Of a DNA stretch of 58,320 nt, positions 1 to 58,320 are shown one piece after another. Both the position numbers and the translations under genes were made by a program. Numbering within the stretch: the stretch's first letter is position 1; every line of letters begins with the position of its first letter. The notes below the pieces were generated by a model. The model saw only the letters and a program-made list of their open reading frames with translations, was not told the origin of the DNA and searched no databases. The stretch is from positions 1 to 58,320 of the forward strand of contig PNOC01000021.1 in the NCBI GenBank assembly GCA_013824615.1. The letters are read 5' to 3'. The stretch comes from Thermodesulfovibrio sp. GTDB lineage: Bacteria; Nitrospirota; Thermodesulfovibrionia; Thermodesulfovibrionales; UBA6898.

Positions 1-106
1 CAGGGGCCAGAGAGCCAGGCTGCTGGGAAAATGCATAACCGGGATAAGCAAGCTGACAAACCATCAGAAAAAAGAAGCAGACATAGAGCGAAATTAATCG
101 TTTCAT
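1..106 (-). CDS. Exported protein, N-terminal fragment only
   Basis: The reverse strand opens at an ATG at 106 and stays open to the window edge, giving 35 residues. They begin MKRLISLY, continue with a hydrophobic stretch and reach an A-x-A-like site (GYAFSQ), which is a classical Sec signal peptide. The mature part lies outside the window, so no function can be given. A bidirectional hairpin terminator lies just upstream (166-197), separating this gene from folD, which is read in the same direction. The ribosome binding site is weak (AAGAGA about 10 bases before the ATG). Confidence 0.6.
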   Translation of the reverse strand, partial: MKRLISLYVCFFFLMVCQLAYPGYAFSQQPGSLAP

Positions 107-165
107 GGTTTATAAATCTCTTGATTAATTCTAACACAGAGAAGACACCGCCGGCTTTATGACAC

Positions 166-197
166 AAAAAAGCCCTGCTCATCACAGGGCTTTTTTT
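166..197. terminator. Bidirectional intrinsic terminator
   Basis: A perfect 7-bp stem AGCCCTG/CAGGGCT (171-177 and 185-191) has an A-run on its left and a T-run on its right, so it can terminate in both directions. It lies downstream of folD (leftward) and upstream of the partial gene at the left edge, so its likely job is to end the folE-folD transcript. Confidence 0.8.
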
Positions 198-267
198 GGC
201 AAACTGATAGAGAAACAGGATTTATCCACACTCTGAGTGCTTGGGTATAACGATACCCTTACTATCC

Positions 268-342
268 GTCATTCCCCGACTTGATCGGGGAATCCATTGC
301 TGTGCACAGGTGCTGGATCCCCGGGTCAAGCCCGAGGATGAC
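268..342. repeat. REP-like double palindrome, copy 1
   Basis: The 75-bp element starts GTCATTCC and ends GGATGAC, so its ends are inverted repeats of each other. It contains two palindromic halves. The first is TTCCCCGA-CTTGA-TCGGGGAA, and the second has CCGGG/CCCGAGG arms around TCAAG. Related copies are at 3073, 13991 and 55059. It sits in the space after folD. Confidence 0.85.
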
Positions 343-361
343 ACCTTCTTGCGCTACAAAA

Positions 362-1270
362 CTATTTGACTCCGGCGTGCAGCTTGGCGGACTTGACGGT
401 GTTTTTCATCAGCATGGTGATCGTCATCGGGCCGACGCCTCCAGGAACCGGGGTGATAGCACCGGCTATCTCCTTGGCTGCCTCAAAATCCACATCACCT
501 TTGAGGATCGGGATCATCTTGCCGGTCTTCTCGCTCATCTTTTCGCCGACACGGTTGACGCCGACGTCGATAACACAGGCACCCGGCTTGATCCATTCAG
601 GCTTCACCAGACCCGGAACTCCGGCCGCAACGATAAGTATGTCAGCGCGCTTGCAGTGGACATCGAGGTTCTTCGTGCCGGTGTGAACAACCGTGACCGT
701 TGAGTTGGCACCCTTACCTTTCTGGAGCATGATGTTGGCAATGGGCTTACCCACGATATTGGAACGCCCTACCACAACTACCTCGGCGCCTGAGGTCTCG
801 AAACCTGCGCGCACAATCAGTTCCTGAATACCCGCAGGGGTGCAGGGCAGGAACTTTGCCTCGTCTCCGCCTATCATCAGACGGCCCACGTTTACCGGGT
901 GGAATCCGTCCACGTCCTTGTCAGGATCAATCGCATTGAGGACCTTCTTTTCATCCACCTGTTTCGGCAGCGGAAGCTGGACCAGAATGCCATGAATTTT
1001 GGGGTCCTTGTTATACTTGTCCACCAGCGCCAGCAGATCAGCCTCTGCAATATCGGCAGACTGGTCATCCTGAATGGAATAGAAGCCGATTTCGTGCGCC
1101 GACTTCTGCTTGGCGGTAACATAGCTGATCGACGCCGGATTGGCCCCGACCAGGATGGTAACCAGGCCCGGGACCACCCCGTGTTTTTCCTTGAGTTCTT
1201 CGACTTCCTTCTTGAGTTCTGCCCTGATCTGTGCGGCAACCTCGGTACCACTGATAATCTTTGCTGACAT
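362..1270 (-). CDS. folD: Methylenetetrahydrofolate dehydrogenase / cyclohydrolase FolD
   Basis: This 302-residue bifunctional cytoplasmic enzyme oxidises 5,10-methylene-THF with NADP and hydrolyses the methenyl form to 10-formyl-THF. The family signatures are all visible: SYVTAKQKSA with the catalytic Tyr and Lys near residues 50-54, GILVQLPLP, KDVDGFHP, PCTPAG, the nucleotide-binding VVGRSNIVGKP, and PVPGGVGPMT near the end. Length is slightly above the usual 280-290 because of a small insert around the KGKGANS segment. A strong GGAGG ribosome binding site precedes the ATG. It lies 45 bases downstream of folE and is probably cotranscribed with it from the promoter at 1926-1954. Confidence 0.97.
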   Translation of the reverse strand: MSAKIISGTEVAAQIRAELKKEVEELKEKHGVVPGLVTILVGANPASISYVTAKQKSAHEIGFYSIQDDQSADIAEADLLALVDKYNKDPKIHGILVQLPLPKQVDEKKVLNAIDPDKDVDGFHPVNVGRLMIGGDEAKFLPCTPAGIQELIVRAGFETSGAEVVVVGRSNIVGKPIANIMLQKGKGANSTVTVVHTGTKNLDVHCKRADILIVAAGVPGLVKPEWIKPGACVIDVGVNRVGEKMSEKTGKMIPILKGDVDFEAAKEIAGAITPVPGGVGPMTITMLMKNTVKSAKLHAGVK

Positions 1271-1315
1271 AGTATCCTCCTTGATTAATTGATGCGGTAT
1301 TATAAAATCCGGGTG

Positions 1316-1879
1316 CTAATCCCTGTTTTTTATCAGTTCGAGAAGTTCCTGCCTGGTAGATTCCTTTGACCGGAAGATGCCCCGCACCGCAGAGGTCACC
1401 GTCCTTGCGCCGGGCTTTTTGATCCCCCGCATCGAAAGGCACATATGCTCCGCGTCGATGATAACCATGGCGCCCTTGGGTTTGAGTTTTTCCATGATCA
1501 CATCCACCAGTTGGGCAGTGAGCCTCTCCTGCACCTGGGGCCGCTTGGCAAATATTTCAAGGGCCCTCGCCAGTTCGCCTATCCCGGCTATTTTACCCTT
1601 GCCGGGGATATAGGCTATATGGGCCTTGCCGATAAACGGCAGCAGATGGTGCTCACATACAGAATGAAACGGGATATCCTTGAGCAGGACAAGTTCGTCA
1701 TGCACCTCACCCTCGATATGCTTCAGGATCTCCTCAGTCGGCGTCTCAAGCCCGGAGAATATCTCCTGGTACATGCGGGCAACCCGACCCGGGGTATCCT
1801 TGATACCCGGACGTTCGGGATCTTCGCCGATCCCCTCAAGGATAAGCCTGACGCCTTTTTCTATTTTTTTCAGGTCCAT
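1316..1879 (-). CDS. folE: GTP cyclohydrolase I FolE
   Basis: The protein has 187 residues, the normal size for the bacterial homodecameric enzyme that converts GTP to dihydroneopterin triphosphate, the first step of folate synthesis. The zinc ligands are seen in the CEHH motif (Cys75, His78) and in the later [10 protein letters not shown] segment. The segments [33 protein letters not shown] and [17 protein letters not shown] are diagnostic of type IA enzymes. It is first in a two-gene leftward unit with folD. No folK or folP is nearby. Confidence 0.96.
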
Positions 1880-1925
1880 TAGTTTATTAAATAAGTGGAT
1901 AAATAATTATCATGATCAGCATAAG

Positions 1926-1954
1926 AGTTTACCATGCCTCTGAAGTGATGTCAA
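1926..1954 (-). promoter_or_regulatory. Sigma70-type promoter for folE-folD
   Basis: Read on the reverse strand, TTGACA (1949-1954) is separated by exactly 17 bases from TAAACT (1926-1931), about 47 bases before the folE ATG. The -35 is consensus and the -10 matches four of six positions. Confidence 0.65.
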
Positions 1955-1971
1955 AAGAAATCACGGCAGCC

Positions 1972-2997
1972 TCACACCTTCAGTTTATTTTTCACAAAAT
2001 CGGCCAGCAGCAGCACCTGCTGCTGCAGACGCTCAAACTCTTTAAAGTGCAGTGACTGGGGACCGTCTGAAAGGGCATGTTCAGGATCAGGATGTATCTC
2101 GACCATAATGCCGTCTGCCCCTGCCACGACCGACGCCAATGCCATCGGCTGCACCAGCTTTCTCTTACCGGTGGCGTGGCTCGGATCAAAGATTACCGGC
2201 AGATGAGAAATCGCCTTGACCAGCGGGATGACCGACAGGTCGGAGGTGTTCCTGGTTGCGGTCTCGAACGTCCGGATGCCGCGTTCACAAAGTATGACAT
2301 TCGGGTTTCCACCGAGGAGTATATACTCGGCCGAGGCAAGCCACTCTTCAACCGTTCCGGCCAGGCCCCGCTTCAAAATGACCGGCTTCTTCGTCCTGCC
2401 TACCTCATTGAGAAGGTCGAAGTTCTGCATGTTGCGGGCGCCGATCTGGAGTATATCAACATTTTCAGCAACCATGCCGACATGCTCCGGACTCATCACT
2501 TCGGTAACTACCAGGATGCCGGTCTCTTTCCGTACTTCATTGAGGATACGGATACCCTCTTCCCTCAGCCCCTGGAAACTGTGGGGACTGGTCCGAGGTT
2601 TATAGGCCCCGGCCCTGAGTACCGGCACCCCGCATTTTTTCAGGAACTTCGCTGTGGTGAAAATCTGCTCCCGGCTTTCGATCGCGCACGGCCCGGCAAT
2701 CAGCAGCAGTTCTGATTTCCCGCCGATAGATGTCTTTCCCCCGAGCTTCACCACTGAATCGTGGGGATGAAAGTCCCGGCTGACAAGTTTATAGGGCTTG
2801 GTAACGTGGATAATCTCAAGGACTGCCCGGTTTTCTCTGAACGGAGCATCATCTATCCAGCCCTGGTTGCCGATCAGGCCTATGGCCGTACGCTCGGCGC
2901 CGGGGATGGCCACCGGTTTCAGCCCGAGTTTAAGAATGGTCTTGTTGATCTTCTCAACATCCTTCTTTGTCGCAGCGTGGTGCAGAACGATCAGCAT
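1972..2997 (-). CDS. aroF: 3-deoxy-7-phosphoheptulonate synthase (DAHP synthase)
   Basis: This 341-residue enzyme condenses phosphoenolpyruvate and erythrose 4-phosphate, the first step of the shikimate pathway. The first 70 residues form a small ferredoxin-like regulatory domain (start MLIVLHHAATKKDVEK). The catalytic barrel follows, with GPCAIES, RAGAYKPRTSPHSFQG, the KRG loop and DPSHATGKR. This arrangement is the type I-beta family of Thermotoga and many Gram-positive bacteria, not the E. coli AroFGH type. Regulation by an aromatic amino acid through the N-terminal domain is known in the family but cannot be read here. The spacer to folE (about 90 bases) holds a promoter, so it is probably a separate unit. 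Confidence 0.93.
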   Translation of the reverse strand: MLIVLHHAATKKDVEKINKTILKLGLKPVAIPGAERTAIGLIGNQGWIDDAPFRENRAVLEIIHVTKPYKLVSRDFHPHDSVVKLGGKTSIGGKSELLLIAGPCAIESREQIFTTAKFLKKCGVPVLRAGAYKPRTSPHSFQGLREEGIRILNEVRKETGILVVTEVMSPEHVGMVAENVDILQIGARNMQNFDLLNEVGRTKKPVILKRGLAGTVEEWLASAEYILLGGNPNVILCERGIRTFETATRNTSDLSVIPLVKAISHLPVIFDPSHATGKRKLVQPMALASVVAGADGIMVEIHPDPEHALSDGPQSLHFKEFERLQQQVLLLADFVKNKLKV

Positions 2998-3072
2998 GAT
3001 ATGCTCCTTTATTGAATTCTCGTATCGTTGCGTGTATCAACGTCCGTGTATGGTCTATAACTACTGCTGCCT

Positions 3073-3147
3073 GTCATTCCACGACTTGATCGGGGAATCC
3101 ACTGTTCTCAATATTGTCTGGATCCCCCGGTCAAGCCGGAGGATGAC
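3073..3147. repeat. REP-like double palindrome, copy 2
   Basis: It starts GTCATTCCACGACTTGATCG and ends GGATGAC, with the same two-half design and the same 75-bp length as the copy at 268-342. It lies between the start of the DAHP synthase gene and the 3' end of the next leftward gene. Confidence 0.85.
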
Positions 3148-3174
3148 AACTTTTCCCTTACGGACAGTTTTTGA

Positions 3175-4020
3175 TTATACCTTATAATCATCTTCGGACA
3201 GCAAATCTTCATCCTCTTCCGGCAGGTGGTGAATTTCCTCTGAGTTCAGACCAACTATTTCAGCCCTCTCCTGCAGCTCCCGGAAAATAAACGGCCGGGT
3301 GGCCAGCGGGAGTTTCGGATCAGCATAAAGATCCCTGAGATCCGTCGTCTTCATCCCGGTTATGAACTTTACGACGTGCACCAGCGGTGCGTGCAGACTC
3401 CTGATCAGCGCATAGCGGACATAGTAGCGCAACGTCCACTTCCGGTCAGCAGCAAGCAGCCTGATAACAGCCGGGCTTACCGCAGTCCTGTTTATAAGGC
3501 CGCAGACATGGCCCTCAGTCAGCAGCGGATTTTCAAGGCAGATCCTTACGACTGACTCGTCCCCGTATTCCATAAGCGCCATCAAAATCGCCGCATTAGC
3601 CCGCCGGGCAAGAGCCTTCTGCATACCTGCCGGCATGGAGCGGATCCGCTCGGCAAGCATCCCTTCGATCTTCTGCCTCAGGTTGATCTGTACATTCAGG
3701 TCCTTTGCAATATCCGACAGATCAAAAATACGGATAAATTTCAGCAGCGAAAATACTACCCGCTGGGGTGTTCTGGGGTTTCTGCATATCTGAAACTTAA
3801 GCTTATAACTGTCCTTAAACCTTCTGTCCGTCGCCAGGAGGGCTAAGGTTTCAGGGGGAATATTCCTGCTTTTTGCAAGCAGAACCGCCATGTCCCCGGT
3901 AAAATTCCGGTTGAAGAGTACGTTAATCAGCACCTCAGGGTGAGGATCTTTGAGCAGTTGCCATAGGTCCTCTGGCTCCCCAGACCGGGCCTGGCGTATC
4001 CTTTCTTCAAGTGCTATCAC
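3175..4020 (-). CDS. Hypothetical helical-repeat protein
   Basis: This 281-residue protein has no signal peptide or membrane segment and appears all-helical. Its segments (LWQLLKDPHPEVLINVLFNR, LALLATDRRF, VVFSLLKF, DESVVRICLENPLLTEGHV, VIRLLAADRKWTLRYYVRYALI) recall HEAT or leucine-rich-variant repeats, which usually mediate protein contacts. The C-terminus is strongly acidic (PEEDEDLLSEDDYKV). Start is a GTG at 4020 with only a weak ribosome binding site. It lies 61 bases downstream of the haem-motif sensor kinase in the same direction and may be cotranscribed with it. I do not recognise a named family. Confidence 0.75.
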   Translation of the reverse strand: MIALEERIRQARSGEPEDLWQLLKDPHPEVLINVLFNRNFTGDMAVLLAKSRNIPPETLALLATDRRFKDSYKLKFQICRNPRTPQRVVFSLLKFIRIFDLSDIAKDLNVQINLRQKIEGMLAERIRSMPAGMQKALARRANAAILMALMEYGDESVVRICLENPLLTEGHVCGLINRTAVSPAVIRLLAADRKWTLRYYVRYALIRSLHAPLVHVVKFITGMKTTDLRDLYADPKLPLATRPFIFRELQERAEIVGLNSEEIHHLPEEDEDLLSEDDYKV

Positions 4021-4081
4021 AAATTATTGTACGCGTCAGGGGTGCCAGAGATAAAGTGAACATGAGAAATATGCCTGGAAG

Positions 4082-6346
4082 TCAGGCAGTGTCAGGAAGC
4101 CGGTCGAGAATTTCCCTGACCTTTTTGAGAAGTTTATTCGGCGAGACAGGCTTTGAAAGGAAATCCGCCGCATGGTCAATAAAGCCTTTCTGATAGATGA
4201 AGTCAGCATTATACCCGCTCAGGAACAGGACCTTAATCCCAGGATTAGTCAGGGATATTTCATCCAGAGCCTCCTTCCCGCTCTTCTTCGGCATGATGGC
4301 GTCCAGGACCAGAAGATCTATGACACCGCCAAAGTCATGCAACCGCCGGACTGCGTCTTCACCGTCCACTGCTTCTACCACCGTATACCCGGCCCCTTCC
4401 AGGACCGTGCTGATCAGTCTCCGCACATCGGCATTATCTTCGGCAACCAGTATCGCCTCCGTGCCGGTTTGGGGCTGTTCCAGATTAACTACGGGCAGCG
4501 CATCAGCCTGTTTCGTTATCAGGGGGAGATATATCCGGAATACGGTACCCTGTTCCGGTTCACTGTAGACATTGATACATCCGCCATGCTGCTGGATGAT
4601 GCCGTAAGATATGGCGAGCCCGAGACCGGTACCGCGGCCCACCTCTTTCGTGGTAAAAAAAGGTTCAAATATCTTTTCAAGGTCAGCCTTTTCAATGCCC
4701 TTCCCGGTATCGGAAACTGATATCAGCGCATAACTCCCCGGCTTGGGGGCCGGAGGGGAGGCCAGAATATTTGAGTAGTATTCCACCCTCTCTGTGGATA
4801 TGGTAAGCCGGCCGCCATCCGGCATGGCATCGCGGGCGTTGGTCGCAAGGTTCATCAGCACCTGTTCGATCTGCCCGCAGTCAGCCATGATCACCAGATC
4901 ATCCGGGGACAGCACGGTTTCGAGCTCGATGTCCTCGCCGATCAACCGTAACAGGAGCTTTTCAATATTGCGCACAATCGCATTGGCATCAACTGCCTGA
5001 GGGTGCATAACCTGCTTCCTGCTGAAGGTCAGGAGAGTCTGTGTCAGGTGAGCCGCTTTGTCAGCCGATGACAGGATAACGTCCACGTGAGTCCTGAGCG
5101 GGTCCTCAACGCCGATCTTCCTCTGCAGCAGATTACCATACCCGATAATCGCCGTGAGAATATTATTGAAGTCATGCGCAACCCCTCCGGCAAGGGTGCC
5201 GATAGCCTCCATCTTCTGCGCCTGCCTGAGCTGCTCTTCAAGATGCCGCTGCCTGGTGATATCCCGGTTGCTGGACCGCCTGCCGAGGAATACCTTGCCA
5301 TTGAATACCGGGCTGCAGACATGAGAGATCCACCGCACCTCGCCATCTTTCCCCTTAATCCTGAATTGAAGTTCATCGTGCTGGGGAGACCTGAAGTCGA
5401 CAATATGCCCGGTCCATTGTTCGCGGTCTTCGGGATGGATCACTTGCTCCAGCAGGTTCTGCTCTCCGGTAAACTCCTCGGGTGAATAGCCCGTCAGGTC
5501 GCGGCTGGACGGAGACATATAAATAATCTGGAATTTCTCGTCCAGCCAGAATTCCCATGCCGTTGCCGACTCTGAAAGCGTTCTGAATTTCCATTCACTC
5601 TCGCTCAGCTGCCTGTCCTGCCTTGTCTTAATGCGGACAAAAACAAAAAGTCCCCCGCTGCCGACCAGCCAGAGAAGCAGATGGGTTAACAGCACAATCG
5701 TCATCTGCTTGCGCTCACTATCAATATAAGGCTGCAGAGGCACTGCGATGCTGATCCCTCCCCTGATATCGCCGACCTTATATCCCTGAATGCCATGGCA
5801 CCTCAGACAACCGGCTTCAGTTATAAAGGGCTTAAGGATACGCAGATAGGGTCGCCCGCCAAGAGTGGTAATTTCAGAGGCCTCCTGCCCCCCCTGCTCA
5901 AAAGCGGTGAGCATAGCCCTCTCCCAGGTATCCGGCACGTTCGAGGGATTAATACTGTTGAGACTCCTAATTTTGCTGATGACCGGAAGAGGACTGCTTT
6001 TTTCGACCATCTCGAAAACCATTTTAGTCATATAGGCAGGGTTGACAAGGGTAAGTGACTTGCCGTCAGTCGTCTGGACGTCCCTGTCCGGAACCATCAG
6101 ATACGGATTTGGGGCCACCTTGTCTGCGCTGGCATATACCCCGCCGAGTTTCGCTCCCCACTGCCTGTATGCGCGGTTGAGCTCAAAATACGTCCTGGCC
6201 TCGACCATCGCCTCCTGCAGATTACTCTTATGCTCCGCGTATAGTGTAAAAACCATGGAAATAGCAATGAGAAGGGTCCAGCCCGCCATCAGAAACACCG
6301 GATATCTTTTCGTAATAATACGGGATATGTGGGAACGCAGGTGCAT
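4082..6346 (-). CDS. Haem-motif PAS hybrid sensor histidine kinase
   Basis: The 754-residue protein has membrane segments at about 18-37 and 215-236 that bracket a periplasmic domain. That domain carries one c-type haem motif, Cys180-Leu-Arg-Cys183-His184, followed by a [13 protein letters not shown] segment; this is the DUF3365 (Tll0287-like) sensor type. A PAS domain follows (about 255-365), then a HisKA box with phosphoacceptor His391 (GGVAHDFNN), an ATPase domain (N box near 501-504, DTGKG, GLGL) and a C-terminal receiver with Asp682. It probably senses redox state or a small ligand through covalent haem. No DNA-binding response regulator is adjacent. It is divergent from the amidase gene, sharing about 155 bases of upstream DNA. 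Confidence 0.92.
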
Positions 6347-6398
6347 GCCCGATTATCCCACGAAATACGGTGCATTGCAATATACTTGATTCCGGCCT

Positions 6399-6425
6399 GA
6401 TTCGGGCTCAGGCAGGCCCGAAATC
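6399..6425. promoter_or_regulatory. Inverted repeat in divergent promoter region
   Basis: GATTCGGGC (6399-6407) and GCCCGAAATC (6416-6425) form a stem with one bulged base. It lies between the divergent haem kinase and amidase genes, about 35 bases upstream of the amidase -35 element, which is a plausible operator position. No regulator is identified. Confidence 0.4.
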
Positions 6426-6459
6426 GGACAGTGCTGTCCTTCTCAGCAGGCCTCTCTGT

Positions 6460-6488
6460 TTGAATTTTTCCCTGTAAACTGTTACATT
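6460..6488 (+). promoter_or_regulatory. Promoter of the amidase-actin unit
   Basis: TTGAAT (6460-6465), a 17-base spacer and TACATT (6483-6488) predict transcription starting near 6495. The first in-frame ATG after that is at 6502, so the leader would be about 7 bases and has no ribosome binding site. Confidence 0.5.
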
Positions 6489-6501
6489 GTCTTTATCGGC
6501 T

Positions 6502-7551
6502 ATGTTATTGACCTATAACAAAAAAAGGAACCACAGAATACGGCAGAACATTCTGCGCGGAGTGTATGAAGATAACCTGAAGATCATCGGCAAAGGTCCT
6601 GAGGTGATCTACAAACACCGCTACTATGTTCCAAAGCGTTTTCTGCTGCCGGTTGTCCTGTCTTTCCTGGTTATTGTCCTTCAGAGCAATTTCGCCTCAG
6701 CGCCTTTTCTGCCGGAAAAACAGCCTGTGTCCGGACCGCGGTCAATGCCGGTCCTGGCCCTGAATGCCGACGAGAGCGAAGGGCCCTCCCACTACAAGGC
6801 CTTTATCAGCACCCCGGGCATGCCTATCAGCCGCATCTTCGGCCTCGGGGTAAGGACTATCATGATAGATCCCGGACATGGCGGCAACGACACCGGTACC
6901 AAAGGGCAGAACGGGACCAAAGAAAAGGATATTGCACTGGATATTGCAAAGAGGCTGCGCGACCGGCTCAAAAAAAGCGGCAACTTCAATATATTGATGA
7001 CGCGGGACCAGGACGTGACCGTCCCGCTTAACCGGCGGGTCGAAATGGCCAAACTCAGCCGGGCAGACCTCTTCATCTCGGTCCACCTGAATTATCTGCC
7101 GTCACGGCCTATCAATATGATCGAGACCTACTATTTCGGACCGTCCTCCGATCCGAAGGTCCTGAAGCTGGCCGAAAAGGAGAATGCAGACTCAAGTTAC
7201 AGCATCAGCGACTTCAAGGACATTATCGGCAAGATCGGGGAGACCATGAAACTGCAGGAGTCCAAAGAGTTCGCCGCCTCGATCCAGAAAAAACTTTTTA
7301 TGAACAGCAGAAAAGAAAACGGCAATGTTTATAATTTCGGCGTCAAAAGGGCACCGTTCGTGGTCCTGCTCGGGGTAGATGTCCCCGCTGTTCTGGCGGA
7401 GGTTTCCTGCCTGAGCAACAGCGAAGAAGAGGTCCAGCTTAACACAGAGCAGCACCGCGAGCATATCGCCCGCTATCTTGAACTCGGTATTTTAGATTAT
7501 CTCAATAAAGGAGACGTAACCTATGAAGCAAGACGACAGACAGACAGATGA
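6502..7551 (+). CDS. Membrane-anchored N-acetylmuramoyl-L-alanine amidase
   Basis: The 349-residue protein belongs to the Amidase_3 family of zinc enzymes that cut the amide bond between MurNAc and the stem peptide. Expected residues are present: DPGHGG (His126), Glu141, SVHLN (His195) and catalytic Glu300 in AEVSCLSN. Unusually, a basic cytoplasmic tail of about 46 residues precedes a single membrane segment (about 47-62), so the enzyme is tethered facing the periplasm rather than secreted. A TTG at 6487 is also in frame but falls inside the predicted -10, so the ATG at 6502 is preferred. Its last 29 bases overlap the actin gene, which implies coupled expression. Confidence 0.92.
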   Translation: MLLTYNKKRNHRIRQNILRGVYEDNLKIIGKGPEVIYKHRYYVPKRFLLPVVLSFLVIVLQSNFASAPFLPEKQPVSGPRSMPVLALNADESEGPSHYKAFISTPGMPISRIFGLGVRTIMIDPGHGGNDTGTKGQNGTKEKDIALDIAKRLRDRLKKSGNFNILMTRDQDVTVPLNRRVEMAKLSRADLFISVHLNYLPSRPINMIETYYFGPSSDPKVLKLAEKENADSSYSISDFKDIIGKIGETMKLQESKEFAASIQKKLFMNSRKENGNVYNFGVKRAPFVVLLGVDVPAVLAEVSCLSNSEEEVQLNTEQHREHIARYLELGILDYLNKGDVTYEARRQTDR

Positions 7552-8551
7552 GAACATACTCTTTGTCGGAATCGACCTGGGGACTTCCCGGAGTTCGATT
7601 TCAGCCAGCAACAGCACCCGGGAATGGACTGAAAGCTATGTAGGCTGGCCCAAGGACTTCATTGCCATGCAGGTGGTCGGCAAACCGGTCCTCTTCGGCG
7701 CCGAGGCCCTTGCCAACCGCCTCTCGCTCGATCTCTGCAGACCGCTCGAACACGGCGTGATCAAGGAAGGCATCAGCCGCAATGAAGAGGCGGTCAAGGA
7801 CATAATCAAGCACCTTATCGAACTTGCAAAGCCCGCCGAAGGCCAGAAGATCCACGCAGTCGTCGGGGTGCCGGCCGACACCCTGAAGGTGAACAAGCTG
7901 GCGATCAGGCGGGCGGTCTCCGAGGCGGTCGATTCCCTGATGGTCGTCACCGAGCCGTTTGCCGTGGCCTACGGGCTCAACCTCCTGAACAACTCCCTGG
8001 TCATAGATATCGGTGCAGGTACCACCGACTTCTGCATCATGCATGGCACGATCCCGACAGAGGACGATCAGAAGACTATCCTGACCGCCGGCGACTATGT
8101 CGATGACCAGCTCTTCAGCTATCTTGTCGAGAAGTATCCGAGCGCACGTTTTAACAAAAACATGGTCCGGCAGTTCAAGGAACAGTACAGTTTTGTGAAA
8201 GATATGGCGGAAGATATACAGGTTGAGATCCCGGTGAACGGCAAGCTGGTGCCGCACGATATCAAAAACGAGATCAAGCGGGCCTGTGAAAGCATTATGC
8301 CGGCGCTGACCGAGACCACGATCGAGATGATCGCCCGCTTCGACCCGGAGTTCCAGATAAAGATCAAGAACCATATCGTGCTTGCCGGAGGCGGCAGTCT
8401 GATCAGGGGTATTCGCGAGTACCTTCAGGACGCGCTGAAGGAATACGGACAGTGCAACGTGACCTGCGTGGAAGATCCGCTCTTTGCCGGCTCGGATGGC
8501 GCGCTCAAACTCGCCAAAGACATGCCCGCAAAATACTGGGAACCGCTGTAG
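7523..8551 (+). CDS. MamK-like bacterial actin
   Basis: The 342-residue actin/Hsp70-fold ATPase has phosphate-1 GIDLGTS (16-22), phosphate-2 IDIGAGTTDF (161-170), adenosine motif IVLAGGGSLIRGI (285-297) and Glu144 in the segment VTEPFAVAYG. It resembles magnetosome MamK more than MreB or ParM from memory: the WPKDFIA, LDLCRPLEHGV and C-terminal GALKLAKDMPAKYW segments have close counterparts at the same positions, and Glu144 matches the MamK glutamate (residue 143) needed for ATPase activity. A ribosome binding site AAGGAG (7508-7513) lies inside the upstream amidase gene. No magnetosome gene is in the window. Filament formation and its cargo are inferred only; orthology needs a tree. Confidence 0.88.
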   Translation: MKQDDRQTDENILFVGIDLGTSRSSISASNSTREWTESYVGWPKDFIAMQVVGKPVLFGAEALANRLSLDLCRPLEHGVIKEGISRNEEAVKDIIKHLIELAKPAEGQKIHAVVGVPADTLKVNKLAIRRAVSEAVDSLMVVTEPFAVAYGLNLLNNSLVIDIGAGTTDFCIMHGTIPTEDDQKTILTAGDYVDDQLFSYLVEKYPSARFNKNMVRQFKEQYSFVKDMAEDIQVEIPVNGKLVPHDIKNEIKRACESIMPALTETTIEMIARFDPEFQIKIKNHIVLAGGGSLIRGIREYLQDALKEYGQCNVTCVEDPLFAGSDGALKLAKDMPAKYWEPL

Positions 8552-8619
8552 GGAAGACAGCTGTTCTTTATGCTGACGCCGGAAACAGTATAAAAACTGA
8601 GAGAGAGGACACAGGTATA

Positions 8620-9099
8620 ATGAAAAGAAGTTCATTGTTGTTCGCAGTTTGTCTGGGTCTCTTGACCCTCGTATGTGCGGCGGGAAGTGCCGTCGCAGCA
8701 GTGTCCGGCAAGGTTGTCTCTGAGACGAATGAATATGGCGGCAAAACGATCGAAAAGGTCTATGTCGTCAAAGATGTCAAGAAATCCAAAGATGTCAAGA
8801 AGGCCACGGATGCCAGGAAGGCCAAGATCGAAAAAGACATTACCTGTTTTGACGGGAAAGGGAAAAAGATCAAGGTTGAGAGCCTGTATACTGAACAGCA
8901 CACCGCCAGTACGGGCGCGGAAAGGCGTATCGCCTATTTTGACGCCAAAGGTGAGCTGATAAAGATGGAAAAATATTTCGTCGAATCCTATGCCAAACTC
9001 AAGGGCTTTGACAGGATGATCGTCTATTATGATCTGAAAAAGAAGAAGCCGAAGACCGAATATTATCTGGGTTCGAAGTTGATAAAGGCCCCGAAATGA
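8620..9099 (+). CDS. Lysine-rich exported protein of unknown function
   Basis: This 159-residue protein starts MKRSSLLFAVCLG and has a clear Sec signal peptide ending near AVAA (residue 27). The mature part is very lysine-rich, with a VKKSKDVKK stretch, then three imperfect modules of the form YFDAKGxxxKxExY (ITCFDGKGKKIKVES, AYFDAKGELIKMEK, VYYDLKKKKPKTEY) that look like beta-hairpin repeats. It follows the actin gene by 68 bases in the same direction and may belong to the same transcript. The start at 8620 is preferred over an upstream in-frame start because the signal peptide begins there and GAGAGAGG lies upstream. Confidence 0.8.
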   Translation: MKRSSLLFAVCLGLLTLVCAAGSAVAAVSGKVVSETNEYGGKTIEKVYVVKDVKKSKDVKKATDARKAKIEKDITCFDGKGKKIKVESLYTEQHTASTGAERRIAYFDAKGELIKMEKYFVESYAKLKGFDRMIVYYDLKKKKPKTEYYLGSKLIKAPK

Positions 9100-9104
9100 C
9101 CGTT

Positions 9105-12100
9105 TTACCTCAGCGCCTTATCCAGGCACTCCTTCAGCTCAGAAAGCTTGTATGGCTTGTTCAAAAAGGCGACAAAGCCGAAGTCCCGGTAATGAGCCGC
9201 AACGGGATTGTCCGCATACCCGCTTGATACTACGGCCTTTGCCTTCGGATCTATCTCCAGGATTTCCCGAATCGCCTCTTCCCCGCCGATCCCGCCTTTA
9301 ATGGTGAGATCAAGGATCAGCAGGTCAAACGGTTCCCCGGATTCTCCGGCCTGCCGGAACATTTCTATAGCCTGACTGCCGTCCTTTGCCCTTTCAACCT
9401 TGTGGCCGAGGGCCGCGATCATTTCGGCGGCCACTTTCCTCACCAGGTCCTCATCGTCCATCAGCAGGATTCTGCCCTTCTTTGCCTCAGGCGTGGCTAC
9501 AGTGACCGGCCCTTCCTCCGGCTCTCCCGCAGCAACTGCAGGCAGGTAAAGGGTAAAGGTGCTTCCCTTATTAAGTTCTGATTTCACTCTAATCTCGCCG
9601 CCGTGGTTCATTATTATCGAATACGACGTGGCCAGTCCCAGGCCGCTTCCCCTATGTTTGGTCGTAAAATAGGGGTCGAAAATTTTTGCCAGGTTCTGCC
9701 CTGCGATTCCGGTGCCGGTGTCCCGGATATCTATGCGTACGAACCCTCTCTCTGCAGACAACGAAAGGGGAGCCGTCGCCAGGCCGTCCACATTTGCAGC
9801 ACTGATATGCACCGTGCCGCTGCCGGCCATGGCCTCTTTGGCATTGAGAACAATGTTCTGGATAACCTGTGCAAGCTGACCCGCATCAGCCTCTACCTGC
9901 CACAGATCAGGGGCAAGTTCCATCTCGTAACCGATCGGGGAGCCACTCAGGGCAAACTTCGCCGCATTCTCAATCACGGGGTTAAGACTGATCCGTTTTT
10001 TAACCGGCTTGCCCCCCTTGGAGAAGGTAAGCAACTGGGTGGTGAGATTTACCGACAGATGGAGAGCCTCCTCAGCCTGTTCCAGCATGGCCAGAGACTT
10101 TTCCTTCTGGTCAATTGCCATCTTGGCCATCGAAATATAACCGAAAACTCCCTGCAGCAGGTTATTGAAGTCATGGGCGATGCCTCCGGCCAGGGTCCCG
10201 ATGGATTCGAGCTTCTGGGTCTTGAGCCGTTCTTCTTCGAGGAGGTATTTTTCAGTTATGTTGTTGATGGTTTCGATAACAGAAGTAACCCTGCCGGCCT
10301 CATCTTTTATCGGAAACGCCTTTGTCTCTACATAGAGTATGTTGCCTGCGGCATCTTTATGACGATGAAGCGCCGAGTGGGATCTGCCGCTCTCAAAAAC
10401 CTGCCGGACTGCACATTCTTCGCCTTCCTTGTAACACGGCTGGTTCAGATGATGAGACACCTCATAACAGTGTCTGCCGAGGACCGTCTCATCGCTGCCG
10501 CCCACCTGGCTGCAGTAGGCCTTATTGGCAGTCAGAATGCGATAGTCCGGATCGATGACGATAAAGCCCTCATCGACGGTATCGAGAATGCTCCTGACGA
10601 ACTCCTCGCTCTGACGGATCTTTTCCTCAGCCGCCTTGCGTTCAGTAACATCGCGCGTCACGCCCAGCAGTGCAAAGATCTCTTCCTTTTCGTTGCGCAA
10701 TGGAACAGCGTGGGTCTCCAGCCAGAGGTGGCGCCCTTTCATGCCGATGATCTCGAACAATAGTGTCCCGGTCCCGCCTTGAAAAACCCGGCTGGTCAGT
10801 TCCATAAACGGCTGTTGATACCCGGCGGCGATAAGAGGTCTGACGCATTGCCCCTTCACCTGGTCCAGGGAATCGACCTGAATCATATCCAGCCCAGCGC
10901 GGTTCATTGAAATCAGATTCGCATTCCTGTCGAGCAGCTTGACGCATGCGGGTTCTGTGTCAATGATCGTCTGAAGCATCTTCTCGCTCGCCTTCACCGC
11001 AGCCTCTGCCTGCTTTCGCGTTGTAATGTCATATGCCGTGCCGCGGCTCCCGGCGGGATTGCCCTGCCCGTCCCGGATGGCCTTGGCATTAAAAACCAGA
11101 TGAATATCGCGACCGTCCCTGCTGAGGTGAATGGTCTCGTACCCTCTGACCACACCGCATTCAAGAAGGCGGGAAAAAGTCTCGCTATCCCTGGCAGCCA
11201 GTTCCGAAGACTGAAAATCCGTAAATTTTTTTCCGAGCATCTCGTCAAGACGATACCCGAGCACGGTCTCCCAGGCCGGGTTCAGGTAGGTATACCTTCC
11301 CTCGGCGTCACACTGCCAGATAAGATCCTGTGCGGTTTCGACCAGGTCGTGATACAGTGCGACAGACTGTCGCAGCGCATCTTCGACCTTCTTGCGTTTA
11401 GTGATATCCTGCACCGTACCGACCATCTTGACCACACTGCCTTTGCTGTCACGAAGCACATCAGCCTTCGCATTGATAATGCGGCGTTCCCCGCTGTCAG
11501 TCCGGATGATTGAATAATCAATATCAAATCTTTTTTTACCGGCCAGCGAGTCCGACACAGCCTGGTTCACCCTCTCACGCTCTTCCGGAGCAACGGTCTG
11601 TATAAAGGCCTCGTAGGAAGGCTCCACATTCGGAGCAATGCCGAAGATCCGGTAGTTCTCATCAGACCAGTGCATCTTGTTCGCACGAAAATCCCATCCC
11701 CAGTTGCCCAGCCGCGCCACCAGCTGCGCCCTGGTCAAACGAGCCTGGCTCTCCCTGAGCTCGGCCTCCGCACGCTTCCGGAAGACAAGGTCCATGACCA
11801 GTGAGGAGATCAGCTGAACGGCCTGCACGTCCTCCTGGTCGTAATCAAAGGTTTTATTGCCCACGCCTATGATGGAAACAATTTTATCACCCCGGAGAAT
11901 GGGCACAACGAGTTCACGGACAACCTTCGCATGCCCCTCGGGCATTCCCTTCCTGTGGGTGAGTCCCGCATAGTCGTTATGGATAACCGGACCGCGCTGG
12001 GAAAAACAGTCCACCCAGACGCCTGCCTGGAGAATCGGATAGTGCCTGCCCTTTCCCTCAGCCGTGCACATGTTCCTGAGGGTGTTGGTCGACCAGGTCT

Positions 12101-12653
12101 GAAGGGTAAGGTTCACCTGGTCTTCGTCAACAAAATGAAAGAACCCGATAGTGCTGCCCGTATGCAGCTCCGCAGCATCGAGGGCACGCTGCAGGAGGTC
12201 GTCGATACTGCCCTGATCAGAGAGTTCCGAGAGTTCAAGCCGGATCTGAAGGAGAGCCTCGGAACGCTTGCGACTGGAAGTGTCGCGCAGGAAATTGAAG
12301 AACCGGCCTCCGTTAATCTGCCGGTATGAAACATTCACCTCCACCGCCCAGACCGTACCGTCCCTGGTGCGGTGCAGCGTCTCGAAGATATCGTTGCCTT
12401 CACGGATGATCTTCTCGATATGCTCGGCCGTCTCAGTCGTACTCTCCGGGGCCTCAAGGTCAACGATGCGCATGGCGAGCAATTCTTCGCGGGAGTATCC
12501 CGAGCGCTTTACATAGGCATCGTTCACCTCAAGAATACGGCCTTCCCTGTCTGATAACCAGAACCCGTCCGCCATAGTCTCTATGACAGCCCGATACATC
12601 ACTTCCCGGTCAATGCCAGGGGCCTCTTTATTCATGCCAGCGTTATCGCTCAA
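9105..12653 (-). CDS. Multi-PAS/GAF hybrid sensor histidine kinase
   Basis: This large (1182 residues) cytoplasmic protein has no membrane segment. In order it has a PAS domain (about 20-135), a GAF domain (about 150-290), four further PAS domains (about 300-800), a HisKA with phosphoacceptor His827 (GGIAHDFNN), an ATPase domain (DTGTG, GSGLGLA) and a C-terminal receiver with Asp1115. The phosphoryl group must pass to a histidine phosphotransfer protein or regulator encoded elsewhere. Its transmitter-receiver half closely resembles that of the kinase at 18263, including the LLTFSKGG-PVKK linker. It converges with the exported protein gene (5-base gap). Confidence 0.93.
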   Translation of the reverse strand: MSDNAGMNKEAPGIDREVMYRAVIETMADGFWLSDREGRILEVNDAYVKRSGYSREELLAMRIVDLEAPESTTETAEHIEKIIREGNDIFETLHRTRDGTVWAVEVNVSYRQINGGRFFNFLRDTSSRKRSEALLQIRLELSELSDQGSIDDLLQRALDAAELHTGSTIGFFHFVDEDQVNLTLQTWSTNTLRNMCTAEGKGRHYPILQAGVWVDCFSQRGPVIHNDYAGLTHRKGMPEGHAKVVRELVVPILRGDKIVSIIGVGNKTFDYDQEDVQAVQLISSLVMDLVFRKRAEAELRESQARLTRAQLVARLGNWGWDFRANKMHWSDENYRIFGIAPNVEPSYEAFIQTVAPEERERVNQAVSDSLAGKKRFDIDYSIIRTDSGERRIINAKADVLRDSKGSVVKMVGTVQDITKRKKVEDALRQSVALYHDLVETAQDLIWQCDAEGRYTYLNPAWETVLGYRLDEMLGKKFTDFQSSELAARDSETFSRLLECGVVRGYETIHLSRDGRDIHLVFNAKAIRDGQGNPAGSRGTAYDITTRKQAEAAVKASEKMLQTIIDTEPACVKLLDRNANLISMNRAGLDMIQVDSLDQVKGQCVRPLIAAGYQQPFMELTSRVFQGGTGTLLFEIIGMKGRHLWLETHAVPLRNEKEEIFALLGVTRDVTERKAAEEKIRQSEEFVRSILDTVDEGFIVIDPDYRILTANKAYCSQVGGSDETVLGRHCYEVSHHLNQPCYKEGEECAVRQVFESGRSHSALHRHKDAAGNILYVETKAFPIKDEAGRVTSVIETINNITEKYLLEEERLKTQKLESIGTLAGGIAHDFNNLLQGVFGYISMAKMAIDQKEKSLAMLEQAEEALHLSVNLTTQLLTFSKGGKPVKKRISLNPVIENAAKFALSGSPIGYEMELAPDLWQVEADAGQLAQVIQNIVLNAKEAMAGSGTVHISAANVDGLATAPLSLSAERGFVRIDIRDTGTGIAGQNLAKIFDPYFTTKHRGSGLGLATSYSIIMNHGGEIRVKSELNKGSTFTLYLPAVAAGEPEEGPVTVATPEAKKGRILLMDDEDLVRKVAAEMIAALGHKVERAKDGSQAIEMFRQAGESGEPFDLLILDLTIKGGIGGEEAIREILEIDPKAKAVVSSGYADNPVAAHYRDFGFVAFLNKPYKLSELKECLDKALR

Positions 12654-12833
12654 CGCCTGCTCGCTGAATGTATTGCCTCACTCTGCGCTCCTCTCACCGT
12701 CTGCCAGATTATTTCGGACAGCCTCAATAATCATTGTGGCATGAAGTGAGTCCAATAACAAGACTCAGCTACAGACTCAGCCACAGAACCGCAGGGGTTG
12801 CTCTCCCTTTGTACGTGCTGCCTCAGAAATGAC

Positions 12834-13928
12834 TCAGTCCCCGAAGGATATCCCGATATCCCGGGCAGTCTGGATAGTATCGCCGTGAAGCGGGACGTGC
12901 TTTACCTGACCGATCACCTTTTCGAGCGGTATTGCCTTAACGTCAGGGGAAACAAGCGCAACCATCACGCCAAATTTTTTGGCTCCAATCATCCGCACGG
13001 CAGAGGCCCCGAATCGCAGGGCAAGCCGCCGGTCAAAAGTCGTCGGAGAGCCGCCCCGCTGAAGATGACCAAGGACCAGGGAACGGGTATCCTTCCCCGT
13101 CCGCTTCGATATCTCTCGTGCCACATACTCGCCGATACCGCCCAGGACCACCTCCTGACGGCCAGCCTCACCCTCACCTTTATGAATAACGTTTCCTGCA
13201 ATAGGGGCCGCCCCTTCCGCAACCACCACAATGGCATAATGCTGACCATGGAGCTCGCCACCCATGATATGATTGCAGACCTTCTCGATCTCAAACGGGA
13301 TCTCAGGAATGAGGATCACGTCAGCCGCGCCGGAAAGGCCGCTGTTCAGTGCGATCCAGCCTGCAGTCCTGCCCATCACCTCTACCACCATAACCCGTTC
13401 GTGAGACTTGGCCGTGGAATGCAGCCGGTCGAGCGCCTCAGTCGCTATGCTGACCGCGGTATCGAAACCGAACGTGATCTCGGTAGCGGCCAGGTCGTTA
13501 TCGATCGTCTTGGGCACCCCGATGACCGGGATCCCCTTCTTATGAAAATCATGGGCTATCTTCAGGCTGCCGTCACCGCCGATGGCGATAAGGCAGTCGA
13601 ACCCCAGGCGTCTGAAATTCTCGACCACCCTGTTCGAGACATCGCGGTACTCGACCTCGCCTGCCATATTCGTAAACGGCATATGAAAAGGGTTGCCCTT
13701 ATTCGTCGTACCGAGGATGGTCCCTCCCTGGCTTGCAATATGTCTCACCTTCTCCGGAGCAAGGTGAATAATCTCGTCCGTATCGAGCAGCCCCGAATAT
13801 CCGTTTCGGATTCCATAGACCTCGTACTGACGGTTATACGCCGACCGGACTACAGCCTCGATAACAGCGTTGAGCCCCGGCGCATCGCCTCCACCCGTAT
13901 TTATAGCTATTTTCAGTGGTTTTCCCAT
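12834..13928 (-). CDS. pfkA: 6-phosphofructokinase
   Basis: The 364-residue enzyme phosphorylates fructose 6-phosphate at C1, a committed glycolytic step. Motifs include TGGGDAPGLNA, IGGDGSL (119-122), PKTIDND (139-145) and VMGRTAGWIA. The residue after Asp119 is Gly120 (ATP-type enzymes have Gly, PPi enzymes Asp), while residue 140 is Lys (ATP-type E. coli has Gly, PPi enzymes Lys). This Gly/Lys pair is typical of group III ATP-dependent enzymes, so ATP is the likely donor but not certain. It is monocistronic, with a REP-like repeat upstream. Confidence 0.95.
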   Translation of the reverse strand: MGKPLKIAINTGGGDAPGLNAVIEAVVRSAYNRQYEVYGIRNGYSGLLDTDEIIHLAPEKVRHIASQGGTILGTTNKGNPFHMPFTNMAGEVEYRDVSNRVVENFRRLGFDCLIAIGGDGSLKIAHDFHKKGIPVIGVPKTIDNDLAATEITFGFDTAVSIATEALDRLHSTAKSHERVMVVEVMGRTAGWIALNSGLSGAADVILIPEIPFEIEKVCNHIMGGELHGQHYAIVVVAEGAAPIAGNVIHKGEGEAGRQEVVLGGIGEYVAREISKRTGKDTRSLVLGHLQRGGSPTTFDRRLALRFGASAVRMIGAKKFGVMVALVSPDVKAIPLEKVIGQVKHVPLHGDTIQTARDIGISFGD

Positions 13929-13990
13929 TGTCGCCTCCCAGCATATTATTTATCACCAGCGCATAAGATGAAATGAGCATACTCCTGCCT

Positions 13991-14097
13991 GGATTCCCCG
14001 ATCAAGTCGTGGAATGACACAGAAAAAAAGGCAGTTAAAATTGAGAGCCCTAAAAAGGCCTTTTATTGTCATCCTCGGGCTTGCCCCGGGGATCCAG
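13991..14097. repeat. REP-like palindromes, copy 3 (rearranged halves)
   Basis: The two half-units occur in swapped order: GGATTCCCCGATCAAGTCG to GGAATGAC (13991-14018), a 49-base spacer, then GTCATCC to GGATCCAG (14068-14097). Each half is the reverse complement of the corresponding half of the copies at 268 and 3073. This suggests that each palindrome is a mobile or copied unit on its own. Confidence 0.8.
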
Positions 14098-14132
14098 AAT
14101 GTCTTTATGTGAATATGATCGATACCTTATTT

Positions 14133-14161
14133 TTGAAGATTATAGCATGTTAAGGTAAAAT
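14133..14161 (+). promoter_or_regulatory. Promoter directly abutting a start codon
   Basis: TTGAAG (14133-14138), 17 bases, then TAAAAT (14156-14161). The predicted transcription start near 14168 is the A of the next ATG, so the mRNA would be leaderless. No Shine-Dalgarno sequence precedes that ATG. Confidence 0.55.
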
Positions 14162-14167
14162 ACCCGA

Positions 14168-14557
14168 ATGGAAAGATATCTCATCAAATGGCTCATCAAT
14201 ACCATCGCCATCATGCTGGCGATCAAGTTCGTCCCCGGCATCGGCTATAAAGGCGAATGGTGGGGGGTGCTGCTCGTCGGCCTGATCTTCGGTATCGTGA
14301 ACACCTTTATCCGGCCGGTCGTCAAACTGCTGACGCTGCCGTTTCTGATTGTTACCCTCGGCCTCTTCACCTTTGTGACTAATGCCATGATGCTGAGTGT
14401 CACGTCCTGGATCTCTGAACAGTTCGAGCTGGGCTTTTACGTTACGGGCTTCAAGGCCGCCTTTATCGGTGCCCTCATTATCAGCCTTGCCAGTCTGGTA
14501 ATCTCCTGCCTGCTGCCCTCAGAGGACAAAGAGCACCTGCATATTCAAATCAAGTAA
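14168..14557 (+). CDS. Phage holin family 4 / YvlD-type membrane protein
   Basis: The 129-residue inner-membrane protein has four predicted membrane segments. It carries the family pattern GVLLVGLIFGIVNTFIRPV near residues 37-57 and LPFLIVTLGLFTFVTNAMML, which matches the widespread YvlD (Mycobacterial 4TM holin-superfamily IV) proteins. Despite that name these are chromosomal membrane proteins of unclear role, and no lysis genes are nearby. It is followed 9 bases later by the next gene, whose start has its own ribosome binding site (AAGGAG). Confidence 0.85.
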   Translation: MERYLIKWLINTIAIMLAIKFVPGIGYKGEWWGVLLVGLIFGIVNTFIRPVVKLLTLPFLIVTLGLFTFVTNAMMLSVTSWISEQFELGFYVTGFKAAFIGALIISLASLVISCLLPSEDKEHLHIQIK

Positions 14558-14566
14558 GGAGTTTAT

Positions 14567-15118
14567 ATGGAAAGCTATCATACCGGCCAGGTCGTCTATC
14601 ACGAGAACTTCGGTACCGGCAGGGTCGTCAATGCTGCAGATGAACGGATTACGGTCAATTTCATAAAGGCAGGAGTCAGAAATTTTTCAGCGCCTGATGC
14701 TGACCTGGAGCTTTCGGAAACACCCTTTCATGACAACGAGGATACAGAATCTATTGATACAGACGAACTGAAGAGCGCCATGAAGGACGTCCTCAGGGAT
14801 GTATTGAGGGAAGAGGGCCTGATCGGCAACATTGCACTGGCAGACAAATGGGACAGTGGCGAGCTGGTATTGAAACCTGCCAAAGCAGACCTCCAGTCAA
14901 AATCAGTGCCGATAGATACCTTCTTCCACAAGATCGTCATGGTCAGAAACCAGCTCAGGGTACTTGAGGCGAATATCAATGCTTCCAGGAATCTTGCTGA
15001 CAGCGAAAAGGTGGACCTGCAGCAGTATATCACCCGCTGCTATGGATCACTGACGACCTTCAATGTGCTCTTTGCAGACAAGAAGGACTGGTTTGTGGGA
15101 TCAAAGAAAGAGGAGTAG
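14567..15118 (+). CDS. Hypothetical protein with SH3-like N-terminus
   Basis: This 183-residue soluble protein begins with HTGQVVYHENFGTGRVVN and ITVNFIKAGVRNF, a pattern resembling the small beta-barrel found in CarD/DUF3553 proteins and at the C-terminus of UvrD/PcrA helicases, where it binds RNA polymerase or DNA. That comparison is tentative. The middle is acidic, and the C-terminal part (about 120-175) looks helical. It is the second gene of a two-gene unit with the membrane protein at 14168. Confidence 0.7.
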   Translation: MESYHTGQVVYHENFGTGRVVNAADERITVNFIKAGVRNFSAPDADLELSETPFHDNEDTESIDTDELKSAMKDVLRDVLREEGLIGNIALADKWDSGELVLKPAKADLQSKSVPIDTFFHKIVMVRNQLRVLEANINASRNLADSEKVDLQQYITRCYGSLTTFNVLFADKKDWFVGSKKEE

Positions 15119-15158
15119 ACACAGCAGGCAGAAAGACCTCAAAGACGCTGCTATGACA

Positions 15159-15182
15159 ACGTGATCTGATTATTAATCACGT
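15159..15182. other. Perfect 7-bp inverted repeat
   Basis: ACGTGAT (15159-15165) and ATCACGT (15176-15182) flank a 10-base A/T-rich spacer in the space between convergent genes. It has no T-run, so it is not an obvious terminator. Confidence 0.4.
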
Positions 15183-15254
15183 AAACGAAGGTACACCGCA
15201 TAAAATAAATTCAAATGAAGGCTGGCTGGCTCAAGGCGATGGCTGTAAGGTGTT

Positions 15255-15294
15255 GCAGGCAGCCTCTTTTCTGCCTTCCTGCCTGCTGTTTATT
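15255..15294 (+). terminator. Possible terminator between convergent genes
   Basis: GCAGGCAG (15255-15262) pairs perfectly with CTGCCTGC (15279-15286) and is followed by TGTTTATTTG. It would end rightward transcription of the 14168-15118 unit. The T-run is broken, so the call is weak. Confidence 0.4.
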
Positions 15295-15306
15295 TGTAGG
15301 GTTATC

Positions 15307-16215
15307 TCAGGGCGGGCATTTGCCGCAGACTGACCTGAAGAGCGAGGTGCTGAGGTAGCGGTCACCGCGGTCCGGCAGGATCACGACGATAGTCCCTTTG
15401 CCGAGCTTCGCCGCAACCTTCAGAGCGCCGGCCATGGCCGCCCCACTGCTCATCCCGACAAAAAGCCCCTCTTTCAGCGCCAGGTTGCGTGTCATGTCAA
15501 AGGCGTCATCGTCCTGCACATTGATCTTTTCATCCAGCGCTTCAGGGCAATAGATCTTCGGCACAATCGATTCGCTCATATTTTTGAGCCCTTGCACCTT
15601 ATGTCCCAGCAGCGGTTCAATCCCGATTATCCTGATTGAGGGATTAAACTCCTTGAGCCGTCTGCCGGCGCCCATAATGGTTCCGGTCGTACCCATGCCG
15701 GCCACAAAACAGTCAAGCACGCCATTTGTCTGCTCGATGATTTCCGGGCCGGTTGTCTCGTAGTGGGCCTTTATATTCGCGGGATTGTCGAACTGGTTCG
15801 GCATGAAATATCTGTCCGGGGATTCCCGCAGGATCTTGTGAGCAAGTTTGATGGCACCATCCGTGCCCTCGTTGCCGGGACTCAGCACCAGTTCCGCGCC
15901 AAAGGCCTCCAGGACCTTCCTGCGCTCGGTGCTGACACATTCAGGCATAACCAGTTTCACCTTATACCCCTTGGCAGCGCCGACCATCGCCAGCCCAATC
16001 CCGGTATTGCCGGAAGTAGCCTCGAGAATCGTGTCGCCGGGGCTGATAAGCCGCGCCTCCTCAGCTTCCTTGATCATGTAATACGCAATACGGTCCTTGA
16101 CAGACCCGCCGGGGTTATTGCCCTCCAGCTTCGCATAAATCGCTGTCCCCGGATACGGGTTCACCGCATCCAGCCGGACCAGCGGCGTATTGCCTATACA
16201 GTCAAGAATACTCAC
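15307..16215 (-). CDS. cysM: Cysteine synthase B-type enzyme
   Basis: The 302-residue PLP enzyme replaces the acetyl (or phosphate) group of an activated serine with sulfide or thiosulfate to make cysteine. The PLP lysine is in [10 protein letters not shown], with TSGNTG (PLP-phosphate loop region) and [10 protein letters not shown]. The segment after the active-site lysine and the total length match CysM more than CysK, but substrate choice cannot be fixed from sequence alone. The start is a GTG at 16215 with AAGGA upstream. It ends with CGKCPP, a short cysteine pair seen in several CysM-like proteins. Confidence 0.93.
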
Positions 16216-16286
16216 GCATGTTTTCCTTTTTGCATACGCTGAATATAACAGATTGGCCTCAAAATTTTAAAGCAGAATAATTATCT

Positions 16287-16314
16287 TTTCAAGTACTGGC
16301 GGCTGTGTTATTAT
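16287..16314 (+). promoter_or_regulatory. Promoter of the secreted repeat protein gene
   Basis: TTTCAA (16287-16292), 16 bases, TATTAT (16309-16314). Transcription would start near 16321, which excludes an in-frame start at 16313 and supports the ATG at 16364. Confidence 0.5.
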
Positions 16315-16363
16315 GGTCTTCAGGACAGTGGCAAGAATGCTCTGTTCCGAGGGGGTATACAAA

Positions 16364-17305
16364 ATGGGTCGTTTGTTATCAGTGATTGTTCTGCTGCTTG
16401 TTTCTTGCACCGTCTCTCCGTCTGTTATACTGGCCTTTGTAGAGGTTCCGGAGACGACGAATACCGCTATCTATGCATACAGCACTGATGCATACGGTGT
16501 GCAGGCCGAGAGCACCAGTAATTATGCCATTTATGCCGTCAGTTATGCGCCTGAGGTCGATTTTGGTGGTGGTTTTGTAGCCAATTATGCAGGTGTACGT
16601 GCCCAGGGTGCTGATCGCGGCATCATTGCGACGACATCCTCATCTACCGGCTATGGTACTTACACCGGAGGCGGGAACGGCATATATGCATACTCAAACA
16701 ACTCAGCCGGATTTGGCGTCACGTCAAATTCCACGTTAAGTGCCTCTTTGATGGGTGGTACCACTCCCGGCGGTGAGCTTTTTTTGGGGAAGATATGCAC
16801 TTCTGCGAATTGGTTAACGGGCTGCATGTCTGAAGCGAATGTCTTTCGCGTCGACAGGACAGGACTCGTTCGTGCCAATGGCGGCTACCTGACCGGCGGT
16901 GCCGACGTTGCAGAGCATATACCGGTCCTGAAGTCTCCGACACTGGCTGACGTCGTTGAGATCGATCCTGAACACGAAGGTTATTTCAGGCCGGCCCAGA
17001 CGCCGAACAGCACTCTGGTGGCAGGGGTCATCTCTTCAAACCCGGGACTGACGATGAATGCTGCCGATCCTGCGGGAGACTTGCCGGAGCAGGGCCCGCG
17101 CCTTGCGCTGACCGGCCGCGTTCCGGTAAAGGTAAGCTCTGAAAACGGCCCGATACGCCCCGGGGATCTGCTGGTGTCGTCATCCACCGCCGGCCACGCG
17201 ATGCGGGCGCTTGCAAATCCTACTCCGGGCACGATTGTCGGAAAGGCACTTGGGTCCCTCAAACAGGGGACCGGGACTGTCGAAATGCTCATCATGCTGC
17301 GCTGA
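16364..17305 (+). CDS. Secreted or lipid-anchored repeat protein
   Basis: This 313-residue protein starts MGRLLSVIVLLLVSC, a signal sequence that may end in a lipobox (LVSC). The next part (about 30-130) is made of short Ala/Gly/Ser/Tyr repeats (AIYAYSTDAYGVQ, YAIYAVS, GIYAYSNNSAGFGV) typical of stacked beta-strand surface or tail-like proteins. The C-terminal half contains FRVDRTGLVRANGGYLTGGADVAE and a compact domain ending GTGTVEMLIMLR. Such C-terminal modules occur in bacterial and phage fibre-like proteins; the function is unknown. The start is set by the promoter and by a GAGGGGG ribosome binding site at about 16350-16356. Confidence 0.8.
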   Translation: MGRLLSVIVLLLVSCTVSPSVILAFVEVPETTNTAIYAYSTDAYGVQAESTSNYAIYAVSYAPEVDFGGGFVANYAGVRAQGADRGIIATTSSSTGYGTYTGGGNGIYAYSNNSAGFGVTSNSTLSASLMGGTTPGGELFLGKICTSANWLTGCMSEANVFRVDRTGLVRANGGYLTGGADVAEHIPVLKSPTLADVVEIDPEHEGYFRPAQTPNSTLVAGVISSNPGLTMNAADPAGDLPEQGPRLALTGRVPVKVSSENGPIRPGDLLVSSSTAGHAMRALANPTPGTIVGKALGSLKQGTGTVEMLIMLR

Positions 17306-17441
17306 GAAGGTCCCGTGGTCTCAATCCCTTTGCTATAAGCAAACAGTAACCTCTGCTGCCAGAAGGTTTCACTGGCCATAGTGTATGTTTTCTGCTACAC
17401 TGGAACTGGCCATGAATCTATCATTTGCATGGAGAAAAACA

Positions 17442-18266
17442 ATGCATACTTCCATAAGGGCTTTTGTCGCTTTTGTCATTGTTCTTTTTTCCCCCCTGAC
17501 TCCAGGTGCAGACGCGGTTACCCTGACCGGCAGCGGCTGCTCAGTGAGCACCGTCGGCTACCTTATCGATCTGGCAAAAGAATATGAAAAAGAGACCGGC
17601 GTCAAGATGCACATTGTCGGCGGCGGGAGCCCCAGCGGGCTAACCTCACTTGGGGCAGACAAGGTCGATTTCGCCGCCTCGTGCAAGGGACCTTCTCCCA
17701 AGAGTTCCCTGGACTTTGACTATATACCCGTCGCCTGGGACGCGCTGGTCTTCATCGTGCACAAATCGAACCCTCTGAACGATCTGACCCCGGAAAAGGT
17801 GATGGATATCTACAGCGGCTCATTCACGAACTGGAAACAGCTTGGCGGACCGGACATGAAGATCATATCCTATATTTCGGGTGCCGGATCCATGGGCGGT
17901 ATCGGGGAGTCGCTCTCCAAAATGGTCCTCAAAGGCAAAGAGGTTTCCGCAACGCGTAATTCTTCAGTGCAGGCGTCATCGGTTGCAATATGGGAACAGC
18001 TCGTCGAAAAAACACCCGGAGGCTTTGCCTCAACCGGTTTTTCGAGCGCAAAAAAACGCAATGTAAAGATGCTGAAGGTCAACGGGATAAGTCCCACAAA
18101 GGCGAACATCATCACCGACAGGTACCCTCTCAGAAGGCCCCTCTATATTGTTATGAAGAAGGATGCCAGCCCCGAGACCCGGAAATTTATTGAATATGTC
18201 CTGAGCAAAAAAGGCCAGTTCCTGATCTCTTCATATGGCATGGTTTCCCTTCCTGAAGTAAAATGA
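17442..18266 (+). CDS. PstS-like periplasmic substrate-binding protein
   Basis: This 274-residue protein has a signal peptide (MHTSIRAFVAFVIVLFSPL, cleavage near ADA) followed by a PBP-like fold related to phosphate/tungstate-binding proteins: LTGSGCSVSTVGYLIDLAKEY at the N-terminus, then DKVDFAASCKG, FIVHKSNPLNDLT, IYSGSFTNWKQLGG and ATRNSSVQ. The Cys in GSGCS is unusual. No ABC permease or ATPase is adjacent; instead the stop overlaps the start of a sensor kinase by 4 bases. It therefore probably serves as the ligand-binding partner of that kinase. The ATG at 17442 has a GGAGA ribosome binding site and fits the signal peptide better than upstream starts. Confidence 0.85.
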   Translation: MHTSIRAFVAFVIVLFSPLTPGADAVTLTGSGCSVSTVGYLIDLAKEYEKETGVKMHIVGGGSPSGLTSLGADKVDFAASCKGPSPKSSLDFDYIPVAWDALVFIVHKSNPLNDLTPEKVMDIYSGSFTNWKQLGGPDMKIISYISGAGSMGGIGESLSKMVLKGKEVSATRNSSVQASSVAIWEQLVEKTPGGFASTGFSSAKKRNVKMLKVNGISPTKANIITDRYPLRRPLYIVMKKDASPETRKFIEYVLSKKGQFLISSYGMVSLPEVK

Positions 18267-20524
18267 AGCTGACGCTTCAGAAACGCGTCACGTTCCTGAT
18301 CGCAGCTGTTGTCATAATGATCAGCGTGACCAGCTCTCTTCTTTTCCTCTCTTCCTATAAAAAAAGTATGGAGAGGGAGATCATCGCGAGGGGTATAACC
18401 ATGGCTGAATCCCTCTCCAGAGCTGTTGACGACGGCGTGGCGGCTGAGAATCTCGATCTAATAAAGAGTCTCGAAGACATTGTCCACACAAAGGATGTTA
18501 CGCTCTCCCAGGTGTATTCTTCCCTGTGGCTTGCCATAGATTCCTACCCCGCTGACAGACAGAGCGAGCCGCCTGCCCCTGCCGCCATCGAATACTTCAA
18601 GACCGAAAAAAATACTCATGCCTATTTTTTCACAAAAGACGGCCTCCTGTATGATTTCTATACCCCCATCTATTACGACTACGAACGAAACGGGCACAGG
18701 AACAAAGACCTGTTAATCGGCTATATACGGCTCACGCTTTCTTCTGAACAGTTCAGGGCAGCCTTGAAAAAAACTATAGCGACAAATATAGCAGTCTCAG
18801 GCCTGCTCGCGCTCATCGCCATCGCTCTGCTCAATGCCCTCATCAGGAAATACGTACTTCTGCCGGTCCTCACCCTCCACAAGTCTGTTTCCTCCTACAG
18901 GCAGGGCAATTTCCCCAGTGCTGTTCCGGTGCATGCGGACGACGAACTGGGAGAGCTTTCAGCTGAATTTAACGAGATGAGCCTTGCTTTGAAGGAGCGT
19001 GAAGAGAGGCTGTCTGAGGAAAAGGAACGTCTGACAGTTACCCTCCGGAGCATCGGCGACGCGGTGATCGTCACGGACACCGACGGTAAGATCACCCTGA
19101 TCAACAAAGTTGCTGAAAAGCATACGGGCTGGTCCATGCAGGAGGCATCCGGAATGCACCTCACCGAGGTCTTCAATATTATCAACGAAAAAACCCGCGT
19201 ACAGTGCGAAAACCCTGTTGACAAAGTTTTGGAGTCAGGGCTGATCGTCGGCCTGGCCAATCATACCGCTCTTATCAGAAAGGACGGCACCGAGATTATC
19301 ATCGAAGACAGTGCTGCGCCGATAAGGGACAGGTCGAGCAAGACCTCAGGCGTTGTACTCGTCTTCAGGGATGTCACGGAAAAACATAAGATGGAAGAGG
19401 AGCTTCTGAAGGTGGAAAAACTTGAATCAGTGGGGGTGCTGGCCGGAGGCATAGCCCATGATTTCAACAATCTGCTGACCTCAATTATCGGCAATATTAG
19501 CCTGGCCAAGCTCTATATTGATTCGGGGAACAAGGCACAGGAGCGGCTGGCGGACGCTGAGACAGCAACGATCAGAGCGACCAACCTGACGCAGCAGCTC
19601 CTGACATTTTCGAAGGGCGGGGCCCCGGTCAAGAAAATGACCTCAATCGTCGACATGGTCAGGGAATCGGCAGGCCTGACTCTGGCAGGAACAAACATAT
19701 CGCCTGAGTATTCTATAGCAGCAGAAGTATGGAATGTTGAGGTCGACCCGGGCCAGATCAGCCAGGTCTTTAACAATCTTATCATTAATGCGGTCCAGGC
19801 CATGCCAAAAGGGGGCACGATATGGTTTCAATTAAACAATGTCGTCCTCGGGCAGAATGAAGTGCCGCCCCTGCACGAAGGGAGATATGTAAAAATATCA
19901 GTCAAGGACACCGGAATCGGAATACCCAGGGAACACCTCCCTCATATTTTTGACCCCTATTTCACCACCAAGAAAAAAGGCAGCGGACTCGGACTGGCCA
20001 GTGTTTTTTCGATTATAAAAAGACACGACGGGCATATTACGGTTGAATCAATCCCGGCAGGGGGAACACACTTTCATGTCTATCTTCCCGCGTCTCCGAC
20101 TGCATCGGTTGCCGCGCCCCCTCCTGAAGAGGGTATTACACACGGCAGGGGGAGGATACTGGTGATGGACGATGAAAAAATGGTACGGGACATCTCAGGC
20201 GAAATGCTCCGGTCTCTGGGGTATGAGGCCTTCTTTGCCGAACACGGGGCAAGGGCTGTTGCAATGTATCAGGAGGCCTTCGATGCCGGAGAACCCTTTG
20301 ATGCGGTTATTATGGATCTTACGATACCCGGAGGTATGGGAGGCGGTGAGGCGATCGAAAAACTCCGGGCTATCCATCCGGACGTCAGGGCGGTTGTCTC
20401 AAGCGGTTATTCAAACGACCCGATAATGGCCTCCCATCAGGATTATGGTTTTAAGGCGGTCATGATTAAACCCTATAATCTCAAGAATTTCAGCACCGTG
20501 CTTCGGGAAGTATTAAAGCAGTAG
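18263..20524 (+). CDS. Transmembrane hybrid sensor histidine kinase
   Basis: This 753-residue protein has a membrane segment near 10-30, a periplasmic region to about 170, a second segment (about 170-190), HAMP (about 190-245), PAS (about 250-370), HisKA with His399 (GGIAHDFNN), an ATPase domain (DTGIGI, GSGLGLA) and a receiver with Asp685 (MDLTIPGG). Its overlap (ATGA) with the upstream binding-protein gene argues for a two-component sensing unit in which ligand-loaded binding protein contacts the periplasmic domain. That is an inference by analogy with other binding-protein-linked kinases. The transmitter-receiver part is paralogous to the kinase at 9105-12653. Confidence 0.93.
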   Translation: MKLTLQKRVTFLIAAVVIMISVTSSLLFLSSYKKSMEREIIARGITMAESLSRAVDDGVAAENLDLIKSLEDIVHTKDVTLSQVYSSLWLAIDSYPADRQSEPPAPAAIEYFKTEKNTHAYFFTKDGLLYDFYTPIYYDYERNGHRNKDLLIGYIRLTLSSEQFRAALKKTIATNIAVSGLLALIAIALLNALIRKYVLLPVLTLHKSVSSYRQGNFPSAVPVHADDELGELSAEFNEMSLALKEREERLSEEKERLTVTLRSIGDAVIVTDTDGKITLINKVAEKHTGWSMQEASGMHLTEVFNIINEKTRVQCENPVDKVLESGLIVGLANHTALIRKDGTEIIIEDSAAPIRDRSSKTSGVVLVFRDVTEKHKMEEELLKVEKLESVGVLAGGIAHDFNNLLTSIIGNISLAKLYIDSGNKAQERLADAETATIRATNLTQQLLTFSKGGAPVKKMTSIVDMVRESAGLTLAGTNISPEYSIAAEVWNVEVDPGQISQVFNNLIINAVQAMPKGGTIWFQLNNVVLGQNEVPPLHEGRYVKISVKDTGIGIPREHLPHIFDPYFTTKKKGSGLGLASVFSIIKRHDGHITVESIPAGGTHFHVYLPASPTASVAAPPPEEGITHGRGRILVMDDEKMVRDISGEMLRSLGYEAFFAEHGARAVAMYQEAFDAGEPFDAVIMDLTIPGGMGGGEAIEKLRAIHPDVRAVVSSGYSNDPIMASHQDYGFKAVMIKPYNLKNFSTVLREVLKQ

Positions 20525-20564
20525 TCTTCCACCAATAGCCGCCCTGACAAGGAGACCGTATACC

Positions 20565-21911
20565 ATGAAGTACGCTGTCACTGTCAGACTATTATGCATT
20601 TTTTTGCTTTTCCTTATTCTGCCTCAGCCCCTCCCTGCAGCAGAAAGGACGATTGCCCTTTTCTTCTGGGCTGAAGGCTGTCCCCATTGTGAACAGGAGA
20701 AGTCCTGGCTCCAGGGCCTTCAACGGAAATATCCGGAACTGGAGGTCCGGGCTTTCGAGGTCAGGCATAACAGTGATGGTGCCGCCCTTTTTTCCCGCAT
20801 GGCCGCTGCCTATGCGGTAACCATACAAGGGGTGCCCGCGATTTTTATCGGTGGCCTGCCGCCGGTCATCGGCTACCGGGGAGAGGATACTTCGGGCAGA
20901 GAGATTGAGGCGCAGATCCTTTTCTGCAGGACAAACCGCTGTGGTGATCCAGCCCAAAAACCCGAAAACAGGCCTCTCCCAGGAGGGTCCGGGGGGCAGG
21001 ACCTCCTGACCACGGCCGATGGACTCTGCAAACAGGACTCCGACTGCCCCGACGCAGAACCGACCGTCTCGCCCGACACGTTTATAACCCTGCCGTTTGC
21101 CGGCAGGATCGATCCCACAAAAACCGCACTGGTTTACCAGACACTTATCATCGCCGCACTCGACAGCTTCAACCCCTGCGCTTTTTTTGTACTCTTTACC
21201 CTGCTGGGACTGCTTATCCATGTCCAGTCGAGAAAAAGACTCCTGCTCGTGGGCGGGGTATTTGTTTTCTTCTCTGGGTTCATCTACTTCATCTTCATGG
21301 CGGCCTGGCTGAACATTTTTCTTCTGACAGGCCAGCTTATGGCAGTCACGATATTAGCCGGCGTCAGCGCCCTGATCATTGCGATAATCAATATAAAGGA
21401 TTTTTTCTTTTTCAAAAAGGGTGTATCGCTATCGATCCCCGACAGTGCAAAGCCCAAGCTCTTCGACCGGATGCGGAAGCTCCTTAAGGCAAACTCGTTA
21501 ACGGCAATTATTGCCGGAACAGTCGTACTGGCGGTCGCTGCCAGTGCTTACGAACTCTTCTGTACTGCAGGGTTCCCTATGATATACACAAGAATTCTGA
21601 CGCTGCACAAGCTCCCGAAGACATCATATTACCTGTATCTCGTGCTGTATAATGTTATCTATGTAATCCCTCTGGGACTGGTTGTCATCTTCTTTGCAAT
21701 GACTCTCGGGGCAAGAAAACTGACCGAGACCCAGGGGCAGGTGCTAAAGCTGATCTCCGGCATGATGATGCTCTGCCTGGGACTGCTGCTGCTTTTCAAA
21801 CCGGAACTTCTGAATAATATCTCTGCAACAACCGGCCTGTTGGGTGCAAGCCTGCTCCTGTCAGGGATCATGGTCTATCTCTCCGGAAAATTTTTCAAAC
21901 AGCGGTCCTGA
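20565..21911 (+). CDS. Thioredoxin-fold / CcdA-DsbD-type fusion protein
   Basis: The 448-residue protein starts with a signal or anchor segment, followed by a thioredoxin/glutaredoxin-like periplasmic domain with redox pair Cys39-Pro-His-Cys42 and a cis-Pro motif (GVPAIF). A Cys-rich linker leads to about six membrane segments of the CcdA/DsbD type, with conserved cysteines in SFNPCAFF and YELFCTAGFP. This arrangement carries electrons from cytoplasmic thioredoxin across the membrane to periplasmic targets. DsbD normally has its thioredoxin domain at the C-terminus, so this order is reversed. Candidate clients include c-type cytochromes such as those in the cbb3 operon, although nothing places it in that operon. 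Confidence 0.88.
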   Translation: MKYAVTVRLLCIFLLFLILPQPLPAAERTIALFFWAEGCPHCEQEKSWLQGLQRKYPELEVRAFEVRHNSDGAALFSRMAAAYAVTIQGVPAIFIGGLPPVIGYRGEDTSGREIEAQILFCRTNRCGDPAQKPENRPLPGGSGGQDLLTTADGLCKQDSDCPDAEPTVSPDTFITLPFAGRIDPTKTALVYQTLIIAALDSFNPCAFFVLFTLLGLLIHVQSRKRLLLVGGVFVFFSGFIYFIFMAAWLNIFLLTGQLMAVTILAGVSALIIAIINIKDFFFFKKGVSLSIPDSAKPKLFDRMRKLLKANSLTAIIAGTVVLAVAASAYELFCTAGFPMIYTRILTLHKLPKTSYYLYLVLYNVIYVIPLGLVVIFFAMTLGARKLTETQGQVLKLISGMMMLCLGLLLLFKPELLNNISATTGLLGASLLLSGIMVYLSGKFFKQRS

Positions 21912-21986
21912 TATATCTTCATATTATTTATCATTTCAGATTCTTCTGCAGTACAATACTTGTATGACTCAATCCATCAACATACG

Positions 21987-22607
21987 ATGATGAAGCCGCC
22001 AGAGATTTCGCGCAGAATAATAAATCACGAGAGGCGTATTTCGATAAAGCCAGGTGAGTTTTATGTCTCCGGAGAGGAAGTAATAATAACGACTCTGCTC
22101 GGTTCCTGCGTGGCCGCCTGTCTCTACGATCCTGTGATGCGGATTGCGGGCATGAACCATTTTCTCCTCGGCAACCGGCGGTATTCGAAAGATATGCCCA
22201 TCGCCATAACCGAGGCAGGAAGATATGGCATTTATGCCATGGAGCTGCTCATCAATGAGATGATGAAGCTGGGAGCGCAGAAATATAACCTCCGGGCAAA
22301 AGTTTTCGGAGGCGGGTCCGTTATACAGACTCCGGCAGACACCGATAATTTTTTCTGTGTGGGAGACGTTAACCGGAAATTCATTCTGGAGTTTCTGCGC
22401 AATGAAGGGCTTCCTCTGGTTGCTTCCGACCTCGGAGGAGACAGGGGACGGGTCATATACTTTTGTGCAGACGATTATTCAGTGTATGTACGAAAGATAC
22501 GAAAAACAGTAAACTATAAATTAGTGCAGAGAGAGAAAACCTTCTGGCAGAAGAGCATCGAAAAACAGGAACAACAGGCAGCAATACAACCGGACATCTG
22601 GCTGTAG
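21987..22607 (+). CDS. cheD: Chemoreceptor glutamine deamidase CheD
   Basis: The 206-residue protein has the CheD core: KPGEFYVSG, LLGSCVAACLYD with catalytic Cys41, and GMNHFLLG with His58, then KVFGGGSV and GRVIYF. CheD deamidates glutamines on chemoreceptors and interacts with CheC. No other chemotaxis gene is nearby, so it is an orphan copy. A TTG at 21960 is also in frame, but it lies only three bases after a TACAAT (-10 like) at 21952-21957; the ATG at 21987 is therefore preferred. No clear ribosome binding site is present. Confidence 0.9.
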   Translation: MMKPPEISRRIINHERRISIKPGEFYVSGEEVIITTLLGSCVAACLYDPVMRIAGMNHFLLGNRRYSKDMPIAITEAGRYGIYAMELLINEMMKLGAQKYNLRAKVFGGGSVIQTPADTDNFFCVGDVNRKFILEFLRNEGLPLVASDLGGDRGRVIYFCADDYSVYVRKIRKTVNYKLVQREKTFWQKSIEKQEQQAAIQPDIWL

Positions 22608-22684
22608 CCGCCTGCCGGAGTGGGATCAGCGGCGTTCTCGCCCCTTTCTACCGGATACATTTCGCACAGCATGAAAAAAGAGGC

Positions 22685-24475
22685 TCACTTCTTTTCCTTG
22701 CTGCTTTCTTCCTCAAGCAGTGCAACCCCTTCCTGTGCCCTTGGGTGCGAAGAGGCGATCGCCAGTGCCCGGGTGAAGTTTCCCCGTGCCCTCAACGGGC
22801 AGCCTATCTTCAGGTAAACGTGTCCTATCTCAGCGAGTATATCGGGGCTATTCGGCACCATCTCGAACGCGTGGGTCAGTGACTGCAATGCCTCTTTCAG
22901 TTTCCCGAGATTTTCAAGCCCCCAGCCGTAGTGAAAATGATACTCAGGCCTCGAACTGTCAAAATAGATAGCTGACGCAAACAAATGCACCGCCTCATCA
23001 AACTTCTTTTTTCTGAACTGGGCCTTGCCCTCTTCATATTTGCTCCGGGCTATCCCGGCATTAACGGCAAAGTCAGTATGGGCCACCCCCTCCTGGCCAC
23101 TGCGCCCGGAGGGGAGAACAGCATCAGCAGCAGAGTCCTCAGGTGCTGCAGGAGTACCAGGAATTCCAGTTGGCGTCTTACCCTGTGACAGGTCATATGC
23201 CATCCTTTTTTCATAGTCTTTCAGGGTCATATACGCATTGTTGATACATGAGAAAATATTGACCAGTTTTTCTTTTATATCATAGGGAAGGCCGATATGC
23301 ATGTCCGGATGAAAGGCCTTCGCCGCGCTGAAATACGCCTTTCTGATCTCTTCAGGACTCGCCTCATGACTCACCTCCAGCAGGCCATAATAGTCAATCC
23401 GGCTGGATTTTAAGTACATGCCATCTATTTTATCTATAATTTCACAGTACAGCTCCTCCTCCCCGCTGCTTACCAGGTGATCAGAAACTTCCGAAAGGGG
23501 TTTACCCGAATCTCTTGTCTCAAGAATTCTCGCCTCGAGAAGGGCATAAAAACACCGCAGGGTTTCTTCCATACTCAGGGAATATGCCCTGATAATGTCC
23601 CTAATCGTCGTCCTGCCATCCACATGCGACAGGATGGCCCTGTCAGCTGCATCGAGGTGTATATTCTGGAACAGATTAAGCGGGGTGGAGGAGAAATCGA
23701 CGATACTGTCGGGAAGATATTTTTTCAGCAGTTCTGTATCAGCGCCCTTTTTCACCTCCCGGTATATGAGTTCAGCTACGGCCAGTTCCAAGGTTACCGG
23801 TGGCTGCACGGAAAAACCTGCTTCAAGGAACTCGAACTCTGCATCAGGCAGGGTGAAAAGGCTCTCGACAATCCTCACTGCCTGAAGCGCTGCAGCCCCG
23901 AGCAGTTCAGAGGGCCTGAGGAACCCTGATGAAACAAGGATCGAAACGTACCGCTCATGAGAACTCTCTTTTCTCTTTGCAGTCCGGGTATATTGTTCCG
24001 GTGAAATTCTGCCCTCTCTCAAAAGAACATCTCCGAGCCGGTCCTCATCCTGATTTGATTCCGCGTAAACAATATTACCGTTCTTTATATAAATCTTCTT
24101 GCTGACCGTTCCGAAATGAATATTCAATACACCGTTTATTAGCGTACGCTGAAACCCGATAAGCAGATCCGACAGCCGGTAAAGCCCGAAGTTGCCGGTA
24201 AGCATCCCCTTTTTAACAATACCGGCACGGATGGTATCAGCCTGACTTTTTGCCCAGATCACCTCCCCCTCCTGATGGATATTGAGTGCCTCGACATTAA
24301 GGACAACGCGGTCTCCTGCATTCAGTATCCCGACTGCCTCGACAATAATCCCCAGGCTGTTCAGCGAATAATCGGTCGTTTTTGCTCTGTACGAACGCCC
24401 ATTGATGAGCAGCTCAAAAGCCGCATCGAAAGGGTATCTCCTGAAGACCCTGATGTCGATATCTCTCTCAATCAT
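22685..24475 (-). CDS. PilZ-like / DUF4388 / J-domain / TPR protein
   Basis: The 596-residue cytoplasmic protein has an unusual domain order. A PilZ-like domain (about 8-90) has FRRYPFDAAFEL and DYSLNSLGI; the usual Gly of D-x-S-x-x-G is Ser40, so c-di-GMP binding is doubtful. A DUF4388 (PATAN-type) domain (about 93-220) contains GVLNIHFGTVSKKIYIKNG. A J domain (about 360-428) has the HPD motif at 389-391 that stimulates Hsp70. TPR-like helices (about 475-590) finish the protein. It may link a signalling input to DnaK recruitment. It is last in the leftward unit 28758-22685, 20 bases after the M20 peptidase gene, and has an AGGAG ribosome binding site. Confidence 0.88.
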   Translation of the reverse strand: MIERDIDIRVFRRYPFDAAFELLINGRSYRAKTTDYSLNSLGIIVEAVGILNAGDRVVLNVEALNIHQEGEVIWAKSQADTIRAGIVKKGMLTGNFGLYRLSDLLIGFQRTLINGVLNIHFGTVSKKIYIKNGNIVYAESNQDEDRLGDVLLREGRISPEQYTRTAKRKESSHERYVSILVSSGFLRPSELLGAAALQAVRIVESLFTLPDAEFEFLEAGFSVQPPVTLELAVAELIYREVKKGADTELLKKYLPDSIVDFSSTPLNLFQNIHLDAADRAILSHVDGRTTIRDIIRAYSLSMEETLRCFYALLEARILETRDSGKPLSEVSDHLVSSGEEELYCEIIDKIDGMYLKSSRIDYYGLLEVSHEASPEEIRKAYFSAAKAFHPDMHIGLPYDIKEKLVNIFSCINNAYMTLKDYEKRMAYDLSQGKTPTGIPGTPAAPEDSAADAVLPSGRSGQEGVAHTDFAVNAGIARSKYEEGKAQFRKKKFDEAVHLFASAIYFDSSRPEYHFHYGWGLENLGKLKEALQSLTHAFEMVPNSPDILAEIGHVYLKIGCPLRARGNFTRALAIASSHPRAQEGVALLEEESSKEKK

Positions 24476-24495
24476 ACCTGCTCCTGCTGATCAGT

Positions 24496-25626
24496 CTAAA
24501 TCGGCTCATGCCTCAGATCGCCCATCGCCGTGATGCATTCAAGCAGTACGTGGCAGCCATCGTAGAGGTCCTTGAGCAGGATAAACTCATCCGTGGAGTG
24601 GACCTTCTGCATGCCGGTCGAGATATTGACCGCATAAATACTGTTCTGATTAAAGATATTGGCATCTGAGCCCCCACCCGTCAGGGCAGGGACAGGTTCG
24701 ATGCCGCATCGTCTGAACGCAGCCTTCAGCAGTTCCATGAACGGCCCCTCAGAACTCAGGCTGAAGGAGCGGTATTCTTCCCGTTCCCTGATATCCAGGG
24801 TCGCCTTATACCGGTCGGCAATCTCCCGGGCTGTCCCGAAAATCCGGTCTCTCGTCGCCCTGAGAACTGCCTCCTCGTGACTTCTTATTTCACCGTGCAG
24901 TACAACCTCCTTCGGCACGACATTGGTGGCTGTTCCCCCGCTGATGAGGCCGATATTGGCCGTAGTCATCGGATCGATCCTGCCGTCCGGGACAGCGGCA
25001 GCGATAGCCCCTGCCACCCTGATCGCACTCAGTCCGAGTTCAGGCTCTATGCCGGCATGTGCAGGCCTGCCAACTATCCGCATCTCATACGTAATATGGG
25101 TCGGCGCTCCGACAATTATTTTTCCGACACTGCCTGAGGAATCCAGCACAAGCGCCTGCCTGCTCCTGATCCTGCTGTAATCAAGATTCTTGGCCCCGAA
25201 CAACCCCCGCTCCTCAGCTGAAGTGAAGACTACCTCAATATCGCCGTGCGGAAGGTCCTGCTCCCTGATTACATCAAGCGCCTCCAGTACCTGGGCAATG
25301 GCACTCTTATCGTCAGAGCCGAGCACCGTGTCTCCGGTCGACCGGACCATCTCCTCGTCGATCGAGATCCTGATGCCTTCTGTCGGCTCTATCGTATCCA
25401 TATGGGCGCTCAGGAGCAGGGGCTCTGTTTCAGGCCTTGTGCCCTGCTTCAGACCTATGAGGTTGAAAGACTCCTGATACTCCTGCACCAACACCCTGCA
25501 GCCTGCCTGCTCCAGCCTCTTTATCAGAAATGCGCCTATATCTCTTTCAGAGAAGGAAGGTGAATTTATCTCTGCAAGTTCGAGAAAAGTCTTCAGCAGT
25601 CTCTGTTCATTTATCAGGTTTTTCAT
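24496..25626 (-). CDS. M20 family metallopeptidase (PepT-like)
   Basis: This 376-residue cytoplasmic di-zinc peptidase has the ligands and catalytic residues in LLSAHMDTIEP, GSDDKSAIAQ, TSAEERGLFG, LDSSG and the late TGGGSDANIF segment. Its pattern matches the PepT-like tripeptide/dipeptidase branch of M20 rather than DapE or ArgE. The dimerisation domain lies in the middle (about 175-290). It sits 13 bases after the radical SAM gene. Confidence 0.9.
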   Translation of the reverse strand: MKNLINEQRLLKTFLELAEINSPSFSERDIGAFLIKRLEQAGCRVLVQEYQESFNLIGLKQGTRPETEPLLLSAHMDTIEPTEGIRISIDEEMVRSTGDTVLGSDDKSAIAQVLEALDVIREQDLPHGDIEVVFTSAEERGLFGAKNLDYSRIRSRQALVLDSSGSVGKIIVGAPTHITYEMRIVGRPAHAGIEPELGLSAIRVAGAIAAAVPDGRIDPMTTANIGLISGGTATNVVPKEVVLHGEIRSHEEAVLRATRDRIFGTAREIADRYKATLDIREREEYRSFSLSSEGPFMELLKAAFRRCGIEPVPALTGGGSDANIFNQNSIYAVNISTGMQKVHSTDEFILLKDLYDGCHVLLECITAMGDLRHEPI

Positions 25627-25639
25627 AACCGTGTCATGT

Positions 25640-27094
25640 TCATGCTGCCGGCTGTTTTTTCATCCGGGTAAGGAGGTTGTCTTTAGCAAAAAGCCAGAAA
25701 AGACTCCGGGCACTCCTGGCAGCAACCCTGACGTCATTGAGGCTCCTGAGTTCAAGGACCCGCTTCAGAATAAAAGAGGGACGGGCATAAAACTTTTTGA
25801 ACGCCAGCTGCCTCAGCTGAATAATCTGGTCCCGTGTCATGGTATAGGGGACGAAGGCAGCCCCCTGATACGTATAGTCCGTGAGGTCAGTCGAGAGCGT
25901 GCCGTACTGCTCAAGGTTATCGTAAAGGTGCGTACCGGGGAAAGGCGTTATGGCATGAAAATTTGCAATGTCCGGGTTCAGATCAATTGCAAAACGGATC
26001 GTTTCAAGACCTTCTTCAAAGGTCTCTCCCGGAATGCCGAACATAAAGGGCGTGCTCACCTTCAGCCCGACCTCCTGGGCAGCCGTGACCGCCTTCCTGA
26101 TCTGCTCAAGTGTGGTGCCCTTGCGTATGGCATTGAGGTTCTTCTGTACGCCGCTTTCAGCCCCGAAGAGTATGGCCCAGCAGCCCGCGTCCTTAAAGGC
26201 CTGCAGGAGCGGTTTATCAACCTGGTTGACGCAGGCTGAAGCGAACCAGGTAAAATCGAGCTTCCGGTTCTTTATTTCCCTGGCCAGCTGCATGGCACGG
26301 TCATAATCACCGGCAAGGGTATCGTCGATGAACTTGATCTCCCGGTACCCCTGGCTGAGGCAATGCTCGATCTCACTGAGGACATTTTCCACACTCCGGA
26401 AACGTATCCCGCTTTTGCGGTCCTTGTCGATCTGAAAGCAATAGATGCATTTCCGGTTGCACCCGCGTGAGGTGATCAGGACTGCCACCGGTTTTCTCTT
26501 GTACGTGGCAGGCGGAGGAACATACAGACCGGCATCTCCAAGCAGATCACGCGCCGGAAACGGGAGCGCATCGAGGTCCTGGATCAGCGGCCGCTCCGCA
26601 TTGACGATAATCCGGCCACCCTCCCGGTATATGGCCCCGGCCACGGACTCAAGGGTTCTGCCGGACTCAAGCCGTTCAATAATCTCAAGAGAGGTCATTT
26701 CCCCTTCACCATAGATCACCGCATCAAACAGGGTCCCGCTGTCCTTGAGACAGGCCTCTTTCACTGCCGTGGGATAAGGCCCCCCGCAGCAGATGAAGAC
26801 TGACGGACCGAGCAGCGTGCGGATGTCAGCAGCCGCTGTCTTTGCCCTGTCCCAGCCGAAGGTCGTGGAATATATGCCGGCAAAGGAGGGACTGAACTCC
26901 TGCAGTTCGTCGAGCAGCGACTGATGAGACCTGAAAGCCCCGTTGAGGAACCTGACTTCATGCCCGGCCCTGCGGAGCATTGACGCCACGTAGAGAGTTC
27001 CGAGAGGCTGCCAGTAGTTGATCTGTGAAGCAGAGGTCTTTTTCGAAAAGATATCTTCAGGTGTCCAGGCAGGAATGATCAGTGCGCATTTCAT
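25640..27094 (-). CDS. B12-binding-type radical SAM enzyme
   Basis: The 484-residue protein has an N-terminal cobalamin-binding-like domain (about 20-150) and a radical SAM core with the cluster motif Cys-Asn-Arg-Lys-Cys-Ile-Tyr-Cys (CxxxCxxC) after TSRG. The core continues with FIDDTLAGD and FGAESGV, and the C-terminal part is helical. Relatives act on lipids, hopanoids, bacteriochlorophyll or peptides, so the substrate is open. Its start overlaps the end of the FAD oxidoreductase gene by 4 bases, which suggests the two enzymes act in one pathway, perhaps modifying a lipid or isoprenoid. Confidence 0.92.
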   Translation of the reverse strand: MKCALIIPAWTPEDIFSKKTSASQINYWQPLGTLYVASMLRRAGHEVRFLNGAFRSHQSLLDELQEFSPSFAGIYSTTFGWDRAKTAAADIRTLLGPSVFICCGGPYPTAVKEACLKDSGTLFDAVIYGEGEMTSLEIIERLESGRTLESVAGAIYREGGRIIVNAERPLIQDLDALPFPARDLLGDAGLYVPPPATYKRKPVAVLITSRGCNRKCIYCFQIDKDRKSGIRFRSVENVLSEIEHCLSQGYREIKFIDDTLAGDYDRAMQLAREIKNRKLDFTWFASACVNQVDKPLLQAFKDAGCWAILFGAESGVQKNLNAIRKGTTLEQIRKAVTAAQEVGLKVSTPFMFGIPGETFEEGLETIRFAIDLNPDIANFHAITPFPGTHLYDNLEQYGTLSTDLTDYTYQGAAFVPYTMTRDQIIQLRQLAFKKFYARPSFILKRVLELRSLNDVRVAARSARSLFWLFAKDNLLTRMKKQPAA

Positions 27095-28524
27095 CTGCTG
27101 CTGCCGACGAGCTCTCTCTCCCCGTCGTCATCCCCAACCTTTTCAGAGCGCTGCAGGCGCTCCAGAATCGTTTCTGCTGCACTGATGCCGGAGCCGATTG
27201 CATGGTCCATATTATAGTATTTGAACAGACCTATTCGGCCCGCCAGGTGGAGGTTTTCGAATCTGCCGAGATAATCCATAATGGTGGCGCAGTTTTTTTC
27301 GAACCCTACCTCAAAGAGCGGATAGGCCCTGCTGGCCCTGACTACAACACTGTCAATCACCTCTTCCTTGCGGATAAAGCCCAGCCGGACAAGGTGGTCC
27401 ACGGCAGTCGCCACAAGGCCCGCATCAGACTCGTTCCAGAGGGCATCTCCCCGGGTGCTGAAGAATTCAGTCACCAGCAGCGTCTTGCCTTCAGGGGCCA
27501 TTTTCGGGCTCCAGTTTGTCGGTTCATGGATGCGGCCAAAGGGAATATTCTTTTCAGGAATATATATCCAGGTCTGATCCGTGACACGGGGACGGTCAAG
27601 CATTATGGTCACCACAATCAGGTCCCGGAAGGAGAGTCGTAAAGCAGCCTCCAGCACCTCTGCCGGCGGGGCCGGGTTCAGCATCTGGACAATGCGGGGA
27701 AGTGGTATGCTGGCGACAAACTGATCTCCCTTCACCAGCCCCTCGCTGACGTGGTTTTTCACATAAACACTCTGTATGGACTGACCGTCATGATTGATCT
27801 GCTCTATCCCCGTATTCGTATACACCTCGTTATGCAGCTCAATCTCTTCCTGCAGTCGCTCGGCAATGCGGCCAATCCCCCGGTCGGGATAGAAAAACCG
27901 GTCGGTGAGCGTCGGCAGGTCCCTTCCACTGAATTTAAAAAATGCGTTCCGGATCGCGGTTGAGAGTGAAAGCCCCCGAATGCGCTGGGCCACCCATTCA
28001 GCACTGATGCGGCTGCAGTCTATGCCCCAGACCTTCTCACTGTATTCCTTGAAGTATATATTGAACATGGTCCGGCCGAAGTTGCTGACGACCCAGTCCT
28101 CAAGTGAGACCTTCTCTTTTTCCATGATAAGCCCCTTCACCTTCTCAAGGCCATAATCAGCAACCGCTCCCAGCGTCGTCATAAATCCAAGGCCGAGCAG
28201 GGCATTTACAGGCTTAAGGGGATAATCGAAAAATTTGTTGCGCAGATAGATTTTGCTTGAGCGGCCAACCAGTATAAGTTCATCCGATATAAGGTCTTTT
28301 ACAAAGGCATTAATCTTTGGATCCGTGGAAAAAAACCGGTGACCGCCGAGGTCAAACCTGAAACCATTATGGACGATCGTCTTCGAAATTCCCCCGACCT
28401 CGATAGCCCGTTCAAATACTCTTACGCGCTGCCCTGCACGAGAGAGAACGCAGCCGGCAGACAGGCCGGTCAGCCCTCCTCCCATGATAATTGTTCCCTT
28501 ATGGCCGTCAGGATTCTTGAACAT
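27091..28524 (-). CDS. FAD-dependent amine-oxidase / protoporphyrinogen-oxidase-like oxidoreductase
   Basis: The 477-residue protein has an N-terminal dinucleotide-binding fold (GGGLTGLSAGCVLSRAG, then FERAIEVGGISKT) and DLGGHRFF, a pattern shared by protoporphyrinogen oxidase-like and UDP-galactopyranose mutase-like flavoproteins. The late GRIGLFKYYNMDHAIGSGISAAE is the second FAD-contact region. Such proteins in polysaccharide or lipid loci often rearrange or oxidise sugars or isoprenoids. It overlaps the radical SAM gene by 4 bases and follows the TusA-like gene by 3 bases. Substrate unknown. Confidence 0.87.
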   Translation of the reverse strand: MFKNPDGHKGTIIMGGGLTGLSAGCVLSRAGQRVRVFERAIEVGGISKTIVHNGFRFDLGGHRFFSTDPKINAFVKDLISDELILVGRSSKIYLRNKFFDYPLKPVNALLGLGFMTTLGAVADYGLEKVKGLIMEKEKVSLEDWVVSNFGRTMFNIYFKEYSEKVWGIDCSRISAEWVAQRIRGLSLSTAIRNAFFKFSGRDLPTLTDRFFYPDRGIGRIAERLQEEIELHNEVYTNTGIEQINHDGQSIQSVYVKNHVSEGLVKGDQFVASIPLPRIVQMLNPAPPAEVLEAALRLSFRDLIVVTIMLDRPRVTDQTWIYIPEKNIPFGRIHEPTNWSPKMAPEGKTLLVTEFFSTRGDALWNESDAGLVATAVDHLVRLGFIRKEEVIDSVVVRASRAYPLFEVGFEKNCATIMDYLGRFENLHLAGRIGLFKYYNMDHAIGSGISAAETILERLQRSEKVGDDDGERELVGSSR

Positions 28525-28527
28525 GAC

Positions 28528-28758
28528 TTACCGGGCACAACCGCAGGTATTCTCTGTAATGCGTAAAATAAAAAGATCCTCTTTTTTTTCGATCTCGACC
28601 GGGCACCCGGACATCGAGGCAAACGTTTTCACCCTTTTTGCGGTAACCTGGTCGTACACAAGGACCTCGATAGATTCGTTGCTGCCGCACGACGAAAGCA
28701 TCTGTTTCAGTTTCCTGAACAGTTCTTCCGGCTTCAGGCCTCGTGCGTCAAGCTTCAT
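28528..28758 (-). CDS. TusA-like protein lacking the catalytic cysteine
   Basis: The 76-residue protein starts MKLDARGLKPEELF. The family start is D-x-RGL-x-CPxP, with the first cysteine carrying a persulfide; here the segment reads RGLKPEEL, so that cysteine is missing. The rest (IEVLVYDQVTAKRVKTFASMSG, FILRI) fits the TusA/YedF fold. Two cysteines occur at the C-terminus (CGC). It could be a regulatory or structural relative, or use other cysteines. It heads the leftward unit and lies across a terminator from the YeeE/YedE gene. Confidence 0.75.
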   Translation of the reverse strand: MKLDARGLKPEELFRKLKQMLSSCGSNESIEVLVYDQVTAKRVKTFASMSGCPVEIEKKEDLFILRITENTCGCAR

Positions 28759-28852
28759 GGTATAGTCTAAAAATAATGGGGTTGTTTTTTCCAGCTATTA
28801 TAAAGGCATCTAATAATGGTAATTAGAGGCTATCGCTATAATTCCGCTTAAA

Positions 28853-28894
28853 AAAAAGCCTGAGGGAATCCGGTTTGATCCCCTCAGGCTTTTT
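28853..28894 (-). terminator. Intrinsic terminator of the yedE-type gene
   Basis: A 14-bp stem (AAAAAGCCTGAGGG, 28853-28866, with CCCTCAGGCTTTTT, 28881-28894) lies 19 bases past the stop codon. On the reverse strand it is followed by a T-run. It is among the clearest terminators in the window and works in both directions. Confidence 0.85.
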
Positions 28895-28912
28895 CCGGTC
28901 TTTATAAAGAAC

Positions 28913-29998
28913 CTATTCCATATCATCCATCGGTTTGATGAACTTGAAGTAAACCATAGTCCAGTTGCCGAGTATGATAAAGAGCGTCGCAACAATAGAC
29001 CCGATCGAAAGCGTGGTAAAGCCGGTCAGCGCCTGCCCTACATTGCAACCGCCTGCAACCGAGGCACCAAACCCCATAATGAAACTTCCCGCCATAACCG
29101 TCAGCATCTCCTCTGCCGGAGGGATCTTCCACTTGAATTCACGCATAATCTTGGCGCTGATATAGGCACCGACAGGCACGCCGATATAGAAAAACTCTCC
29201 CCAGGTCACCTTGAACTTCCAGAACGTAAACATAGGAAAAAACTTGGAATGAGCATCACCGGTAAGCCAGGTGAACATGGTCTCCCCGGCAGGGGTCGTA
29301 AAGTTCATGCCCCGGGCAAAACCCGGAGAACCCCAATATTCTGAGGCCCAGAAGGTCACCAGACCCATGACACCGATAAGCGCTCCGGCAACAGACCAGA
29401 AGAAACCTTTCTGCTTTCCGAAGGCAAACGGCTTGCCCTTCAGTACGAAGGAGAAGCAGATGGCACAGAATACCACGATGACGGCCCATTTGACCATCGG
29501 CGTATTTCCGATAAAACCGTAGAGCGTATACGGAGATCCATCCGCAGCAGCATACTTGATGCTCCGGAGATGATCATATACAGGCTTCATCACCCCGTTT
29601 GTGGTGGCTCCGATACCCAGGACAAAACAGAGTACGGCCACAATCGAGGCCATCTGGCCTTCACCAACCCTGTAGATAATGCCGCTGCCGCAGCCGCCGG
29701 CCATAACCATGCCGATGCCGAAGAGATAGCCCCCCAGAATATTGGCCATGGGAAAGAAAGACTGGGCCCTCAGGTGGATGATCCCCATATCTGCCAAGGC
29801 ATTCCCGCCTATCAGCATGATTATGAGCGCGATCAGGTAGGCCTGAAATACGTTATACTCCTGTATGAATACGATATCTCTGAAGGCGCTGTTCATGCAG
29901 AATCTTCCGCGCTGGAGAATCAGTCCTACAAGCCCTCCGCACAACAATCCTGAAACAATGAATGCGAATGTTGCGCTCTGCAATACTTCTGTTTCCAT
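28913..29998 (-). CDS. YeeE/YedE-family sulfur-compound transporter
   Basis: The 361-residue integral membrane protein has about nine to ten membrane segments. It contains the paired family motifs GLILQRGRFCMNSAFRDI (about 28-45), VMAGGCGSGIIYRVGEGQ and VAGGCNVGQALTGFTTLS. The conserved Cys and Gly-Gly-Cys residues match transporters shown to take up thiosulfate. It has a consensus promoter (30026-30054) with GGAGG before the ATG and its own terminator. The TusA-like gene beyond the terminator is oriented the same way, and the DsrE/DsrH-like genes lie 2 kb upstream. Thiosulfate as the substrate is inferred from the family. Confidence 0.92.
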   Translation of the reverse strand: METEVLQSATFAFIVSGLLCGGLVGLILQRGRFCMNSAFRDIVFIQEYNVFQAYLIALIIMLIGGNALADMGIIHLRAQSFFPMANILGGYLFGIGMVMAGGCGSGIIYRVGEGQMASIVAVLCFVLGIGATTNGVMKPVYDHLRSIKYAAADGSPYTLYGFIGNTPMVKWAVIVVFCAICFSFVLKGKPFAFGKQKGFFWSVAGALIGVMGLVTFWASEYWGSPGFARGMNFTTPAGETMFTWLTGDAHSKFFPMFTFWKFKVTWGEFFYIGVPVGAYISAKIMREFKWKIPPAEEMLTVMAGSFIMGFGASVAGGCNVGQALTGFTTLSIGSIVATLFIILGNWTMVYFKFIKPMDDME

Positions 29999-30025
29999 GC
30001 CTTACCTCCGGGAAAAATTTTGTTT

Positions 30026-30054
30026 AACATATCATAGCGGTTTTCATTTGTCAA
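30026..30054 (-). promoter_or_regulatory. Sigma70-type promoter for the yedE-type gene
   Basis: On the reverse strand, TTGACA (30049-30054), 17 bases, TATGTT (30026-30031). The -35 is a perfect consensus. Transcription would start near 30019, leaving a leader of about 20 bases with a GGAGG ribosome binding site. Confidence 0.7.
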
Positions 30055-30148
30055 CGCCGGATCTATTAATTTTGCTTATAAGGCTATTTATAACTTTTTA
30101 TTATAAGCCGCACCCGATAGTGCAGACCAGAGGAAGCTCAGAAAAGGG

Positions 30149-31846
30149 TCAGTTAAAGTAAACCTTCACGAAGGTTTTAAACTCAAATTCGTTCTCGTCC
30201 TGACCAAAAACCCTCACGTTACGGTACGATTTTGTCTTTTGTAAAAGCTGGTCAGGGATTTGCTCCTCACGCCTGCCCTGGACGATAACCACCGCGGCAT
30301 CCTTATGCCGGTCCCCGGTCGGTGCATAATAGTCGGGATTGACATATTCCCAGGTAAACCTCAACGATGATGTCCGTACCTCCGCAGAGTCCAGATTGCG
30401 CTTTACCGCGTCATGATACGCAAGCCTCTTCGCGGTAAAGAGGTCCAGCAGTGGGACCACCACCGCAGGCCCTGCAGGAGAATCCTCTGCGTAGAGCGTA
30501 AAGACTTCTGCCCCGGTTGCGTTGACTGTATTCAGAAGTTCCGCGGCCTGCTTCAGATTAACTGCACTGGTGGCATTCAAAAAAGGCCGGAAGGCAAACA
30601 CGGCGACAAGCACCGACGACACCACGACCGCCGAGATGCCATACCGCCTTACCTCTCCCTGCCGTATCTGCATCAGGCCATAGGCGGCCATGAGGCAGAG
30701 CAGGGGAAATACCGGCAAAATATACCGTATCCTCATGAGCTGCAGGACAACAACCAGCAGGGGCAGCCAGCAGACAAGAATATATTTGACATCCCATTTT
30801 CTGATGGCGGCCCAGAGAGAAAAGAGTGCGGCGAGGGTAACCGCCGGGTGGATCTGAAACAGAAAGGTAGAAACAAAGCTCTCTCCCCATCGTCTCAGTC
30901 CGGGTCCCTGGTAATCCTTCAGCAGCGTTAGCTGAGAAAGAAACACCCCGGACTTCAGCGTCCAGACAAGGCCGATGAGTAGCGCTGAGAGGAGAAAGAC
31001 CATTCCACCCCGCAGCATATACTGTTTAGTCCGGGCATGGCCCTTACTGAGCCCATCACCCCTGATAACATATGCAGCGAAAACCACGAGTATTTCTGAC
31101 AGCATAAGCCATGCTGAATATTTTGCAAAGAAGGTAACACAGAGCGATGCAGCAGCCAGGGGGACCATCACCCCTCCCCGCTCCAGGGACAGGATAAAGC
31201 CATAGACCGAAAGGAGCAGAAGAAACATGAGAGGCACGTCCACCAGCATCAACGGCACCTGCGAAAACAGATAGGGGATACCGAGCAGGAGCAGGCCGGC
31301 GGTAAAGCCGGTTTCCTCATCCCACAGCTTTCTTCCGAGCCAAAAGGTGAGCACGGCGGTCATGGCAAAACAGAACGTCGTGAAGATCTGGATAAAGACC
31401 CTGCTCTCGCCAAAATAACGGAAGATGACCCCGTATATAAACGGCAGCACCGGCATGTCCGTCCAGGAGAATATCTCTTTTCCCCACTCCCGCAGAAAGA
31501 AAACAGGACCTGAAAGTTCCAGGTGCTTGGCCTGAACAAAATATCGCGAGGCATCCAGGATCAGTTCAGGCTCATTCCAGAAGAGCATGCCGAGACCATA
31601 TGAACAAGCGAACAGCAGGATCGGCCGATATCGCCTCACTGACAAAAGCCGGGAGAGCGGCCAGGCAACGATCATACCGAGGCAGATCAGAAATAGCACC
31701 TGCCGGAAATCAGCAAAGCGGAAAGCAGGTTCCCAGCTGGACAGGCGGTTGTCGTCAAAAGCCCTGAAATAATACTGGAGAAGAAAAGTCAGAACGAATA
31801 AAACACCGAGGGATAAGAAAGAGAAATATTTCCTCTTACCGGACAT
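30149..31846 (-). CDS. ArnT/PMT-like glycosyltransferase (GT39 family)
   Basis: The 565-residue polytopic membrane protein has about 11-12 membrane segments. Features of the GT39/ArnT type are an acidic residue pair in the first extracytoplasmic loop (WNEPELILDASRY) and the segment LELSGPVFFLREWGKEIFSWTDMPVLPFIYG. Such enzymes transfer a sugar from a polyprenyl-phosphate donor to lipid A, lipid or protein. The neighbouring heptosyltransferases suggest a lipopolysaccharide role. Substrate is unknown. Confidence 0.85.
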   Translation of the reverse strand: MSGKRKYFSFLSLGVLFVLTFLLQYYFRAFDDNRLSSWEPAFRFADFRQVLFLICLGMIVAWPLSRLLSVRRYRPILLFACSYGLGMLFWNEPELILDASRYFVQAKHLELSGPVFFLREWGKEIFSWTDMPVLPFIYGVIFRYFGESRVFIQIFTTFCFAMTAVLTFWLGRKLWDEETGFTAGLLLLGIPYLFSQVPLMLVDVPLMFLLLLSVYGFILSLERGGVMVPLAAASLCVTFFAKYSAWLMLSEILVVFAAYVIRGDGLSKGHARTKQYMLRGGMVFLLSALLIGLVWTLKSGVFLSQLTLLKDYQGPGLRRWGESFVSTFLFQIHPAVTLAALFSLWAAIRKWDVKYILVCWLPLLVVVLQLMRIRYILPVFPLLCLMAAYGLMQIRQGEVRRYGISAVVVSSVLVAVFAFRPFLNATSAVNLKQAAELLNTVNATGAEVFTLYAEDSPAGPAVVVPLLDLFTAKRLAYHDAVKRNLDSAEVRTSSLRFTWEYVNPDYYAPTGDRHKDAAVVIVQGRREEQIPDQLLQKTKSYRNVRVFGQDENEFEFKTFVKVYFN

Positions 31847-31858
31847 ACAGAAAACCGG

Positions 31859-32029
31859 TCACCACGAAATCACCCGCTCATGCGAAAATATGGCATCGAT
31901 GATTTTCTCATACGACAGCTCTGCCTTCGACAGATCAATAACCGTAACGTCGTGCTCCCTCGCCTGGAGACCGATGACCTCGGATGATAGGCTGTCCGGA
32001 CCGTCATTGAGTATATGCAGTATCTTCAT
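31859..32029 (-). CDS. DsrH/TusB-like small sulfur-relay protein
   Basis: This 56-residue protein starts MKILHILNDGPDSL and ends with DAIFSHERVISW. The start and the HDVTVIDLSKAELSYEKI segment match short DsrH-like proteins often paired with a DsrE-like partner. The ATG at 32029 is followed by an open frame to TGA at 31859. The gene begins 21 bases after the DsrE-like gene ends. True DsrH takes part in persulfide relay, but this short form has no cysteine, so relay activity is unlikely; a structural or signalling role is possible. Confidence 0.7.
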   Translation of the reverse strand: MKILHILNDGPDSLSSEVIGLQAREHDVTVIDLSKAELSYEKIIDAIFSHERVISW

Positions 32030-32050
32030 CTGTTTCCGGTATCCTCCTGC

Positions 32051-32353
32051 CTAAAGCACAATAACACGGTCAGCCGCATGGACCATCCCCGCATTATCGT
32101 ACTGGCTGCCGCAGGCGAGGGCAGCGGGAAGCTTTCCCTTATCGACCTTGCACTGCTCTGCATTCAGATCGCAGTAGCTTATGCTGACATTCGGGAGGCT
32201 GCAGAACCGCCGGAAGATATCCTGCTCCAGAAGCCTGGCACCCTCGTCCATCACAAAAATGATGACCTGATGGCCCCGGGCCACAGCTGCCTGCACAATG
32301 CCGGCAAGATGGTCCGCGTGCCGGTCTGTATTCACCAGAATACCGAGCTTCAT
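32051..32353 (-). CDS. DsrE-family protein
   Basis: The 100-residue protein shows the DsrE/DsrF Rossmann-like pattern: GILVNTDRHADHLAGIV, HQVIIFVMDEGARLL, then NVSISYCDLNAE and a late CGSQYDNAGMVHAADRVIVL. It has a Cys near each of these two positions. The start codon overlaps the stop of the heptosyltransferase gene (TGATG), implying coupled translation. It forms a pair with the DsrH-like gene downstream. Confidence 0.8.
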   Translation of the reverse strand: MKLGILVNTDRHADHLAGIVQAAVARGHQVIIFVMDEGARLLEQDIFRRFCSLPNVSISYCDLNAEQCKVDKGKLPAALACGSQYDNAGMVHAADRVIVL

Positions 32354-33396
32354 CAGGCCAGAAGCCTCTGCGTCTTCTCAAAGACCATTTCCGGCGTAAT
32401 ATCCTTCATGCACTGAACATTATCACAGCGTCGCTTATAACAGGGAGCACAGCCCCTTTCACTCCTGAAAATGATATGGTTTCTCCCGTAGGGTCCGGTT
32501 CTGACCGGACTGGTCGGACCAAAGATCGCCACCACCGGGATACCGAGTGCTGCGGCGATATGCATCGGCCCGGAGTCATTTGTTACTACCGCGCGCGCAG
32601 TCCGCATCAGTTCAACGAGTTCCGGCAGGCTTGTTTCTCCAGCAACAGATACTGCCCTGCCGCCGGAGAGTCTGACTATCTCCCCTGCCCGCTCCCGGTC
32701 TCCGTTGCCGCCGATCACCACCGACTTCAGCGGAAGCATCGAGGCCAGTGTGCCGAAGCTTGCAGGTGGCCAGATCTTCGTATCCCAGCGCGCACCAGGG
32801 ACAAGTACCATATAATCTCCGAGGCTGTTGCGGACCTCTTTCACTTTTTCTGCTATGCCTGTTGACGGAGGCAGAGGGAAAACAATATCTTTCGTGTCGC
32901 AGCCGAGGGCAGCAGAAATCTTCAGATACCGGTCGACCGCATGAACGTCCCTCCCTCCCCGGACCGTGCGGGTATAGAAATACCTGCTCCCTTCCCTGGC
33001 CTCAGAAAATCCGACGCGCATGCGGGCGTTGGTTGCCCGGGAGATCAAACCGCTTCTGAGGAGTCCCTGCAGGTCCACTACCAGATCATAGCGCCGGGCC
33101 TTCAGAGTACTGAAGAGGTCTTTCAGCTCTCCCAGTGTATCAGCAGCCCGGGAGATCTGGCGCCAGCGGTCTTTATCAATAATGATAAGCCTGTCGAGCA
33201 TCGGATGACCTTCAAGCAGTCCTTCGAGGCCTCTGGCAATAACCCAGTCAATCGCGGCAGCCGGGAAGCAGGCGTGCAGCGAGTTCAGAAACGGAAGGCT
33301 GTGAACAACATCTCCCAATGAGCTCGGCTTGACAATCAGGATCCTTTCAGGCGACTGCCTCAGGCGGATTTCCTGTTCATCAAAGCACTCAGACAT
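32353..33396 (-). CDS. Lipopolysaccharide heptosyltransferase (GT9)
   Basis: The 347-residue GT-B enzyme starts EQEIRLRQSPERILIVKPSSLGDVVHSLPFL, the classical GT9 opening, and carries the donor-site segment VTNDSGPMHIAAALGIPVVAIFGPTSPVRTGP. A cysteine-rich tail (CAPCYKRRCDNVQCM) is shared with ADP-heptose:LPS heptosyltransferases. It adds heptose to the inner core; whether it is heptosyltransferase I or II cannot be fixed from sequence. It overlaps the fusion gene upstream by 8 bases. Confidence 0.92.
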   Translation of the reverse strand: MSECFDEQEIRLRQSPERILIVKPSSLGDVVHSLPFLNSLHACFPAAAIDWVIARGLEGLLEGHPMLDRLIIIDKDRWRQISRAADTLGELKDLFSTLKARRYDLVVDLQGLLRSGLISRATNARMRVGFSEAREGSRYFYTRTVRGGRDVHAVDRYLKISAALGCDTKDIVFPLPPSTGIAEKVKEVRNSLGDYMVLVPGARWDTKIWPPASFGTLASMLPLKSVVIGGNGDRERAGEIVRLSGGRAVSVAGETSLPELVELMRTARAVVTNDSGPMHIAAALGIPVVAIFGPTSPVRTGPYGRNHIIFRSERGCAPCYKRRCDNVQCMKDITPEMVFEKTQRLLA

Positions 33397-34963
33397 GTAT
33401 AAGCCTCACAACCTCTTTCAGGTCAGAGGCGCTCTGCTCAGCCGCCGTCGCCTGGCCCTCCTGGCCCGTCCTGACATGTATCCCGGTCGCACCTACCGAC
33501 GCAGCCAGGAGCATATCAATATTCTTGTCTCCGACCATAAACGATTGCTTCAGGTCGATGGCATAGTCGGCGCGGGCCTCATAAAGCAGCCCGGGCTCGG
33601 GCTTTCTGCAGGAGCAGTGCTCATCAGGATGATGCGGGCAGTAATAGAAAGCATCAAACCCGTATCGCCTGATAAAAATATTATTAACATCACGGACAAA
33701 ATCTTCCTTCACCCTGCCCCGGGCAATGCCTGACTGGTTTGTGATACCGATCAGCCTGAAACCCCTGTCTTTGAGCAGTCGAAGTTCATCCATGCCCGGC
33801 AGCAGTTCAAAATCCTCCATGCGAGCAAGGTAATGGGCATCCCGGCAGAGCGTCCCGTCCCGGTCAAAAAAAACCGCCCTTTCAGTTTTTATTAGCTTCA
33901 GCCCTGCCTCATAAACTTCTGCAGCCGATATCATCTCCATGCACCGGAGATCCTTGCGCCGGCATTTCCGTTCAAAACACGGTGAACAATCAATATCTTT
34001 TTTCAGAACAGCAACATCCCTGCCGACAGGGCCGGTATGCTGTGGTGAAGTCGAACCGAAGATGGCCACAAGAGGGGTTCGGACCGCATAACCGATATGC
34101 ATCGGACCGGAATCATTTGTTATCAAAAGATCTGCTTCGGATATCAGCGCCGCCAGTTCGCGAAGTGTTGTCTTCCCCGCAAAGTTAATCACAGGAATTT
34201 CACCGGTGCCCGATGGACCAGCGGCTGAAAGAAGCTGCCGGATACCCTGCTCAATCTCCGCGGCTATGGCAGTCTCCTTCGGGCCCCCGAGAATAATGAT
34301 TCCGGCATTCTTTTCCCTGATGAAGCCGCTGGCCACTTCTGCAAAGCGAACCGGAGGCCAGCGTTTGGAAGAACCATAAGCCGCACCTGGGTTTAGAGCT
34401 ATGACGGGCCTCCGGAGAGCCTGCAGTTTCTCTCGTGCAGCAAGGCGTTCCTCAGGCAGCAGATATATCCAAGGCAGCGACGGGACGGGGTCCATTCCAG
34501 ATTTCCTTAAAAGATTCAGGTAGTAGTCGATATGATGCAGCTCCTTTGCCGGCGTGTCAAAAGCAATGCCCCTGGTTAAAAGCAGCTGGCGGCCGTCTCT
34601 CTTGTACCCCACCCTTTCAGGAATCTTGGCAAGGAAGGCAGTCAGGGCCGCGTCAAAGGCATTCTGTAACAGGAAGGCCCGGGAGAAACAACGCTGTTTA
34701 AGCAGGCGCGCAAGCCTGATTCTTCCCGACAGGCCCTGGTATTCATCACCATAGGAAATAATTTCATCGACATTGGGATCATGTTCAAAAAGGGGAGAAA
34801 CTGCCGGCTTAACCAGCAGGCTTATCCGTGCATCCGGAAAAGTCTGCCTCACCGACCGGAGGGCCGGCATGGTCATGACTGCATCGCCGACCCAGTTGAC
34901 GCCTCTGATGAGAATATTATCGCACTTTTCCGGAGTCACGGTCCGTTGCGATAACATCATCAA
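33389..34963 (-). CDS. Heptosyltransferase fused to a heptose-bisphosphate phosphatase domain
   Basis: The 524-residue bifunctional protein has a GT9 heptosyltransferase at residues about 1-345 (ILIRGVNWVGDAVMTMPAL, LITNDSGPMHIGYAVRTPLVAIFGSTSP, CSPCFERKC). A complete HAD phosphatase follows at about 355-524: FFDRDGTLCRD (nucleophile and acid Asp), GITNQSGIARG, zinc-site CPHHPDEHCSCRKP, and VGDKNIDM. The HAD part matches GmhB, which dephosphorylates D-glycero-beta-D-manno-heptose 1,7-bisphosphate in ADP-heptose synthesis. Fusing precursor and transfer enzymes is uncommon. The first 47 bases overlap the 3' end of the AhpD-like gene, so the true start may be a later GTG at 34939. Confidence 0.93.
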   Translation of the reverse strand: MMMLSQRTVTPEKCDNILIRGVNWVGDAVMTMPALRSVRQTFPDARISLLVKPAVSPLFEHDPNVDEIISYGDEYQGLSGRIRLARLLKQRCFSRAFLLQNAFDAALTAFLAKIPERVGYKRDGRQLLLTRGIAFDTPAKELHHIDYYLNLLRKSGMDPVPSLPWIYLLPEERLAAREKLQALRRPVIALNPGAAYGSSKRWPPVRFAEVASGFIREKNAGIIILGGPKETAIAAEIEQGIRQLLSAAGPSGTGEIPVINFAGKTTLRELAALISEADLLITNDSGPMHIGYAVRTPLVAIFGSTSPQHTGPVGRDVAVLKKDIDCSPCFERKCRRKDLRCMEMISAAEVYEAGLKLIKTERAVFFDRDGTLCRDAHYLARMEDFELLPGMDELRLLKDRGFRLIGITNQSGIARGRVKEDFVRDVNNIFIRRYGFDAFYYCPHHPDEHCSCRKPEPGLLYEARADYAIDLKQSFMVGDKNIDMLLAASVGATGIHVRTGQEGQATAAEQSASDLKEVVRLIHV

Positions 34964-35252
34964 GCCAGGAGAGTGCTGCAGAGACTGTCGGAAACCCGAT
35001 GGTGCTCGTCAACAGCAGAAGGGCATGATACAATTCATCCGGAGAAGCCCCTGCCTCAAGAGCCCTGCGGGCATGGGAGTGCACGGCGCCTTCCGAGCGG
35101 ATTGTCGCTGCCGCGGCCAACTGGACCAGGTGGGAAGTCTTCTCATCAAGAGGACCTGCCTCCCGTGCAGTCTTTCCGAGATTATTCAGTGCGGTAAAGT
35201 ACTTTTTATACCTCTTTCTGAGTGCAACATACTGGCCTGGCAGTCTTGACAT
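34917..35252 (-). CDS. Carboxymuconolactone decarboxylase-like (AhpD fold) protein
   Basis: The 111-residue protein has the small helical AhpD/CMD fold pattern: LVQLAAAATIRSEGAVHSHARRALEAGASPDELYHALLLL. The CxxC redox pair of AhpD is absent, since the segment reads EGAVHSHA, so it is more like the non-peroxidatic CMD branch. Function is unknown. It lies 13 bases downstream of gspD and overlaps the following heptosyltransferase gene. Confidence 0.82.
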   Translation of the reverse strand: MSRLPGQYVALRKRYKKYFTALNNLGKTAREAGPLDEKTSHLVQLAAAATIRSEGAVHSHARRALEAGASPDELYHALLLLTSTIGFPTVSAALSWLDDVIATDRDSGKVR

Positions 35253-35264
35253 ACATACCTCCCA

Positions 35265-37301
35265 TTATTCTTTTCTGTTTATTCCTGATTCTATATTCTC
35301 TATTTTTTTCTCGGCCTTTTTTTCGTTCAGCAGAATGCGGTCCCTGATGCCCTTCACCTTTTCCTTTGATTCCCGGGTAAGCTCATCCGCCTCCTCATAA
35401 TTGCTGATCACATGAGGCGTCACCATCAGGATCAGCTCTTTTCTTGAAAGCGAGTCGGTCGTCGTACCGAAGAGATACCCGATCAGGGGGAGGTCACTCA
35501 GAAACGGCAGTCCGGACCGCACCGTGTCCTTCCGCTCAGTGATAATACCACCAAGGACAAGGGTATGGCCGTCCTGCACAATAGCGGTCGTGTTCGCCTT
35601 CCTCGTCCTGAAGCCCTGGTAGTCCTGGCCGCCGATCGGCACCTTGGACCCAATCTCACTGGCCTCCTGAGTGATCTTGAGTGTCACCTGTTTTTTGTCA
35701 TTGATGTGAGGCGTTACGGTCAGAATCGTTCCGGCTGACTTGAACTGTACCTGTGAGGTCGCTGTCACCAGATTGCTGCCGCCTGCAGTCGGCTGAGTGA
35801 TAGATGTCGCCACCGGGACCTCATCGGCTATCTCGATCTTCGCCTCCTTGTTGTCCAGGGCCAGCACATGAGGACTGGCCAGTACATTAAGCTTTCCGGT
35901 CGATGCCGCGGCTGAAAGCAGAATGTCGAATTTCCTGGGAGCAATGATGGCTGCAAAAACATTGGCCGGGTGAGAAAGTATGGCGCTTGTGGCAGCCGTT
36001 GTAGCTGCAGTAGCGAGCGTCGAGGCAGCAGAAGTAGAACCGGGCAGGGTAAACATGCCCTGGGCGGTATCATACTGTAGATTATTGGCATTGCCGGCAG
36101 TACTGAAGCCGCCAATAACGTCAAAATCATAATCCCTGTTTTTGGTCTGAATACTCTTCTTCATAAGCCACTCGACGCCGAACTGACTTTCACTGTCGAG
36201 GGTTATTTCGGCAATCAGAACCTCAATAAGCACCTGTTTCGGCTGTATGTCCAGCTTTCTGATCGTCTCAAGAAGTGACAGGTAGGCCCTGGGTGTCGCC
36301 TTGATAATAATGGCATTGATATCGTCATAAGACTCGATCAGGACTTCACCCTCGATATCTCCTGCAAGCCCCTCCTGCACAGATGCCGGAACAGCCGGCG
36401 CAGGCCTTGCCGTCGTCCGCTGCTGAGCTGTTGCCGGCTGAGAAGAGGAGGGCACCGGAGAAGGAGAAACCGATTTCACCGCCGGGGTCTGCGTTTTCTT
36501 CGACGTATAGACATTTTTGAGGATCTCCGCCAGTTTCTTGGCCTCGGCATTCTCGACATTATACACAAAGGTCCTCACCGCGTCCCGGTCGCTCGCCGGA
36601 ATATCTATTGCTTCAAGCAGCTTCAGAAACTTGGCTATCCCTGAGGGCTGGGCCGTAACAATGAGCATGTTCGACGGTTCGTAAACCACAATATCAGTCC
36701 CGCGCGGCATCAGGTTCCGTACGATATTGGCAACATCATTCGCCTTAACATACTCAAGAGGAATCTGCTGCGTGACAAAGCCGGCATCCTTGGTGGCCAC
36801 CTGCGCTTTGCCGGACTCAATCGGTACCGGCTGCTGCTTGGCCTGGTCGATCGGAACTATCCGGTAGAAGCTTCCATATTTCACCGCAGTGTAGCCGTTG
36901 AACTCAAGAATCGTCTGAAACGTGGAAAAAAGTTCGCTGATCGGGATCTTGTTGTGGGACTGTATCGTGATCTTGCCCGCCACCCCGGGCGCCACGATAT
37001 AATTTATTTTGAGCATCTCGCCGATAGTTGAGATAACCGTCTCAATATCCGCGTTCTCGAAATTCAGCATGATATACTGCTCTTCGGCCTTCTTCTCCAG
37101 AGGCTGCGGGTCTGTCTTTTTGACGATAGCCTTGTCCTGGACCGGGGGCAGTTCAGGCAACTTCAGCGTTTCCTCCGCCGACTTTTGAGCTGCTTCATCC
37201 GGCAGCACGGCCTGCTTTTTCACGCACCCTGGCATCAACATTGCCAGCACCATAAATATCAGGCCTGCGCAGAGTTCAGAAATACGCGGCAGGCGCCTCA
37301 C
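35265..37301 (-). CDS. gspD: Type II secretion secretin GspD
   Basis: The 678-residue outer-membrane channel has a lipoprotein signal (MLMPGC, lipobox Cys near residue 26). N0 starts near residue 78 (YIMLNFENADIETVISTIGEML), followed by N1/N2 modules (VQQIPLEYVKANDVANIVRNLM) and an N3 region after a Ser/Pro/Ala-rich linker. The C-terminal secretin core contains VPVATSITQP, TILTVTPHINDKKQVTLKI and GLPFLSDLPLIGYLFG. Being a lipoprotein is notable, since many GspD need a separate pilotin and lipidation could replace it. It is the last Gsp gene of the cluster, starting 4 bases inside the end of gspC. Confidence 0.95.
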   Translation of the reverse strand: MRRLPRISELCAGLIFMVLAMLMPGCVKKQAVLPDEAAQKSAEETLKLPELPPVQDKAIVKKTDPQPLEKKAEEQYIMLNFENADIETVISTIGEMLKINYIVAPGVAGKITIQSHNKIPISELFSTFQTILEFNGYTAVKYGSFYRIVPIDQAKQQPVPIESGKAQVATKDAGFVTQQIPLEYVKANDVANIVRNLMPRGTDIVVYEPSNMLIVTAQPSGIAKFLKLLEAIDIPASDRDAVRTFVYNVENAEAKKLAEILKNVYTSKKTQTPAVKSVSPSPVPSSSQPATAQQRTTARPAPAVPASVQEGLAGDIEGEVLIESYDDINAIIIKATPRAYLSLLETIRKLDIQPKQVLIEVLIAEITLDSESQFGVEWLMKKSIQTKNRDYDFDVIGGFSTAGNANNLQYDTAQGMFTLPGSTSAASTLATAATTAATSAILSHPANVFAAIIAPRKFDILLSAAASTGKLNVLASPHVLALDNKEAKIEIADEVPVATSITQPTAGGSNLVTATSQVQFKSAGTILTVTPHINDKKQVTLKITQEASEIGSKVPIGGQDYQGFRTRKANTTAIVQDGHTLVLGGIITERKDTVRSGLPFLSDLPLIGYLFGTTTDSLSRKELILMVTPHVISNYEEADELTRESKEKVKGIRDRILLNEKKAEKKIENIESGINRKE

Positions 37302-37813
37302 CGAACCGCCTTCGGGTTTTCAATAGTCTTTATTTTGTCCAGGCTCAGGTTCATAATTTCGCTGTTCCATTTTAACACAGCCTTCCTGCCGGATATATCA
37401 ATTAATTCGATATTGTCGGTTTTGTCGCCTTTCCGCATCGGAACAGATTTTGCCTTGTCCACCTCAATATAGGCCACATATTCACCGAAGGAATCAAGGA
37501 TGACCCCCTTGAGTACTACCTCCGGCCGCTTCGGGGGCTCAACCGGAACAAGTGGTGCCGCCACGACCGGCTTCGGCTCACGGTATGTTCTGGAGGGACT
37601 GAAAAGATTTTTTTCATGGATATCAGCAGACCAGCCCGGCTGGAACGCAACAGGGGCAGCAGCCTGAGCTGCAGACCCTCCGGCCTTCTGTTTCACCTTC
37701 ACGGCAGTATATTCGGCATAAGGATCATGCTGCAGTCCCCTGGCATAAAAATGCCATACTGCAAAGAGCAGCAGCAGGCCAGCAAAACCCGCAGTACATC
37801 CCCGGCGTATCAT
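37298..37813 (-). CDS. GspC-like type II secretion protein
   Basis: This 171-residue inner-membrane protein has one N-terminal membrane segment (about 10-25) and a periplasmic domain like the HR region of GspC (PEVVLKGVILDSFGEYVAYIE, then GRKAVLKWNSEIMNLS). The PDZ domain of classical GspC is missing, giving a short PilP-like form. It would bridge GspL/M to the N0 domain of GspD. It overlaps gspM and gspD by 4 bases each. Confidence 0.8.
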   Translation of the reverse strand: MIRRGCTAGFAGLLLLFAVWHFYARGLQHDPYAEYTAVKVKQKAGGSAAQAAAPVAFQPGWSADIHEKNLFSPSRTYREPKPVVAAPLVPVEPPKRPEVVLKGVILDSFGEYVAYIEVDKAKSVPMRKGDKTDNIELIDISGRKAVLKWNSEIMNLSLDKIKTIENPKAVR

Positions 37814-38340
37814 ATTTTGGCTACCCCTGAAACCTGCATCTTAAACTTAAGCTCTTTGGGGTTCTGAATATTGGTAATGCCAATATTCAACTTGTCTACC
37901 TTTATCAGCAGAGTCCCTGACTCCAGCTCTTTCAACAGATCACTCACCTGTTTAATCGTCCCGTTGCCCTCAAAATACAGCGGGATTGCCAGATAATTAC
38001 CGAGTTTTGCAGATGGCAGAGACCGCGTCGTCTGGATCCGCAGCCCTGCCTTCCCCGCCATCGTGGATACGTCATCCTGAAGTCTGACCGAGGCAAGAAA
38101 TTCGGTCTTCTCGCGTATCATTCTTTTTTCCAGCTGGCTGATGGCTTCAGCCGCGGCAGCTACATCCTTTTCAGGCACCAGTGCAGTCCTGATGAACTGT
38201 TCATCCTTTTTCAGGCCGCCGCTGGCCACAGTAAGCTCCTCCCGCATTGACTCAGCCTTCGGCATCAGGAAATACCGGTCAAAAGCAATAATCGTAACAG
38301 CCAGGGCAATTCCCAGAAGAAGATAGCGTCTATTTATCAC
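37810..38340 (-). CDS. GspM-like / PilO-like protein
   Basis: The 176-residue protein has one membrane segment (YLLLGIALAVTIIAFDRYFL), a coiled-coil region, and a ferredoxin-like periplasmic domain ending in LIKVDKLNIGITNIQNPKELKFKMQVSGVAKI, as in GspM/PilO. A GTG at 38340 is chosen because it overlaps the gspL stop by 11 bases; an upstream in-frame start would overlap gspL by over 100 bases. Confidence 0.8.
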   Translation of the reverse strand: MINRRYLLLGIALAVTIIAFDRYFLMPKAESMREELTVASGGLKKDEQFIRTALVPEKDVAAAAEAISQLEKRMIREKTEFLASVRLQDDVSTMAGKAGLRIQTTRSLPSAKLGNYLAIPLYFEGNGTIKQVSDLLKELESGTLLIKVDKLNIGITNIQNPKELKFKMQVSGVAKI

Positions 38341-39646
38341 TGACGGCCACCTCCAGCTTAAGGGCAAACCGTTCCTCACCATCTTTGGTAATAATGGGGG
38401 CAGTATACGATACATTCCTGAACAGGTGGGACTTCTCAAGGGCCAGGATCAGCGCTGCGGTTCTGTTCGTAAAACCCTCGATCTCAATCGCGCCTTTGTC
38501 GTCAATAGTCAGACTGACCAGCCAGGCCTCTTTTGGAATGAGCGCGCTTAAGCTGCTCATCACTGTTGCCGCCGTCGTGCTGCGGCCGAGAAAATCGGAC
38601 AGGACCTGACGGTCGCCCCCCAGCAGGTCGAGCTTCTTTTTCGCCTCAAGCATGCCCGAGGCCCTGCTCCGGATCGCCGCCCGCTGCTCCTCAACATGCT
38701 TCAGTTCAGTATAATCTTTATAAAAGATCAGAAATCCGGTAAAGAGATAAAACAACAGGGCGCATGAAGCAAGGCCGGCAACAGCCTGCGGATAGTAGGC
38801 TAACAATTTTCCCTGCTGGACTTCGGCACTCAGGAAATTAAAATCAAAGCGGGTCTGCTTTATGGCTGAGGCGGCCAGCAGATGCGGTATCCTCAGGTGG
38901 ACTTTGGTCAGCGCAAATCTGTTGCCCAGAAAAGTATCATCACTCCCCGAAAAAAAGATCCTGCCCGGATACCGGGCTGCCAATCTCTCCATGGTCACGA
39001 GGAGTTCAGTATTTATTGGAAAGGACTTCAGGTAGACCGGGACCGCATGGGTGAGGGCCGCTACCTCGACGGCATCTCCTGCGGCATACACAAAGAGTCC
39101 GTTGAGGTTCTTTTCACCGTGTACCTCAGCCAGGCCCCGCAGGGCAGACAGAAACGAAGACCGCACGGCCAGGACCTCGAACCCTGCATCCCGCGACAGA
39201 CGCACAATATCGTCAACCGCCTCTTTCCTGAGTGCGAAGACCGCGGCCTTTGTTCTCCCCTTTTCTGCCGGCATGGTCATGAAATCGAAGTAATATTCCT
39301 CAACCGGCAGCGGCAGGTATTTCTCGAGTTCAAAGAGCAGCGCATTGCGCATATCGGCCCTGCCCATGGATGGCATATCAATGAGCTGACAGGAAAAGCC
39401 CTGAAGTGGCAGCCCGATAATTATTCCCTCAGGCAGCCCCCCCGGTGGTCCTCCCGGCAGGTCCGTAGTCCCCGACTCTTTTTTCCAGCGCTGAAATACG
39501 CCGGCGATGGCCGTGTTTCTTTCAGCCGGGTCGGCCGGCAGCTGCATATCTTCCTGCCTGACCGGTTTCATTGTCCTGAACCGCAGGTCGGCTATGCACG
39601 CGCCCAGACTGCTCTGTCTGATGTTAACCCCTGCTATTCTCCGCAT
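38330..39646 (-). CDS. GspL-like (PilM/PilN-type) protein
   Basis: This 438-residue protein combines a cytoplasmic actin-like domain of PilM/GspL type (RRIAGVNIRQSSLGACI, then YYFDFMTMP, LRKEAVDDIVRLSRDAGFEVLAVRS) with one membrane segment (about 285-305), a coiled coil, and a PilN-like C-terminal domain (PKEAWLVSLTIDDKGAIEIEGFTN). This architecture couples the cytoplasmic ATPase GspE to the periplasmic platform. It lies between gspK and gspM and overlaps both. Confidence 0.88.
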   Translation of the reverse strand: MRRIAGVNIRQSSLGACIADLRFRTMKPVRQEDMQLPADPAERNTAIAGVFQRWKKESGTTDLPGGPPGGLPEGIIIGLPLQGFSCQLIDMPSMGRADMRNALLFELEKYLPLPVEEYYFDFMTMPAEKGRTKAAVFALRKEAVDDIVRLSRDAGFEVLAVRSSFLSALRGLAEVHGEKNLNGLFVYAAGDAVEVAALTHAVPVYLKSFPINTELLVTMERLAARYPGRIFFSGSDDTFLGNRFALTKVHLRIPHLLAASAIKQTRFDFNFLSAEVQQGKLLAYYPQAVAGLASCALLFYLFTGFLIFYKDYTELKHVEEQRAAIRSRASGMLEAKKKLDLLGGDRQVLSDFLGRSTTAATVMSSLSALIPKEAWLVSLTIDDKGAIEIEGFTNRTAALILALEKSHLFRNVSYTAPIITKDGEERFALKLEVAVSDK

Positions 39647-40610
39647 ATTCTCTCCAGTATAATGTCCGAACCTTGAACCCCTTGCCGGCCGGCTGCCGGT
39701 TCACCACGGCCACTACCTTTGACAGCAGGGGGCTGCTGCCTGACCTTCCGGAGACCTCAATCCGGAGGTTGTTTGAGGCAATGGCCTGGAACCCCCTTGC
39801 GGCAAACTGCTGGGGGATAACACTGAACCCGCCTGACTCCACATTGCGCTGTTTCAGAATAGCCTCAATCTCAAACTTGTCCAGTCTCATATAGGTCATA
39901 AAATCATTGGATACTGTATTGATATTCAGCGCCCCGGTGCCAAACGTAGTAATAAGAGGCAGTATCGGGTGTATGTCTTTGCCTCCGTATAGATATTCAG
40001 ACTTCATACCTTTGACCAGGAGCAGTTCCTCCGGCACGTCAAAACGGCCATGCTTCGCTTTGTAAGGGTCAGGCAGTCCCTCATAATAACTGTCATCAGC
40101 TCCGGAGAGCCGGTGACCTGCCCGGGAAGGGTCTTTCCAGTCAAGAATGGAATCAACCACCTCTGCGATGCGATCCTCAGCCAGTCCGGCATGAATAAAT
40201 AGACTTTTCAGGTTCTCCTCTGTCGCCAGGTTGATATTGATCTTCGTGTCCTCATCCGTGATCTGTATATCAACCTCACCCTCAGGAGTTATCCGCTTCC
40301 CGGTCACGACCGGAGTCTCACGGTCCACCCGGTAATTACCAGAAGGGTCCCGGTAGTCCAGGGAAGGGTCTTTGTCAGACATCAGGTAATGGACCGCCTC
40401 GTTATAGCCGGACAACGCCATATAGCGGGCAAGTGTCTCTTCCTTCATGTTCCTGGCTCCGGCAGTATTCCAGCGCGTCGAACTCAGATGGTTCAGGGCC
40501 AGGATACTCAGCAGCACCAGGATCCAGAGCACCATCATCAGGGCTATACCGGCTTCACTCTTCAACAATACACCTGCCCCGTGGGCCCTGTCCCGAGCAG
40601 TTATTTTCAC
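39624..40610 (-). CDS. gspK: GspK minor pseudopilin
   Basis: The 328-residue protein has a type IV pilin-like N-terminus (EAGIALMMVLWILVLLSILAL, preceded by basic residues), the prepilin peptidase substrate. The large globular part contains the calcium-type and alpha-domain regions of GspK: TKININLATEENLKSLF, DSILDWKDPSRAGHRLSGADDSYYE and VPEELLLVKGM. GspK caps the pseudopilus tip. It overlaps gspE by 4 bases. Confidence 0.9.
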   Translation of the reverse strand: MKITARDRAHGAGVLLKSEAGIALMMVLWILVLLSILALNHLSSTRWNTAGARNMKEETLARYMALSGYNEAVHYLMSDKDPSLDYRDPSGNYRVDRETPVVTGKRITPEGEVDIQITDEDTKININLATEENLKSLFIHAGLAEDRIAEVVDSILDWKDPSRAGHRLSGADDSYYEGLPDPYKAKHGRFDVPEELLLVKGMKSEYLYGGKDIHPILPLITTFGTGALNINTVSNDFMTYMRLDKFEIEAILKQRNVESGGFSVIPQQFAARGFQAIASNNLRIEVSGRSGSSPLLSKVVAVVNRQPAGKGFKVRTLYWREYAENSRG

Positions 40611-42304
40611 AACTCCACCTGGGTCACCCGCAGTACCTCATCGATCGTGGTAACACCGCGGATAACCTTTTGTATGCCGTCTTCCCGCAAAGTCCTCATA
40701 CCGAGGGATATAGCCATGTCCTTGATCTCCTTGACCGTCGCCCGCTGCATGATCAGGTTCCGGATTTCATCTTCGACCGGAAGCATCTCGAATATCCCGA
40801 TCCGGCCGCGGTAACCGGTGCCGGCACAATGCTCACACCCTCTGCCGGTCCATATCCTGTCTATGCGCTCATCCAGCTTCTTCACTGCCTCTCCTGAGGC
40901 CGGACGACTCTCGGCGCAATGCTCACAAAGCCGCCGGACGAGCCTCTGGGCCATAACACCTATGAGCGTTGAAGCGACCAGATAGTTTTCGATCCCCATG
41001 TCCATAAGTCGGGTGACTGCCCCGGGAGCGTCGTTCGTATGCAGCGTACTATAAAGCAGGTGTCCGGTGAGGGCCGCATGAATAGCTATCCCCGCGGTCT
41101 CCATGTCCCTGATCTCCCCGACCATAATCACGTCAGGGTCCTGCCGTACGATATGCCGCAGTCCGCCGGCAAAGGTAAGTCCGATCTTGGGCCGGACCTG
41201 GATCTGGTTGATGCCGGGCATCAGGTACTCGACCGGTTCTTCAATCGTGATGATCTTCTTCTCAGGGGTATTGATCTTATCCAGTGAGGCATACAGTGTC
41301 GTGGATTTGCCGCTCCCGGTCGGACCGGTAATCAATATCATGCCATAGGGTCTCTTGATCATCTGTTCGTAGATATCCAGGATGACCCGGTCAAAACCCA
41401 GGTCTTCCAGTGTGACGAACGAGGAGCCCTTGTCCAGCAGCCTCATGACGATACTCTCTCCGTGTATCGTCGGAAGCGTCGAGACCCTTATATCAATCTC
41501 TTTCCCGGGAAAGGAAGCCTTGATCCTGCCATCCTGGGGAAGCCTTCTCTCAGCAATATTCATCTGTGCCAGCAGTTTTATCCTCGAAGAGATGGCCGAA
41601 TAGGTACGCATCGGGAGCACCTCTTTCTCATACAGTACCCCGTCAATCCGGTACCGGGCCCTGACCGTCAGCTCACCCGGCTCGATATGGATATCACTGG
41701 CACGGTCCTTCACCGCATTTTCGATGATGATATTGACCAGCTGGATGATCCCTTTTTCCTGGGCAAGGTCTTTCAGGTGGCTTATCTCTCCGGTAATCTC
41801 CGGACCTGTGGCCTCGTCTTCAGCAGCGTCCTCGATCAGGCGCTGCATCACCGCATTCCTGGACCCACGCTGCAGCTGCAGGCGCTCGAGGATGTCCGAC
41901 TTGTTCGCCAGAAAAAGCTCGACGTCATATCCAAAGGATGACCTGAGGGCATCCACCCCTTCGGCATGCGTGGGATCGGCTATCGCCACCGTGAGGATAT
42001 TGCCCTGGAGTGTCAGAGGCAGAAGGAGGTTGTTTTCAAGAAAGCTGAACGATATCTTCTCCAGGGGAACCTCTTCAGCGTAATCCTTCAGGTCAGCGAC
42101 AGGAAGCCGGAACTGTATGGAGAGGGCCTCAAGCACCTTGGCCTCGGAAGTCCCCTGTTCAACAGCGATTTCCCCGAACCTGCGGCGCACCCCCTCAGAT
42201 TTCTGTATTTCATGCATCCTGCCGATTTCTGCAGCAGTCAGAACACCCATCTCAAGCAGGATCTCTCCGATCTTCTTATGCATGACCGGAGTTCCTGCCT
42301 TCAC
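40607..42304 (-). CDS. gspE: Type II secretion ATPase GspE
   Basis: The 565-residue hexameric ATPase has an N-terminal MshEN-type domain (HKKIGEILLEMGVLTAAEI, then the second repeat) and a core with Walker A GPTGSGKST, Asp box IIT-IEEPVEYL, Walker B VGEIRDMETAG, and a four-cysteine zinc motif (CEHC...CEHC). An in-frame ATG seven codons later (MHKKIGE) may be the true start. It opens the leftward Gsp operon, and no gspF, G, H, I or J is found next to it. Confidence 0.94.
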   Translation of the reverse strand: MKAGTPVMHKKIGEILLEMGVLTAAEIGRMHEIQKSEGVRRRFGEIAVEQGTSEAKVLEALSIQFRLPVADLKDYAEEVPLEKISFSFLENNLLLPLTLQGNILTVAIADPTHAEGVDALRSSFGYDVELFLANKSDILERLQLQRGSRNAVMQRLIEDAAEDEATGPEITGEISHLKDLAQEKGIIQLVNIIIENAVKDRASDIHIEPGELTVRARYRIDGVLYEKEVLPMRTYSAISSRIKLLAQMNIAERRLPQDGRIKASFPGKEIDIRVSTLPTIHGESIVMRLLDKGSSFVTLEDLGFDRVILDIYEQMIKRPYGMILITGPTGSGKSTTLYASLDKINTPEKKIITIEEPVEYLMPGINQIQVRPKIGLTFAGGLRHIVRQDPDVIMVGEIRDMETAGIAIHAALTGHLLYSTLHTNDAPGAVTRLMDMGIENYLVASTLIGVMAQRLVRRLCEHCAESRPASGEAVKKLDERIDRIWTGRGCEHCAGTGYRGRIGIFEMLPVEDEIRNLIMQRATVKEIKDMAISLGMRTLREDGIQKVIRGVTTIDEVLRVTQVEL

Positions 42305-42328
42305 GTCCGCTGCTGTATCCTGCCGAGA

Positions 42329-43426
42329 TCAATTTATGTACTCTTTCTTCGCCATATTTCCGAGAGATGTCAGGATCTCATAGGGGATCGTCCCGGCACG
42401 ACCCGCCAGTTCCGCCGCACTGATAGTCTCTCCGCACTGCTGTCCGAGGACAACCACCTCATCTCCTTCAGCAGCACCGTCGACACCAGTCACATCGATC
42501 ATGGTCAGGTCCATACAGACGCGGCCGACAACCGGAACGCGCACGCCCCGCACCAGCATCACGCCATTGTTCGAAAAATATCTGCTGAAGCCGTCGGCAT
42601 AGCCGATCGGGACAACGGCAATAATGCTGGGCTTCTTCGTCACAAACGTCCTTCCGTACCCCACCGGAGAACCTGCTGCAAGGTTACGTATTGCGAGGAC
42701 CTTTGTGCTGAGCTTCATCAGAGGCCGGAGACCGCACTGCGTCTCCAGGGGAGAATAACCGTAGAGGAGGAGGCCGGGTCTGACCGCGTCAAAGCCCTCA
42801 AGAGGAAGTGAGAGTGAAGCCGCACTGTTGGCCATATGGCAGATAACAGCCTTACCAATACGACCCGAGAGTTCCTGCCTGATCTTCTGGAAAATCCCGA
42901 TCTGCTTTTCAGCATAGGACCGGTCCGCAAGATCTGCTTCGGAAAAGTGGCTCATCAGACCGGCAATCTCAACCCCCGGCAGTTCGACAATAGAAAGAAC
43001 GTCAGAAACCGCCTGATCCGCGCTGAGCCCGACCCTGCCCATGCCGGTGTCTATCTTCAGATGCACCGGCAGACGACACCCTCTGCTCACTGCTTCATTC
43101 GAGAGCCGCAGAGCTGTCCGACGGTCATGTATCACCGGGGTCAGGTCAAAGGCAAAATAATCCTCCATGTCACCGCGGTCAAAAAGCACCAGAATCGGGA
43201 CTCTGATACCGCCTTCCCTGAGTTTCCTGGCTTCGCCGGTAAAAGCCACCGCCAGCATCGCAACGCCTGCATCCTGCAGTCGCTGAGCAACGGGAACTGC
43301 ACCGTGGCCATAGGCATCTGCCTTAACAACGGCGATAACCGGCTTTTCGCTGGTGATATTCCTGAGGATAGAGAGGTTATGCTGCAGAGCGGAAAGGTCT
43401 ATTTCAGCTATAGGGCCCCTGTTCAC
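42329..43426 (-). CDS. alr: Alanine racemase
   Basis: This 365-residue PLP enzyme makes D-alanine for peptidoglycan. The PLP lysine lies in AVVKADAYGHG (about 30-40), and the second catalytic residue is in the C-terminal barrel (VVPIGYADGFSRYF). The segments PVHLKIDTGMGRVG and GRVCMDLTMIDVT are diagnostic. It follows tatA by 1 base and is followed by gspE, all leftward. Confidence 0.95.
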   Translation of the reverse strand: MNRGPIAEIDLSALQHNLSILRNITSEKPVIAVVKADAYGHGAVPVAQRLQDAGVAMLAVAFTGEARKLREGGIRVPILVLFDRGDMEDYFAFDLTPVIHDRRTALRLSNEAVSRGCRLPVHLKIDTGMGRVGLSADQAVSDVLSIVELPGVEIAGLMSHFSEADLADRSYAEKQIGIFQKIRQELSGRIGKAVICHMANSAASLSLPLEGFDAVRPGLLLYGYSPLETQCGLRPLMKLSTKVLAIRNLAAGSPVGYGRTFVTKKPSIIAVVPIGYADGFSRYFSNNGVMLVRGVRVPVVGRVCMDLTMIDVTGVDGAAEGDEVVVLGQQCGETISAAELAGRAGTIPYEILTSLGNMAKKEYIN

Positions 43427-43427
43427 C

Positions 43428-43637
43428 TTAGGCTTTTTCGTCGCCTCCCTTGGGCTCTTCTTTTGTTACGCCTTTCTTGGGAGTGACGTCAATCTCATCA
43501 GCATCACTTGTCGCCTTCTTGAAATTCTTGATGGCCTGGCCGATCCCCTTCCCCATCTCGGGCAGCTTGCTTGCACCAAAAAGAACCATAACAATAACGA
43601 GAATGATCAGAAGTTCAGGCATTCCTAATCCAAACAT
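43428..43637 (-). CDS. tatA: Twin-arginine translocase subunit TatA/E
   Basis: The 69-residue protein has one N-terminal membrane helix ([20 protein letters not shown]) followed by [21 protein letters not shown], the hallmark of TatA, then an acidic/basic tail rich in Lys, Asp and Glu. A strong GGAGG ribosome binding site precedes the ATG. It is translated ahead of alr. No tatB or tatC is nearby. Confidence 0.93.
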
Positions 43638-43667
43638 GGCTTACCTCCTTTGTTGGTAAAACGCCTC

Positions 43668-43703
43668 ATGCAGGGTAATCTATGGTTACCATAATCCCTG
43701 CAT
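43668..43703. promoter_or_regulatory. Inverted repeat upstream of tatA
   Basis: ATGCAGGG (43668-43675) and CCCTGCAT (43696-43703) flank an inner palindrome ATGGTTACCAT. It sits 30 bases upstream of tatA. It may be an operator or an RNA hairpin in the tatA leader. Confidence 0.4.
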
Positions 43704-43708
43704 AATCA

Positions 43709-43741
43709 ATGCTCACGTATTAGTTTATTCAATATGAGCAT
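43709..43741. promoter_or_regulatory. Second inverted repeat in the tatA-6S spacer
   Basis: ATGCTCA (43709-43715) and TGAGCAT (43735-43741) are perfect 7-base arms around an A/T-rich 19-base spacer. It is adjacent to the repeat at 43668 and about 40 bases upstream of the -35 of the 6S RNA. Confidence 0.35.
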
Positions 43742-43783
43742 TCAATAACAAGCTAAAACGTGTCGGTCTGAAAGAATTTTCTC

Positions 43784-43813
43784 TTGCTGAAACACCCCCC
43801 GTTCTGCTATAAA
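43784..43813 (+). promoter_or_regulatory. Promoter of the 6S RNA
   Basis: TTGCTG (43784-43789), 18 bases, TATAAA (43808-43813), giving a start near 43820. A small hairpin (GGTAC-GTAAA-GTACC, 43832-43846) follows and may be trimmed with the mature 5' end. Confidence 0.45.
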
Positions 43814-43845
43814 TATAGTTAGGAATAAATCGGTACGTAAAGTAC

Positions 43846-44018
43846 CTGCCCTGTAGGTGATATGTGAAAAAGTTGATCCGGCAAATTAGATCTTTTGGGA
43901 GCCAGCGTGAGCTGCTGGTGTGCATGTTGCTCTTGCGGCAAAAGCCTGAAGGCATCTCTATGGCACCCACCTATACCTTAATAGGCGGATCTGATTCTTC
44001 ACATACACGACAGGGCGG
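43846..44018 (+). ncRNA. ssrS: 6S RNA (SsrS), RNA polymerase mimic
   Basis: The segment folds into one long irregular rod. GCCCTGT (43848-43854) pairs with ACAGGGC (44010-44016), TATGTGAA (43861-43868) with TTCACATA (43998-44005), GATCCG (43875-43880) with CGGATC (43986-43991), and, beyond a large open region, GGTG (43917-43920) with CACC (43968-43971), ATGTT (43924-43928) with GGCAT (43951-43955), and the apical GCTCTTG with CAAAAGC. The 3' part reads like the E. coli 6S region (GGTGxGCATG, AAGCCT). The rod with a central bubble is the 6S shape, and rarA lies next to 6S in several other bacteria. It binds sigma70 holoenzyme. The ends are approximate. Confidence 0.8.
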
Positions 44019-44118
44019 GGTCTTCATATCATTTTTCACTACTCTATTACAGCTGGCATCTATGGGTTCAGTCCTTTTGGAAGAGAAGATCGGTCGTTAC
44101 AAAGAAAAAAGTGCAAGC

Positions 44119-44141
44119 AGGCCTGCAGGGTCGGGCCTTTT
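44119..44141 (+). terminator. Weak terminator-like hairpin after the 6S RNA
   Basis: AGGCC (44119-44123) and GGCCT (44134-44138) are followed by TTT. The stem is short, so termination is uncertain. It separates the 6S RNA from rarA. Confidence 0.3.
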
Positions 44142-44209
44142 CATACATCCTTATCAACCGTTATTGTACATTTTTCGAGATTTCTCGCATCCAAAAGTCC
44201 TGTCCGTAG

Positions 44210-44231
44210 AATAGTCCGGCACGGGACTATT
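44210..44231 (+). promoter_or_regulatory. Hairpin just before the rarA start codon
   Basis: AATAGTCC (44210-44217) and GGACTATT (44224-44231) form a perfect 8-bp stem only three bases before the TTG at 44235. The only Shine-Dalgarno-like bases (GGGA) lie in its 3' arm, so folding would hide them. Confidence 0.45.
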
Positions 44232-44234
44232 TAC

Positions 44235-45515
44235 TTGGAACTGTTTAAGACTGAAAAAGGGACACCCCCGCTTGCCTGGCGCATGCAGCCGGAGGATTTT
44301 GCTGATTTTCTCGGCCAGCAGCATCTGCTTGGCCTGCATAAACCGCTCCGTCGACTGATCGATGACGACAAGCTTGTCTCGATAATCCTGTACGGTCCTC
44401 CGGGTACCGGGAAAACAGCCCTTGCCCATATCATTGCCAGAAAAACCAGGGCTGATTTCATCTCCCTTAACGCTGTTACCGCCGGAATCAAGGACATCAG
44501 GGATGCCGTGGCCTCGCACCGCGGCAGCAGAAAAGTCCTTTTTATCGATGAAATTCACCGCTTTAACAAGATACAGCAGGATGCACTTCTGCCGCATATT
44601 GAACAGGGAGAGGTCATCCTTATCGGGGCCTCGACCCAGAACCCATTTTTTGCCCTTGTTCCCGCGCTCTCTTCACGGTCGCAGATATTTCAGTTCTCCC
44701 CGCTTTCTCCTGAGGATCTCAAAACGCTCCTCAGCCGGGCAGTCAACAGTTCGCGCGGCCTCGGCAACAGCAGGGTCCTGATCGATGAAGAAGGGTCCGC
44801 CCTCATCGCCTCGCTGGCGGGGGGGGATGCGCGCAAGGCCCTCAACATACTTGAACTCTCTTTCCTTGCCTCAGCCGGGCCTGATGCAGATGCCTGCCAC
44901 ATCACCGCAGCGCTCATCCGTGAGGTATCACAAAGCAAAGCCCTGTATTATGATGAAGACGATCACTACAACACTATTTCGGCCTTTATCAAAAGCATGC
45001 GTGGTTCTGATCCTGATGCAGCCGTCTACTGGCTCGCCCGCATGGTCGAGTCCGGAGAAGACCCGCTGTTTATCGCACGGAGAATCGTTATCTGCGCCGC
45101 TGAAGACGTAGGCAACGCCGACCCCCAGGCCCTGACGCTCGCAGTCTCGGCCATGCAGGCCGTGGAACGGATAGGCATGCCGGAAGGACGCATTCCCCTG
45201 GCCCAGGCCGCTATCTATATCGCAGCCGCGCCGAAAAGCAACGCTGCCTATTTGGCTATTGACAGCGCCATAAGAGAAATTAAGACCTCCCCGCTTCAGG
45301 AAGTCCCGGCACATCTCCGCGATGCCAGTTACTCCGGGGCAAAGAGACTCGGGGCGGGGGTTGGTTATCAATATCCCCATAATTTTCCCGGGCACCATAT
45401 CGCACAGAATTATCTGCCTGTGGCACGTTCATTTTACTCACCCAGTACTGAAGGTTATGAAAAAATCATTCAATCAAGGCTGCACAAAAGGAGGACCAAC
45501 CCAGATGTTAAATAA
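44235..45515 (+). CDS. rarA: Replication-associated recombination protein A (RarA/MgsA)
   Basis: The 426-residue AAA+ ATPase acts at stalled replication forks. It has [32 protein letters not shown] at its N-terminus, Walker [15 protein letters not shown], Walker [11 protein letters not shown], sensor 1 GASTQNPFF and arginine region SRSQIFQF. The C-terminal part ([18 protein letters not shown]) is the tetramerisation and clamp region. Start is a TTG at 44235 matching the family N-terminus. It overlaps rny by 11 bases. Confidence 0.95.
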
Positions 45516-47070
45516 CATGGAGTATCTGCTGATAGCGATCGCTGTCGGCGTTGTAACCGGTCTGCTTCTGAGCCTTTTCTACAGGAAGGCTTTACAGGGC
45601 CAGAAGGAAACCATTGACCGGGAAAAGAAAAGGGCTTCCGAAGATGCGCTGAAGGAATCTGAAACGCTGCGCAAGGAAGCTGCCCTTGAAGCAAAAGACA
45701 TCATTTACCAGGCCAAGACTGACGCAGAAAAAGAGCTGAGGGAGCGCAAGACAGAACTCAATCAGCTCGAAAAAAGACTGCGGCAGAAGGAAGAGTCAAT
45801 CGAGCGGAAGTTCGACCTGATTGACAAACGCGACCATGAACTGAGCAGACGTGAAAAAGAGACCGGCGTACGTGAAAAGGCCACTCAGGACAAGGAGGCC
45901 CGGTATACCGAACTGGTCAGTGAACAGACGGCGCTCCTTGAAAAACTCTCCGGGATTACGGCTGCCGAGGCAAAAGAGGAGCTCCTCAGAAGGACCGAGG
46001 AGGAGGCCCGCTTTGAGATCGCCAAGGTGATCAAGAGGATTGAAGACGAGACCAAAGAAAATGCCGAAAAAAAGGCGAAGGAAATCATCGGTACTGCCAT
46101 CCAGCGTTACGCCAGCGACTATGTAGCAGACGCCACGGTAACAGCAGTGAGTCTTCCGAACGATGAAATGAAGGGCAGGATCATCGGCCGCGAAGGCAGG
46201 AACATCCGCGCACTTGAAGCAGCCACCGGGGTTGACCTGATTGTTGACGACACGCCTGAAATGGTCACCCTTTCTGGCTTTGACCCCGTCAGACGCGAGG
46301 TAGCCCGCCTTTCACTGGAGCGGCTGATCACCGACGGCAGAATCCACCCGACACGGATTGAGGAGATCGTCGAAAAGGTGAAGAAGGAAGTCGACAACAA
46401 TATCAGGGAAGAAGGAGAAAAAGCGGCTTTTGACCTGGGACTCTCCGGTATCCATCCGGAACTTATCCGGGTCCTCGGCCGCCTGAAATACCGGACCTCC
46501 TATGGGCAGAACGTGCTGGAGCACTCGCGCGAGGTCGCCTATTTTGCCGGCATGATGGCAAGCGAACTCGGGGTGGATCCGAAGCTCGCAAAGAGGGCAG
46601 GCCTGCTCCACGACATCGGGAAGGCGGTTGACCACGAAATCGAGGGCACGCACCAGGAAATCGGTGCGAACCTTGCCCGGAAATTCGGAGAGAACAACAA
46701 GGTCATCAACGCCATCATGGTCCATCACGGCGAAGGAGACCCGATTACCGTCGAAGCAGCGCTTGTCGCTGCTGCCGATGCGCTCTCTGCTGCACGTCCC
46801 GGCGTCAGGCGTGAAAGCATCGAACATTATCTGAAGAGGCTTGAAGAGCTTGAGAAGATGGCCCTCTCCTTCAAGGGAGTCGAGAAGTGCTACGCCATAC
46901 AGGCAGGCAGGGAGATCCGGATCATCGTTAAGCCTGAAGAAGTCAACGACGAACTCTCGGCGATGGTCGCCCGCGATCTCGCCAAGAAGATAGAGGCTGA
47001 AATGTCCTATCCCGGCCAGATAAAGGTCACGGTAATCAGGGAGTCCCGTCATGTGGAGTATGCCAAATAA
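45505..47070 (+). CDS. rny: Ribonuclease Y
   Basis: The 521-residue membrane-anchored endoribonuclease starts RNA decay. An N-terminal membrane helix (about 5-25) leads into a long coiled coil (about 30-190), then a KH domain with [20 protein letters not shown], and an HD domain with [12 protein letters not shown] (catalytic His-Asp). The ATG at 45505 has an AAGGAGG ribosome binding site (45488-45494), 11 bases inside rarA. It is followed 3 bases later by ymdB. Confidence 0.95.
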
Positions 47071-47073
47071 GCG

Positions 47074-47856
47074 ATGAAGATACTTTTTATCGGCGACATC
47101 GTCGGCAAGACCGGCAGGAATGCTGTCAAAGCACTCCTGCCGAGTCTTGTCGATAAATATAAAATCGGCGTGGTCATAGCCAATGCCGAGAATATTGCAG
47201 GGGGTTTTGGCCTGACCGAGCAATTGGTCGCTGAACTCTTCAGGATGGGGGTGCATGTCATCACCACCGGCAACCATGTCTGGGACAAAAAGGATTTTGT
47301 GCAGTATATCGTAAAGGACAACCGGGTCCTCAGGCCGATGAACTATCCGCCGGGGGTGCCCGGGGCCGGAAGCATTGTCGTTAACACACCGGGAGGCATC
47401 AAGATAGGTGTTATCAACATCTCAGGGCGGGTCTTTATGATGGGGATGGACTGTCCATTCAGGACTATTGGCCCTGAGATTGAGAGAATGACACAGGAGA
47501 CGAATATCATTATTGTCGATATGCATGCCGAGGCCACCTCTGAAAAGATAGCGCTTGGGTACTATCTCGACGGGAAAGTAAGCGCGGTAATCGGCACGCA
47601 TACCCATGTACAGACCGCCGATGAAAAAATACTGGCAAACGGCACCGCCTATATCACAGACGCCGGCATGACCGGGCCGGCACATTCAGTAATCGGCATG
47701 GAGGTAAACCAGATTATTCAGCGCTTCCTGACAAGTATGCCGGCCAGGTTCGAGACTGCTCCGGGTGGGGCAATTCTCTCAGGCGTCGTGGTTGAGGTCA
47801 ACGATGAGACCGGCAGATCAACGGGGATACAACGGGTGCAACTCTCTCACGAATAG
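47074..47856 (+). CDS. ymdB: YmdB-type metallophosphoesterase
   Basis: This 260-residue binuclear-metal phosphodiesterase (TIGR00282) hydrolyses 2',3'-cyclic nucleotides in Bacillus YmdB. Metal-binding motifs are FIGDIVGKTGRN, NAENIAGGFG, TGNHVWDK, and VDMHAEATSEK with GTHTHVQTAD. It follows rny by 3 bases, the usual rny-ymdB pairing, which supports a shared role in RNA turnover. Confidence 0.93.
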   Translation: MKILFIGDIVGKTGRNAVKALLPSLVDKYKIGVVIANAENIAGGFGLTEQLVAELFRMGVHVITTGNHVWDKKDFVQYIVKDNRVLRPMNYPPGVPGAGSIVVNTPGGIKIGVINISGRVFMMGMDCPFRTIGPEIERMTQETNIIIVDMHAEATSEKIALGYYLDGKVSAVIGTHTHVQTADEKILANGTAYITDAGMTGPAHSVIGMEVNQIIQRFLTSMPARFETAPGGAILSGVVVEVNDETGRSTGIQRVQLSHE

Positions 47857-47870
47857 TAAGGTCCCGGCCT

Positions 47871-48506
47871 TTATCCCGGATACCCTTTTGATATTTTCCG
47901 GGTATCCACCCCGCGATATCTTCCGCCCCTGAGCTGCTCAACCAGATTTTCAGGGGTGACCGGAGCGTCGAATTCTGTATAGCAGGCACCGACATCAGCC
48001 GGCTCATGCGCATCAGATCCCCCCGTAAAGGGAAGACCCAGGGCACGGGCCGCTTCAATTGCCCTGACGTTATAGCTCGCCATATTGCAGCCGTTATACC
48101 CTTCGACAGCGCAGATGCCTTTGACCTGCCGTATGCCGTCCCCGAGGCTGTTTCCGAGGCGATAGGGATGCGACGGGATTACCACACCGCCGGCACGGAC
48201 CACAGCCCTGACCACCTCCCCGGCAGAAAGGCCTTTTAGTCCCATGCCATCAGTGTTGACCCCGAAAACCAGGCAATGCCCATCAGCTGTGGAAAATTCC
48301 ACCCCCCTGAAGATGACGATCCGGTCTCTGTATTTCAGGCACAACTGTTCGGCAAACTCAGAGGCTTCGTAGTAGTAATGCTCGGTGAAGGCTATCCCCT
48401 GAAGGTTGCGGCCGATCGCCTGAACAACAGCCTCCTCGGGGTCCGCACTGTTGTCCCCGCTGTGGCGTGTATGGACGTGAAGATCAAGTTTAAAGGGTGT
48501 CATCAA
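47871..48506 (-). CDS. PHP-domain phosphoesterase
   Basis: The 211-residue protein has the metal-binding PHP motifs KLDLHVHTRHSGDNS, FTEHYYY, EFSTADGH, VVIPSHPYR and GGSDAHEPADVG. It is a stand-alone PHP domain resembling the histidinol-phosphatase or nucleotidase branch; the substrate cannot be told. It converges with ymdB (14-base gap). Confidence 0.9.
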   Translation of the reverse strand: MMTPFKLDLHVHTRHSGDNSADPEEAVVQAIGRNLQGIAFTEHYYYEASEFAEQLCLKYRDRIVIFRGVEFSTADGHCLVFGVNTDGMGLKGLSAGEVVRAVVRAGGVVIPSHPYRLGNSLGDGIRQVKGICAVEGYNGCNMASYNVRAIEAARALGLPFTGGSDAHEPADVGACYTEFDAPVTPENLVEQLRGGRYRGVDTRKISKGYPG

Positions 48507-48544
48507 AAAAAACAGGCCCTCCCCGCAGCAGCGAAAAGGGCCTG
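48505..48544 (-). terminator. Intrinsic terminator of the Ig-like lipoprotein gene
   Basis: On the reverse strand CAGGCCCT (48537-48544) pairs with AGGGCCTG (48513-48520), followed by a run of eight T. It ends transcription of the leftward gene at 48558. It reaches the start of the PHP gene, which must therefore have its own start of transcription or rely on read-through. Confidence 0.85.
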
Positions 48545-48557
48545 AATCCTGAATAGT

Positions 48558-49481
48558 TTATGGGTCAAAGAGAGTCGTTGTCCCGCTGATGTTGTCGAGG
48601 ACTGCAGTTATTATGGTAAGACCGACCAGGTGGTCGGTCAGTGCCAGCCCCTTCGTCCCCGGGGTATTGCTGATCGTGGCTATCTCCGGTCTCGAAGAAC
48701 TCCAGGCAGCCAGTTCCGTTATGTTGCGGGTAGAACCGTCAGAGTACGTACCGGTTGCCGTATACTGAATCGTCGTACTGAAACTTGCCAGGAGGTCAGC
48801 CGGGGTAACCTTTATTGACACCAGGGTCACCGATGGTGGCGGTGGTGGTGGCGGTGGCGGAACTGTTACCGTCAGGATTGCTGTGTCTGACAGCTGACCT
48901 GACGTTGCCGCAACAGTGGTCACTCCAGCGGCAACAGCAGTGGCACGCCCCCTTGTACCCGCAGTATTACTGATCGTGGCAACAGCCTCAGTCAGGGAAC
49001 TCCAGGTAACAATTTCGGTTAAATCCAGTGTCGTATCATCTGAATATGTTCCTGTTGCCGTGAACTGTTGGGCAGTTCCTGCCGCGAGTGTCTGAGTCTG
49101 CGGCGTTACCACAAGCGACACGAGGTTCGGCACAACGGTCAAAGCAGCGGTACCGGAAATGCTGCCCGAGGTTGCTGTAATGGTTGTCGCGCCCGTAAAA
49201 ATACCGGAGGCCCTTCCTTCTGTGCCCGTGGCGTTGCTGATTGTTGCGGCAGTCTGCTGTGAGGAACTCCATGTCACCAGCTTCGTAAGGTCCTGGGTTG
49301 TGCTGTCAGAAAAAGTCCCGGTCGCCGTATACTGCTGAGTGGCTCCCATCGCAAGGGTCTGAGTCTCAGGGGTAACGGCAATGGAGACCAGCGACAGATC
49401 ACTGCCCCCGCAACCGCAGCCTGCCAGCATCACCGGCAATAGCAGCAGCGCAATCACTGCCAGAAAATATCTTTTCATCAC
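48558..49481 (-). CDS. Ig-like (Big_2) repeat lipoprotein
   Basis: The 307-residue protein has a lipoprotein signal (LLLLPVMLAGCGCGGS, lipobox Cys near residue 22) followed by three Big_2-type immunoglobulin-like repeats of about 85-90 residues. Each reads VSIxVTPxxxxL...QYTATGTYSD...WSS...ATISNTxGTxGxA...TITA. A run of nine prolines sits between the second and third repeat. The third repeat is less conserved. It is an outer-membrane or surface-anchored protein of unknown role; the repeats are also similar at DNA level, so copy number could vary. Confidence 0.9.
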   Translation of the reverse strand: MMKRYFLAVIALLLLPVMLAGCGCGGSDLSLVSIAVTPETQTLAMGATQQYTATGTFSDSTTQDLTKLVTWSSSQQTAATISNATGTEGRASGIFTGATTITATSGSISGTAALTVVPNLVSLVVTPQTQTLAAGTAQQFTATGTYSDDTTLDLTEIVTWSSLTEAVATISNTAGTRGRATAVAAGVTTVAATSGQLSDTAILTVTVPPPPPPPPPSVTLVSIKVTPADLLASFSTTIQYTATGTYSDGSTRNITELAAWSSSRPEIATISNTPGTKGLALTDHLVGLTIITAVLDNISGTTTLFDP

Positions 49482-49634
49482 TCTACGTCCTCCTTATGCA
49501 AGTTCACTGAGGTCCCGCCCCATCCGTGTAAAACTCCCCAATCGGATCTGTCAGATATAATAAACTTCAGTACCAACAGAGTCAATAATAATCAGTGAAC
49601 GAGATGAAAAACAGCGAAGCCCTGCATTTTTTTC

Positions 49635-49663
49635 TTGACAGAATATTCCTTTCAGGATAATAT
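49635..49663 (+). promoter_or_regulatory. Near-consensus promoter of the Rrf2 gene
   Basis: TTGACA (49635-49640), 17 bases, TAATAT (49658-49663). The start would be near 49670 and the ATG is at 49676, so the leader is about 6 bases with no ribosome binding site. The spacer has ATTCC-TTTCA-GGAT dyad symmetry (49645-49658) that could be bound by the Rrf2 protein itself. Confidence 0.6.
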
Positions 49664-49675
49664 CAGTCCTGTATA

Positions 49676-50083
49676 ATGGAAATTACCCAAGAAACGGATT
49701 ATGCAGTCAGGTGCATCCTCTATCTTTCGAGATATGCCGGCGAAACGCCGATCATGATCGAGACGATCTCGGAGGAGATGCGCATCCCCCGCAGCTTTCT
49801 GGCAAAAATACTTCAGCGGCTGGCAAAGGCAGGAATTGTACAGTCCTTCAGAGGAGTGAAAGGCGGCTTTCAATTGAAACGCCCTCCGTCTGCCATAAGC
49901 CTGCTGGATGTGGTGGAGGCCATCGAAGGGCCTGTCGCCATGAACCGCTGCACCATAGATCCTCAGCGGTGCGACCTCAGCGGTGCCTGCACTGTCCACC
50001 CGGTATGGCAGACCCTGCAGGCACTTGTGGTTGATTATCTTGGAAAGACCACATTCGATACCATGATGCAATGCAGGAAATAA
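49676..50083 (+). CDS. Rrf2-family transcription regulator with three cysteines
   Basis: This 135-residue winged-helix protein is of the Rrf2/IscR type: EITQETDYAVRCILYLSR, then the recognition helix region ISEEMRIPRSFLAKILQRLAKAGIV, and SFRGVKGGFQL. Cysteines at 92, 99 and 105 are spaced close to the Fe-S ligands of IscR/NsrR (IscR has 92, 98, 104), so it probably carries an iron-sulfur cluster. It lies directly upstream of ccoN in the same direction and is a good candidate regulator of the oxidase operon. Confidence 0.92.
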   Translation: MEITQETDYAVRCILYLSRYAGETPIMIETISEEMRIPRSFLAKILQRLAKAGIVQSFRGVKGGFQLKRPPSAISLLDVVEAIEGPVAMNRCTIDPQRCDLSGACTVHPVWQTLQALVVDYLGKTTFDTMMQCRK

Positions 50084-50094
50084 TGTGCTACAAC

Positions 50095-50110
50095 TTATTT
50101 AGAGAAATAA
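50095..50110 (+). promoter_or_regulatory. Palindrome upstream of ccoN
   Basis: TTATTT-AGAG-AAATAA is a perfect 6-bp dyad ending 30 bases before the ccoN ATG. The spacer from the Rrf2 stop is only 57 bases, so it could be an operator for the oxidase operon. It is not a canonical FNR box. Confidence 0.4.
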
Positions 50111-50140
50111 TCATTCAATACTTTTCAGGAGGAGAGAAAC

Positions 50141-51535
50141 ATGAGCGATTATCAGTACGATAATCAGACAGTAAAGGGTTTTATCGTTTCATCTATCTTC
50201 TGGGGTGTGGTCGGGATTGTCATCGGGCTTCTCATCTCTATACAGATGTGGAAACCGGAAACCAATTTCGCACCGTACTTCACCTTCGGAAGACTGAGGG
50301 CAGTTCACACCAACGGCCTTGCCTTCGGACTTGGCGTGGGCGCAATCTTCGGGCTCTCGTATTACATCATCATGAGGCTCGCCAAGCGCCCGCTGCTGTT
50401 CCCGAAACTCGCACGGTTCCAGCTGTATCTCTTCAACGTCGGGATCCTGCTTGCGGCAGTCAGTCTGCTGATGGGTCAGACACAGTCTCTGGAGTATGCG
50501 GAACTGGAATGGCCTATCGACCTTGCGATAGTCATCCTCTGGGTGATGTTTGCGATCAATGTCTTCGGCACGATTATCAAACGCAAGGAAGAGCAGATGT
50601 ATATATCGCTCTGGTATATCATCGCGACCACTATTGCGGTGGCGGTGCTCTATATCGTAAACAACCTTTCTATCCCCGCGGGGCTGACTAAGTCATATCA
50701 CCTTTTTGCCGGTGTCAACAGTGCCAACGTCGAGTGGTGGTATGGTCATAATGCCGTCGGCTTTGTCTTTACCACTCCCATACTGGCAATGTTCTATTAT
50801 TTCCTGCCGAAATCAACCGGCATACCCATCTACAGTCACCGTCTGTCGATCATAGCCTTCTGGTCCCTGGTCTTTGCCTATCTCTGGACCGGGGCTCACC
50901 ACCTGGTGTATACGCCGCTTCCTGACTGGATACAGACGCTCGGGATCGTCTTCACGATATTCCTGATTGCACCGTCCTGGGGGTCAGTGGTCAACGGGTA
51001 TTACACCGTCGGGACTGACTGGTCGAAGATGAACACGAATTACCTTACTAAATTCTTTATCATGGGCATCACCTTCTACGGGCTCCAGACTGTCCAGGGA
51101 CCGACCCAGGGGCTCAGGATTGTGAGCCAGCTGATCCACTATACCGACTGGGTCCCTGGTCATGTTCATATGGGAACCATGGGCTGGGTGACAATGACAA
51201 CCGCAGCCTCGATCTATTACGTCATCCCGAAGATTTACCATACCGAGATATACAGTGAAAAAGTGGCCAATATACATTTCTGGCTCGTACTGATCGGACA
51301 GCTGATCTTCTCGATCACCATGTGGATAACCGGGATACAGCAAGGGGCCCTCTGGAAGGCAACCAATGCAGATGGCAGCCTGAAGTATACCTTTATCGAA
51401 ACGCTTACGAAAAACTATCCTTACTGGCAGCTCAGAACAGTCGGAGGGCTTATATTCACGGTAGGCATGCTCTTCTTCATCTACAATATTTACATGACCA
51501 TCCGCAAGGGATCCCTTGCGGAGGCCAAGGCTTAG
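50141..51535 (+). CDS. ccoN: cbb3-type cytochrome c oxidase subunit I (CcoN)
   Basis: The 464-residue catalytic subunit has about 12 membrane segments. Haem and copper ligands are His56 (RAVHTNG), His203 (WWYGHNAVG), His253 and His254 (TGAHHL), and His341 and His343 (PGHVHMG), the set expected for the C-type haem-copper oxidase family. It reduces O2 to water with high affinity while pumping protons, in the inner membrane. The GGAGGAG ribosome binding site is strong. It starts the cco operon. Confidence 0.96.
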   Translation: MSDYQYDNQTVKGFIVSSIFWGVVGIVIGLLISIQMWKPETNFAPYFTFGRLRAVHTNGLAFGLGVGAIFGLSYYIIMRLAKRPLLFPKLARFQLYLFNVGILLAAVSLLMGQTQSLEYAELEWPIDLAIVILWVMFAINVFGTIIKRKEEQMYISLWYIIATTIAVAVLYIVNNLSIPAGLTKSYHLFAGVNSANVEWWYGHNAVGFVFTTPILAMFYYFLPKSTGIPIYSHRLSIIAFWSLVFAYLWTGAHHLVYTPLPDWIQTLGIVFTIFLIAPSWGSVVNGYYTVGTDWSKMNTNYLTKFFIMGITFYGLQTVQGPTQGLRIVSQLIHYTDWVPGHVHMGTMGWVTMTTAASIYYVIPKIYHTEIYSEKVANIHFWLVLIGQLIFSITMWITGIQQGALWKATNADGSLKYTFIETLTKNYPYWQLRTVGGLIFTVGMLFFIYNIYMTIRKGSLAEAKA

Positions 51536-51544
51536 GGGGGCGCC

Positions 51545-52477
51545 ATGGGAAGCGGAATCTACAACAAACCGATAGCTTTTGCATTGACCGCAACCGTCGT
51601 AATCCTGATAGGCACGGTCGTGACCATGTTCTACCCGATGCTGACACCTGAGATGCATCCGAAGCTCGAAAACCTCAAGCCCTTCACAGCCCTGCAGCTG
51701 GCAGGACGCGATATCTATCAGCGCGAGGGCTGCGTCAACTGCCACACACAGACCGTGCGCCCTCTCAAGACAGAGGTCCTGCGGTACGGAGAATACTCAA
51801 AGGCGGGAGAGTTTGCCTATGACCGGCCCTTTCTCTGGGGGTCCAAGCGGACCGGGCCTGACCTTGCCCGCATAGGCGGCAAGTATCCTGATGCCTGGCA
51901 CTACAAGCATTTTGAAAAACCGCAGGGCATGTTCCCGCAGACAAACATGCCGGCCTATGCTTTTCTTGCAAAAAACAAACTTGACCCGGCGGAAGTTGAG
52001 GCACACATGAAGGCCCTTGATTTCCCCTACACCATAGAGGAGCTTTCAGCTCTCGGCAGCAAGACCGACATGGATGCGCTGGTGGCCTATATGCAGGTCA
52101 TCGGGACTGCAGTAAAGAAAACCGCCCCTGTTGCAGCTGCCGGAGGTGTTAAAGAGGTCCATTTCCCTAACCCGCTTGCAGACAACCCGCAGGCAATCGC
52201 GAAGGGCAAAGACCTGTACGCCAAGAACTGCGCCTCGTGCCATGGTGATAATGCCAAGGGTGACATAGGGCCGAGCCTGGTGGATGACGAGTTCTTCTAC
52301 GAAAAGGGCGATATGCCTGATGACGACTACTTTGAAGTGACCAATAACGGGACCTCAGAAGGCTATGTCGAAGACGGGCGTACCGGAAAGGGAGGCATGC
52401 CCGGGTTCAAGGATTCTCTGAGCAAAGACGATATCTGGTCAATCGTTGCCTACCTGAGATCGATTAAGGGAAAATAG
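51545..52477 (+). CDS. ccoO: CcoO fused to a second cytochrome c domain
   Basis: The 310-residue protein has an N-terminal membrane anchor (about 10-30) and a CcoO-type monohaem domain (Cys63-Val-Asn-Cys66-His67; axial Met135 in NMPAY). A second cytochrome c domain follows at about 205-310 (Cys229-Ala-Ser-Cys232-His233; axial Met285 in GGMPGF). In most cbb3 oxidases CcoO has one haem and the further haems are on CcoP. Here the extra domain is carried by CcoO, and a CcoP-like anchor is encoded separately just downstream (52486). The fusion has no frameshift that I can see. Confidence 0.92.
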   Translation: MGSGIYNKPIAFALTATVVILIGTVVTMFYPMLTPEMHPKLENLKPFTALQLAGRDIYQREGCVNCHTQTVRPLKTEVLRYGEYSKAGEFAYDRPFLWGSKRTGPDLARIGGKYPDAWHYKHFEKPQGMFPQTNMPAYAFLAKNKLDPAEVEAHMKALDFPYTIEELSALGSKTDMDALVAYMQVIGTAVKKTAPVAAAGGVKEVHFPNPLADNPQAIAKGKDLYAKNCASCHGDNAKGDIGPSLVDDEFFYEKGDMPDDDYFEVTNNGTSEGYVEDGRTGKGGMPGFKDSLSKDDIWSIVAYLRSIKGK

Positions 52478-52485
52478 GAGGATAT

Positions 52486-52671
52486 ATGGCTGAAGATCTT
52501 GATAACATCGACGCATTTGAGGCAAAAGAGACGTCTCATAAATTGCCGGTCGGATGGCTGATTCTCTTCTGGGGGCTGATCATCTGGGGCGTATATTATT
52601 TTGTAACCTACAGCCCTGCGATAAGCGGATGGACCCAGACAAAAGCCTATGAAGAATCGGTAAAGAAGTAA
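52486..52671 (+). CDS. CcoP-like N-terminal anchor without haem domain
   Basis: The 61-residue protein has one membrane segment (LPVGWLILFWGLIIWGVYYFVTY). The EAKETSHKLPVGW-x-FW and YSPAISGW pattern matches the N-terminal domain of CcoP/FixP, which binds the oxidase core. It stops after that domain, with no CxxCH. It starts 9 bases after the CcoO fusion gene, with an AGGAGG ribosome binding site. Confidence 0.85.
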   Translation: MAEDLDNIDAFEAKETSHKLPVGWLILFWGLIIWGVYYFVTYSPAISGWTQTKAYEESVKK

Positions 52672-52676
52672 CAGCT

Positions 52677-52707
52677 ATGCAGGGCCGGCCTGCAGCCGGC
52701 CCTGCAT
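52677..52707 (+). other. Perfect 13-bp intercistronic hairpin
   Basis: ATGCAGGGCCGGC (52677-52689), loop CTGCA, GCCGGCCCTGCAT (52695-52707) is a perfect stem directly after the CcoP-like stop codon. The next bases are ATAAAAACTC, without a T-run, so it is not a standard terminator. It probably protects the 3' end of the upstream part or is a processing site within the operon. Confidence 0.7.
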
Positions 52708-52749
52708 ATAAAAACTCTATGAAACCTGTATAAAAATGGAGAATATACT

Positions 52750-52842
52750 ATGGACATGTCAATTGCTGCAACCATCGCTTTTACGGTACTGCCGACTCTG
52801 GCAGCGGTGTATCTCTTTTACATGGCAAGCAGAAAAAAGTAA
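52750..52842 (+). CDS. 30-residue single-pass membrane peptide
   Basis: ATG at 52750 to TAA at 52842 encodes MDMSIAATIAFTVLPTLAAV and ten more residues, almost entirely a membrane helix followed by Ser-Arg-Lys-Lys. Its place between cco genes and its size resemble small oxidase assembly peptides such as CcoS/CcoQ-like proteins, but I do not recognise a family. Confidence 0.55.
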   Translation: MDMSIAATIAFTVLPTLAAVYLFYMASRKK

Positions 52843-52854
52843 CCGGGCCTGATT

Positions 52855-52998
52855 ATGAGCTCACAGGGAATAGCCTATTTTATTTTTGGCCTTACGCTCG
52901 TCATCCTTTTTGGCGTTATCATCGTACACTATTACTCCAAGAAACATCGCAACAAGGTTGAAAAAGCAAAATTCACCATGTTAGATGACGACGATTAG
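52855..52998 (+). CDS. CcoQ-like small membrane protein
   Basis: The 47-residue protein has one membrane helix (IAYFIFGLTLVILFGVIIVHYY) followed by a basic patch (SKKHRNK) and an acidic end (MLDDDD). This fits CcoQ/FixQ, a small subunit that stabilises the cbb3 oxidase. The last 14 bases overlap the start of ccoG. Confidence 0.75.
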   Translation: MSSQGIAYFIFGLTLVILFGVIIVHYYSKKHRNKVEKAKFTMLDDDD

Positions 52999-54208
52999 GG
53001 GGTTCCAGCCTTACCGGCGCGCTGCCCTGGTCCTTCAGGCTGTCATAATCCTTGGCCTTCCTTTTCTGAAAATCAGAGGGGAGAGCGCCGTCCGTTTTGA
53101 CCTGCCGTCTCTGAGACTGCATTTTTTCGGGAGGGCGCTCTGGATACAGGAATTCTTTGTTGTTCTTATCGCCCTGCTCTTCTTCACCTTCCTGATCCTC
53201 CTGGTAACGCTGTTGTTTGGCAGAATCTGGTGCGGCTGGCTCTGCCCCCAGACTGCCTTGACTTACCTGACAGAGTTTGCCGGCCAACCGGCGGCGAAAA
53301 ACCTTATCAGAAATATTGCTTCTTACGCAGGAGTATTCGGGGTCAGCCTGCTGGTCGGAGCAAACCTGATCTGGTATTTCGTGACTCCCGCAGAATTTTT
53401 CACAAGACTGCTCAGCGATAATCTTGGCCCTGCCATAACCTGGGCCTGGTCCCTTCTTACCATCGTACTTTTTGCGGACCTGGCTTTTATACGACACCGG
53501 TTCTGCGCCACGGTCTGCCCGTACTCAAGGATGCAGAGCACGCTCTTTGACAGCAGAACAATGGTCATTGCCTTTGATATGCAGAGAAGCGCCGAGTGCA
53601 TGGACTGCGCTGCCTGCGTGCGCACATGCCCCGTGGGGATAGATATCCGCAAAGGGCTCAGTCCCGCCTGCGTCAGTTGCGCGCAATGCGTTGATGCCTG
53701 TGCTGAAAGACTGGCAAAAAAAGACAGGCAGGGATTGATAGGGTATTTTTTCGGACTTCCGGGCCAGGGTATCGGTTTTATGCGCAGAAACGTGCTGCTG
53801 GTCTCGGCCGTGACACTTTCTTTGATGGTCTTTCTCGTACTGCTCGCCTCGGGAAGGCAAACCCTTGATATGACGGTAATGCCGGCGCACAACTTTCCAC
53901 CCCGCATCACCACCGACGGGAAAATCATAAACGCCTATCTTATTGCCTTCGAAAACAGGGGCAGCAATGCATTGCAGGTACACCTGTCAGCGCTGCCAGC
54001 ACCGGCGTCACAGACTTCAATTGCACTGAATCCTGCGACAATCATGGTCAGGGCAGGCGAACATAAAACAGCAACCGTTTTTGCAGAGATGCGGGACGTG
54101 CCTCAGCATAACAGCACGGTCACATTCACTCTGTCTGCAGACTATGGGGCTGCCGAACAAAAGCCCTTGTTGCGCAAAGCAGTCTTTGCCGTTCCGGGGA
54201 AACCATGA
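52985..54208 (+). CDS. ccoG: CcoG/FixG-type ferredoxin protein
   Basis: The 407-residue integral membrane protein has about five membrane segments and two [4Fe-4S] motifs, CMDCAACVRTCP and CVSCAQCVDACA, as well as WCGWLCPQT and CPYSRMQ. CcoG reduces copper(II) for insertion into CcoN. The C-terminal periplasmic region (about 290-405) is an immunoglobulin-like domain. It overlaps ccoH by 4 bases. Confidence 0.93.
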   Translation: MTTIRGFQPYRRAALVLQAVIILGLPFLKIRGESAVRFDLPSLRLHFFGRALWIQEFFVVLIALLFFTFLILLVTLLFGRIWCGWLCPQTALTYLTEFAGQPAAKNLIRNIASYAGVFGVSLLVGANLIWYFVTPAEFFTRLLSDNLGPAITWAWSLLTIVLFADLAFIRHRFCATVCPYSRMQSTLFDSRTMVIAFDMQRSAECMDCAACVRTCPVGIDIRKGLSPACVSCAQCVDACAERLAKKDRQGLIGYFFGLPGQGIGFMRRNVLLVSAVTLSLMVFLVLLASGRQTLDMTVMPAHNFPPRITTDGKIINAYLIAFENRGSNALQVHLSALPAPASQTSIALNPATIMVRAGEHKTATVFAEMRDVPQHNSTVTFTLSADYGAAEQKPLLRKAVFAVPGKP

Positions 54209-54663
54209 AAAAAATCATCGTCTTTGTGACCCTGGCCGCTCTGGCTGCCGTCGTAGGGGCTATCGTCGTAGGCAGCCGTAACTTTGAAGGCCTGGTCACC
54301 GACCGGCCCTACGAAACAGGCATTACATGGGACAAGACCCGGAACGACAAAATAGCCTCCGGGTGGGATGTTGTTATCACCCCGGGGGATTTTCAGGTTG
54401 GAGACAGCGAGCTTCTGCTCAGAATCACCGACCGGAAAGGGAATCCTCTGGCAGACTCTGCAGTGGCTGTGCGTCTCAGCCGGCCGCACACAAATGCCAG
54501 CGACAGTGCAGTCGCTACCCGGAAAACCGGACCCGGATTATTCAGTGCCGCTGTAAATTTTCCGGCATACGGTTACTGGGACATTAAAATGACTGTATCC
54601 GGCGAGGGAAAAAGTGTATCATTTGATAAGAGGATATTTGTAAAAAAGACAGGAGAAAAATAA
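54205..54663 (+). CDS. ccoH: CcoH/FixH-like oxidase maturation protein
   Basis: The 152-residue protein has one N-terminal membrane helix (about 4-22) and a periplasmic beta-rich domain with VTDRPYETGITWDK and PAYGYWDIKMTVSGEGKSVSFDKRIFVKK, the pattern of FixH. It assists assembly of the cbb3 complex. Its stop overlaps the next start (TAATG). Confidence 0.88.
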   Translation: MKKIIVFVTLAALAAVVGAIVVGSRNFEGLVTDRPYETGITWDKTRNDKIASGWDVVITPGDFQVGDSELLLRITDRKGNPLADSAVAVRLSRPHTNASDSAVATRKTGPGLFSAAVNFPAYGYWDIKMTVSGEGKSVSFDKRIFVKKTGEK

Positions 54664-55016
54664 TGAGAAAATCAGCAGCAGTTGTAGCAGCTATCTCTTT
54701 ACTGCTTTGCGCCGCAGCGGAACTGTCGTTCAGTGCAGAGGCAAAGACCAATAACCCCTATGGGGGAAATACGTCAGTCCTGAAGGAAGGCAAAAGGATT
54801 TATGAAAGCAACTGCAAGAGTTGCCATGGAGACGGGGCCAAAGGTGACATCTGCCCGGACCTGACGACCAAAAAGAAGAAGTTCGGCAACACTGATGCGG
54901 ATGTATATACCACCATCTCAAAAGGAAGGCCGGCCGGTATGCCGAATTGGGACAATACGCTCGGCTCTGACAAGATCTGGAAAGTAATCGCATACCTCAG
55001 GAGCCTCGAGAAATAA
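54663..55016 (+). CDS. Periplasmic class I cytochrome c
   Basis: The 117-residue protein has a signal peptide (MRKSAAVVAAISLLLCAAA) and a single haem motif Cys-Lys-Ser-Cys-His with a GRPAGMPNW axial-Met region. It resembles the second domain of the CcoO fusion (GKxxYxxNCxSCHGDxAKGDI). It could donate electrons to the oxidase, or be an additional CcoP-type haem unit supplied separately. Confidence 0.9.
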   Translation: MRKSAAVVAAISLLLCAAAELSFSAEAKTNNPYGGNTSVLKEGKRIYESNCKSCHGDGAKGDICPDLTTKKKKFGNTDADVYTTISKGRPAGMPNWDNTLGSDKIWKVIAYLRSLEK

Positions 55017-55058
55017 TCAAAAGCAGCGTCTGTGCATCGTGAGTTAATCAGGAAGACT

Positions 55059-55157
55059 GTCATTCCACGACTTGATCGGGGAATCCATTGTTTTCAAAAT
55101 ATTCTGGATCCCCGGGTCCCTCCAATAAGACGGCGGGCCTGCAGGCCCAAGGATGAC
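55059..55157. repeat. REP-like double palindrome, copy 4 (with insert)
   Basis: It starts GTCATTCCACGACTTGATCG and ends GGATGAC, but the second half is replaced or expanded by CGGCGGGCCTGCAGGCCC, making it 99 bp. It lies inside the cco operon, immediately before the lipoprotein gene at 55164. Confidence 0.8.
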
Positions 55158-55163
55158 AACTTT

Positions 55164-55646
55164 ATGTTTTGCACACAGACAATATGCGATCTGAACGGAG
55201 TAAAGGGTCTGTTTCTTTTCATGCTTCTCCTGGCACTTGTCTCCTGTGGAAACGATAAAACTGCAGTCCAGGTCGATTGCAATCTCGATGCAGGGCCGTG
55301 CACAAAAAAAATCGCTGCTAATGGGGCGGTCACCGTAACTCTGGATATCAGTCCCCGGCCTCTGTCAACCATGAAGCGGCTTTTGTTCCGGGTAAAGGCT
55401 GAGGAAAAGGATTCTTCACTCAAAGACGCTGAGGTCTTCATCACGCTTACCATGCCGGGCATGTCCATGATGGAAAACAGGATACAGCTCAGGCAGCAGG
55501 AGGACCACAGCTATCAGGGTGACGGAGTGATCGTCAAGTGTTCCAGCGGAAAGAAGATCTGGAAGGCAGATGTCCTGATAAGCCGCCCCGGGAATTCCTC
55601 TTTCAGCAGCATAAACACCTCTTTCTTATTCAGGGTCGACCGGTAG
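55164..55646 (+). CDS. Putative lipoprotein in the cbb3 operon
   Basis: The 160-residue protein has a hydrophobic stretch ending in a lipobox (ALVSCG, Cys near residue 28). The mature part has a beta-rich pattern (VTVTLDISPRPLSTMKRLLFRVKAEE, FITLTMPGMSMMEN) like FixH/YtkA-type domains, with several Met residues (MPGMSMME) that could bind copper. It begins 7 bases after a REP-like element, and an in-frame ORF continuing upstream through that element is not considered coding. The stop (TAG) overlaps the next start (GTG). Confidence 0.7.
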   Translation: MFCTQTICDLNGVKGLFLFMLLLALVSCGNDKTAVQVDCNLDAGPCTKKIAANGAVTVTLDISPRPLSTMKRLLFRVKAEEKDSSLKDAEVFITLTMPGMSMMENRIQLRQQEDHSYQGDGVIVKCSSGKKIWKADVLISRPGNSSFSSINTSFLFRVDR

Positions 55647-56344
55647 TGGAAACGGGCTATATCCTCTCGCTGACGACCGGTCTGCTGGGCGGTTTTGGAC
55701 ACTGCCTGGGTATGTGCGGGCCTCTGGTCGCCTCCTGCACTCTCTCTGCAGTGCCCCGGAAACTTTCCCAAAGGCATTCAAATGGCCCTTCGCCCGGCGT
55801 CATGGCCGGCCAGCTGATCTTCCATGCCGGGAGGATCACCACCTACACCTGTATCGGGGGTATGGCCGGCCTTACCGGCTCTTTCATGAATTCCGCTGGA
55901 AAACTCGCCGGGATCCAGAATATCGTCCCGATACTTGCCGGTCTCTTTATGATCTGGATGGGGCTGGGCATTGTCGGCATCACGCATTCCACTGCCGTGC
56001 TTGAAGGCCGAAATAATCTTGTCATTAAAGGCGTCAGGGAAATCCTCCAGGGAGACAGTGTCTGGCGTTTTTATCCGATCGGGCTGCTTCTGGGATTTCT
56101 CCCCTGCGGGCTTTCCTATTCCGTATTCATCGGCGCGGCCGGATCAGGCGGCCTGCTGCAGGGTCTGCTCTTCAGCCTGCTTTTCGGTTTGGGGACTATA
56201 CCAGCGCTGCTTATGGCAAGTTCCCTGGCCGCAGTTGTGGGACAAAAGGTGCGTGGTTATTTTTACCGGGCCGGCGGCCTTCTGATCATAGTAATGGGGA
56301 TACTCTTTCTCCTCAGGGGCATACGTTCCTATGCCAACATGTAA
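55646..56344 (+). CDS. TauE/SafE-like membrane protein of cbb3 assembly (CcoS/DsbD_2-like)
   Basis: The 232-residue polytopic protein has about six membrane segments. It has GLLGGFGHCLGMCGP near the start and GFLPCGLSYSVF in the middle, the two Cys-containing halves of the DsbD_2/TauE-like family. Proteins of this type next to ccoGHI are linked to copper or cytochrome maturation. Start GTG at 55646 overlaps the upstream stop by one base (TAGTG); the last 14 bases overlap ccoI. Confidence 0.85.
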   Translation: METGYILSLTTGLLGGFGHCLGMCGPLVASCTLSAVPRKLSQRHSNGPSPGVMAGQLIFHAGRITTYTCIGGMAGLTGSFMNSAGKLAGIQNIVPILAGLFMIWMGLGIVGITHSTAVLEGRNNLVIKGVREILQGDSVWRFYPIGLLLGFLPCGLSYSVFIGAAGSGGLLQGLLFSLLFGLGTIPALLMASSLAAVVGQKVRGYFYRAGGLLIIVMGILFLLRGIRSYANM

Positions 56345-58320
56345 CCACTGCCTGAGGGAATTTCCTCAGGGTGAGATCGTCAGGGAGTCGATAGCAGGGA
56401 AAGACCTGATCTTCTGCTGCCGGGGCTGCAGCGGGATATACCAGCTTATTCACGCCGAAGGACTCGACAGCTTTTACCAGAACCGGAAATGGGAAGAAAC
56501 CGGCATCGAAATTTCTTCTCTTGAAAAAGAGCTCGAGGCCGGCGCCTTTGAGGAGGCCTCGCGGGAGCTGGGGGATGGACTCAGGGAGATCGATATCTAT
56601 ATAGACGGTATCCGCTGCTCCTCCTGCGTATGGCTGAACGAAAAGGTCCTGACCCGTACCCCTGGGATTGTTCAATGCAGGGTCAACTATGCAACGCACC
56701 GTGCGCGCATACACTGGAAACCGGGGGCCACTACCCTCGCCGAAATTCTCAGGAGGATCCAGGCCATCGGCTATGTACCGAAACCCTATTCAGAATCTGA
56801 GCAACTTGCGGCCCGCAAGGCAGAGTCCCGTGATATGCTCGTCAGGCTCGGGACTGCAGGCTTCGTCTCCTCCCAGATCATGATCTACAGCACGGCCCTG
56901 TATGCAGGGTATTTTCAGGGCATGGACAGCAGCACCCGTTTCATACTTGAGGTGATTGCGATGCTGCTGACCATACCGGTGATCTTCTATTCCGGAGGTC
57001 CTTTTATCAGAAGCACTCTAAACGGGCTGAAGCACCGTCGCTTCAATATGGACTCGCTCGTTGTTATCGGGACCGGTTCAGCCTTCGTCTACAGCATCTA
57101 TGCCATGTTTCGGGGCATGGAGGTCTATTTTGACACCTCGGTAATGATCATCACGCTGATACTCATTGGCAGATACATTGAGCTTCAGGCTAAAGGCAAA
57201 GCGTCCGAGACACTCAGAAAACTGGCAGCTCTGACACCACGGAACGTCCGCAAACTTGCAGGTTCTTCCACGGACAGCTCCGAAAGAATATCGACCCAGA
57301 TCGAATCCGTCGGCAAAGGCGACCTTATCGAGGTGGTCCCGGGGGAGCGGATTCCACTAGACGGTATTGTTATCAAAGGCAGTTCAGAGGCTGATGAATC
57401 AGTGATCACCGGAGAGGCAAAACCTGTAGGCAAAGAAGAAGGCTCTACCGTGATCAGCGGCAGCATCAATCTGTATGGCACCATTATTTTCGAGGTGACG
57501 CACACCATCAGCGAAACCGTACTCTCCGGCATTATCAGGGCAGTCGAAGATGCCCAGGCAACAAAACCGAAGATCCAGGCCTTTGCTGACCGGATCGTCG
57601 GCATATTTGTGCCTGCCATACTCCTGCTTGCAGCTTTGACGGTCTTCTGGTACCTGGTGTCAGGAGCGCCTCTGCACCGCGCGGTAATGACCGGCATTTC
57701 AGTCCTGGTCATTGCGTGTCCCTGCAGTCTGGGACTCGCAACCCCCCTCGCCGTCCTGGTCTTCACAACCCTGGCCTCGGGCCGCGGCATCCTGATAAAA
57801 TCCGGAGATATAATTGAAAAGGCGGCACAGATCACCGAGCTGCTCTTTGATAAGACGGGGACGCTGACCCGGGGGAAACCGGTTCTCAAAAAAACCCTGG
57901 TCTTCGACAGCTTAATCGATGAAGCCAGGATCATCAGTATCGCCGCAGCGCTTGAAAGACTTTCAGAACACAGCCTTGGAAAGGCCATTACTACTGCAGG
58001 CGGTCTGCAGGTGCCGGCACCGGCTGTTGTCCGTGATTTCCTGGCGGTGCCGGGACGTGGCATCTGCGGCATGGTCGACGATCTGATAGTCAGCATCGGC
58101 AACAGGGCCTTCATGCAGGAGCGTGACTTAGCCGGCTCAAAGGAGGCCCTGCAGTCAGGAGTCGCGTTTGAGAGCGCAGGAGACACGGTGGTGTATATCG
58201 GCTGGGACGGCCTGGTGCGGGGCCTCATGGTTGTTTCTGACGTTATGCGGGACGAAGTACCGGCAGTGGTCAACGCCATCAGGAAGGACGGCATCGGCAT
58301 TACGATGATCAGCGGCGACA
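56331..58320 (+). CDS. ccoI: Copper-translocating P-type ATPase CcoI/FixI (3' truncated by window edge)
   Basis: The gene is open for 663 codons from the ATG at 56331 and runs off the window edge. It has an N-terminal cysteine cluster (CNHC near 4-7, FCCRGCSGIY), an HMA domain with Cys96-x-x-Cys99 (DGIRCSSCVWLN), membrane segments, the TGEAKPV loop, CPC at 463-465 (ACPCSLGLATPL), and the phosphorylated DKTGTLT with Asp507. CcoI exports or delivers copper for CcoN CuB assembly. It ends within the MISGD region, so the remaining C-terminal part lies outside. Confidence 0.95.
   Translation, partial: MPTCNHCLREFPQGEIVRESIAGKDLIFCCRGCSGIYQLIHAEGLDSFYQNRKWEETGIEISSLEKELEAGAFEEASRELGDGLREIDIYIDGIRCSSCVWLNEKVLTRTPGIVQCRVNYATHRARIHWKPGATTLAEILRRIQAIGYVPKPYSESEQLAARKAESRDMLVRLGTAGFVSSQIMIYSTALYAGYFQGMDSSTRFILEVIAMLLTIPVIFYSGGPFIRSTLNGLKHRRFNMDSLVVIGTGSAFVYSIYAMFRGMEVYFDTSVMIITLILIGRYIELQAKGKASETLRKLAALTPRNVRKLAGSSTDSSERISTQIESVGKGDLIEVVPGERIPLDGIVIKGSSEADESVITGEAKPVGKEEGSTVISGSINLYGTIIFEVTHTISETVLSGIIRAVEDAQATKPKIQAFADRIVGIFVPAILLLAALTVFWYLVSGAPLHRAVMTGISVLVIACPCSLGLATPLAVLVFTTLASGRGILIKSGDIIEKAAQITELLFDKTGTLTRGKPVLKKTLVFDSLIDEARIISIAAALERLSEHSLGKAITTAGGLQVPAPAVVRDFLAVPGRGICGMVDDLIVSIGNRAFMQERDLAGSKEALQSGVAFESAGDTVVYIGWDGLVRGLMVVSDVMRDEVPAVVNAIRKDGIGITMISGD

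Follow-up and report, generated by a model that had tools for sequence, protein, structure and literature searches.

MamK, an actin-like protein, is known almost only from magnetosomes. Deep-branching magnetotactic bacteria use it with coiled-coil Mad proteins (PMC12748827), and MamJ occurs in magnetospirilla only (PMC10653835). A MamK-like actin of bacteria without magnetosomes, Bbp or 'big bacteria protein', has been described in Desulfobacterota and Gammaproteobacteria and placed between MamK and MreB; its operon encodes the actin, a hypothetical protein and a Kelch protein, and the paper mentions no amidase (PMC10580974). BeeR of the Verrucomicrobiota (8r2n) is likewise a MamK-related actin from outside the magnetotactic bacteria, reported in a paper that mentions neither peptidoglycan nor an operon (PMC11929497). 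Elsewhere in the actin superfamily, MreBH of B. subtilis interacts with the wall hydrolase LytE and positions and distributes it (PMC3817527). The last 17 residues of arcadin-2 bind a hydrophobic groove of crenactin, and ParR binds ParM in the same groove (PMC5173319). The full-text literature searched contained no relevant paper on both MamK and an amidase.

The window analyzed here is a stretch of 58,320 nucleotides from a Nitrospirota MAG, in which the genes for a cell-wall amidase and a MamK-family actin overlap on the forward strand. This actin-amidase operon is real, conserved and undescribed in the sources we searched, and its amidase bears a motif that is a strong candidate for docking; the physical link between the two proteins and the role of the pair are inferred. 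The block examined starts at 6399 and so takes in about 100 bp of intergenic DNA 5' of the amidase gene. Its features are as follows.

6502..7551, + strand: amidase gene, encoding a membrane-anchored AmiC-type N-acetylmuramoyl-L-alanine amidase of 349 aa; start ATG 6502, alternative TTG 6487
6550..6588, + strand: amidase tail motif I17-I29 (ILRGVYEDNLKII), candidate actin-docking amphipathic helix
6646..6705, + strand: single transmembrane helix of the amidase, approximate (hydropathy in relatives; AF2 helix, residues 45-61)
6859..7491, + strand: Amidase_3 catalytic domain, with an extra helical insert that also aligns in AmiC
7507..7513, + strand: Shine-Dalgarno-like AAAGGAG of the actin gene, within the amidase gene (read from sequence)
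7523..8551, + strand: MamK-family actin gene, 342 aa

The ATG at 6502 is the likelier amidase start, because this start is conserved across relatives. Just past the actin gene, positions 8620-9099 (+) encode a small protein with a signal-peptide-like start and no Pfam match, which might belong to the operon. Both sides of the pair are occupied on the opposite strand by genes for large hybrid histidine kinases, 4082-6346 (-) and 9105-12653 (-), with PAS-like and receiver regions (read from sequence). In about 30 other loci (L052-L068 and others, many of them in Nitrospirota) a receiver-domain gene lies within ~200 nt 3' of the actin. This downstream gene is absent in the window's own genus and offers no more than a hint of signal input.

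The first-pass annotation, made without database searches, had described the 342-residue protein as MamK-like over its full length, with the catalytic Glu and the C-terminal GALKLAxxMPxxYW region, and had noted that its gene begins before the amidase gene has ended. Both descriptions held. Residues 9-341 align with the solved AMB-1 MamK (phmmer 9e-87), the catalytic Glu is kept as E144 (VVTEPFAVAYG), as is the GALKLAxxMPxxYW end, and the actin ATG falls within the last part of the amidase gene, with an overlap of 29 nt (7523-7551). The AlphaFold2 model is a confident actin fold (pLDDT 89), and the nearest solved structure found by Foldseek is the MamK filament 5ljv (TM 0.91). The protein thus resembles MamK (NF040964, 5ljv/5jyg) in its full-length fold, at 41% identity, in its nucleotide site and in the MPxxYW signature, and also in being encoded directly 3' of a partner gene. 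Unlike MamK, it belongs to a separate clade and is not accompanied by magnetosome genes, and it is paired with a wall amidase where MamK has MamJ or a coiled-coil magnetosome protein.

Curated models point the same way. With the NCBIfam MamK model NF040964 the actin reaches 402.2 bits, barely over the cut-off of 400, and some of its relatives fall below that cut-off. It fails the BeeR model (222.5 bits, cut-off 530) and the MreB models (87.5 bits against a cut-off of 293, and 76.3 against 365.75), and the FtsA, PilM and DnaK models score far below MamK on it. The same genome encodes a separate MreB that reaches 488 bits. As opposed to BeeR, to which it is 31% identical in structure comparison, the window actin has no N-terminal extension of 30-50 aa, only ~11 residues preceding its first strand. 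No Kelch gene of the kind found in the Bbp operon was recognised adjoining the pair, although no Bbp reference sequence was compared.

In a maximum-likelihood tree of 69 sequences, the amidase-linked actins make up one side of a branch supported by 97 ultrafast bootstrap and 88 SH-aLRT. On the opposite side lie AMB-1 MamK and magnetosome-type MamKs sampled from three phyla, together with archaeal MamK-family actins and the second actins of some Gammaproteobacteria. The window actin falls within the MamK superclade, outside MreB and apart from all magnetosome MamKs. The amidase-linked actins are hence a clade separate from, yet close to, magnetosome MamK. When the tree is rooted on MreB, the outgroup branch is extremely long and the root untrustworthy, which leaves it undecided whether MamK arose from this clade or beside it. 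A search of the whole genome for magnetochrome (PF18509) gave no match over the cut-off, whereas three magnetotactic control genomes were positive. No relatives of the actin were found in viral contigs and plasmids. The first-pass annotation had considered the system distinct both from magnetosome alignment and from MreB, a claim supported by the tree and the model scores. It had also named in advance a placement with MreB, FtsA, PilM or DnaK as grounds for refutation, and the protein passed this check, by the tree for MreB and by model scores for the other three. Its statement that no mam, mad or man genes are visible held genome-wide for the magnetochrome marker.

The partner protein consists of a basic N-terminal cytoplasmic tail, one transmembrane helix, a variable linker and an AmiC-like Amidase_3 domain (Pfam 7.6e-43), and its nearest solved structures are E. 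coli AmiC (4bin) and 3ne8. It has the active-site residues of AmiC-type amidases, and its alignment with them includes the extra AmiC insert; H126, E141, H195 and E300, which bind zinc or act in catalysis, are invariant across 21 relatives. It differs from them in how it may be targeted, since a Pfam scan gives Amidase_3 alone, without an AMIN match. The usual combination of signal peptide and AMIN targeting domain is thus lacking, and a motif-bearing cytoplasmic tail, a single TM helix and a linker are found instead. The genome carries two further Amidase_3 genes, one of which encodes a conventional AmiC-type protein that has a signal peptide and an N-terminal region resembling AMIN (both features read from sequence). 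Mean entropy over 24 amidases is lowest in the catalytic domain (0.97), followed by the tail motif segment (1.41), the TM helix (2.28) and the linker (2.48). Invariant catalytic residues, in the domain of the amidase that is conserved best, mean that wall cutting is under selection in the pairing.

Support for a functional unit comes from the distribution of the two genes. MamK-model scores across 296 genomes of the phylum Nitrospirota are sharply bimodal, with 38 genomes above 400 bits and the rest below 91. The strong matches divide into 15 magnetosome-type loci, 42-45% identical to the window actin and with an amidase upstream in 0/15, and 23 loci (24 with the window) that are 63-89% identical and have the amidase immediately upstream in every case (24/24). 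A GTDB scan recovered 446 relatives of the actin, and 76 of the best 80 have an amidase directly upstream. These 80 carry the labels Nitrospirota, Desulfobacterota, Pseudomonadota, Rhodothermota/Bacteroidota, Acidobacteriota, Myxococcota and Aminicenantes, although the taxonomic label of a single MAG record may be wrong. As for the exceptions, the contig of one (L134) stops 364 bp upstream of the actin, and L143, L147 and L153 group with other MamK groups in the tree. Separate genome samples gave an amidase directly upstream in 26/26 Acidobacteriota and 4/4 Rhodothermota. The four sets overlap in part, and loci within one group are related, so that these counts are not independent. Of 92 order-level genomes in which the two genes were sought, 22 had both, 70 had neither and none was discordant, as counted by hand from the actin and amidase lists; one species of the window's genus (G252) lacks both actin and amidase. 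No natural actin-amidase fusions were found. The pairing is conserved in more than 100 loci and at least six phyla, far beyond chance, and the linkage that the first-pass annotation had asked to see in relatives is borne out by its spread across phyla and by perfect co-occurrence in the order examined. Two-gene linkage taken by itself could still stem from co-regulation.

MamK-family actins without an amidase were also seen in the Thermoplasmatota, where 25/145 genomes carry one or two of them, mostly at 317-376 bits (L239-L252, L153/L155). In the sampled loci of this group, the gene 5' of the actin encodes a zinc-ribbon-like protein.

A basic cytoplasmic tail of about 46 residues followed by one membrane helix had been noted in the first-pass annotation, and this held (~47 residues, with 12 K/R against 3 D/E). 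The description as basic nonetheless missed the main feature of the tail, which is a conserved amphipathic motif, IL[RK]xVYxENLxI. Across 21 relatives N25 is invariant and L18, Y22 and L26 are nearly so, while the linker varies freely. The motif is retained from phylum to phylum, as ILRGVYDENLRI (Desulfobulbales), LLRGVFEDNQKL (Rhodothermota) and ILKDAIRENVDVI (Acidobacteriota); some Acidobacteriota carry a degenerate form (LIEAAVRDNEA). In the amidase tail of Roseithermus sacchariphilus (L114, CP030158.1) it occurs in tandem, as ILRAVYEENRRI ... VLRGVYETNRAM. Modelled as a helix it is amphipathic, with a mean hydrophobic moment of 0.44 against 0.29 when shuffled; AF2 confidence for the tail helix is low (pLDDT ~43).

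The motif is not confined to amidases. An HMM built from the amidase tails was run on 1,473 ORFs in 119 loci, and its best non-amidase matches include the protein encoded directly 5' of mamK in magnetosome loci, where the motif forms the extreme C-terminus (ALLRGVLQENIMLRE, AFLKGIVQENIALRD, SFLKSIVMENVELRS, MFLRAIVRENINLLE); the carrier in one such match (L049) is a CheW-domain protein. With a PSSM trained on amidase tails only (pass score 8), the gene directly 5' of mamK passes in 12/15 Nitrospirota magnetosome loci, always within 12 residues of the C-terminus, as against 17/4,638 control frames (0.37%). The loci of the gammaproteobacterial second MamK-family actins were fetched after the profile had been fixed, and all four (4/4) are preceded by a protein of 86-126 aa with a hydrophobic segment that ends in the motif (MLKGIMDDNLKLR, MFKDILSENMELR, MFKQILDDNIALR, IFQQIIDENIALR). 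Among these genomes, G742 also has a magnetosome MamK, whose upstream gene lacks the motif. The upstream gene of a Planctomycetota locus (L143) contains KVLLEIFETNVKLQ.

The motif is not universal beside MamK-family actins. By PSSM it is absent from the MamJ-type MamK loci of Pseudomonadota (0/29), from Desulfobacterota loci (0/17) and from archaea (0/15), although the upstream proteins of two Desulfobacterota loci end in VLRAIMESNKLL. It was not found at MamJ C-termini in Pseudomonadota, which show a conserved LGxGVANLLGDAVGGV-like segment instead. The carriers are unrelated, comprising an amidase, a coiled-coil protein, a CheW-domain protein and a small TM protein. Because loci within a group are related, they amount to some 4-5 independent events, not dozens. 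A strict regular expression for the motif was composed after the upstream proteins were known, and the evidence rests on the amidase-only HMM and PSSM. The residues that set motif-type actins apart from MamJ-type ones were left out of the evidence, since ancestry confounds the comparison. Since the motif lies at a free cytoplasmic end, is amphipathic and is constantly adjacent to MamK-family actins on unrelated carriers, its recurrence is probably best explained by a helix that docks on these actins; binding is inferred, and there are no binding data.

Two further observations concern magnetosome loci. The LGxGVANLLGDAVGGV-like C-terminal segment is common to many Pseudomonadota proteins encoded 5' of mamK, in the MamJ position (L180-L209). 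In Nitrospirota magnetosome clusters, the N-terminal cytoplasmic tails of some MamQ-like proteins resemble the amidase motif (KIIKRVYAEDLELIE, PSSM 16.6; DILKKVYAKDLGLLG, 11.3; L040:10365-11081, L042:1-463, L046:18525-19241). The MamQ N-tails of Pseudomonadota show no motif by profile and the likeness there is weaker, so that this is a lead only.

The first-pass annotation had also suggested that a filament may position the hydrolase through the tail. The recurrence of the motif on unrelated proteins strengthens this suggestion, while the filament, the binding and the role are still inferred. We consider it likely that the pair is a two-gene module connecting cytoskeleton and wall, in which a tail-docked amidase would be positioned by an actin filament. 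The amidase would span the inner membrane with its one helix and expose its catalytic domain to the periplasm, and the amphipathic tail helix would dock on the filament of the co-encoded actin, probably in the same groove that the ParR and arcadin-2 tails use on theirs. The filament, which MamK homology makes likely to be ATP-dependent, would then concentrate and align the amidase along the membrane, and peptidoglycan would be cut along its path. The tail would thereby substitute for the AMIN domain of an ordinary AmiC. The purpose might be cell shape, curvature or daughter-cell separation, and sequence cannot tell which.

Parts of this scheme have counterparts in known systems. In the MreBH-LytE pair an actin homologue likewise distributes a wall hydrolase, but actin subfamily and hydrolase are both different, and there is no overlapping two-gene operon with a tail motif. 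Arcadin-2/crenactin and ParR/ParM also pair an actin with a co-encoded partner, there through a short C-terminal helix in the hydrophobic groove of the actin; these are other actins and their partners are not wall enzymes, and the likeness of the helices is not a claim about sequence.

Several alternatives must be weighed against this reading. The one that survives best, while still unlikely, holds that the amidase is an anchor and not cargo: its tail would tether, nucleate or cap the actin, filament control would be the main output and any response of the amidase secondary. In its favor, the groove-binding helix of arcadin-2 depolymerises crenactin filaments (PMC5173319), and the same motif is found at other loci on proteins without a wall enzyme. 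Against it stands the conservation of the enzyme, strongest in the catalytic domain and complete at the catalytic residues, which implies that wall cutting is selected. A second alternative, very unlikely in our view, is that the motif is an amphipathic helix of the general kind that lies on membranes, or that it binds some third protein, with actin and amidase merely co-regulated and not touching. The tail is indeed basic, amphipathic and next to the membrane, and binding data are lacking. Yet proteins of unrelated architecture terminate in the motif precisely where their genes lie 5' of a MamK-family actin, the motif sits at the free C-terminus, away from the membrane, in the non-amidase carriers, and its invariant Asn is, by inference, atypical of a lipid-binding helix.

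A stray or relict magnetosome MamK lying by an ordinary amidase, which the bare pass of the NCBIfam cut-off might suggest, is all but excluded by the separate clade (97/88), by the conservation of the pairing across phyla, by same-phylum magnetosome MamKs that are only 42-45% identical and never amidase-linked, and by the absence of magnetochrome genes where controls are positive. An MreB paralogue in an ordinary rod-shape operon, for which it may be said that the nearest curated Pfam family is MreB_Mbl, can be rejected with similar confidence, given at most 87.5 bits for MreB models against 402 for MamK, the genome's own MreB at 488 bits and a best fold match to MamK.

Returning to tail docking, a bolder reading can be proposed, which we favor by a narrow margin. 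IL[RK]xVYxENLxI would be an ancient docking motif of the MamK superfamily, borne by unrelated cargo or adaptors encoded directly 5' of the actin: the N-tails of wall amidases, the C-tails of coiled-coil and CheW-type magnetosome proteins, and small gammaproteobacterial membrane proteins. MamK filaments would then go back to a cargo-docking system without magnetic function, either directly or through a common ancestor, and the amidase pairing would be its most widespread survivor. The upstream motif proteins, which we do not equate with named Mad or Man proteins, may explain in part how MamK holds cargo without MamJ.

More generally, the observation in at least six phyla of amidase-linked close kin of MamK without magnetosome context gives this family a plausible non-magnetic role and a starting point for tracing where it came from. 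With the shared motif, it becomes directly testable how MamK filaments hold cargo in deep-branching magnetotactic bacteria that lack MamJ, and a tail in place of AMIN suggests a simple way in which the cytoskeleton could control an amidase. The pair with the duplicated motif is present in a named isolate whose genome is complete, Roseithermus sacchariphilus. In Rhodothermota (L119-L123, L128, L129), the pair sits between thymidylate-synthase-like and dihydrofolate-reductase-like genes, as identified by eye.

Follow-up and report, generated by a model that had tools for sequence, protein, structure and literature searches.

Electrons in the cbb3 (C-family) haem-copper oxygen reductases travel from the haems of CcoP to the haem of CcoO, from there to haem b and finally to the haem b3/CuB centre. 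The canonical CcoNOQP enzymes, e.g. those of Pseudomonas stutzeri (3mk7/5djq) and Rhodobacter capsulatus (6xkw), carry one c-type haem on CcoO and two on CcoP, and in the Proteobacterial operons ccoQ is located between ccoO and ccoP. We analysed a stretch of 58,320 nucleotides from Thermodesulfovibrio sp., in the following called the window, encoding an oxidase homologous to these enzymes in CcoN, the N-terminal part of CcoO, the CcoP anchor, CcoQ and the assembly genes, but with two c-haems on CcoO and none on CcoP and with the gene for the CcoP anchor preceding ccoQ.

The closest description available for a part of this locus is the NCBI family NF011054/PRK14486, named 'putative bifunctional cbb3-type cytochrome c oxidase subunit II/cytochrome c', which represents the same fusion of CcoO to a cytochrome c and has its best scores in Myxococcota genomes, among them Anaeromyxobacter PSR-1. 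Because NCBI has a family for the CcoO fusion, the core of the arrangement is a known variant; the model, however, spans CcoO only, and both the CcoP reduced to its anchor and a 30-residue peptide encoded next to it lie outside. The cbb3 oxidases of Bacteroidota (L033-L036, L046, L073-L076) are likewise a subunit-fusion variant, but there CcoN is joined to CcoO and the haem stays on a CcoP with one or two haems. In the open-access literature we found no description of an anchor-only CcoP or of the small peptide. A 2026 study on Deferribacter detected ccoN along with a mono-haem ccoO, found ccoP and ccoQ 'not evidenced' and on that account called the oxidase partial (PMC13186404), whereas the other Deferribacterota examined here have an anchor-only CcoP together with a two-haem CcoO.

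Considering the locus as a whole, we judge with a probability of roughly 80% that it encodes a working cbb3 oxygen reductase whose electron-entry arm is reduced and rearranged. The features of the operon are compiled in Table 1.

Table 1. Features of the cbb3 oxidase operon (positions refer to the window)
Feature	Position	Strand	Evidence
Rrf2-family regulator (IscR/NsrR-like), directly upstream of ccoN	49676..50083	+	Pfam Rrf2 130.7 bits; position
ccoN, catalytic subunit of C-family (cbb3) haem-copper oxidase	50141..51535	+	464 aa; PF00115 360.9 bits
ccoO with an additional cytochrome c domain fused at its C-terminal end	51545..52477	+	310 aa; NF011054; FixO and Cytochrom_C; invariant ligands
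ccoP cut down to its N-terminal membrane anchor	52486..52671	+	61 aa; no haem, no CxxCH; Pfam FixP_N 33.5 bits (cut-off 24.9)
GC-rich hairpin between the anchor gene and the 30-aa ORF	52676..52708	+	folding; strong
Putative unannotated 30-aa single-helix peptide, MDMSIAATIAFTVLPTLAAVYLFYMASRKK	52750..52842	+	between the anchor gene and ccoQ; conservation, fusion, genome association
ccoQ	52855..52998	+	47 aa; FixQ PF05545 33.5 bits (cut-off 29)
ccoG, assembly ferredoxin	52985..54208	+	TIGR02745 243 bits; FixG_C
ccoH	54205..54663	+	PF05751 FixH 72.7 bits
Soluble periplasmic mono-haem cytochrome c	54663..55016	+	117 aa; Cytochrome_CBB3 57.8 bits; one CxxCH; signal-peptide-like start

The oxidase subunits encoded in the window

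The best solved relatives of CcoN are the CcoN chains 3mk7_A and 9g6b_A (E about 1e-140), and the histidines binding CuB and haem as well as the cross-link tyrosine are conserved. The alignment with 3mk7_A covers residues 6-461 (E 5e-140) with the motifs GHNAV, YLWTGAHH and GHVHMG aligned, identifying the protein as a cbb3 CcoN; its score with the strict model TIGR00780 is 528.8 and lies below the cut-off of 583.15. Downstream of the cytochrome c gene at 54663 further accessory genes are found, followed by a gene for a CcoI-like copper ATPase (56331). The Rrf2-family protein encoded upstream is a likely candidate for the regulator of the oxidase operon.

CcoO contains two CxxCH motifs, at residues 63 and 229, and two Pfam domains, i.e. 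FixO (residues 7-165, 236.5 bits) and Cytochrom_C (residues 218-307). In an alignment of 25 CcoO sequences C63/C66/H67 with M135 and C229/C232/H233 with M285 are invariant, and because the ligands in both domains are preserved in this way both haem sites look functional. The protein reaches 448.3 bits with NF011054 (curated cut-off 447) and 202.5 with TIGR00781 (cut-off 200.65), which together with CxxCH and FixO assigns it to the cbb3 CcoO proteins. Its C-terminal domain also scores with the CcoP model TIGR00782 (48.8 bits) and matches the CcoP chains 3mk7_C and 6xkw_p. The AlphaFold model of CcoO (mean pLDDT 76, pTM 0.62) has a well-folded second domain and leaves the mutual placement of the haem domains open, and a fold search with this model relates the N-terminal part to CcoO chains and the C-terminal part to class I cytochromes c. 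In a Deferribacteraceae assembly (L027, 5810-5932) we observed a frame change near the end of the CcoO C-terminal domain, which is probably an assembly error.

The product of the following gene has a score of 26.8 with the full CcoP model TIGR00782 compared to the 179.95 required, showing that the di-haem CcoP of the canonical CcoNOQP enzymes is replaced here by its anchor. This anchor with its short conserved periplasmic tail would have a structural role only. Among close relatives the gene changes mainly at the third codon position (e.g. 8, 2 and 28 changes at positions 1, 2 and 3), which argues for a maintained gene and not for debris. The first-pass annotation of this DNA had described a CcoO with two CxxCH domains, a next gene encoding only the haem-less membrane anchor of CcoP with 61 residues, and a separate cytochrome c at 54663, and our analysis agrees with it on all of these.

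The genome of origin (3.6 Mb in 96 contigs, of which the window is C21; rated 100% complete) holds no second FixP_N domain, the 61-residue anchor being the sole match. Its other oxidase is of the A-type: two further, stronger COX1 matches on contigs C35 and C44 were considered as a second cbb3 oxidase and rejected, these being one A-type gene broken across the contig ends (L002, L003). A third COX1 match, on contig C2, is weak. Neither a Rieske protein (PF00355) nor a bc-type cytochrome b (PF13631) was detected in this genome, despite the presence of both the cbb3 and the A-type oxidase.

Distribution of the layout and the probable order of events

At 42 distinct loci including the window, ccoO encodes two haem sites and the next gene a haem-less anchor; these loci are distributed over Nitrospirota, Deferribacterota (Seleniivibrio, Calditerrivibrio and others) and Myxococcota (Anaeromyxobacter). 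Comparing the cco operons of relatives, as had been proposed along with the initial annotation, therefore yields 41 other loci with the same layout, and this recurrence places it far beyond chance or assembly error. Exactly one FixP_N match is present in 22 of the 24 genomes searched; the two exceptions are an Anaeromyxobacter with an anchor scoring just too low and a genome outside the group.

Within the Nitrospirota we distinguish four layouts by the number of c-haems on CcoO and CcoP, i.e. B (1/1; L117-L120), C (2/1; L112-L115), D (2/0; the window) and E (1/0; a single genome, L116/L136). D-type operons have the gene order N-O-P-Q, C-type and Proteobacterial ones N-O-Q-P. In the CcoN tree the D-type and E-type sequences, including those from Deferribacterota and Anaeromyxobacter, form one clade (support 99/97) and the B-type sequences another (100/100), while the C-type sequences are paraphyletic at the base. 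This basal position of the loci combining a two-haem CcoO with a one-haem CcoP suggests that the gain on CcoO came first and the loss of the CcoP haem later. According to this tree CcoO most likely acquired its second domain while CcoP still had a haem, the D lineage losing the latter afterwards, so that the simplest history would be an overlap followed by loss rather than a cut-and-paste move. The initial annotation had stated that haem domains moved from CcoP to CcoO: the present location of the c-haems on CcoO and the reduction of CcoP to an anchor are as described, whereas a direct move is not supported, given the basal 2/1 loci.

The E-type genome (G228, Nitrospirota; L116 1303-2127 and L136 9124-9948, both on the minus strand) encodes a one-haem CcoO directly before the haem-less anchor. 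No other cytochrome c domain was found within 18 kb of this locus, giving an apparent cbb3 oxidase with a single c-haem.

The soluble cytochrome c has a narrower distribution. Apart from the window, only its closest relatives, L012-L014, have an orthologue at the operon, and in most other D-type genomes searched the best match to it is the CcoO domain itself. The protein is better read as an electron donor, more likely a dedicated and lineage-specific one than a third part of the oxidase core. The earlier idea of haem units re-partitioned among three genes is thus weak as regards the gene at 54663.

Three other explanations of the locus have to be weighed against this background. That a haem domain was cut from CcoP and fused to CcoO, a third piece becoming the soluble cytochrome, would account for the similarity of the CcoO C-terminal domain to CcoP and for the soluble cytochrome grouping with the haem domains of C-type operons (95/88). 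We regard such a direct re-partition as unlikely: operons pairing a CcoO with two haems and a CcoP with one do occur and branch at the base, elsewhere in the clade the gene for the soluble cytochrome is missing from the operon, and the AU tests (p 0.08, 0.32 and 0.07) resolve neither link. These tests were done on the short haem-domain tree of 93 columns, in which the C-type CcoO domains group with the C-type CcoP domains (95/88) and not with those of D-type CcoO; a constraint placing all CcoO domains in one clade is not rejected (p 0.08). A degenerate or mis-assembled operon, with ccoP split by a sequencing error and a full CcoP encoded elsewhere and used with this CcoN, might be suspected in an assembly of many contigs in which the A-type oxidase is itself broken across two of them. 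It is refuted by recurrence, as about 40 assemblies made independently share the layout, among them the complete chromosome of Anaeromyxobacter oryzae, and is further opposed by the purifying pattern in the anchor gene and by the single FixP_N domain of a genome rated as complete, leaving it hardly any credibility. Finally, the reduced cytochrome set, and the relative in which a one-haem CcoO is combined with a haem-less anchor, could be taken to indicate an enzyme resembling nitric oxide reductase, with a single small cytochrome subunit, instead of an oxygen reductase. As CcoN can be aligned over its whole length with solved cbb3 CcoN structures and shares the tyrosine/histidine pattern of oxygen reductases, and as ccoG, ccoH, ccoQ and the copper ATPase gene follow downstream, we consider this very improbable.

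A short reading frame between the anchor gene and ccoQ

Homologues of the 30-residue peptide with the pattern MDIS(I/V)xATIGFT...RKK are encoded at the equivalent place in more than 20 Nitrospirota operons, most of them preceded by a Shine-Dalgarno sequence, and no Pfam or NCBIfam family scores above its curated cut-off for the peptide. When a profile built from the Nitrospirota peptides was run against every ORF in the loci, it picked up the second, C-terminal helix of the CcoP-anchor proteins of Anaeromyxobacter, which have 93-104 residues (E about 1e-3 to 1e-7). The peptide is thus fused in frame to the anchor in this genus, and of the Myxococcota copies examined six are fused and one is separate (L019). 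For none of the seven Myxococcota copies did any of about 1000 shuffled sequences score as high as the real one, and the profile gives no more than 10 bits to other membrane segments encoded in these operons. A low-confidence model of the Anaeromyxobacter anchor protein contains two long helices. By the positive-inside rule the basic C-terminus of the peptide would be cytoplasmic, consistent with a second helix that crosses back after the anchor.

The association of the peptide with the layout was determined in 362 genomes of two phyla. At E < 1e-3 the peptide is present in 18 of 22 Nitrospirota genomes with a D-type or E-type operon and in none of the 223 others, one of which gives a marginal match (0.006), and in all 12 D-type Myxococcota genomes compared to none of 105 others. 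The corresponding Fisher values of 9e-24 (Nitrospirota) and 1e-16 (Myxococcota) have to be read in light of related genomes not being independent and of the profile including peptides from some of them. The profile search detected no peptide in Deferribacterota with the layout, nor in four layout-bearing Nitrospirota genomes.

The extreme shortness of the ORF and its match to no annotated family would be compatible with a frame that is untranslated or hydrophobic by chance, but this is improbable: pairwise differences between the homologous ORFs are concentrated at the third codon position (0.365, 0.276 and 0.675 at positions 1, 2 and 3), ribosome-binding sites precede most copies, and the in-frame fusion, the shuffling control and the genome association all speak against it. 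The ORF therefore probably encodes a real, so far unannotated subunit of the oxidase, its membership in the complex being inferred from these comparisons. We consider it likely that the peptide is a new subunit of a distinct branch of the cbb3 oxidases and that it has co-evolved as CcoP lost its haem domains, being encoded as a separate gene in Nitrospirota and as a second anchor helix in frame in Anaeromyxobacter.

A subunit of similar size is CcoM, a single-helix protein of 36 residues in the cbb3 oxidase of Pseudomonas stutzeri (5djq_N; PMC10433244, PMC9264385). Both CcoM, as a cbb3 oxidase subunit, and the peptide are tiny single helices with a basic C-terminus. CcoM was rejected as a homologue, scoring -0.4 bits with the peptide model and being missed as 5djq_N by the peptide profile; the CcoM sequence used was confirmed against 5djq_N.

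Stem-loops occur at the position of the hairpin following the anchor gene in all six relatives folded, with unrelated sequences. The hairpin is perhaps an element controlling mRNA stability or dosage.

Electron entry and significance for the cbb3 family

Our data support a model according to which CcoN would form the catalytic core and CcoO would contribute its own haem adjoining CcoN and a second haem on the fused C-terminal cytochrome c domain. As entry site the latter haem is the strongest candidate and would take over the entry role of CcoP, while the haem-less CcoP anchor may have been kept for assembly and stability, with the 30-residue peptide predicted to pack with it as a second helix. 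Electrons would then pass from a periplasmic cytochrome c, which in this genus may be the product of the gene at 54663, to the C-terminal haem of CcoO, on to the N-terminal haem of CcoO and to haem b, and from there to haem b3/CuB and oxygen. The predicted complex would thus contain two c-haems and not three. This path through the CcoO haems is our inference.

The findings bear on how such oxidases are annotated and understood. Annotations calling them incomplete may need correction. With the CcoP anchor retained but its haems gone, the part that CcoP plays in the structure is set apart from the part it plays in electron transfer, and each becomes testable. Moreover, the locus points to an unannotated small subunit that is missed by standard gene callers.
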